A stretch of DNA of 32,147 nt from Candidatus Igneacidithiobacillus taupoensis (GCA_021375695.1 JAEPKX010000023.1:1-32147); one strand, 5' to 3'; counted from the first letter of the stretch, positions 1-32,147 are shown. Program-made: numbers and translations. The notes: a model not told the origin generated them from the sequence alone.

Positions 1-98
1 TGACCGGCTTCGTACCCATCATGATCCTGTATAACTGGTATCAGATCTGGGTCTTCCGGGGACGCTATACCAAAAAGGCCATGTACGCAGGCCATTGA
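1..98 (+). CDS. cydB: C-terminal end of a probable cytochrome bd quinol oxidase subunit II (partial)
   Basis: Only the last 31 codons are in the window, in the frame starting at base 3 and ending at TGA 96-98. The visible peptide has a membrane-like stretch (FVPIMILYNWYQIWVF) followed by a basic tail, RGRYTKKAMYAGH. The pattern P-x4-Y-x4-VFRGR resembles the last transmembrane helix and cytoplasmic end of CydB/CioB, which partners CydA in the oxygen-reducing membrane complex. A rho-independent terminator follows nine bases after the stop, so this is the last gene of its operon. With so few residues the family call is tentative; another polytopic membrane protein is possible. Confidence 0.5.
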   Translation, partial: TGFVPIMILYNWYQIWVFRGRYTKKAMYAGH

Positions 99-106
99 TC
101 TTCCCC

Positions 107-132
107 TTGGCCCCGCCAGGGGCCAATTTTTT
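107..132 (+). terminator. Rho-independent terminator after the cydB-like gene
   Basis: TTGGCCCC (107-114) and GGGGCCAA (119-126) form a perfect 8-bp stem around the loop GCCA, followed directly by six T residues (127-132). It separates the upstream oxidase-like operon from the small gene at 147. Confidence 0.9.
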
Positions 133-146
133 GCTATGAGGCACCT

Positions 147-410
147 ATGAATATCAGGCAGCAGTATCAATATTCCGCAAAAGCAACACGATCCACATCA
201 GGCAATGATCTCTTGGACGCTTTGGAGGCTTTGGAAGAAAAGCAGGAATTCGTTCAGGAAAAGCTTCATCAACTTGTCAACAGCATTGATCATGCCCATC
301 CCGATCAGATCATAGATCAAGTACTCCTCCTGGATCGCGAACTATGCAAGTATCGGCATTTTTTTCGTATTCTTAAAAGACATTTGATGGATCCCTCCAA
401 ATTTCAGTAA
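147..410 (+). CDS. Small helical hypothetical protein (87 aa)
   Basis: I do not recognise this protein. ATG 147 is preceded by TGAGG (137-141) at about five bases, a usable ribosome binding site just after the upstream terminator. The product is soluble and strongly predicted helical by eye: the middle (about residues 18-60) is rich in Leu, Glu, Gln and Lys with heptad-like spacing (LLDALEALEEKQEF), and the end is basic. There is no signal peptide and there are no Cys pairs. It stands alone, with a cydB-like gene upstream and a TonB-like gene 161 bases downstream. A chance reading frame cannot be excluded. Confidence 0.5.
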   Translation: MNIRQQYQYSAKATRSTSGNDLLDALEALEEKQEFVQEKLHQLVNSIDHAHPDQIIDQVLLLDRELCKYRHFFRILKRHLMDPSKFQ

Positions 411-571
411 CTGGGCCTTGCTCTTGGATTTTTCGCCTTCCCAGGATCAGCTCGTTTGCCGCTGAGAACAGGTAGCTTCTGAGGATTACCAGGGAGGAAG
501 CAACTTGCCTGGTCACTGGCAATGCTGCAATCTACTTCCCAAGTGTAGCCGTAACGGTACGAGCATAGGTC
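411..571 (+). other. Intergenic region with possible structured leader before the TonB-like gene
   Basis: This 161-base stretch has no convincing gene. It holds nested complementary segments: GGAAG 496-500 with CTTCC 535-539, enclosing TTGCC 505-509 with GGCAA 518-522. A smaller CCG-TAA-CGG hairpin lies close to the start codon at 572. They could fold into a leader, but I cannot match them to a known riboswitch. Confidence 0.3.
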
Positions 572-1429
572 ATGGCAAATTCAAGCTTGGGGAAACCATT
601 CTATTTTCTGGTTCCAGAAGGGAGGAGACGTTGGGGGGACGGCTTGGGGGTGTGGCTATTACCCGCTGCCTTCCTGGTGGCTTTGGCCCTTTTTCTGCTT
701 TTCTATACTGAAAAGCCCAAACCCCTGGCCTTACAGGGTCCCAAACAACAGCAAAAGACTTTTGAGATCATGCCAGAGCCCGTGTATCCTCAAACCCCGA
801 GCCTGCAACAACCCCAAGCTCGACCCAGGGTACAGCAAAGAACCCATCCCTTACCCAAGGAGAGTCTTCCCAAACCAGCTTCGCGACCCAGGCCACAGCC
901 CATCCTTCCCAGGCAAGCTGCACCTGCTCCCCAAAAAAAGCAAGAACAACTACCGCAAGCCCCTGCGACTCTGCCTGCGGCACCCAGCGTGCAGATGGGT
1001 TCGCATTCGGCCAAGACGTTACCCCACATTGACATGGGCCAGCTCAATGAACAGATGGACCAGGCGGCGCGGGCGATTACATCCAGTCCGGCACTCCCCA
1101 AATTTCATAACCCCGAGAGCCCAGAGGCAGATTTTTATATTGCCGGATGGATCCAGAAGCTCGAACGGATTGGGGACCTGAATTACCCAGGAACCCTCAC
1201 TGGTGAGTTGAAAGTGAAAGTGGTACTCAACCCCGACGGTAGCCTACAACGCATCATCATGGTGCAACCCTCTGGCAATGCCAAACTCGATGCGGCAGCA
1301 GAGCGGATCATCCGTTTATCCTTACCCTATTCACCCTTTTCCAGTCAATTGAAACAACAGACGCAAAAAATTGAAATCCCGCTGAACATGCATTTTCTTG
1401 GGATTCGGCAGGTAAACGCCTGGCGCTGA
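572..1429 (+). CDS. TonB-like energy-transducing protein (285 aa)
   Basis: Architecture is that of TonB/TolA-type proteins. A short cytoplasmic N-terminus with RRR at about residues 18-20 is followed by one transmembrane anchor at about 25-45. A long Pro/Gln/Lys/Arg-rich periplasmic spacer spans about 48-150, and a TonB-type C-terminal domain about 195-280, with the hallmark VxLNPDGSL and SGNAKLDAAA segments. Such proteins couple the proton motive force, through ExbB/ExbD, to outer-membrane receptors, or act as TolA-like linkers. No ExbB/ExbD or receptor gene is in the window. The ATG at 572 has only a weak AGGT upstream. The stop overlaps the strong ribosome binding site of the next small gene, so the two are probably co-translated. 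The C-terminal family match is good; the transported substrate is unknown. Confidence 0.8.
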   Translation: MANSSLGKPFYFLVPEGRRRWGDGLGVWLLPAAFLVALALFLLFYTEKPKPLALQGPKQQQKTFEIMPEPVYPQTPSLQQPQARPRVQQRTHPLPKESLPKPASRPRPQPILPRQAAPAPQKKQEQLPQAPATLPAAPSVQMGSHSAKTLPHIDMGQLNEQMDQAARAITSSPALPKFHNPESPEADFYIAGWIQKLERIGDLNYPGTLTGELKVKVVLNPDGSLQRIIMVQPSGNAKLDAAAERIIRLSLPYSPFSSQLKQQTQKIEIPLNMHFLGIRQVNAWR

Positions 1430-1439
1430 GGAGGTAGGT

Positions 1440-1604
1440 ATGAAAAAACCCAAGACCAAAACGATCCTGATGTTTTTCTTTTTATTACTCTGGGCGGCAG
1501 CCATGATCGCATTGGTCATTATTGGCTTTACCAGTTTACAACCGGCCGGAATTGGTAATTTGCAGAATTCTGCTACCCGCTCCGCACCGCCCGGAGATTC
1601 TTAG
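1440..1604 (+). CDS. 54-residue single-pass membrane protein downstream of the TonB-like gene
   Basis: ATG 1440 follows an excellent ribosome binding site, GAGGAGGT (1428-1435), which overlaps the TGA of the TonB-like gene. The peptide begins with a basic stretch (MKKPKTKT), then one hydrophobic helix at about residues 9-33 (FFFLLLWAAAMIALVII), then a short polar tail ending PPGDS. The strong site and tight coupling argue that it is translated. Function is unknown; a small accessory of the TonB-like protein is the simplest inference. Its TAG (1602-1604) overlaps the stop codon of the convergent thioredoxin gene. Confidence 0.7.
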   Translation: MKKPKTKTILMFFFLLLWAAAMIALVIIGFTSLQPAGIGNLQNSATRSAPPGDS

Positions 1605-1981
1605 TTGTTCTTGCCGGCACCATCCTGTTGCATGGCAATCTCGGCACGGACCTGATCCATATCCAAGGCCAGGGCCTGCTCGATTACCTGATCCAATGCA
1701 CTTGCAGGTAAGGAACCTGCCTGGGAAAAGATACCAATTTGTTGCCGAAAGATCGTCAGCGTAGGAATCGATCGAATCTGAAATGCCCCAGCCAATTCTT
1801 GCTCTACATCGGTATTTACCTTGGCAAAGACAATCTCGGGATGCTTTTCTGAAGCACTTTCAAAAATGGGTGCAAAAGCGCGGCAGGGAGCACACCAGGG
1901 TGCCCAAAAATCCACGAGCACCATTTCATTGCCCATGACCACTTGCTCAAAATTTTCTTGGGTCAGCTCGACAACGGCCAT
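1601..1981 (-). CDS. Thioredoxin with WCAPC active site (126 aa)
   Basis: A thioredoxin-fold disulfide reductase. The active-site motif is WCAPC (C30 and C33) where canonical thioredoxin has WCGPC, and the conserved cis-proline is P73 in SIPTL. FWAPWCAPC and KVNTD match the family core. At 126 residues it carries about 18 more residues at the C-terminus than a typical 108-residue TrxA. There is no signal peptide, so it should be cytoplasmic and electron-fed by thioredoxin reductase. GGAGGA lies a few bases upstream of the ATG. It diverges from xseA across an 80-base gap and converges on the 54-residue membrane gene with overlapping stops. The thioredoxin call is firm; which paralog it is, is not. 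Confidence 0.9.
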   Translation of the reverse strand: MAVVELTQENFEQVVMGNEMVLVDFWAPWCAPCRAFAPIFESASEKHPEIVFAKVNTDVEQELAGAFQIRSIPTLTIFRQQIGIFSQAGSLPASALDQVIEQALALDMDQVRAEIAMQQDGAGKNN

Positions 1982-2006
1982 AGGTCCTCCATAATCATCA
2001 AAGAGT

Positions 2007-2040
2007 CTTGACCATAAGTCCTGACCCTCGTAAGGTCAAG
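2007..2040 (+). promoter_or_regulatory. Inverted repeat and possible weak promoter upstream of xseA
   Basis: CTTGACC (2007-2013) and GGTCAAG (2034-2040) are perfect inverted arms 20 bases apart in the trx-xseA divergent region. TTGACC 2008-2013 also sits 17 bases before TAAGGT (2031-2036), a poor -10 match. It could be an operator, a leader hairpin or chance. Confidence 0.3.
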
Positions 2041-2061
2041 CTCTTATCCAACGAGGAATGC

Positions 2062-3402
2062 ATGACCGTCTCGACCGACACGTTCTCCAAGATCCTTCAG
2101 GTAAGCGAGTTGAATGCAGCGGTTCGGGAGATCTTGGAGGGTAATTTTCCCTTGCTGTGGATCGAGGGAGAAATCTCCAATTTTGCCCAGCCCAGCTCCG
2201 GACATTGGTATTTCTCTCTCAAAGACGCCCGCGCCCAAGTCCGCTGCGCCATGTTCCGCAATCGCAACCATAACCTGGCACTGCGGCCAAGTGACGGCCT
2301 GCGGGTACAAGTCCAGGCCCAGCCCACTTTATATGAAGGGCGGGGAGACTTTCAGCTCCTCGTTGAGCAGATCATGGCGGCAGGGAGCGGAGATCTCCAT
2401 GCGCAATTCCTGGCATTGAAGGAAAAACTCGCTGCCGAAGGAATTTTTGATGGCAAGCACAAACGTCCCCTGCCCCCATGGCCCCATCGGGTGGCCGTGA
2501 TCACTTCTGCCACTGGCGCTGCCTGGCACGATATCCGGGTCACCCTGGCCAAGCGTTGGCCTTTACTAGAAATCGTTTTATATCCCGTACCAGTACAGGG
2601 AGTTGGCGCAGCAAAACAAATCGTTCAAGCCATTGTCACCGCCAACGAGCGCGCCAGCGAAGATCTCATTCTTCTGGCCCGTGGGGGGGGAAGTGCCGAG
2701 GATCTTTGGTGTTTCAACGACGAAGCCATTGCTCGGGCCATCTTCGCCAGCCAGCTACCGGTGATCACCGGAATCGGTCATGAAATTGATTTCAGCATTG
2801 CCGATTTTGCTGCGGACTTTCGAGCCGCAACCCCTACTGCCGCCGCCGAGGCCATCAGTCCCGATCAAGGGGAGTGGCTGGCACGGCTACAGTTGCTCCG
2901 TCATCGGCTCCACCGAGCTATGGAGCGGCTGCTGCGGGAGGCGCAACAACAGCTCGATTTCCTCCGCCTGCGGGTCCGCACTCCCCAAGCCGTCATCCAG
3001 GGGCAAGAGCAGCGTCTATCTCCTTTGCGCCAGCGACTCCAGTGGCTGATGGAGCGGCGCATTGCCAGCGCAGAGCTTCATTATCAGGATCTCCGACACC
3101 GCTTACTCCAGCACGATCCCAGAGAGAATCTCTTGGTTTTGCGTAATGGCCTTGCCGTACTTCGCGGGCGATTGGAACAGGCTATTCAGCATCAGTTGCG
3201 TAGCCATCAACAACGTCTGGAACAAAGTCAAATCCAGCTCCACGCACTGAGTCCCTTCGCCATTCTGGAACGAGGCTATGCCTTGGTATACGATCCCCAA
3301 GGGAACGTCCTTCAGGATGCCAGTGACGTACACACGGGTGATCTGCTACGCATCCAGCTACATCGAGGCAATATCGTCAGTCGGGTGGAGGAACGAAACT
3401 AG
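2062..3402 (+). CDS. xseA: Exodeoxyribonuclease VII large subunit
   Basis: XseA with XseB forms exonuclease VII, which degrades single-stranded DNA from both ends into short oligonucleotides during repair. The N-terminal OB-fold (about residues 10-105, with VSELNAAVRE and WIEGEISNF) is followed by the catalytic core, including ITSATGAAWHDI and GRGGGSAEDLWCFNDE (about residues 207-222), then a long Gln/Arg/Leu-rich helical region and the terminal SPFAILERGYAL segment. I chose ATG 2062 because GAGGA (2053-2057) precedes it and the family N-terminus begins close to TVSELN. A TTG at 2008 would add 18 atypical residues. At 446 aa the length is normal. xseB is not in this window. The stop abuts the next gene's GTG with no gap. 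Confidence 0.95.
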   Translation: MTVSTDTFSKILQVSELNAAVREILEGNFPLLWIEGEISNFAQPSSGHWYFSLKDARAQVRCAMFRNRNHNLALRPSDGLRVQVQAQPTLYEGRGDFQLLVEQIMAAGSGDLHAQFLALKEKLAAEGIFDGKHKRPLPPWPHRVAVITSATGAAWHDIRVTLAKRWPLLEIVLYPVPVQGVGAAKQIVQAIVTANERASEDLILLARGGGSAEDLWCFNDEAIARAIFASQLPVITGIGHEIDFSIADFAADFRAATPTAAAEAISPDQGEWLARLQLLRHRLHRAMERLLREAQQQLDFLRLRVRTPQAVIQGQEQRLSPLRQRLQWLMERRIASAELHYQDLRHRLLQHDPRENLLVLRNGLAVLRGRLEQAIQHQLRSHQQRLEQSQIQLHALSPFAILERGYALVYDPQGNVLQDASDVHTGDLLRIQLHRGNIVSRVEERN

Positions 3403-4674
3403 GTGGCTTCAACCCTCCAGCCCCACCGCGTTCCACCAGGATGGCTGCGGCGCTGGTGGTGTACCTCCTGGGCCTTACAAAAAGAGGCTCCCGTTGCTTT
3501 CGTGTTTCTTTCGGGCTTACTGATTCTCCTCAATATGAGCCGGCAACCCCTCATTCTGACCATCCCCTTTGCTTGTCTGGAGGTGGCGCTGATTTATGCA
3601 ACCGCCATGACGGTGGAACTGGGGGGATGGGAAATTCGCGATGTTTTGCATGGCTTTCGCCAACTTCCCTGGCTTCCCCTCCTCCGACTGGTACTCAGCA
3701 TCGCCGCTTTGGTATTGATCATCCTGATCTTTCTTTGGACCTTGCGTCATTATTTACAGGGCATTCTGCAGCAGGACCATATCTCTTCGGCAGCCACCCT
3801 GAAGCAACTGCATACCAGTTACTGGCAAAGAATGCCCTTATGGCTCAAGCATCTGCTCAGTAACAGCCTGGGTAATGCCCAAACTTTACTTGGAAATGTC
3901 TTTTTGATGTTGTCCGTTGGCGCTGTGGTCCTGGGTTTGGTCCAACAAGGGTTCCTGGCGCTGCTGGCCGGTTTTCTGGCGGTTCTTCGCAATGTCCAGA
4001 TCTGGTTGGTCTTTTTGCTCTCTAGCCTGCTGCTGCAGGGCTTGGTTTCCTATCTGGCGCAGGTCTTGCGTAGTCCTGCTGCTGCTGCTCTGGTAGCTGC
4101 TCTCTCGGCCTTGCTGCTCCTCTGGGTTGGCCTCTTTGGTTGGTGTTTTGCCAAAGAAGCTTTTGGCCTTCCCCGTAGCCGCGCTCCCCAGCGCTTGCGT
4201 CAAGGTGCTCGACGCCTGCATCCCGCTGTTTCCAGCAGCCGTGCTGCTTACCGGGCTGGCTTGAGCAGCTGTAGATGGAACGGTCTTGATCACGCCGGGG
4301 CCGACACCTGGCGGTGGTGGGTTTCGATAACCCATCCGGTACAACTCGCGCAGCACCCCCTGCATCAAGGCCTGGGCTCCGTCCCAGGTCAAGTGGACCT
4401 GATCGGCCACAAAATAGGATGGATGGTTGGCGCTCATCCGATCCCAGTGCAACAGGGTAATATTGGGGTACTTCGCCGCTGCCCGGTCATACAAGGAACG
4501 GACCTCATTTTCCCAGGGGCGGGGAACGGCAGGAACGATCAACAAAATTTTGCGATTCCCAACTGCCTGGACAAAATTTTCCAGATCGGACCACTGGACA
4601 TAACCATTACTGCCCAGTTCAACCACCACATACCGGACATGGGCACAGGCAGGGTCCTGCAACAAAAGCTGTAA
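3403..4674 (+). CDS. Multi-pass membrane protein of unknown family, C-terminal half doubtful
   Basis: GTG 3403 directly follows the xseA stop, with GGAGGAA (3387-3393) at a good distance, so the start is well supported and coupled to xseA. Residues 1-250 form a convincing polytopic membrane protein with hydrophobic stretches at about 31-45, 50-70, 92-113, 163-195, 198-222 and 226-248. I do not recognise the family. From about residue 252 (base 4155) the product becomes Arg-rich and irregular and lies opposite the SGNH domain of the reverse-strand acyltransferase, so the last ~170 residues look like an antisense shadow. No in-frame stop occurs before 4674. Either the gene lost its stop or a frameshift near 4150 hides it: one alternative frame meets TAG at 4176-4178. 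Confidence 0.6.
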   Translation: MASTLQPHRVPPGWLRRWWCTSWALQKEAPVAFVFLSGLLILLNMSRQPLILTIPFACLEVALIYATAMTVELGGWEIRDVLHGFRQLPWLPLLRLVLSIAALVLIILIFLWTLRHYLQGILQQDHISSAATLKQLHTSYWQRMPLWLKHLLSNSLGNAQTLLGNVFLMLSVGAVVLGLVQQGFLALLAGFLAVLRNVQIWLVFLLSSLLLQGLVSYLAQVLRSPAAAALVAALSALLLLWVGLFGWCFAKEAFGLPRSRAPQRLRQGARRLHPAVSSSRAAYRAGLSSCRWNGLDHAGADTWRWWVSITHPVQLAQHPLHQGLGSVPGQVDLIGHKIGWMVGAHPIPVQQGNIGVLRRCPVIQGTDLIFPGAGNGRNDQQNFAIPNCLDKIFQIGPLDITITAQFNHHIPDMGTGRVLQQKL

Positions 4675-6171
4675 CGCCGGCAAGGCACGGAAAAAGGATC
4701 GGCCAACCTTCCCATCCAGAATCCCATTGGGAACCATGTGAATAACATAGCCCGACCAACCCAACAGAATCGAATCGGTAATAAACAGAACCTGTTTTTG
4801 GGGATAGGCGGAATTACTCCGAAATTCCTCGCCATTATAAAGGAACCCCATTGCTGGTTTGGGTTGCCATTGCAACAGATCCCCATTCTTCTTCAGGGCT
4901 TGATCAGCGTGATGGGTGGCACGCGCTTTTTCTTCAGCTGCCGCAATCGTTTTTGTACCTGCCAAAACCCGCAGGTCTTGTTCCAGACTCTTGACCCGAT
5001 TTTCCAGATATTGCCGGTACAGTGCATCATGTTGCATCTGCGCTTGCTTGCGAACATTTTCTTGTCCCAACCGGTTCGCCTGCCACCAACCGCCGCCAGC
5101 GACTGCCAACAACACCAGTGCCAATAGAAAAAAACCTTTGCTTACTCCATGGCGAGCCTGCTTGCGGAAAGCTGCCTGCAAAGGTAGCTCCAAGGACCAA
5201 TAGGATAAGATGGACAGAAAAAACAGTACCGATAGGGAAAGAAAAATCTGATTAACAACCGAGCTTTGAGAATAATAATAGTGGATGAGGGCAATAACGG
5301 GGACATTCCACAAATAAAAAGAGTAGGACATTTCGCCAAGCTTACCCAGTACTGGCAAACGCACTACCCCCAGCCATTGCGACCGTGCTGCAAAGAGCAG
5401 AAAAAGGATACCCAGACTCATGGCAGCCAGCGAGTAATAAACATAATTCTCGTAGGGAGCAAGAATGAACAGTGACAACAACAAGCAAATCGACAACAAC
5501 GCGAGACCGTCATAAACAACTTTGCCATCAGGCTTGGGCGTAGCCCAGCCTATATCTGCCAGTAGCAACCCGGCAATATAAGGAAACGCATGGGTTGGGA
5601 GTACATAGGCAGCATTGAGCTGCCCGTGATTCATGAGCCAGATAGCGCCGCCAACGCTGGCAAGAAACAACAAAAACAGCAAGATCCGGTAAACCCACCG
5701 CCACGGCAGCAGGTTGCGCAACAAAAAGTGCAGCAGATATAATTGTCCCAAAAGGGAAATAAACCACATCCCCAGAAAAGGGTGCGGATAACCATAAATC
5801 TGGAAATAGGAAACATGATGGAAGGCTAGGTAAAAGTTATAGCCCAAACTCACCGAGTACCAAACAGATTCCCAGCCAACAAGAAGATGGGTTGCCCAAA
5901 AAATCCCGGCAACAATGGCTGTCACTACCACCATGGGTACCCAAATACGCGAAAACCGTCTGCTGAAGAAATCTTGCAAACGACGGGAAAAAGGCCATTC
6001 TTGAGCCCTTCCCAAGGATTTTTCGATCAAGAAGCCCGAAAGCAGCAGGAAGATATCGACACCTAGATAGCCACCAGAAAACCATGGGAAATCAAACGTG
6101 ATGGTATCATGCACATGGAAAGCGATGACCGCCAGAATAGCCAGAAACTTCACATAATCAAGATAAAGCAT
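3886..6171 (-). CDS. Membrane O-acyltransferase fused to an SGNH esterase domain (OafA-like, 761 aa)
   Basis: Residues 1-335 form an Acyltransferase_3 membrane domain: the start LDYVKFLAILAVIAFHVHD carries the family's early His, GVDIFLLLSGFLI follows, and about ten helices are visible. A last helix at about 346-362 leads to a coiled linker (370-430) and a periplasmic SGNH domain (about 458-612). Its signature residues are S467 in TDS, G490 in VGR, N522 in GSNG and D590/H593 in DQVH. Relatives such as OafA transfer acyl, usually acetyl, groups to LPS, exopolysaccharide or peptidoglycan. The gene follows the paralogous SGNH lipoprotein gene by 20 bases; its own ribosome site is weak. Residues 616-761 are a low-complexity Pro/Ser/Thr then Gln/Lys/Glu-rich tail, and the last ~88 lie antisense to transmembrane helices of the plus-strand gene, so that part is doubtful. 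Confidence 0.85.
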   Translation of the reverse strand: MLYLDYVKFLAILAVIAFHVHDTITFDFPWFSGGYLGVDIFLLLSGFLIEKSLGRAQEWPFSRRLQDFFSRRFSRIWVPMVVVTAIVAGIFWATHLLVGWESVWYSVSLGYNFYLAFHHVSYFQIYGYPHPFLGMWFISLLGQLYLLHFLLRNLLPWRWVYRILLFLLFLASVGGAIWLMNHGQLNAAYVLPTHAFPYIAGLLLADIGWATPKPDGKVVYDGLALLSICLLLSLFILAPYENYVYYSLAAMSLGILFLLFAARSQWLGVVRLPVLGKLGEMSYSFYLWNVPVIALIHYYYSQSSVVNQIFLSLSVLFFLSILSYWSLELPLQAAFRKQARHGVSKGFFLLALVLLAVAGGGWWQANRLGQENVRKQAQMQHDALYRQYLENRVKSLEQDLRVLAGTKTIAAAEEKARATHHADQALKKNGDLLQWQPKPAMGFLYNGEEFRSNSAYPQKQVLFITDSILLGWSGYVIHMVPNGILDGKVGRSFFRALPALQLLLQDPACAHVRYVVVELGSNGYVQWSDLENFVQAVGNRKILLIVPAVPRPWENEVRSLYDRAAAKYPNITLLHWDRMSANHPSYFVADQVHLTWDGAQALMQGVLRELYRMGYRNPPPPGVGPGVIKTVPSTAAQASPVSSTAAGNSGMQASSTLTQALGSAATGKAKSFFGKTPTKEANPEEQQGRESSYQSSSSRTTQDLRQIGNQALQQQAREQKDQPDLDIAKNRQKTGQQRQEPLLDQTQDHSANGQHQKDISK

Positions 6172-6191
6172 AGTAGATTGCCTACAATTAT

Positions 6192-6941
6192 TTAGGATGA
6201 CTTGGCAGTAATCACTTTCTCAAGATCTTCAGCAATGGCTTGGACCATCACCTGAATACCCAGCCAGTTGGGATGGACCCGATCCGCCCAGAAATAATTG
6301 GGATGATTCTTGCTTAACAAATCCCAGCGGACAAGGTGAACATTGGCATGGGTGGCAGCAACCTGTAAGTAGAGTTTTTGCACTTCCGGTTCCCATGGGC
6401 GTGGCATTTCCGGCATTACCAGGAACACTTGACGATCTCCCACCAAATGCAAAAAGGTCTGCATATCTTGCGGAGATACTGCTCCGTTGGTTCCCAGTTC
6501 AACGATCACATAGCCAACTCGATGGGTCATGGCGGTTTGTTGGAGAGTTCGCCATATGGGAATGATCGCGGAAAACTGTCTACCCACCCGACCATCAATC
6601 AATGCATTGGGAAAAACATGGGCAAAATAGCCAGACCAGCCGGTCACGATACTATCGCCAATGATAATCAAGCCCGTGGGACCTAATTTGGGAAAAAGGA
6701 TCACAGAATTTGCATCCAACACATATCCCGGATCAGGACTCTGCAAAAAATTCTTGCGGGCATCGACAATTGCCATCCGATCCAGATAACGCTCTGACTT
6801 AGGCTTGCTGGGAACGGGTGTGGGTACAGTGCTGCTGACTGGGGGTGATGGAGGGATGGAAACGGGTATATTCTGGGCGCAGGAGGTGAGCGATAAGATT
6901 GCTGCGCCCAACAGGAGACGAGTCCAGGTACGAAGGTTCAT
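6192..6941 (-). CDS. SGNH-hydrolase lipoprotein, paralog of the downstream fused domain
   Basis: The N-terminus is a lipoprotein signal: basic MNLRTWTR, a hydrophobic core, then the lipobox LTSC with the acylated Cys at 21. A Pro/Ser/Thr-rich tether (22-48) leads to an SGNH fold with S97 in GDS, G120 in RVGR, N152 in GTN and D220/H223 in DRVH. Cys+2 is Gln, which favours outer-membrane sorting. The protein aligns along its length with the C-terminal domain of the next gene (shared WSGY, DG-VGR, MPRPWE/VPRPWE, NHP-YF-AD-VH), so the two arose by duplication. Likely an esterase or O-acyl transferase acting on envelope glycans. I chose ATG 6941 because the signal peptide starts cleanly there; a TTG at 6965 is possible, and neither has a good ribosome site. 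It starts 35 bases after the PilZ gene. Confidence 0.8.
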   Translation of the reverse strand: MNLRTWTRLLLGAAILSLTSCAQNIPVSIPPSPPVSSTVPTPVPSKPKSERYLDRMAIVDARKNFLQSPDPGYVLDANSVILFPKLGPTGLIIIGDSIVTGWSGYFAHVFPNALIDGRVGRQFSAIIPIWRTLQQTAMTHRVGYVIVELGTNGAVSPQDMQTFLHLVGDRQVFLVMPEMPRPWEPEVQKLYLQVAATHANVHLVRWDLLSKNHPNYFWADRVHPNWLGIQVMVQAIAEDLEKVITAKSS

Positions 6942-6976
6942 AAAATGATCTGTCAAAGAGGTCAATGGCTCGTAAA

Positions 6977-7717
6977 TCAGGCTACTGGACCAAGAATCCC
7001 TTGAAAAAACGCAGCCATGCTTTGAACGTCCTGATTTTTATGAAACTGAAAAGCAAAACCCAGAAGGATAAAACCGGAGGGTTCAGTCCCATTGAGCGTG
7101 TGGTTTTCAGACAAATTCCTGAAGATGGTCTTTCTGCGCAAAACAGCTTCTCCCTGCCAACTTGTACCATTCCCTCGATGTAGTAGAACCCGTCCTTCCG
7201 ACCCCTCCTCACAAGCAAAAGCAGGCCCTTGTGCAATGCCAGTGGAAACAAAAATACTTGCCAAAAAGCCACCCAAACTAATATCTATTACATCTCCAGA
7301 AATTGTTTGTACATTGGACGATGGTTGCCAAATAGCCTGCACTGGCTCTAGCAGGGTATAACGGAGATTCTGACGGTTCTTCTGCACTTGTATCTGCTCT
7401 GGATATCCATATGTCCAGACCAGATTCCCTTCGGGTTTTCCATCATGAAGCAAAAAATGGGCAGAACGTTCTGATTGATACAGTGATACCAGAATGTTTG
7501 ACCGGTTTTGCCCCTCTTCGGTAAAGGCAAGTTGCATTCGATCGACGCCCAAGCGTTCGATTCTGGCAGTGGAACTTTTACCCCCAGCTACATCAGACAC
7601 TGCCAAACCTTGGCCGGAAGCCTGCAATTGCAACAGGAATTCGGTTACTGCCCGTCCACGCAGCGAGCCAGACGCAGCCAGCCGCCCATCCATTTCCTTC
7701 TCCACCATGGCCGACAT
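6977..7717 (-). CDS. PilZ-domain c-di-GMP receptor, YcgR-like (246 aa)
   Basis: A two-domain protein. A YcgR-like N-terminal region covers about 20-112, followed by a PilZ domain (about 113-235) with both c-di-GMP contact motifs: RQNLR (R115-R119) and DISLGG (D145-G150). YcgR proteins bind c-di-GMP and slow flagellar rotation at the stator/rotor interface. The location directly downstream of fliL-motA-motB supports this role, and the SGNH and acyltransferase genes that follow make control of surface glycan modification a second possibility. GGAG and AGGA precede ATG 7717. It lies 119 bases after motB with no convincing terminator between. The PilZ call is firm; the partner is inferred. Confidence 0.85.
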   Translation of the reverse strand: MSAMVEKEMDGRLAASGSLRGRAVTEFLLQLQASGQGLAVSDVAGGKSSTARIERLGVDRMQLAFTEEGQNRSNILVSLYQSERSAHFLLHDGKPEGNLVWTYGYPEQIQVQKNRQNLRYTLLEPVQAIWQPSSNVQTISGDVIDISLGGFLASIFVSTGIAQGPAFACEEGSEGRVLLHRGNGTSWQGEAVLRRKTIFRNLSENHTLNGTEPSGFILLGFAFQFHKNQDVQSMAAFFQGILGPVA

Positions 7718-7836
7718 GATCCTAGACTCCAGAAAAACAAGGGGGTTGGCGCAACAAAGGCTAAGGCCTTACCCTTTGTGAAAATAACACAAGGTGGGCC
7801 GCAGGAAAATCAGGAATTGGCCGAATCTTTCGTGTT

Positions 7837-8772
7837 CTACGGGTGCTGCGCAACCTTGGCACCCTGGACCGTATCCTGTGCCGCCGCAATCGTACTGACA
7901 TCCTGGACAGCTTGTTGATTTTGAATAATCCGGGTGGCGGCAGCCTGGCTCAAGACCACGATAGTCACCCGACGGTTGAGCGGCGAGTCAGGGTTCTGCC
8001 GATCATACAGGACCGCTGAACCCATACCCACAACCCGCAGAACCTTATCCTCTTGCAGACCATGCTGCACCAGGATTTGCCGGACAGCGTTGGCTCGACC
8101 TGCCGAAAGATTGAAATTGCTGTATCCCTTTCCATCATTGAGATAACGCAAGGCATCGGTGTGACCCGTAATACTCACCCGGTTTGGAAGGGTATTGAGG
8201 GTTGGGGCAATGGCCGCAAAAATCTGTTGGGCGTATGGCTCCAACTTTGTGCTGCCATTGGGAAACATCGGTCTTTTTGCACTGTCTACCACCTGGATTC
8301 GCAAGCCCTCTGGGGTAATATTGATGAGCAACTGTTTACGAAATAGCGATAGTGTCGGATTACTGGCTATCTGTTCTGCAAGCTTTACTTTGAGGGCCTG
8401 CAAGTGCTGCAGATCGATTTCTTGGGCATGCACGCTTTGGGCCTCTGCACTTGGTAACACCTGTTGCTTTTGCCCACGCTGGACCTCCCCGACAGTCTTG
8501 TTGAGATTACTGCCCCCACCTTTCAGAATGGAATTGGAAGATCCTGTGCCAGGCCCGCCCATTAGAGAAACCATCTCTGGATTTTTGAACCAATTGGCAA
8601 TTCCCTGCAAAGTCGCTTTGGTAGTAGAACCCAAAAGCCACATCAGCAAAAAAAATGCCATAAGGGCAGTAATAAAATCGGCATAGGCAATCTTCCATGC
8701 CCCACCATGACCTCCCCCTCCCCGTTTGATGCGTTTAATAACAATGGGTTTGTCATTGTGCGCTTCGGACAT
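7837..8772 (-). CDS. motB: Flagellar motor stator protein MotB
   Basis: MotB anchors the stator to peptidoglycan and carries the ion-binding acid. The single N-terminal transmembrane helix contains AYADFITALMAFFLLMW, with the essential aspartate at D32, the same number as in E. coli. A plug/linker region follows, then an OmpA-type peptidoglycan-binding domain (about 160-290) with SITGHTDA, NLSAGRANAV and NRRVTIVV. At 311 aa the length is normal. Its ATG lies three bases after the motA stop, so the two are translated together as a MotA4-MotB2 proton channel in the inner membrane. The other flagellar genes are not in this window. Confidence 0.97.
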   Translation of the reverse strand: MSEAHNDKPIVIKRIKRGGGGHGGAWKIAYADFITALMAFFLLMWLLGSTTKATLQGIANWFKNPEMVSLMGGPGTGSSNSILKGGGSNLNKTVGEVQRGQKQQVLPSAEAQSVHAQEIDLQHLQALKVKLAEQIASNPTLSLFRKQLLINITPEGLRIQVVDSAKRPMFPNGSTKLEPYAQQIFAAIAPTLNTLPNRVSITGHTDALRYLNDGKGYSNFNLSAGRANAVRQILVQHGLQEDKVLRVVGMGSAVLYDRQNPDSPLNRRVTIVVLSQAAATRIIQNQQAVQDVSTIAAAQDTVQGAKVAQHP

Positions 8773-8775
8773 GGT

Positions 8776-9636
8776 TTATTTGCCCTTCAGTTCGCGAAGG
8801 TGATTGTCCAGCTCTTGAAAACTGGGCCGTTCCGTAGAATAGAGCACTTTGCGCCCGAATTCTACGGCCACTTGGGGTGGATAGGCATTCATAGTAGCAA
8901 GCAAGGCTACTTTGACGCATTCCAACATTTTGCTACTCTCGGCAGCCCGATCTTCCATGCGGGCGGCGATGGGAGAAACCACGGCATATCCCAGCAGGAT
9001 GCCCAAAAAAGTACCCACCAATGCGGCCGCAATGAGCTCGCCCAGTACCGCTGGCGGCTTGTCTACGGAGCTCATCACATTCACCACACCCATCACCGCA
9101 GCCACAATACCAAAAGCAGGCATCCCATCGGCAGCGCGAGTCAGAGCGTGGATTGGGACCTCCAGTTCGCGATGATGGGTGTCAATTTCCACATCCATGA
9201 GATTTTCCATTTCAAAAGCACCCAATGTTCCGCCAATCATCAAACGAAGATAATCCGTCAAGAATTCCATAACGTGATGATCAGCAAGAATAGTAGGATA
9301 TTTCTTGAATAACTCACTATTTTGTGGCTCATCCACATCTGCTTCAATGGACATAAGCCCGCCCTGACGGATCTTCCCAAAGACTTCATTGAGCAGACTC
9401 AAGAGCTCCATATACACTACACGCGAATATTTGGATCCTTTCAATGCCATGGGTAATGATTTCAGTACTGCCTTAAAACTACGGGGAAAGGTCGACGCAA
9501 AAAAGGCACCAAAGGCACCACCAGCAATCATCAAAAACTCAAACGGCTGAATAAGGGCGGTGATTTTGCCACCTTCCAGGACAAAACCGCCAAAGATAGC
9601 TCCCAAGGCAATGACATAACCAATCAGCAGAAACAT
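8776..9636 (-). CDS. motA: Flagellar motor stator protein MotA
   Basis: MotA is the four-helix stator subunit that converts ion flow into torque against FliG. The residues known from E. coli fall at the same numbers here: R90 and E98 in the cytoplasmic loop, and the prolines P173 and P222 in helices 3 and 4. At 286 aa it matches the usual ~295 residues. AGAGG lies eight bases before the ATG. It sits 12 bases after fliL and three bases before motB, a compact stator operon. The MotA/MotB sequence type suggests proton rather than sodium coupling. Confidence 0.97.
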   Translation of the reverse strand: MFLLIGYVIALGAIFGGFVLEGGKITALIQPFEFLMIAGGAFGAFFASTFPRSFKAVLKSLPMALKGSKYSRVVYMELLSLLNEVFGKIRQGGLMSIEADVDEPQNSELFKKYPTILADHHVMEFLTDYLRLMIGGTLGAFEMENLMDVEIDTHHRELEVPIHALTRAADGMPAFGIVAAVMGVVNVMSSVDKPPAVLGELIAAALVGTFLGILLGYAVVSPIAARMEDRAAESSKMLECVKVALLATMNAYPPQVAVEFGRKVLYSTERPSFQELDNHLRELKGK

Positions 9637-9648
9637 GGGGAAAGCCTC

Positions 9649-10161
9649 TTACTGCACCACAAAACTACTGAAATAGGCGGCAACGATAGGTGGGTTTGCT
9701 TGCGGCGCAGCCCCGGTGAGGGTTCCTCCATCGGTCAGTAAGATTTTGTTTACATCCTGTTGGATAGCCTGTAAAAGCCGATCCCTGGCCGCTGGATCGC
9801 TCACTTTATCTGCTTGCTGCGCGGCAAGTAGCTGGAGGATTTGATTCCGAATTTCCGGCATAAAATCCTTGATCTTTTCACCAACTTTTGGATCGTAGGT
9901 CTTCAATTCCACGTCCACCTGAATATAGTGTGTGCCACCATCGGTGCTCTGTAGGTTGGTCACCAAAGACCCCAGATTGATAAACTTCGTATTCTTTACC
10001 CGATCCTCTGCCTGCTGTTGCGCCAAAGCAGCCTTGCTGGGAGCGCTTTGGGACCCCAAAAGAAACCACCAGGCAGCCCCAGCCGCAATAACCAAAAGCA
10101 AGATTCCAATGATCACCCAAAGGATCCATTTACTTTTTCCCGCCTTTTTCGCTTCAGACAT
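9649..10161 (-). CDS. fliL: Flagellar basal body-associated protein FliL
   Basis: FliL is a single-pass inner-membrane protein that rings and stabilises the stator and affects torque. The sequence has a basic N-terminus (MSEAKKAGKSKW), one membrane helix at about 13-36, a short linker and a periplasmic domain with YIQVDVELKTYD, the typical FliL core, ending near SFVVQ. At 170 aa it has normal length. The position directly before motA is informative, because fliL is more often beside fliM; here it is grouped with the stator genes. The ribosome site is modest (AGGAAAAGAG some distance upstream). Confidence 0.9.
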   Translation of the reverse strand: MSEAKKAGKSKWILWVIIGILLLVIAAGAAWWFLLGSQSAPSKAALAQQQAEDRVKNTKFINLGSLVTNLQSTDGGTHYIQVDVELKTYDPKVGEKIKDFMPEIRNQILQLLAAQQADKVSDPAARDRLLQAIQQDVNKILLTDGGTLTGAAPQANPPIVAAYFSSFVVQ

Positions 10162-10202
10162 AGTCGATTACTCTTTTCCTTCGTCATTCAGGCTGATTGC
10201 CA

Positions 10203-10595
10203 TCAGCGTGCCAATGCCAAAATATCCAGAGGCTCACTCCCCGCAGCCAGCGATGGCCCAGAAAGCCGCTCGATCGCCGCAAGTATGGCGGGACAACTCG
10301 ACAGACTGGTAGGATCAGCAAAGATCCGTGCCTGGGCCAAGCGCAGCAATAACAATCTATATAGTCGATCGGCAAGTTCTTGCCGCTCTTTTGACCACTC
10401 TCCAGGTAATTGACAAAGTTGATGGGAAATCACTCGTTCGGCATGGGCCAATCCCGGCCAGGGCTCCTCTAGACCATTTGCAGGAGAAGTTCGAATCTTT
10501 CTTAGAAGTAAACGAATGACCAACACACCAAAGGGCAGCGGTGGTGCTACCTTGCTCTGCGGCAACGGACCAGAAGATGATGTAAAAAGACTCAT
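10203..10595 (-). CDS. Hypothetical protein at the head of the fliL-motAB operon (130 aa)
   Basis: I do not recognise this protein. ATG 10595 is preceded by GCAGGTG at about four bases; a start further upstream at 10622 would add nine residues and has less support. The N-terminal third is Pro/Ser-rich and probably disordered; residues from about 45 on are helical and Leu/Ala/Arg-rich (QELADRLYRLLLLRLAQ). There is no signal peptide and no clear membrane helix. It ends 41 bases before fliL on the same strand, so co-transcription with the stator genes is likely and a motor-associated role is possible. The coding evidence is position and ribosome site only. Confidence 0.55.
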   Translation of the reverse strand: MSLFTSSSGPLPQSKVAPPLPFGVLVIRLLLRKIRTSPANGLEEPWPGLAHAERVISHQLCQLPGEWSKERQELADRLYRLLLLRLAQARIFADPTSLSSCPAILAAIERLSGPSLAAGSEPLDILALAR

Positions 10596-10628
10596 GGCAC
10601 ACCTGCAAGGTTTTGCTATCATTCACCC

Positions 10629-10655
10629 GTAACGGCACATCCCTGGCGTTTCTTG
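10629..10655 (-). promoter_or_regulatory. Tentative sigma-28-like promoter for the stator operon
   Basis: Reading the minus strand, CAAG (10655-10652), a 15-base gap and GCCGTTAC (10636-10629) match the flagellar sigma-28 pattern TAAA-N15-GCCGATAA at 2/4 and 6/8 positions. It lies 34 bases before the start of the first gene of the fliL-motAB unit. The -35 part is weak. Confidence 0.3.
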
Positions 10656-10725
10656 AATGGCAAAGACGATCTGCCATGGGCACGATTCATGCTTGTAAAC
10701 GGTAGTTCAGCCGTGAGGAACCCCC

Positions 10726-11625
10726 ATGACAACCCAAAGACAGTCGATTCAAGAGGCAGCTGCCAGCAAATTCGCAGATCAAGACTCGTATTCCGCAGAT
10801 CTTCAAGAGCTGATCACGAGTTGGGAAGATTACTGGGCAACGTGGCTTGCTTTGCGGGACACAACCGTTGCCCAGGCTCGATTCCTACGCGCCCTTCATG
10901 ACCCGGAATCCCGGATTCCCATTGAATTTCAAAACGATTGGCTTACACTCGAACAACAAGGCCATGATCTTCTACACCTACTGGAAACGACCAAACTGTC
11001 AAATAACCGACGCTCGGATCTTTTCCACCAGGCTGTCGAAACAGCTATATCCTACCAACGCCAAATCAGAGAGCTCCTGCTGAAACAGCAGCAAAACCTT
11101 GGCGACCTGGATCCAGTAACCGGACTCCCCAATCGACGTCGTCTCAGCCAAGATCTGGAGCGCGAACTGGCCCGTATCCAACGGGGTGCTGGAGCCTGCG
11201 TTGCCATGATTGATCTGGACCATTTCAAAGCATTCAATGATCACCATGGTCACTTCGCTGGAGACGAAGCCCTTGCCGCCTTTGCCGCCTTTCTCCAGCA
11301 ATCTCTTCGCCCCTATGATGGAGTATATCGCTATGGCGGTGAGGAATTCGTGCTTCTTCTACCCGGCATGACGGGGGCTTCTGCTTCGCGATGTGGAAGT
11401 CGGCTTTGCGCTCAACTGGCAAGCACCCAATTCCATCTTGCCAATGGCACACCCTATGCTCTGACTATGTCGATGGGTATTACGCCCTTATCCGCCAATA
11501 CATCCAAAGATACAGCATTAGTCCTGGCTGATCGTGCTTTGTACCAAGCCAAAACTGCGGGACGAAATCAGGCAGTCTTTTACCAGGACACTTCCGCTGC
11601 GGGCCGCGGCTTCGTAACATCCTAA
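10726..11625 (+). CDS. GGDEF diguanylate cyclase with I-site (299 aa)
   Basis: Diguanylate cyclases make c-di-GMP from two GTP. Residues about 128-290 form the GGDEF domain: DPVTGLPNRR, the metal-binding MIDLDHFKAFND, and the active-site signature GGEEF (204-208). A product-inhibition site RPYD (195-198) sits exactly five residues before GGEEF, so feedback control is expected. The first ~125 residues are helical and soluble with no transmembrane segment; I do not recognise this sensory region. GAGGAA lies a few bases before ATG 10726. The gene diverges from the stator operon and is followed six bases later by a second cyclase gene. Catalytic residues look intact. Confidence 0.93.
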   Translation: MTTQRQSIQEAAASKFADQDSYSADLQELITSWEDYWATWLALRDTTVAQARFLRALHDPESRIPIEFQNDWLTLEQQGHDLLHLLETTKLSNNRRSDLFHQAVETAISYQRQIRELLLKQQQNLGDLDPVTGLPNRRRLSQDLERELARIQRGAGACVAMIDLDHFKAFNDHHGHFAGDEALAAFAAFLQQSLRPYDGVYRYGGEEFVLLLPGMTGASASRCGSRLCAQLASTQFHLANGTPYALTMSMGITPLSANTSKDTALVLADRALYQAKTAGRNQAVFYQDTSAAGRGFVTS

Positions 11626-11630
11626 ATACC

Positions 11631-13178
11631 ATGACTTCGCAAGATCTCGCTTCTGTCATCCTGCAACAACTTGCCGAGCGAGGGCTTGCTCCTGATCCTG
11701 ACAATTACCGTATGCTCTACGAGGAGCTGGTTGCAGGAAAGAAGGAATCCAATTCTTCTTCGGCAAAGTGGTCGGAGGTCCTTCCCCAGTTCATTGCCCA
11801 GTGGGAGCGCTGCCAACTAGGGCTGAGTCATCTGCAAAAACTGCAACAACGTCAGCAAGCCCTGCAGGCAGGAAACCCAACCCAAATTCTGCATGCCCTA
11901 CAAGGACTGGCAATGCGCTGGGCCGCGCTGCCCGACCGCCCTATGGAGAATTCATCCCAAGAACCAGCAATAGCAAGCACAACTCTTTCTAGCATCTGGC
12001 ATCGAGGACTGGCTGCTGGTTTTCAAGTGGGTTTAGCAGGAGACAAACTTGCCCAAGAAGGAATGCAGCGCATCGAGGAACTGTTGCAGGCAAAGGAGCC
12101 CAATACAGAATTACTGATTCAGGAGTTACGCAAACTTTGGGTGCAAATGGACCATCGTGATGAAAAGGTTCATGAAATCCAGGACTATTATCAAAAAACC
12201 CTGCTCCTGCTGACTTCGAGCGCCAGAGAGCTCTTCGAAAAAGAACCGTGGCTCGGCCAGGAATTGGAAGCGCTTCGTCAATTTTTTGACGAAGCAAATC
12301 CAGCGCAGGCCCAGATGGGCTATGAAAATCTAAAAGACCTTCTTTGTCGTCAGGAACAACGGCTAGGCGCTGTGCAAGAAGCTGACCAAGCGTTGCAGGA
12401 ATTATTGCGCTTGGTTTTTGAGTACTTGGCAAGTCTGGATGAAGGCAACTGTGGCCAGGACTATCAGGAATTGTTCCGACTGAGCGAGCAGATCCAGCAA
12501 GCCGAGGATATGCAGCAGGTACAATCCCTGGCGCGAGAGCTTTTGGAGCGCAGTCAGGCGCTGCAAGACAAGCTCCATCAGTCCCATGATGCTCTCCGCA
12601 AGGCCAGGCTCCATCTAGAAAATGCCCAACGGCGCCTGCAATCCCTCGAACAGGAAATCTGCCAGCTCCATCTGCTGGTCCACGAAGATCCACTGACCAA
12701 GACCCTGAACCGTCGGGGGCTTCTGCTAGCCTTCGAACGAGAGTCTGCTCGGGCAAACCGTCAAAGCCAAGCGCTGGCAATCGCCCTACTCGATCTGGAT
12801 CACTTCAAAAAAGTCAACGATCGCTATGGACATGAAGCAGGCGACCAAGTCTTGCAGCAAGTAAGTCTTTTTCTGCAACAAGGCTTGCGGAACACGGACA
12901 TCATCGCACGCTATGGTGGGGAAGAATTTGTAATATTGATGCCCGCAACAACGGCACAAAAGGCCGTAGAAGTCCTGCAACGGGTACTACGGCAACTGCT
13001 GGAAGCACCGCTACAGATTGGAAAGCATCAGATTCCAACAAGCTTTAGTGCAGGTGTTGCGGCTTACGAACCAGGAAATACCCTGGAGAACACCTTGACC
13101 CTGGCCGACCGTGCCCTGTATGCAGCCAAGCGTGCGGGCCGGCAGCGGGTCTTTTTGAGCACCCCCAAGGAGCGATGA
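11631..13178 (+). CDS. GGDEF diguanylate cyclase with long coiled-coil N-terminus (515 aa)
   Basis: The C-terminal GGDEF domain (about 350-512) has DPLTKTLNRRG, LLDLDHFKKVND and GGEEF (429-433), with an I-site RNTD (420-423) five residues upstream. It should make c-di-GMP and be product-inhibited. The N-terminus (LQQLAERGLAPDPDNYRMLYEEL) resembles the 'L-x-PTPENY' start seen in a class of soluble proteobacterial cyclases. Residues 60-345 are Gln/Leu/Glu-rich and coiled-coil-like, suggesting dimerisation or localisation. There are no membrane helices. It starts five bases after the previous cyclase without a clear ribosome site, so translation is probably coupled. It converges on rnr across 56 bases. 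Confidence 0.93.
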   Translation: MTSQDLASVILQQLAERGLAPDPDNYRMLYEELVAGKKESNSSSAKWSEVLPQFIAQWERCQLGLSHLQKLQQRQQALQAGNPTQILHALQGLAMRWAALPDRPMENSSQEPAIASTTLSSIWHRGLAAGFQVGLAGDKLAQEGMQRIEELLQAKEPNTELLIQELRKLWVQMDHRDEKVHEIQDYYQKTLLLLTSSARELFEKEPWLGQELEALRQFFDEANPAQAQMGYENLKDLLCRQEQRLGAVQEADQALQELLRLVFEYLASLDEGNCGQDYQELFRLSEQIQQAEDMQQVQSLARELLERSQALQDKLHQSHDALRKARLHLENAQRRLQSLEQEICQLHLLVHEDPLTKTLNRRGLLLAFERESARANRQSQALAIALLDLDHFKKVNDRYGHEAGDQVLQQVSLFLQQGLRNTDIIARYGGEEFVILMPATTAQKAVEVLQRVLRQLLEAPLQIGKHQIPTSFSAGVAAYEPGNTLENTLTLADRALYAAKRAGRQRVFLSTPKER

Positions 13179-13234
13179 GGACAAATTGCAGAAAAATTGC
13201 CATTCATCCGCATTGGTAGCCCAAGACCACCTGC

Positions 13235-15466
13235 TCACGACTTTCTGGCACGCCTGGGTCTGGATGCCGACTCTGCCACGACGCGCTCGAACTCGATCTT
13301 GCGCTCGTCCAGATTGACCTGGACCAGACGAACGCGAATCTCGCTGCCAAGCTGGAAGATTTCTCGACTCCGTTCGCCAATGATCCGGTAATGTTGGGCA
13401 TCGAAGTGATAATAATCTGCACCCAAGGTACTGATATGCACCAGTCCCTCCACAAACACTTCCCGCAGTGCAACAAAGAGTCCAAAGCCGGTGACCCCAG
13501 TAATCATCGCGGTGTATTCCGTACCAACCTTATCCAGCATGAACTCGCACTTGAGCCATTGGACTGCATCCCGGCTTGCCTCATCGGCGCGCCGCTCGGT
13601 CATGGAGCAATGCTGGCCCAATTCTCGTAGTTCGGTCAGCGAAGGCAAAACAGCTGGGCGATTTTCTTCAGCGGCATCGAGCAACTCCTGGATGCCCCGA
13701 TGCACCAGGAGATCCGGATAGCGACGGATGGGTGAAGTAAAATGTGTATAGGCAGGAAAAGCCAAACCGAAATGTAATCCCGTTTCCACCGTGTAAAACG
13801 CCTGGGAAAGGCTGCGCAGAATGATGGTCTGAATCAAATTGGCATCCGATCGACCACGGGTACTCTCAATGATTGCCGCCAAATCAGCACTGTGGGGGCG
13901 AGCTGGCAAGCGAACCGGAACCCCCAGCTCAGCAAGAAAGCGACGCAAATCGTCGATCTTGTCCAGATTGGGCTCAGGATGCACCCGGTAGAGCATGGGA
14001 AAATTGTGGATCCGGAAAAACTGCGCCGCAGCCACATTTGCTGCCAGCATGCATTCCTCGATCATGCGATGCGCAACATTGCGTTGCAGGGCAACTATGC
14101 TCTCAATACGTCCTTGTTCGTTATAGATTATCCGGCTTTCCTGGGTATCGAACTCAATGGTTCCGCGCAGCTCACGGGCTCGGGCCAGGGCCTGATAAAG
14201 CTCATGAAGGGTTTCCAGATGGGGAACCAGCTCCGCTTCCTGGCTGCGGAGTTCGGGGTCACCAGCCACGATGGCGGCTACTTCGTCATAGGTGAAGCGG
14301 CGGTGAGAACGCATCACCCCTCGCCCAAAACGAAAGCGCTCCATCTCCCCCGTCGCTGCAATCTCCATCTCGCAGACCATGCAGAGTCGATCCACCTGTG
14401 GATTCAGGGAGCAAAGACCATTGGAAAGGATTTCTGGCAGCATGGGAATGACGCGGCGGGGGAAATACACGGAATTTCCCCGTTTTCGGGCTTCCAGATC
14501 CAGTGCCGAAGCAGGGCGAACATAGGTAGCCACATCGGCAATGGCAACAAAAAGTCTAAACCCCCCCTCTTCCCGTCGTTGGGCAAAAACCGCATCGTCA
14601 AAATCCTTGGCATCGGCACCATCGATGGTTACCAACGGCAATTCGCGCAGATCCCAACGACCTTCCTTCCAGGATGCGGGAACTTCCGGGTCAAAACTGG
14701 CTGCCTCTGCGAGCACAGCATCGGGCCACTGAAAGGGTAACCCATAACTGCGCACAGCAATCTCCACTTCCATCCCAGGAGCCATATGCTCACCCAGGAT
14801 CTCCACGATGCGTCCCTCGGGAAGATTACGTCCATCGGGATATTGCTCAATTTCCAGGACTACGATTTGCCCATGTACCGGGGCCAATTCGCCGGATCCC
14901 GTCACCGCAAACTCCTGACTCAGGCGCCGGTCTTCGGGGATCACATAATGGGTTTCTCCCTCGGCGTGATAGCGACCAACCACTTGCCGGATGGCGTGCT
15001 CCAGGACACGCACCACCGCTCCTTCCAAACGTCCGCGACGATCTTCTCCAATGACCCTTCCAAGGATCAAATCACCATGAAAAACCTTTCGCATTTCCCG
15101 GGGAGAAAGAAAAAGATCTTTCCCACCATCGTCCCGGGAAAGAAAACCATAACCATCGGGGTGCGCAATGACCGAACCACGAATCAGTTCCATGGCATCA
15201 GCCAGACCATATGCGCCTTTGCGGTTGCGCAGTAATTGGCCATCGCGCTCCATCGCCCGCAAGCGTCGACGAAATGCCTCCTGGTCTTCTTCTGCAATCT
15301 GCAAGTCCTCGAGGAGATCTTCGAGCCTGGCCGGCTGCCCCAGCTCCTCCAGATACTTCATGATGTATTCTCTACTCACAATGGGCCGCTCGTATTTTTC
15401 TTTTTCCCGGTCATACATGGGGTCCTTTTCCCAGAGGGAAGGCTGAGGCGACTCTAACTCCGGCAT
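13235..15466 (-). CDS. rnr: Ribonuclease R
   Basis: RNase R is a processive 3'-5' exoribonuclease that degrades structured RNA and acts in rRNA quality control and trans-translation. Domains in order: winged helix (about 28-88), two cold-shock/OB domains (about 95-240), the RNB catalytic domain (about 270-600) with TIDGADAKDFDDAV (catalytic aspartates near 282-291), and an S1 domain (about 640-720). The short basic tail (RPRRARKS) is smaller than the Lys-rich tail of the 813-aa E. coli enzyme. I chose ATG 15466, nine bases after AGGAG; a TTG two codons earlier is less well placed. The gene is back to back with tRNA-Leu, only 38 bases away. Confidence 0.97.
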   Translation of the reverse strand: MPELESPQPSLWEKDPMYDREKEKYERPIVSREYIMKYLEELGQPARLEDLLEDLQIAEEDQEAFRRRLRAMERDGQLLRNRKGAYGLADAMELIRGSVIAHPDGYGFLSRDDGGKDLFLSPREMRKVFHGDLILGRVIGEDRRGRLEGAVVRVLEHAIRQVVGRYHAEGETHYVIPEDRRLSQEFAVTGSGELAPVHGQIVVLEIEQYPDGRNLPEGRIVEILGEHMAPGMEVEIAVRSYGLPFQWPDAVLAEAASFDPEVPASWKEGRWDLRELPLVTIDGADAKDFDDAVFAQRREEGGFRLFVAIADVATYVRPASALDLEARKRGNSVYFPRRVIPMLPEILSNGLCSLNPQVDRLCMVCEMEIAATGEMERFRFGRGVMRSHRRFTYDEVAAIVAGDPELRSQEAELVPHLETLHELYQALARARELRGTIEFDTQESRIIYNEQGRIESIVALQRNVAHRMIEECMLAANVAAAQFFRIHNFPMLYRVHPEPNLDKIDDLRRFLAELGVPVRLPARPHSADLAAIIESTRGRSDANLIQTIILRSLSQAFYTVETGLHFGLAFPAYTHFTSPIRRYPDLLVHRGIQELLDAAEENRPAVLPSLTELRELGQHCSMTERRADEASRDAVQWLKCEFMLDKVGTEYTAMITGVTGFGLFVALREVFVEGLVHISTLGADYYHFDAQHYRIIGERSREIFQLGSEIRVRLVQVNLDERKIEFERVVAESASRPRRARKS

Positions 15467-15494
15467 TGACAAAAACTCCTTTTCCTTGGATTAT
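15466..15494 (+). promoter_or_regulatory. Sigma-70 promoter of tRNA-Leu
   Basis: A perfect -35 TTGACA (15466-15471) is followed by a 17-base spacer and GATTAT (15489-15494, 4/6 to TATAAT), then GCGCGC. Such a GC-rich discriminator is typical of stringently controlled stable-RNA promoters. Transcription would begin about four bases before the tRNA. The -35 overlaps the first base of the divergent rnr start codon. On the other strand CATAAT (15495-15490) could be an overlapping -10 for rnr. Confidence 0.75.
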
Positions 15495-15504
15495 GCGCGC
15501 TATT

Positions 15505-15591
15505 GCCGAGGTGGCGGAATTGGTAGACGCGCTAGGTTCAGGTCCTAGTGAGCGAAAGCTTGTGCTGGTTCGAATCCAGTCCTCGGTACCA
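15505..15591 (+). tRNA. tRNA-Leu(CAG)
   Basis: An 87-base class II tRNA. Acceptor arms GCCGAGG and CCTCGGT pair (with a terminal G-T as in E. coli leucine tRNAs), the D arm contains GGTAGAC, and the anticodon stem CTAGG/CCTAG closes the loop TTCAGGT with anticodon CAG. The variable arm is long, the T loop is TTCGAAT, and the CCA end is encoded. It reads CUG. Confidence 0.97.
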
Positions 15592-15725
15592 TCTTCTGAG
15601 ACATACGTTTGGCTTCCATCGGTTTCGCCCCTTGCTTCATGCGGCGTACTATCTCTTAGGCTGAAACATTTGTCCAATGGCCTAGACTTGAACTTCATAG
15701 TAGCAGACGAGCAGCACCGTACATC

Positions 15726-16256
15726 ATGAATCCAGAGATACTGTTGATTTTTACCGTGGGTACCAGTGCCTCTGGTAAATCCAGCTGGGCCCAGCGCATG
15801 CGTGCGCAATATCCGAAGCTTAGGATCGGGATTTTGGAACGTGACCAGCTTCGTCAGGGTATGCTGCAAAAAGAAAGCGGGCAAGTTTTTTCCTGGGCGC
15901 TCTGGAATGCCAAGTGGGAGCCCGCCATTCAAGAACAATGGCAAAAAGCCTTCCAGGAGAATCTCGATGGCGATGCACTCATCATCGCCGACACCCATTT
16001 AGACCCCCAACAGTTGGCGCAAGAAGCCGCCTTCGCCAGGGACCTCGGCATCCGGGAAATGGTTATCCAGTATTTTTCTGTACAACCCCTAGTGGAACTC
16101 ATTCGCCGAGATCAGGATCGGCCTTATCCGGTGGGAGCCGCGATCCTGCGAGAGCAAATTCAACGGCTGCGACCAGAAGAAGAATATTGGATGGCTCTGG
16201 AGAGCGTATTGCTGGAAACAACTTCCGGCACGAACCAGAAAGTCTTGCTATCATAA
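15726..16256 (+). CDS. P-loop ATPase/kinase, polynucleotide-kinase-like (176 aa)
   Basis: A small soluble P-loop protein. The Walker A is GTSASGKSS (residues 12-20), close to the N-terminus as in T4 polynucleotide-kinase-like and AAA_33 proteins. DALIIADTHLD (about 82-92) looks like a beta-strand with a Walker B-like or substrate-contacting acid, and IRRDQDRPYPVG (about 125-136) fits the Arg-rich lid of this group. Members phosphorylate nucleic-acid ends or small hydroxylated substrates; the substrate here cannot be told. ATG 15726 has no clear ribosome site. It is 134 bases after tRNA-Leu with no obvious terminator between, and 32 bases before the HdeD-like gene. Confidence 0.75.
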   Translation: MNPEILLIFTVGTSASGKSSWAQRMRAQYPKLRIGILERDQLRQGMLQKESGQVFSWALWNAKWEPAIQEQWQKAFQENLDGDALIIADTHLDPQQLAQEAAFARDLGIREMVIQYFSVQPLVELIRRDQDRPYPVGAAILREQIQRLRPEEEYWMALESVLLETTSGTNQKVLLS

Positions 16257-16288
16257 ATATATACACTCCCTTATTCTTGAGAGAATGC

Positions 16289-16831
16289 ATGAAGCTTGAA
16301 CCACCAGATATCGCAACCATCCTGCAAACGGAACAAAGAAAACTGGGCAAATTTCTCCGTCCCGTAGCCATTCTTCTGATGATTATTGGTTTTATTGGCC
16401 TCATCAGTCCGGTATTTCTCTCGACGCTGACCATCGGCCTGATTGCTGCCCTCCTGATCCTGGGAGGGGTCTTCTGGCTGGTGCATATTCTCGGAAGCAA
16501 TGATCGGCATTTTGCTGACTGGCTTCGGCCTCTCCTCCTGCTGGGCACTGGAATCATCATTGTCATGAACCCCGCAGCTGGCATTGCCAGTCTGGGATTG
16601 CTCTTTGCACTGTATTTTCTGCTTGATGCCTATCGGAATTTTACGGCACCACAGCTTTCAGGAGGAATCGGCCGCCCCTGGTTTTTCTTTAGCGGCATTG
16701 TCGATATCATCATTGCTTTGCTTTTCCTGATGACCTGGCCCCATGGCTCATTGATCCTGGTGGGAATTGTGGTGGGGGTCAATTTACTTTTTGATGGAAT
16801 TGCCCTGTTGCTCTTATCGCGAATAGCGTAA
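16289..16831 (+). CDS. HdeD-family (DUF308) membrane protein (180 aa)
   Basis: Six hydrophobic segments of about 20 residues in three pairs, with glycine- and proline-rich turns (IGFIGLISPVFLS, GIIIVMNPAAGIASLG, and MTWPHGS near the end), match the DUF308/HdeD repeat pattern. The length is close to the 190-residue E. coli HdeD, an inner-membrane protein linked to acid resistance at high cell density. No biochemical function is established. I chose ATG 16289, with GAGAG about five bases upstream; the frame is open further upstream only as a shadow of the previous gene. It is probably co-transcribed with the P-loop gene. Confidence 0.8.
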   Translation: MKLEPPDIATILQTEQRKLGKFLRPVAILLMIIGFIGLISPVFLSTLTIGLIAALLILGGVFWLVHILGSNDRHFADWLRPLLLLGTGIIIVMNPAAGIASLGLLFALYFLLDAYRNFTAPQLSGGIGRPWFFFSGIVDIIIALLFLMTWPHGSLILVGIVVGVNLLFDGIALLLLSRIA

Positions 16832-16958
16832 AGTAACGGACCCTGGCAATGATCTAATCCGCAAAACCCATGAATGAATTCTCATACCATATGCTCTCAT
16901 TCCTGACCACGGATTACGCATCCGAAAGCTTCCAACCCTCTTAGAGGATTGCAAAGAA

Positions 16959-17435
16959 TTGGTCTCATCCAGCAAATTACTCTGGATCAGCACCCAAACT
17001 GCCAGTCTACTGACGGGAAAGGTAACCAAAACGATTTATCGTTGGGCCGATGATGGGACGATTCAGACAAAACAAGAAGGGGGCAGGCTCCAAATTGATC
17101 TGGAAAGCCTTGGAACACAAATCGAGATTCCCATTGACGACGAGTTACGCCATCAGGTTCGCCTGGCAGAAGAGGGTAGGGCCTCGGCCATGTTGGAGAT
17201 CGGTCTACTCTTTCTCCAGGCGCAGTTACCGGAACTGGCCTTCCGCTGGTTCGAGCAAGCGGCGCGGAAAGGACATCTGGATGCCATGGACTGGCTTTCC
17301 ATCTGCTATGCCGAGGGAATTGGCGTAGCCGTCAATGAACCTCTTGCCCTCCGCTGGTTAGGGGAAGCCGCTTCCCATGGTCATCTCATTGCCAAGGCTA
17401 AAGTGCAGGCCCTTGCAAGCAATCTTCTTGCTTAG
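16959..17435 (+). CDS. Helix-turn-helix plus Sel1-repeat protein (158 aa)
   Basis: The first ~52 residues resemble a MerR/excisionase-type helix-turn-helix: LWISTQTASLLTG as the first helices, VTKTIYRWADDGTI as the recognition region, then GGRLQIDLESL. Residues about 75-146 are two Sel1-like repeats, with AFRWFEQAARKGHLDAM and ALRWLGEAASHGHLIA as the two hallmark blocks. Sel1 repeats mediate protein contacts, so a DNA-binding or binding-like adaptor is a reasonable inference; the pairing is uncommon. The start appears to be TTG 16959 with AGAGGA (16943-16948) upstream; the GAGG lies in a small CCTC-TTA-GAGG hairpin (16937-16947) that may mask it. It converges on ppiD with a nine-base gap. Confidence 0.75.
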   Translation: MVSSSKLLWISTQTASLLTGKVTKTIYRWADDGTIQTKQEGGRLQIDLESLGTQIEIPIDDELRHQVRLAEEGRASAMLEIGLLFLQAQLPELAFRWFEQAARKGHLDAMDWLSICYAEGIGVAVNEPLALRWLGEAASHGHLIAKAKVQALASNLLA

Positions 17436-17444
17436 GAATGCTGA

Positions 17445-18965
17445 TCAGGAACTGGCAGAAACATCCTGGAGAACCTGGCTTTGGATACGGACACGCGCCT
17501 TCTCACGCAGTGCGCTCAGATATGCTGAACGCAGCAGGCGAACCCGTTGCTCTTGCAGTGAAGCCTGGATTTCCTTGGCGACGGCAGGGTTCAGTAGTGC
17601 CGGATTCGGCAGTGTCACCTTTTTGATTCCATACAGATAGCTGCTGGATCCATCGTCGACCACACCGACGGTGACTTTTCCCACGGCTGGTGGTATCGCC
17701 AAAAAGATTGCGTTGAGCAAAGGGGGGGGAAGATCCGTGTGGGAAGCACGGGTCAACTCTGGGTAGCTTTGCAAGGACCCAACTCCAGCTGCCTGCCAAG
17801 GCGCCAGGCTATGCTCCTTTTGGGCGGCCTGCAGTAGTTGCTGCGCTCTCTTGCGCATCAGTACAAGGGCTTTCTGGGCCGTAAGTTTCTCGATTACCTG
17901 GCTGCGCACCTCTGCCAAACTTTGAGAAACGGGCGCTTGATAGTGCAGTAGGTGCACTGCTAAGAGATTCCCATTGGCCAAAGGAAGAGCTGCACTGTTC
18001 TTGCCAGCCAGTACCCCTGGACTAAAGGCCAAAGCGACGGCCTTGGGATCGGCAAAAACTCCCTCCCCAACCTTTCCTTGCTGCAAGATTGGGCTATTCT
18101 GGACTTTCAGGTGATAGTGTCTGGCAACGGACTCCAGATTATTACTGCTAAACAAGAGGTTTTTAAAATTTTCCTTTTGTTCTTCATACTGCTGCTGCGC
18201 GCTCGCTTGCGCACTAGCATGGATACCATCCGATGTGGAAAAAGATTCGGGGCCAAAGACGACATATTGCACCTGCACCTGTGCTCCCTGGCGAAACTCC
18301 TGGCGATGGGTATGGAAGTAATGCTGGATTTCCTGCTCCGTAGGATGCACTTGACTGAGGTACTGCTTGCTATCCAGTTGCAGGATACTGACGTTGCGAT
18401 ACTCTTTCGTCCACTGCCAAACGGTTGTGGCTTCCTGCCTGCCTACCGACGCCATCAGCTGAGGGATGGACTCCAGTTGTTCCATCAACATTTCTTGACG
18501 CAACTGACTCTCAAACTGGGCCGGCGTCAGGTGATTTTGTGCCAGCAAGTCCTGGTAGCGTTGGCGCGAGAATTTTCCATTGCTGGCAAAAACCGACATG
18601 GACAAAATCTTATCCCGCAAAGCACTGTCTGGAACCTGTAATCCCAAGCGCTTCGCCTCATGGCTAATGAGCAAGTCGTCTATCATCCCCTCAAGCACCT
18701 GCTTTCGAAACCCTATATCCTGATTGATCTTAGCCGCTGCAGCTGCACCAAAGATCTGTGCATATTGGGCCTGGGCTTGGCGAAGTCGCTCAAAAAAAAC
18801 ATCGGCTGAGATTTTGCTGCCATCAACCCTAGCAACGTATTGCACCGAACTTCCCGAGCTGAACAAATAATCACTTACCCCCCAAAGGACAAAGGACAAG
18901 GCAATCAGCATCAACACAATTTTGGCCAACCAGGATTGTCCGAGTGATCGAAAGGCGTCGAGCAT
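17445..18965 (-). CDS. ppiD: PpiD-like periplasmic chaperone apparently lacking the parvulin domain (506 aa)
   Basis: PpiD is an inner-membrane-anchored periplasmic chaperone that meets proteins leaving SecYEG. MLDAFRSLGQSW plus the helix at about 14-34 is the family's anchor, and 45-195 is the SurA-like N-terminal chaperone region. The stretch HPTEQEIQHYFHTHRQEF (207-224) normally precedes the parvulin domain. Here it is followed by a ~60-residue linker and then directly by the second lobe (about 265-345), and I see no GGDLGW-like parvulin core. The protein is about 117 residues shorter than E. coli PpiD (623), roughly one parvulin domain. GAGGAG lies four bases before the ATG. Location after hupB and the Val/Asp tRNAs supports the name. 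Confidence 0.88.
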   Translation of the reverse strand: MLDAFRSLGQSWLAKIVLMLIALSFVLWGVSDYLFSSGSSVQYVARVDGSKISADVFFERLRQAQAQYAQIFGAAAAAKINQDIGFRKQVLEGMIDDLLISHEAKRLGLQVPDSALRDKILSMSVFASNGKFSRQRYQDLLAQNHLTPAQFESQLRQEMLMEQLESIPQLMASVGRQEATTVWQWTKEYRNVSILQLDSKQYLSQVHPTEQEIQHYFHTHRQEFRQGAQVQVQYVVFGPESFSTSDGIHASAQASAQQQYEEQKENFKNLLFSSNNLESVARHYHLKVQNSPILQQGKVGEGVFADPKAVALAFSPGVLAGKNSAALPLANGNLLAVHLLHYQAPVSQSLAEVRSQVIEKLTAQKALVLMRKRAQQLLQAAQKEHSLAPWQAAGVGSLQSYPELTRASHTDLPPPLLNAIFLAIPPAVGKVTVGVVDDGSSSYLYGIKKVTLPNPALLNPAVAKEIQASLQEQRVRLLRSAYLSALREKARVRIQSQVLQDVSASS

Positions 18966-19000
18966 CTATCTCCTCGAGAAGCTATCTGTTACCTGGGATC

Positions 19001-19019
19001 ATCCTGGCTTTGCCAGGAT
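19001..19019 (-). repeat. Perfect 8-bp hairpin in the ppiD leader
   Basis: ATCCTGGC (19001-19008) and GCCAGGAT (19012-19019) are perfect inverted arms with a three-base loop, 35 bases before the ppiD start and just after the tRNA-operon terminator. Without a T tract it is not a standard terminator; an RNA stability, processing or operator element is possible. Confidence 0.6.
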
Positions 19020-19027
19020 TACCAATG

Positions 19028-19057
19028 AAAAAGGCGTCCCTGCCTTGGGTACGCCTT
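19028..19057 (-). terminator. Rho-independent terminator of the hupB-tRNA-Val-tRNA-Asp unit
   Basis: On the minus strand AAGGCGT pairs with ACGCCTT, extended by CCC/GGG after a bulged base, and is followed by a T run. It lies six bases past the CCA end of tRNA-Asp. Confidence 0.85.
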
Positions 19058-19063
19058 GGTGTA

Positions 19064-19140
19064 TGGCGGGGTGGACGGGGCTCGAACCCGCGACCTCCGG
19101 CGTGACAGGCCGGCATTCTGACCAACTGAACTACCACCCC
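19064..19140 (-). tRNA. tRNA-Asp(GTC)
   Basis: A 77-base tRNA on the minus strand: acceptor GGGGTGG/CCACCCC, D arm GTTCAGTTGGT, anticodon loop CTGTCAC with anticodon GTC, T loop TTCGAGC and an encoded GCCA end. It lies 10 bases downstream of tRNA-Val in the same transcript. Confidence 0.97.
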
Positions 19141-19150
19141 AAGTGGGCTA

Positions 19151-19226
19151 TGGTGGGCGATGAGGGGCTCGAACCCCCGACATTCGGCGTGTAAAGCCGA
19201 CGCTCTACCAACTGAGCTAACCGCCC
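19151..19226 (-). tRNA. tRNA-Val(TAC)
   Basis: A 76-base tRNA on the minus strand: acceptor GGGCGGT with its 3' partner, D arm AGCTCAGTTGGTAGAGC, anticodon loop TTTACAC with anticodon TAC, T loop TTCGAGC and an encoded CCA end. Only 10 bases separate it from the hupB stop codon, so it has no promoter of its own outside hupB. Confidence 0.97.
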
Positions 19227-19236
19227 AACAATCTTT

Positions 19237-19509
19237 TTATTTTACTGCATCCCGAAGGGCTTTTCCAGCCTTGAATTTAGGAGTGCGACTGGCAGCAATC
19301 ATGATTTCTTTACCCGTAGCAGGGTTCCGACCCTTGCGGGCCTCACGTTCAGCAACAACAAAGGAACCAAAGCCAACCAATGTGACCTGATCGCCAGCTT
19401 TCAAAGCCTCGGTAACTACTTTGATGGTAGCATCCAAGGTGCGAGCAGCAGCAGCCCGTGAGACTTCTGCTTCTTCTGCAATCTTTTCGATCAATTCTGA
19501 TTTATTCAT
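19237..19509 (-). CDS. hupB: DNA-binding protein HU
   Basis: HU is a dimeric nucleoid protein that bends and wraps DNA with little sequence preference. The 90 residues match the family throughout: [21 protein letters not shown], the GFGSF hinge, the DNA-intercalating arm with RNPATGKEI, and the closing [14 protein letters not shown] strong promoter and a ~57-base leader lie upstream, after the lon terminator. AGGAG precedes the ATG. Downstream, tRNA-Val and tRNA-Asp follow almost at once. Position after lon is the usual proteobacterial arrangement and favours the hupB name over ihf genes. Confidence 0.97.
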
Positions 19510-19572
19510 GGTTCCTTTTCTCCTAAGTTATGAAGACTACCGAGCGCACACACTGACAGATTTGCATGGGTT

Positions 19573-19601
19573 TTATAACAGGGGGAAAAAAGTACTGTCA
19601 A
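19573..19601 (-). promoter_or_regulatory. Strong sigma-70 promoter of hupB
   Basis: On the minus strand a perfect TTGACA (19601-19596) is followed by a 17-base spacer and TTATAA (19578-19573). Initiation would fall near 19566, giving a leader of about 57 bases. It lies immediately after the lon terminator. Confidence 0.85.
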
Positions 19602-19615
19602 GGCACTTTTTTTGC

Positions 19616-19648
19616 AAAAAAAGACCCCAATTGAAATTTCGGGGTCTT
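19616..19648 (-). terminator. Rho-independent terminator after lon
   Basis: AAGACCCC and GGGGTCTT form a perfect 8-bp stem around a 12-base A/T-rich loop, followed by a run of T on the minus strand. It starts eight bases past the lon stop codon. Confidence 0.92.
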
Positions 19649-19656
19649 GTTGATTT

Positions 19657-22086
19657 TTAGTGTGCAGCGCCGCGCTGATCAACCCCTTCTGCAACAGGAG
19701 TTGCCGGAGCGCTGGCACCTTCTCCAACCGGGACCGGCTTAGGTAACGATTCCAAGGCTATATCAAAGACTTGTTCGATCCACCGTACCGGCTTGATGGT
19801 CAGGGCATCCCGTACGTTCTTAGGGATATCCTGGAGGTCTTTCTCATTCTCGGCGGGGATTAGCACCGTACTGATTCCTCCACGGTGGGCGGCAAGCAGT
19901 TTTTCCTTGAGTCCACCAATGGGCAATACCTCGCCGCGCAGGGTAATCTCCCCCGTCATGGCCACACTTGCGTGCACCGGGATCCCGGTCAGGGCGGAAA
20001 CCAGCGCAGTGACCATACCGATACCAGCGCTCGGTCCATCCTTGGGAGTTGCTCCCTCGGGAACGTGGATATGCACATCCTTGGTCTGATAAAAGTCAGC
20101 TGGTATACCAAGAACACTGGCCCGGGCGCGAACCACACTCATGGCTGCCTGGATGGATTCCTGCATTACATCGCCCAATTTACCGGTGATCAACAGCTTG
20201 CCCCGACCAGGCACCACCACTGCCTCGATACTGAGGAGTTCTCCACCCACCTCCGTCCAGGCCAGGCCCGTAACTTCACCAACACGGTTTTCTTTTTCCG
20301 CCTTACCAAAGTCAAAACGTCGGACACCCAGGTACTTCTCGAGATTTCGATCAGAGATCTGTACCCTTTTACGATTCTTGTCCAGCAACAGCTCCTTCAC
20401 CGTCTTTCGACACAGTCTGGCCAATTCCCGCTCCAGATTGCGCACCCCGGCCTCCCGGGTGTAGTAGCGGATAATGTCGCGAATCACGGTCTGGGAAATG
20501 GACAATTCTTCCTTATGCAAGCCCGCTTTTTCCATTTGCTTGGGCAAAAGATACTGGGTAGCAATATGGATCTTTTCGTCTTCGGTGTACCCGGAAATAC
20601 GAATAACCTCCATACGATCCATCAGCGGTGCCGGGATATTGAGGGTATTGGCCGTGGTTACGAACATCACCTCGGAGAGATTGAAATCCACTTCCAGGTA
20701 ATGGTCATTGAACGTACTGTTTTGCTCAGGATCCAAAACCTCCAGCAGTGCTGAGGCAGGATCCCCACGAAAATCCATGGCCATCTTGTCCACTTCGTCC
20801 AGCAACATCAGTGGATTTCGAGTTCCCACCTTGGACAGGCTTTGCACAATCTTACCTGGCAGAGCACCTATGTACGTCCGCCGGTGGCCCCTGATTTCGG
20901 CCTCGTCGCGTACCCCACCGAGAGACATGCGGACAAACTTACGCCCGGTGGCCTGGGCAATGGAGCGTCCGAGACTCGTTTTACCCACCCCGGGGGGCCC
21001 TACCAGACAGAGAATCGGGCCATGACTATTCCCCACCCGCTGCTGCACGGCCAGGTATTCGAGAATCCGTTCCTTGACATCTTCCAGGCCATAATGATCG
21101 GCATCGAGTATTTCCTTGGCACGGGTCAGATCCTGGGTAATCTTGCTTCGTTTTTTCCATGGGACAGATACCAGCCAGTCGATGTAATTACGCACCACCG
21201 TTGCTTCTGCCGACATGGGACTCATCATCCGCAATTTCTTCAGTTCCGCTTCGGCCTTGGCGCGAACATCCTTGGGCATCCCTGCCTTCTGGATCTTGCG
21301 GGCCAGCTCGTCGGCCTCATTGCCACCCTCTTCCGCAAGATCTCCCAGCTCCTTTTGAATGGCTTTCATCTGCTCATTCAGATAGTACTCGCGCTGGCTT
21401 TTCTCCATTTGCCGCTTGACCCGACCACGAATCCGCTTCTCCACCTGGAGCAGATCAATTTCCGACTCCATCAACCCAAGCAGATGTTCCAAGCGGGCAC
21501 GGGTGTCGGCCTTTTCCAGAATCTCCTGCTTTTCCTCCAACTTCAGATTGAGGTGGGCAGCAACGGTATCGGCCAGGCGGGCAGGATCATCAATACTTGC
21601 GATGGTCGCCAAAATCTCTGGCGGAATTTTTTTGTTGAGTTTGACGTATGCCTCAAATTGCGCGCTGACGGAGCGTACGAGTGCCTCCAGCTCCCGATCG
21701 CTACCCACCCCTGACCGAACGATATTGATCTGGGCATGGAGGGCCTCATTCCCTGGCAAAAACGCCTGAATTTTGGCTCGATCGGTACCTTCTACCAATA
21801 CCTTTACCGTGCCATCGGGCAGCTTGAGAAGTTGCAAGATAGTAGCCAAGGTACCCATCCGGTAGATCCGACTGGGCTCTGGATCATCGTCGGCAGCATT
21901 ACGCTGGGCTACCAAGAGAATTTGCTTGTTTCCGGCCATGGCATCTTCTAGGGCAAGGATGGACTTGCGCCGCCCTACAAAGAGAGGGATCACCATAAAC
22001 GGAAAAACGACCACATCCCGCAAGGGCAGGACAGGTACAATAAGAGCATCATCACTTACCATAGAATCTTTATCCAATTCAGCCAC
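19657..22086 (-). CDS. lon: ATP-dependent Lon protease (La)
   Basis: Lon is a hexameric cytoplasmic AAA+ serine protease that removes misfolded and selected regulatory proteins. The N-terminal substrate-binding domain (about 13-210, [12 protein letters not shown]) and coiled region are followed by the AAA+ module with Walker A GPPGVGKT (363-370) and LLDEVDKM (428-435). The protease domain has S686 in PKDGPSAG and K729, the Ser-Lys dyad. At 809 aa length is normal. The start is GTG 22086 with GGAG six bases upstream. A sigma-32 promoter lies just before, so heat-shock control is expected in addition to any read-through from clpX 92 bases upstream. The C-terminus ends in an Ala/Pro/Gly-rich tail. 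Confidence 0.98.
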
Positions 22087-22130
22087 GTTTCACTCCGCGG
22101 GATAAGACGGGAAATCTTCCCAAAATATGG

Positions 22131-22160
22131 AAATGGGGATCGATACCGCGTTTTTCAATG
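22131..22160 (-). promoter_or_regulatory. lon: Sigma-32 heat-shock promoter of lon
   Basis: On the minus strand CATTGAAA (22160-22153), a 14-base spacer and CCCCATTT (22138-22131) match the RpoH consensus CTTGAAA-N13-15-CCCCATNT, with a perfect -10. A short palindrome GGGAA-ATC-TTCCC (22109-22121) lies just after the expected start site. The lon GTG is about 45 bases downstream of the -10. Confidence 0.85.
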
Positions 22161-22178
22161 GTACCGGATTATCCAGCT

Positions 22179-23450
22179 TCAGGCGGGATGGGAGACATCT
22201 GCCTTCGTAGCTTCATCATAAACCAGCAGGGGTTTGCCCTTGTTTTCCACCACACTGGAATCAATCACCACCTTCTGGATTCCGGTCATGGAGGGCAATT
22301 CATACATGGTATCCAAGAGGATCTGCTCCAGAATAGAGCGCAGCCCACGGGCACCGGTCTTTCGCGCCAGCGCCTTCTTGGCGATGGCCCGTAGTGCCTC
22401 GGGACGTATTTCGAGCTGCACGCCCTCCAAGGCGAAGAGCTTTTGATATTGCTTGACCAAGGCATTTTTGGGCTCGGTCAAAATGGCAACCAAAGCATCT
22501 TCATCCAGCTCTTCCAAGAGCGCCACAATGGGCAATCGGCCCACAAACTCTGGAATCAAACCATACCGTACCAAGTCTTCGGGTTCGAGATTTTCCATCA
22601 TGGTCGCCATCGGATCTTCTTTCGCCTTTTTGATCTGGGCACCAAAGCCGATCCCACCTTTTTCCACCCGACTCGCTACGGATTTCTCCAATCCCGCAAA
22701 GGCACCACCACAGATGAAGAGGATATTACGGGTATCCACCTGCAAAAATTCTTGTTGTGGATGCTTGCGCCCACCTTGCGGCGGAACCGAAGCCACGGTT
22801 CCTTCGATGAGCTTGAGCAAGGCCTGCTGCACACCCTCGCCGGAGACATCCCGGGTAATGGAAGGGTTTTCGGACTTGCGGGAGATCTTGTCGATCTCAT
22901 CAATGTAGACAATGCCCGTTTGCGCCTTTTCCACGTCGTAGTCGCATTTCTGCAAGAGCTTTTGAATGATATTCTCCACATCCTCACCCACGTAGCCTGC
23001 CTCGGTAAGGGTGGTAGCATCGGCCATGGCAAAGGGTACGTTCAACAGCCGCGCCAGGGTCTGGGCCAGCAGGGTCTTGCCCGATCCCGTAGGACCAATG
23101 AGGAGAATGTTGCTCTTGTCCAGTTCTACATCTGCACCAGAGCCACCGTGCTCCAAGCGTTTGTAATGATTGTAGACAGCAACCGAAAGGACTTTCTTGG
23201 CAAGATCCTGACCAATCACATAGTCGTCCAGCGTCTTCCGGATCTCCATGGGCGTGGGCAATTTCTGTCCTTGCCCCGCTTTGTTTTCCTCGACTCCTTC
23301 ATCCTTAACAATATCATTGCAAAGCTCAATACATTCATCACAGATGAAGACGTTGGGGCCGGCAATGAGTTTGCGCACCTCATGCTGGGTTTTGCCACAA
23401 AAGGAACAACAAAGGTTCTTTTCACCACTGCCATCATTTTTTCCAGACAT
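22179..23450 (-). CDS. clpX: ClpX ATPase subunit of ClpXP
   Basis: ClpX is the AAA+ unfoldase that recognises substrates, such as ssrA-tagged proteins, and feeds them to ClpP. The N-terminal zinc-binding domain has C15/C18 and C37/C40. The AAA+ module has Walker A GPTGSGKT (119-126), Walker [11 protein letters not shown], and the [13 protein letters not shown] segment. At 423 aa it matches E. coli (424). GGAG lies seven bases before the ATG. It starts 20 bases after clpP, so the two are one transcript. Confidence 0.98.
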
Positions 23451-23470
23451 TGCTACACTCCTGCCTGCTT

Positions 23471-24115
23471 TCAGGCATGTTCACCATCACCGCGATGGGT
23501 AATGACCGCATCCACCAGTTGATAGGTCTTGGCCTCTTCGGCGGACATGAAGAAATCCCGGTCCAGATCGCGTTCAATTCGCTCTTGGGATTGCCCGGTA
23601 TGCTGGACCAGAATCGTATTTAGACGTTCCCGAATCCGCAAAATCTCCTTGGCATGAATATCGATATCATGGGCAACACCCTGAAAGCCCCCCGAAGGTT
23701 GGTGGAGCATAATCCGGGCATTGGGGAGGGCATACCGCTTTCCGGCAGCACCGGCGGCCAACAAAACCGCGCCCATACTGGCTGCCTGGCCGATGCATAC
23801 GGTACTGACAGCGGGGCGGATAAATTGCATGGTATCGTAAATGGCCAGGCCAGCTGTCACCGAACCACCGGGGCTATTGATGTAGAGGGCGATATCCTTC
23901 TCAGGATTTTCTGCCTCCAAAAAAAGGAGCTGGGCGACGACCAGATTGGCCATCATGTCTTCCACAGGCCCTACCAGGAAGATCACCCGTTCCTTCAGGA
24001 GCCGGGAATAGATATCAAAGGCCCGCTCTCCTCGACCGGTCTGTTCAATGACCATGGGAACATAGCCCAGGTTCTGTACCTCCGGTACCTGCCCTGCCGC
24101 CATTCTGTTCATCAT
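23471..24115 (-). CDS. clpP: ClpP protease subunit
   Basis: ClpP is the tetradecameric serine peptidase of ClpXP. The triad is S113 in GQAASMGA, H138 in MLHQPSGG and D187 in RDLDRDFF, numbered from the start used here, with the same spacing as in E. coli. The substrate groove segment INSPGGSV is intact. I chose ATG 24115, with AAGGA eight bases upstream, giving 214 aa; E. coli has 207 including a short propeptide. A start at 24163 would overlap the end of tig and add 16 unusual residues. It begins 28 bases after tig. Confidence 0.97.
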
Positions 24116-24143
24116 TTGCCTGATCCTTTTGGTGCTGACACCA

Positions 24144-25427
24144 TCACACTTCCCTCGCTTCATCCAGCCGTCGCCCGATCAACTCCTGGAATTCCACATT
24201 CTCGTCTTCCACTGTAACACGCTCCAGCAACCAATCCACTACCTGCTCTTCCAGAACCATGGAAGCCAGGGTTTCCATACGCTCTCGATCCTTTCGATAC
24301 CAGGCCATGAATTCACGGGGATTCTCATATTGTTCGGACATCTCCAGAAGGGTTTCTTCCATACGCCTGGGACTGGGTTGCAACTGCTGCTGGCGAGCGA
24401 TCTCCGTCAGGATCAAGCCGAGTCGCACTCGTTTGGCAATGAGTTCTTGCTGTTCCTTGGTCAAATCTCCCATATTCTGACCCTGCCGTTGCCGCTGTTC
24501 CTCTTGCTCCAGCAAGGCTTTGGGAACCGGCACAGCATTGGCTTCCAACATTGCGTCGAGGAGCTGTGCTTTCAGACGCTGGCGACTGATGCGCCTGGCC
24601 TCCCGTTCAAGATTTTCCCGCACCTCTTGCAAGAGCTGATCGACGCCTCCTTGGTCAATTCCGAGCGCCTTGGCAAAATCAGCATCCAGGGCTGGCAATA
24701 TCGGCTCAGCAATTTCCTTGACAAGGATATGGAAGTCCGCCGTCTTTCCCGCAAGATCTGCTACGGGGTAGTCTGGAGGAAAGGGGACGGCAACATCTTT
24801 TTCCTCACCAGCAACCATACCCAGCAGGGCATTCTCCATTTCTGGCAATAATCTGCCAGCACCGATTAACACCGGATAGTCGACCATGGTGCCTCCAGCA
24901 AAGGGTTCGCCCTGGATTTTGCCCTGGAAATCCAGAATAACCCGATCTTGGGGCTTCGCAGCTCGGGCTACACTTTGATAGCTTTGCCGTTGCTGGCGCA
25001 TGATCGTAACGGTGCGGTCGACATCCGCATCGGAAATGGTGGCAACCTGACGCTTTAAGGTTATCCTGGGAATGGTTGGCTCAAACTCAGGATACACCTC
25101 CAGACTCGCGGTAAAGATCAGATCCTGATCGATATTGCCTTGTTCGATCTGTATCTCCGGTCGAGCCACCGGACGCAGTTCGTGACTGCGTAGGGCCTTG
25201 GCATAGTGTTCATTGATCAGGGTATCGATGGCATCCAGAAGGGCCTGCCGACCAAATTGACGCTCAACCACCGGCATCGGTACTTTCCCTGGGCGAAAAC
25301 CCGGTATGCGCGCATTTTTTGCTTTGCTGCGCAGTGCTTCGCGGTAATGTTCGGCCACTTCCGCAGCCGGCACCTGGAAACGGATCTGCCGAGTAAGTGG
25401 GGCGTCGGTGGGAATACTCAACTCCAT
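24144..25427 (-). CDS. tig: Trigger factor
   Basis: Trigger factor is the ribosome-bound chaperone that meets nascent chains. The ribosome-docking signature GFRPGKVP lies at about residues 43-50. The FKBP-type prolyl isomerase domain follows at about 155-240 ([19 protein letters not shown]), and the helical C-terminal chaperone arms fill 255-427. Length 427 is near the E. coli 432. AGGAA precedes the ATG. It opens the tig-clpP-clpX-lon series. A TGGCTT-N6-AAGCCA inverted repeat (25449-25466) lies in the 69-base gap to pyrE. I did not find a clear sigma-32 site for tig. Confidence 0.97.
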
Positions 25428-25448
25428 AACGGTTTCCTTTCTGTGTAT

Positions 25449-25466
25449 TGGCTTACCATCAAGCCA
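25449..25466 (-). repeat. Inverted repeat in the tig leader
   Basis: TGGCTT (25449-25454) and AAGCCA (25461-25466) are perfect 6-bp arms separated by six bases, 22 bases before the tig start. No T tract follows, so it is not a clear pyrE terminator; an operator or leader hairpin is possible. Confidence 0.35.
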
Positions 25467-25496
25467 TCCTGTGATTCTGTTCTCAAGGGCCAGAGT

Positions 25497-26102
25497 CTAG
25501 CGCAAACCGCGGCTTCCTGGCTTCACTGGGGTGGAACCTGCAGCACAAAGGGGGCATTGGGCAGTCTCCCAGGTCTGAACAGGCAAGCGTACCAATGGAT
25601 AATACGGTATACCGTCAAAATCGGAAATGCCCGCACTACTGCGGTCGATGATCGCTGCGGTCACCACCACCACTGCACCGGCGGCCTGCAAAGCGGCAAT
25701 GCATTCGCGAGTGGAACCCCCAGTGGTCGTGATGTCCTCTACCACCAGGATCTTTTCACCTGGGGTGACAGAAAACCCTCGCCGCAGGGTCATTAGTCCA
25801 TTTTCACGCTCCGTAAAGAAAGCACGTACCTGCAAGGCGCGGCCACACTCCTGGGCAACAATGACGGCACCCAGGGCCGGCCCGACCACGGCGGCGATCT
25901 GCTTTCGCAACTCCTGGGGGATACCCGCCACCATGGCCGCGGCCAAGCGAGCTGCGTGTTGGGGAAATTGCAGAACCTTTGCTGATTGCAAATAGGTGTC
26001 ACTGTGCAATCCGGAGGACAGTAGAAAGTGACCATGTTGCAACGCCCCTTCCTGCTCATAGAGTTGCAATACATCCTGGGAAGTCAGTGTTTCTTTCTCC
26101 AT
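25497..26102 (-). CDS. pyrE: Orotate phosphoribosyltransferase
   Basis: PyrE joins orotate to PRPP, giving OMP in pyrimidine synthesis. The PRPP-binding loop is ILVVEDITTTGGS (118-130). SSGLHSDTYLQ (29-39) fits the orotate side of the family, and FFTERENG is the conserved flexible-loop region. The start is ATG 26102, nine bases after AAGGAG; the frame is open far upstream only because it runs antisense-free through pyrF. At 201 aa the length is normal. It follows pyrF by 17 bases, so consecutive pathway steps are encoded side by side. The C-terminus carries a CPLC pair of unknown meaning. Confidence 0.95.
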   Translation of the reverse strand: MEKETLTSQDVLQLYEQEGALQHGHFLLSSGLHSDTYLQSAKVLQFPQHAARLAAAMVAGIPQELRKQIAAVVGPALGAVIVAQECGRALQVRAFFTERENGLMTLRRGFSVTPGEKILVVEDITTTGGSTRECIAALQAAGAVVVVTAAIIDRSSAGISDFDGIPYYPLVRLPVQTWETAQCPLCAAGSTPVKPGSRGLR

Positions 26103-26119
26103 CGACAGGGACTCCTTGG

Positions 26120-26833
26120 CTATTGGGTGGGCAATTGCTTTGCCATGGCTTGGGTAATTTCCGCGGTGATCGCGGCCAACGCCTGGGCTGGGTCCTGGGC
26201 GGCAGTAATGGGACGTCCCACCACCAAATAATCGGCACCCTGGGCCAGGGCAAGGCTTGGGCTTACTATCCGCTGCTGATCTCCCTGGGCGGTACCAAGC
26301 GGTCGAATTCCGGGTGTAACCCGCAATAAAGTGGGTACTTCCCGACGGAGCAACATTGCTTCCTGCGCCGAAGCGACGACACCGTCCATGGCACAATCGG
26401 CTGCCAGCCTGGCCAGCCGGAGTACCTGGCCGACCGGTTCGTCGTCGACCCCTGTCTCCCGCAGATCCGTTTCCTGCAGACTCGTGAGTACCGTTACGGC
26501 AATGAGCAGGGGAGGGTTCTGATAATTACCCAAGGCATCCCGGGCGCGTAGCATCATTTCCCGACCCCCGGCAGCATGGATATTCATCATCCACACACCC
26601 AGATCGGCTGCAGCACGGCAAGCACCAGCCACCGTCGCAGGGATATCGTGAAACTTCAGATCCAAAAAGACTTGAAACCCTTGACCCTGGAGTTCTTGAA
26701 CAATGCGGGGGCCACAGCGGGTAAACAACTCCTTCCCGACCTTCAGCCGACACTGTCCAGGATCGAGACGGGCAGCCATGGCGAGGGCAGATTCTCGATC
26801 TGCATAATCCAAGGCAACGATCAATGGCGTCAT
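26120..26833 (-). CDS. pyrF: Orotidine 5'-phosphate decarboxylase
   Basis: PyrF removes CO2 from OMP to give UMP, the last step of the pathway. The catalytic Asp-Lys array is DLKFHDIP (D58, K60, D63), and [11 protein letters not shown] carries the second conserved Lys (34). The phosphate-binding end LVVGRPIT is present. At 237 aa it is a group I bacterial enzyme of normal length. Its ATG overlaps the lapB stop (ATGA), so translation is coupled. Confidence 0.97.
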
Positions 26834-27978
26834 CTGGCAAGATCCCCTTCCACAAAGCTACCCCATCGCCGACAACTCGGGCAGCGCCAATAAAATTCTG
26901 TAGTTTGATATCCACAATGGGCACAACGCAGGGTGGGCAGGGGGGTTGGCAAGGCAAGGAGAGAGTCCGGAATAGCTTCCAGCACTGCGCCCGGCTCTCC
27001 GCCAACGCGAAAGTACATCTGTAAAAGCGGTAATCCTCGCTCCCAACGGAGTCGTTCCAGCAAATAGGAGCGCGCCATTTCATCCCCATCGGTTTCCCGC
27101 AGAGCATCCACCAAGCGGGGCAGTAGGCTACCCTGACCCACTTGCGCCAAAAATTGTTCTCGCCATCGCCGACATTCTGGGAGGTGCTGGCAGTGGGACA
27201 GACTCTGCAGGTAATCCTTCAGGATCAGGCTAATCACGCCACCGGCAGCCGGAACGGAGAGGGTGGACCAGCTTCGGGCAGCACGCTCCCAATCTCCTTG
27301 CTGATAAGCGATCTTGCCCCGGATTACTGCCACCCGTGGAGACGATGGATAACTTGCCATGGCCTCCTCGGCATACGTTTCGGCAGTCTTCAAATTTCCT
27401 TGTGCCAAAGCGCTTTCTGCCAATTCACCATAGAGCAATGCAATGATTGCATCCTGATTGGGTACCCCTCGTTCCATGAGCTCGCGCCGACATCGAATGG
27501 CCTGGGGCCAGTCTGCACCCAATTCATAGACTTCCGCCAAGCTTTCCAATCCCGCAATGGAATGGGGATTGCGCGCCAACAGATCCAACAAGATACTTTC
27601 GGCGCGATTGAGAATGCCCGCCTTCAGATAATCCCTGCCAATCTCCAAGAGAATTTCCTCTCGCGTGATCAGATCGGCGTTGGGTTGCTCCAGCAAGTGT
27701 TGGTGGATACTCAGTGCCCGATCCAACTCTCCACGCCGCCGAAACAGGCGCCCCAAGGCCAGTAGCAACTCAAAGCTCTCGGGGTGTTGGCGCAATACTT
27801 CAATAAATGTTTGAATGGCCTCATCATTGCGCTCTCCCAGGAGATGACTGATACCCTGAACATACAAATTGGGTATGGGTCGATGGGAAAACTGACGAGC
27901 ACGATAAGAGGCAATCCCCCAACCCGAGGCAAAGCCCACCACGCCCAGCAGAAAAGCAATGGTGAGTGTGCCCGCCAT
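26830..27978 (-). CDS. lapB: LapB (YciM), lipopolysaccharide assembly regulator
   Basis: LapB is an inner-membrane TPR protein that controls LPS synthesis by promoting FtsH-dependent turnover of LpxC. The N-terminal helix (about 3-21) anchors it. TPR units fill about 38-345 (for example [29 protein letters not shown] in segments). The rubredoxin-like metal knuckle at the end has C352, C355, C366 and C369. At 382 aa it is close to E. coli LapB (389). It starts 15 bases after ihfB and overlaps pyrF by four bases, the usual neighbourhood. Confidence 0.95.
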
Positions 27979-27993
27979 TTTCGGGAAAACCGC

Positions 27994-28290
27994 TTAATGT
28001 ACGGCTTCGCGAACGTAATCTACTTGCTCGCGCAATTCTTTTCCTGCCTTGAAATGGGGCACCCGTTTCTCAGGTACCAGAACCGACTCACCTGTCCGCG
28101 GATTTCGTCCAATTTTTTCGGGACGAACATGTAATGAAAAACTGCCAAAGCCGCGGATTTCAATGCGTTCGTTTTGTTGTAAAGAATCGCTGAGAAATTC
28201 CAGAATCAACCTCGTCGCCATTTCCACATCTCGGGGGGGCAACAATGGATATCGGCTACAAATATATTTGATTAATTCAGATCTTGTCAC
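27994..28290 (-). CDS. ihfB: Integration host factor beta subunit
   Basis: IHF (with IhfA) binds specific sites and bends DNA sharply for transcription, replication and recombination. MTRSELIKYI matches the IhfB start, IEIRGFGSFSLH is its beta-subunit signature, and RNPRTGE lies at the arm tip with its intercalating proline. The start is GTG 28290, seven bases after GGAG; the TTG one codon earlier is less like the family. At 98 aa the length is normal. It lies downstream of rpsA with a hairpin between. Confidence 0.95.
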   Translation of the reverse strand: MTRSELIKYICSRYPLLPPRDVEMATRLILEFLSDSLQQNERIEIRGFGSFSLHVRPEKIGRNPRTGESVLVPEKRVPHFKAGKELREQVDYVREAVH

Positions 28291-28320
28291 CAAAAGTCTC
28301 CAGCCAATCAGCGGTTAAAG

Positions 28321-28354
28321 AGTCATACCCAAGCCCTGGGGATCAGGTATGACT
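28321..28354 (-). repeat. 9-bp inverted repeat between rpsA and ihfB
   Basis: AGTCATACC (28321-28329) and GGTATGACT (28346-28354) are perfect arms with a 16-base loop, starting 12 bases after the rpsA stop. On the minus strand it is followed by CTTTAACC, too poor in T for a full terminator. It may lower read-through into ihfB or protect the rpsA message end. Confidence 0.6.
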
Positions 28355-28365
28355 GACCAGCAAAC

Positions 28366-30075
28366 TTAGGCCTCTTCTTCCTGCTTCCGCTTGAGTTGCT
28401 CCTTGATCAGATCCCCAAGACTAGTGGTGCCGGTAGCCGCACTGCGCGAGTACTGCTGGCCCATAGCAGTAGCAGTATCTTCACTTGCGTGCTGAGGCTC
28501 GCGGGACTTACTTGCCAAAGTCAATGTGCGATTCTTGCGGTCAACTACGGCAATGGCCACGCGCATGGTAGCACCGACTGCAGGCGCACTACCTTTGGCG
28601 AAATCCCGGGCGGGCAAAAATCCTTCCACACCCTCTGCCAGCTGGATGATGGCCCCTTTGTTATCTACCGAAATGACTTGGCCTTCCACCATATTCCCTT
28701 TGTCATTGGCGGCAACAAATTGCAAGAAGGGATCATTCTCCAATTGTTTGATGCCAAGACTGATGCGTTCTCGTTCAGGATCAATACTCAAGACCACGGC
28801 TTCCACCGTATCTCCCTTCTTAAAGTCGCGAACGGCTTCTTCGCCCGGACGATCCCAGGACAGATCAGACAGGTGAATCAATCCATCAATCCCGCCTTCT
28901 AGGCCAATGAATACCCCAAAATCGGTGATGCTCTTGATTTGGCCAGAGACACGATCACCCTTCTGGAAGTTTTCCGCGAACTCCTCCCAGGGATTGGGCA
29001 GACACTGCTTGATACCCAGGGAGATACGCCGCCGCTCCTCATCGATATCCAGCACCATGACCTCCACTTCCTGCCCCAGATGCAATGCCTTGGCAGGATT
29101 GATGTTTTTATTGGTCCAATCAATTTCGGACACATGGACCAAACCTTCCACGCCGTCTTCAATCTCCACAAAGGCACCATAATCGGTAATGTTGGTGACT
29201 TTGCCAAAAACCCGGGTATGCTCGGGATAGCGTCGGGCGATATCCTGCCAAGGATCTTCGCCCAGCTGTTTCATGCCCAGGGAGATGCGTCCCCGTTCAC
29301 GATCAAATTTGAGGACCACGACCCGGACCTCATCGCCAGCATTAACCACTTCCGAAGGGTGCTTGACGCGGCGCCAGCCCATATCCGTGATATGCAAGAG
29401 ACCGTCGATGCCACCCAGATCAATAAAAGCACCATAGTCCGTAAGATTCTTGACCACTCCCTGGAGGATGGCGCCTTCTTGAATACTTTCCAGCAATACT
29501 CCCCGTTCGGCGCTCTGTTCCTGCTCGACCACGGCCCGACGGGAAACCACCACGTTATTGCGTTTCCGATCGAGCTTGATGATCTTCATTTCCAGCTCTT
29601 TTCCCTCGAGATAGGCCACATCCCGAACCGGACGGACATCCACCAGGGAGCCCGGCAGGAATGCACGCACTCCATCCACATTGACGGTAAAACCACCCTT
29701 GACCTTGCCGGTAAGAAAACCACGAACCACCCTGCCTTCGGCAAATGCGGCTTCCAGATCTTCCCAGGTCTTGGCGCGCCGTGCCTTTTCTCGTGACAAA
29801 CGGGTTTCACCCATACCGTCTTCAACGGACTCAAGACAAACCTCTACCTGATCACCTACCTGGACTTCCAGAGCCCCTTCCGCATTCCGGAACTGCTCGG
29901 CAGGAATGGGACCTTCGGACTTCAGGCCCACATCCACAGTGACGAAATCATTGTCGACGCGGGTGACGGTACCGACCAGCAGATCGCCCGGCTTCAATCC
30001 CTGGCTACTTTCACTTTCGGCAAACAATTCGGCAAAACTCGGCTCGGAAAGGACTTCATTGTGTGGGGTGGTCAT
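28366..30075 (-). CDS. rpsA: 30S ribosomal protein S1
   Basis: S1 holds mRNA on the 30S subunit during initiation. Six S1 motifs can be counted: the first two are degenerate (starting at about 28 and 113), as in E. coli, and the last four are typical (about 200, 285, 372 and 459), each with variants of ITDYGAF and EGLVHVS. At 569 aa it is slightly longer than E. coli S1 (557), ending in a Lys/Glu-rich tail. The ATG has only a distant GAGG, ~13 bases away; S1 messages often lack a good site because S1 represses its own translation. It follows cmk by 56 bases, the standard order. Confidence 0.98.
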
Positions 30076-30131
30076 AAATGTAAGTAAACCTCATCGGAGA
30101 GCGAGGAAAACGCCCTACCTACCTGCAAAAA

Positions 30132-30821
30132 TTAGAAAATTAACTCCCCGAAGGTGTCATGTACCCAACCTTCAAGGACCCGAAAAGTCTCAGCAACGCT
30201 TTGCCCGCTACTATCGAGGATGCGAGCGTCGGCAGCAGGCAGCAAAGGCGCCACGCTGCGCTCCCGATCCCGACGATCTCGTTCGGCAATCTCGGCTTCA
30301 ACCGCCCGCAGACTAGCACTATCTCCCTGTTCCTGCAATTGTTTCAAGCGTCTTTGGGCCCGTTCCTCGACACTTGCCGTCAAAAAAACCTTGAGGGGAG
30401 CGTCAGGAAAAACTACGGTCCCCATATCTCGGCCATCGGCCACCAATCCAGGCGCCTGACGAAAGTGCCGTTGCCGCTCCAGCAACGCATTACGCACAGG
30501 GGACAAGGCAGCAACTTGCGAGGCCAGTTGTCCAGCCAGAGGGGAGCGCAATGCGACAGATATGTCCCGATCCTGCAAAAAAACCCGGGTCTGCCCTCCT
30601 TCTTCTCGAAATTGCAAGGGTAGGGCTCTTGCCAGTTCCTCCAAGGCAGCAACATCGGGATTCGGATCAGGTAAAATACCCTGTTCCAGTGCGGCCAACC
30701 CCAAGGCCCGATAGATCGCGCCGCTGTCCAGCAAATGCCAACCAAGCTTTTGCGCCAAGTGTCGGCTCAGGGTCCCTTTTCCCACCCCACTTGGACCATC
30801 GATACAGATCACGGGAATCAT
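30132..30821 (-). CDS. cmk: Cytidylate kinase
   Basis: Cmk phosphorylates CMP and dCMP with ATP, recycling nucleotides from RNA decay. The P-loop is GPSGVGKGT (9-17). LLDSGAIYRALGLAAL is the CMP-binding start, GRDMGTVVFPDA the central motif, and ERAQRRLKQL with ERDRRDRERS the lid region. At 229 aa it matches E. coli (227). Its ATG overlaps the aroA stop (ATGA), so the two are coupled. Confidence 0.97.
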   Translation of the reverse strand: MIPVICIDGPSGVGKGTLSRHLAQKLGWHLLDSGAIYRALGLAALEQGILPDPNPDVAALEELARALPLQFREEGGQTRVFLQDRDISVALRSPLAGQLASQVAALSPVRNALLERQRHFRQAPGLVADGRDMGTVVFPDAPLKVFLTASVEERAQRRLKQLQEQGDSASLRAVEAEIAERDRRDRERSVAPLLPAADARILDSSGQSVAETFRVLEGWVHDTFGELIF

Positions 30822-32116
30822 TGGTCCAGCACTTCCAGAGCAAGCCCTGCTTGCTTAGCCAATGGCGGGAAACCAGGAAATGAGGTCACGACATTGGCGC
30901 AATCATTGATTCGGATCGGGCCTTGGGCCCGCAAAGCGGCCATGGCAAACGTCATGGCGATACGGTGATCGCCATGACTATCCACTCTGCCCCCTTGCAG
31001 CACCCCGCCCTGGATGATGGCCCCATCAGTGGTTTCTTTCACGTTGATTCCCAGATTTCCGAGGCCCTCGGCCATGACTGCGATGCGGTCACTCTCCTTG
31101 ACCCGCAATTCCTCGGCTCCCTGCACCCGGGTTTGCCCCTCGGCGCAGGCAGCAGCCAAAAAAATTACCGGAAATTCGTCAATTGCCAGGGGTACCAAAC
31201 GGGCTGGAATCTCGATCCCCCGCAGGGGTGCCGAACGTACCCGCAGATCAGCCACCGGTTCCCCCCCAACCACCCGCAAATGCATCAGATCAATACGGGC
31301 CCCCATGCGGGTCAAAATCTCGATAACCCCCGTCCGGGTCGGATTGATCCCCACATTTTCCAAGGTCAGGTCAGAATTGGGAGCAATGGTAGCCCCCAAC
31401 AAAAAAAAGGCTGCCGAGGAAATGTCTCCTGGCACCTGGATCCGTTGTCCCTGCAAGCTCCCCCCGGGGCGAATACAGACCTGATTCCCAATCCGACGCA
31501 AGGGATAGCCAAAGCCAGCCAACATTCGTTCGCTGTGATCCCGCGTGGGCGCCGGTTCCTGCACACAGGTTTCCCCAGTTGCGTACAGTCCAGCAAGTAG
31601 CAACGCCGATTTTACCTGGGCACTGGCGATGGGCATGGCGTAAGAGATCCCTTGCAGGGGCCGACCTTCAATCCGCAAAGGAGCCTTACCATCCTGGGTC
31701 TGAATACTTGCCCCCATGGCCTCCAATGGCCCTACCACCCGACCCATGGGCCGGCGTTGCAAGCTCGCATCGCCCGTCAGCTCACTTGCAAAGGGCTGTC
31801 CCGCCAACAACCCCAGCAAAAGGCGCATCGCCGTGCCGGAATTGCCACAATCGATGGGTACCCGGGGTGCCTGCAGACCATGGAGTCCCACACCCTGAAT
31901 CTGCAGATGGCCTGCTTCGGGCCCGGTGATGGTCACCCCCATGGCACGAAAGGCCGCGATGGTGGCCAGGACATCAGCACCCTCCAGCAGGTCCACGATT
32001 TCTGTCACCCCCTGGGCCAAGGCGCCCAGAATCACGGAGCGATGGGAGATCGATTTATCACCGGGTACCCGAAGCCTACCTCGCAGACGGCCTCCGGATT
32101 GAACGAGATAGTCCAT
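30818..32116 (-). CDS. aroA: 3-phosphoshikimate 1-carboxyvinyltransferase (EPSP synthase), class II-like
   Basis: AroA joins PEP to shikimate-3-phosphate on the way to chorismate. The phosphate-binding start is VPGDKSISHR (K21, S22, R26), with SAQVK at 165-169, EPAPTRDHSERM, the DEFPV catalytic region and KESDR. The GDKS, SAQVK and NPTR pattern is closer to class II enzymes (Agrobacterium CP4, Gram-positives) than to E. coli class I, while the PEP-site loop GNSGTAMR (91-98) retains the ordinary glycine. At 432 aa the length is normal. GAGGA lies five bases before ATG 32116. About 30 bases of upstream sequence remain, too little to name the previous gene. Confidence 0.97.
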   Translation of the reverse strand: MDYLVQSGGRLRGRLRVPGDKSISHRSVILGALAQGVTEIVDLLEGADVLATIAAFRAMGVTITGPEAGHLQIQGVGLHGLQAPRVPIDCGNSGTAMRLLLGLLAGQPFASELTGDASLQRRPMGRVVGPLEAMGASIQTQDGKAPLRIEGRPLQGISYAMPIASAQVKSALLLAGLYATGETCVQEPAPTRDHSERMLAGFGYPLRRIGNQVCIRPGGSLQGQRIQVPGDISSAAFFLLGATIAPNSDLTLENVGINPTRTGVIEILTRMGARIDLMHLRVVGGEPVADLRVRSAPLRGIEIPARLVPLAIDEFPVIFLAAACAEGQTRVQGAEELRVKESDRIAVMAEGLGNLGINVKETTDGAIIQGGVLQGGRVDSHGDHRIAMTFAMAALRAQGPIRINDCANVVTSFPGFPPLAKQAGLALEVLDQ

Positions 32117-32147
32117 ACAAATCCTCAGTGGGGAGGAAAGAGAAAAC

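Follow-up and report, generated by a model that had tools for sequence, protein, structure and literature searches.

An OatA-like acylation pair at a c-di-GMP and flagellar stator locus of Candidatus Igneacidithiobacillus taupoensis

c-di-GMP stops flagella and turns on exopolysaccharides. In Acidithiobacillus caldus, deletion of ACAty_c1319, a cyclase gene adjoining fliL-motAB, lowers c-di-GMP 6.6–13.75-fold, increases motility, and decreases attachment to sulfur (PMC4331095); FliL, MotAB, and two GGDEF proteins have already been proposed as one module in this species (Castro et al. 2015, PMC4331095), and fliL and motA are among its flagellar genes affected by the loss of RpoF (PMC6543871). 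MotL is a PilZ protein that stands alone and serves a single flagellar system (PMC8203827). As for wall modification, OatA-type systems are given for Gram-positive bacteria in a review (PMC6174289). An ape1 mutant of C. jejuni, whose peptidoglycan is O-acetylated in excess, swims less and forms 5.5-fold more biofilm; a disturbed contact between the stator and peptidoglycan was suggested by the authors (PMC5077204).

Here, we analyze a stretch of 32,147 nucleotides (hereafter, the window) from Candidatus Igneacidithiobacillus taupoensis (GCA_021375695.1, JAEPKX010000023.1:1-32147), which is contig C60 of a MAG (genome G000) of 1.73 Mb, 98% complete. The nearest relatives of its MotA among the named ones are those of Acidithiobacillus sp. 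YTS05 and "Candidatus Igneacidithiobacillus taiwanensis", which places the genome in Igneacidithiobacillus (Acidithiobacillaceae); in the FlhA tree, the window's genome is the first branch among the flagellated Igneacidithiobacillus sampled.

The c-di-GMP and stator core

The minus strand carries, in the 5'-to-3' direction, genes for the FliS-like protein, FliL, MotA, MotB, the PilZ protein, the SGNH lipoprotein, and the AT3-SGNH protein, with intergenic gaps of 41, 12, 3, 119, 11, and 20 bp, respectively; two diguanylate cyclase genes on the plus strand diverge from this unit (Table 1). All nine ORFs claimed by a preceding sequence-only reading of the window are present, coordinates included. 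The genes on its list stand, the label "hypothetical" for the first of them probably does not, and its acylation genes are refined to the OatA type. MotA and MotB score above the curated NCBIfam equivalog cut-offs (TIGR03818, 378.8 bits against 303.8, and NF006548, 353.6 against 277, respectively), and FliL matches PF03748 with E 1.6e-20. Both cyclases retain an intact active-site motif and RxxD I-site, and cyclase 1 is the positional counterpart of A. caldus ACAty_c1319.

Table 1. Features of the locus (positions are those of the window).
Feature	Position	Strand	Basis or remark
AT3-SGNH protein, OatA-like, 761 aa	3886..6171	-	AT3 membrane domain ~2-322, SGNH domain ~461-613, tail unconserved
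Probable read-through tail of the AT3-SGNH ORF	3886..4235	-	antisense to the conserved part of the membrane-protein gene, 3403-~4235
SGNH lipoprotein, 257 aa, lipobox LTSC	6192..6965	-	apparent detached paralog of the OatA-like SGNH domain
Two-domain PilZ protein of YcgR fold, 246 aa	6977..7717	-	RQNLR and DISLGG, predicted fold
motB	7837..8772	-	NF006548
motA	8776..9636	-	TIGR03818
fliL	9649..10161	-	PF03748
Probable divergent FliS paralog (earlier "hypothetical gene")	10203..10622	-	alternative start ATG at 10595 possible
Candidate FliA (sigma28)-like promoter TCAAGAAACGCCAGGGATGTGCCGTTA, before the fliS-like gene	10630..10656	-	similar elements in relatives
Diguanylate cyclase 1, GGEEF, I-site RPYD	10726..11625	+	PF00990 E 4.3e-41, motifs
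Diguanylate cyclase 2, GGEEF, I-site RNTD	11631..13178	+	PF00990 E 4.6e-45, motifs

The order of cyclases 2 and 1, divergent from fliS-like–fliL–motA–motB–PilZ, is kept in all six stator-bearing Igneacidithiobacillus genomes (that of the window and five others); most of the longer Acidithiobacillus loci show the same core order without this PilZ gene. The link between c-di-GMP synthesis and the stator, proposed by the sequence-only reading, is supported by this family-wide core order and by the A. caldus cyclase mutant (PMC4331095); hence, the c-di-GMP–stator half of the locus is known, not new. In one relative, G018, motA is spread over two overlapping frames (L110, 2382–3241).

The first gene of the minus-strand unit is probably a divergent FliS paralog. 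The same position in Acidithiobacillus is occupied by FliS proteins (PF02561, E 1e-14 to 3e-18), to which the window protein aligns with 19–25% identity; its own Pfam search yields no match to PF02561, and the best PDB matches of its predicted model are FliS structures, at E 0.05 only. FliA-like elements are seen at the same place, upstream of the fliS-like gene, in L027, L106, L107, L032, L034, and L036. The perfect FliA consensus has no match; the looser pattern was picked post hoc from the sequences, and thus the element at window positions 10656–10630 is a candidate only. As to the continuity of the unit, no terminator-like or sigma70-like site was found on the minus strand at 7718–7836, where the sequence-only reading had allowed for separate promoters and terminators; the promoter scan of the locus is close to chance (7 sites found, 7.7 expected).

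The PilZ protein

The protein encoded behind motB is below the threshold of the Pfam PilZ family (E 0.058). Its predicted model (pLDDT 72) matches YcgR-N (5y6h) with Z 14.3 and 2.7 A over 100 residues, and the PilZ domain (5y6g) with Z 11.6. Both c-di-GMP motifs are intact: RQNLR at position 115 (RxxxR) and DISLGG at position 145 ([D/N]xSxxG), the latter being DIGLGG, with Gly for Ser, in the same-genus orthologs. The protein has no match to PilZN or PilZNR in Pfam, which is a weak test, as the canonical YcgR of L032 itself scores E 0.044 to PilZN. The G027 gene (L106, 9310–10049) is split into two frames, by either a frameshift or a sequencing error.

The possibility that this protein is the organism's YcgR was rejected, since a better ortholog is encoded on contig C23 (10607–11401), 47–48% identical to YcgR of Acidithiobacillus, adjoining FliK and located about 4 kb from MotD. 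In addition, G024 and G025, both without MotA and FlhA, retain the PilZ gene at this locus. Hence, of the "YcgR-type brake" suggested by the sequence-only reading only the fold fits, and the role of the PilZ protein as a stator brake is unproven because of the separate YcgR ortholog elsewhere and the persistence of the PilZ gene in aflagellate relatives.

The protein might instead act as a c-di-GMP switch, either for the acylation pair or for a non-flagellar process, with the true YcgR being that of contig C23, which we regard as possible, albeit rather doubtful. The separate ortholog beside FliK and MotD, the retention of the gene in aflagellate G024 and G025, the terminal-oxidase genes adjoining the Acidithiobacillus homologs, and the distance of 11 bp to the SGNH gene, with PilZ adjoining the pair in G018 too, are consistent with such a switch; however, the model has a YcgR-like fold, the gene lies directly behind motB in 6/6 stator-bearing Igneacidithiobacillus, and stator-specific PilZ proteins exist elsewhere, one such being MotL (PMC8203827).

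Several further loci were observed in this context. The region of contig C23 at 10607–16201 (L196) encodes the canonical YcgR, a FliK-like protein, and a MotD-like stator gene, so that the genome seems to carry two stator systems. Two Igneacidithiobacillus genomes without stator and FlhA genes retain PilZ between rnr and xseA (L108, L109). The Acidithiobacillus homologs of PilZ (L114–L119) sit between terminal-oxidase genes and a glutathione-peroxidase-like gene, which suggests a non-flagellar role there.

The acylation pair, its relatives, and the junction

In the AT3-SGNH protein, the AT3 domain (PF01757, E 5.1e-25) has the motifs K8-x10-H19 and RFSR at position 72 (RxxR). Its SGNH domain matches the S. 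aureus OatA structures 6vjp and 6wn9 (E ~1e-22) and contains TDSI at 465, GSNG at 520, and DQVH at 590, so that the catalytic Ser, Asn, and Asp-His are all present. The SGNH lipoprotein matches 6wn9 with E 3.8e-26, and the profile of the lipoprotein family matches the OatA domain with E 6.5e-32; the lipoprotein has GDSI at 103, GTNG at 158, DRVH at 228, and a lipobox at 26. The next SGNH structures after OatA follow at E 0.04 and above. The AT3-SGNH protein is the sole AT3 protein of the genome, and the search of G000 for MBOAT (PF03062) gave no match; therefore, PatA is absent from this genome.

Since OatA is the nearest characterized family, the pair would, by analogy, O-acetylate peptidoglycan. 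It could also acylate another glycan of the envelope or matrix, such as LPS O-antigen, cellulose, or other exopolysaccharide, with the lipoprotein SGNH serving as an additional transferase or as an esterase on the same polymer. Exopolysaccharides are typical targets of c-di-GMP, the genome encodes a cellulose-synthase-like protein with a PilZ domain (L005), and AT3-SGNH proteins modify many glycans (PMC9558356); on the other hand, OatA is the only one of the solved SGNH transferases that the domains match, the outside relatives found are OatA-type proteins, and no glycan biosynthesis genes adjoin the pair. A substrate other than peptidoglycan is conceivable, but we consider it somewhat improbable.

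Among the relatives, G018 has the order PilZ-SGNH-AT3 about 6 kb after motB, and four Acidithiobacillus genomes (G001, G010, G011, G017) have YcgR-FliK-SGNH-AT3 downstream of motAB, with both on one contig; G009 has the latter block as well, on a contig without motAB. In other Igneacidithiobacillus, the pair is not beside PilZ, being 15 kb off in G027, 45 kb off in G023, and on another contig in G026, while the complete genome G022 shows only one weak partial match to it. Overall, the pair is near motAB or YcgR-FliK in 7/10 genomes where its position is resolved, from three lineages; in these three lineages it follows a stator and a c-di-GMP receptor, the receptor protein differing between them. 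The pair is found in 0/5 genomes without FlhA and 11/24 genomes with FlhA, both numbers being small and the genomes related. We found no paper on acyltransferase genes in Acidithiobacillus flagellar clusters, and, as far as searched, an OatA-like pair in this setting is undescribed.

A gene order found in this strain only is thereby excluded as far as the general idea is concerned (G018 and four Acidithiobacillus), although the pair lies elsewhere in three genomes of the genus and is missing from one complete genome. Similarly, the acylation genes as a part of the locus, another element of the sequence-only reading, recur downstream of motAB in two other lineages but are not beside PilZ in other Igneacidithiobacillus. 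A recent import of the pair into this strain alone is unsupported: its SGNH protein shares 74–75% identity with the copies in the same genus and clusters with them, at low support.

The 369 Gammaproteobacteria and 398 Pseudomonadota genomes sampled yielded no relatives of the pair outside this genome, the cut-offs being such that, with this profile, the S. aureus protein would exceed them. The nearest outside relatives are OatA-type proteins of Gram-positive bacteria and fusobacteria. Among plasmid records, there are matches to Listeria OatA and proteins from Enterococcus, Bacillus, Staphylococcus, Fusobacterium, and Miltoncostaea, with 27–32% identity. In the tree, the family's own SGNH domains, those of the lipoprotein as well as those of AT3-SGNH, form one group apart from three outside OatA-type sequences (98/99); therefore, the SGNH lipoprotein appears to stem from an ancient duplication of the fused SGNH domain. 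Transfer of the pair from Gram-positive bacteria is a lead rather than a result, because the outside branches are long and the Pseudomonadota sample is thin.

An SGNH fragment 62% identical to the lipoprotein is located at the start of contig C51 of the same genome, near an integrase-like ORF (L162, 738–1157). Homologs of the lipoprotein (L157, L160, L163, L205) lie near apparent mobile-element genes, e.g., phospholipase-D-like and TraF-like, and, on the A. caldus plasmid pTcM1, under an annotated N-6 DNA methylase; mobile elements may thus carry the SGNH protein.

At its other end, the pair meets a membrane-protein gene (3403–4674, plus strand) that follows xseA and converges with the AT3-SGNH gene (3886–6171, minus strand), overlapping it by 789 bp. 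The membrane-protein gene is conserved up to about 4235; the stop of its orthologs is lost, and it reads into the AT3-SGNH gene. In turn, the AT3-SGNH ORF has lost the stop of its relatives and runs for about 100–115 residues (from ~646–661 to 761) antisense to the membrane-protein gene. With tblastn, residues 658–761 match in relatives antisense to this gene, and the alignment of AT3 tails and membrane-protein orthologs supports the tail as read-through. The C-terminal ~100 residues of AT3-SGNH are thus probably read-through, because they are antisense to a conserved gene. The idea that an earlier small gene adjoining PilZ gave rise to these residues was rejected, as the match is antisense to the membrane-protein gene. 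Since both ORFs have lost the stops of their relatives and read into each other, the overlap appears to mark a rearrangement junction, formed when the pair either moved in here or moved away in others; a misassembly of the MAG contig at this point is a residual possibility.

One may ask if the pair is a passenger that landed behind motAB-PilZ by rearrangement, with no functional tie to swimming. The different sites of the pair in three same-genus genomes, the convergent ORFs reading into each other, and a possible assembly join in the MAG contig fit this explanation, which we nevertheless consider unlikely: two other lineages have the pair downstream of motAB too, separated from it by a c-di-GMP receptor, it occurs in 0/5 genomes without FlhA (five being few), and the gaps of 11 and 20 bp suggest co-transcription with PilZ.

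Proposed role and comparison with known systems

Our preferred interpretation, held tentatively and with slightly less than even confidence, is a c-di-GMP/stator locus with a recurrently attached OatA-like periplasmic acylation pair. It is favored by the conserved core order, the A. caldus cyclase mutant, the RpoF effect there together with the FliA-like elements, the position of the pair in 7/10 genomes, the OatA match with intact motifs, the lack of MBOAT and of any other AT3 protein in the genome, and the C. jejuni precedent. Against it count the positions of the pair outside flagellar loci in G023, G026, and G027, the single weak partial match in G022, the PilZ gene in aflagellate G024 and G025 and its homologs beside oxidase genes, the separate YcgR ortholog, and the rearrangement at the junction itself.

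In such a locus, a FliA-type transcript from the candidate promoter would provide the FliS paralog, FliL, and the MotA-MotB stator, and the two divergent cyclases with feedback I-sites would supply c-di-GMP beside the stator, the effect on motility being known from the A. caldus counterpart alone. The YcgR-fold PilZ protein would read c-di-GMP and act on either the stator or the acylation pair. The AT3 domain would take acyl groups from acyl-CoA in the cytoplasm and deliver them on the periplasmic side, where the fused SGNH domain and its lipoprotein copy could attach acetyl, or a different short acyl group, to a glycan of the periplasm or remove it from there; the likeliest acceptor would be MurNAc O-6 of peptidoglycan, as in OatA. 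When swimming stops, c-di-GMP would slow the motor and, purely conjecturally, the wall gripped by MotB would become resistant to lytic transglycosylases. We infer that c-di-GMP or co-transcription couples the acylation pair to swimming; a coupling of motility and acetylation is plausible because of the C. jejuni ape1 precedent (PMC5077204).

A bolder version assumes that c-di-GMP from the neighboring cyclases, read by PilZ, switches an OatA-type system that was acquired by the Acidithiobacillaceae ancestor and split into a membrane enzyme and a lipoprotein SGNH, and that, once swimming ceases, this system O-acetylates peptidoglycan and thereby hardens the wall that anchors MotB. We consider it very improbable as a whole. 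If true, it would be the first case in which c-di-GMP controls an acetylation of peptidoglycan that is coupled to the flagellar stator, would make the modification of the stator-gripped wall a new c-di-GMP output, and would place an OatA-type system in an extremely acidophilic Gram-negative bacterium. The system is small and can be tested in A. caldus, a species with a reported gene deletion; how these bacteria attach is relevant to bioleaching.

As in the A. caldus ACAty_c1319/fliL-motA-motB locus (PMC4331095), the cyclase pair diverges from fliL-motA-motB, and the first cyclase is intact with an I-site; the second cyclase, reported as degenerate there (GGDEL), is intact in the window, PilZ lies directly behind motB in the window, and the acylation genes present here go unmentioned in the A. 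caldus paper. The PilZ protein resembles YcgR, MotL, and FlgZ in the YcgR-N + PilZ fold, the RxxxR and DxSxxG motifs, and the gene adjoining the stator, but it is not the YcgR ortholog of the genome, lacks a Pfam PilZN match, and has homologs that occur without flagella. With PatA/PatB/Ape1, which O-acetylate peptidoglycan in Gram-negative bacteria, the pair shares the combination of a membrane acyl exporter and periplasmic SGNH proteins, the exporter being AT3 instead of MBOAT. Finally, the pair differs from OatA of Staphylococcus, Listeria, and others in its Gram-negative host, a substrate predicted by family only, the extra lipoprotein copy of SGNH, and the flagellar/c-di-GMP setting, while sharing with it the fusion of an AT3 membrane domain with an SGNH domain of OatA type that has all catalytic motifs.
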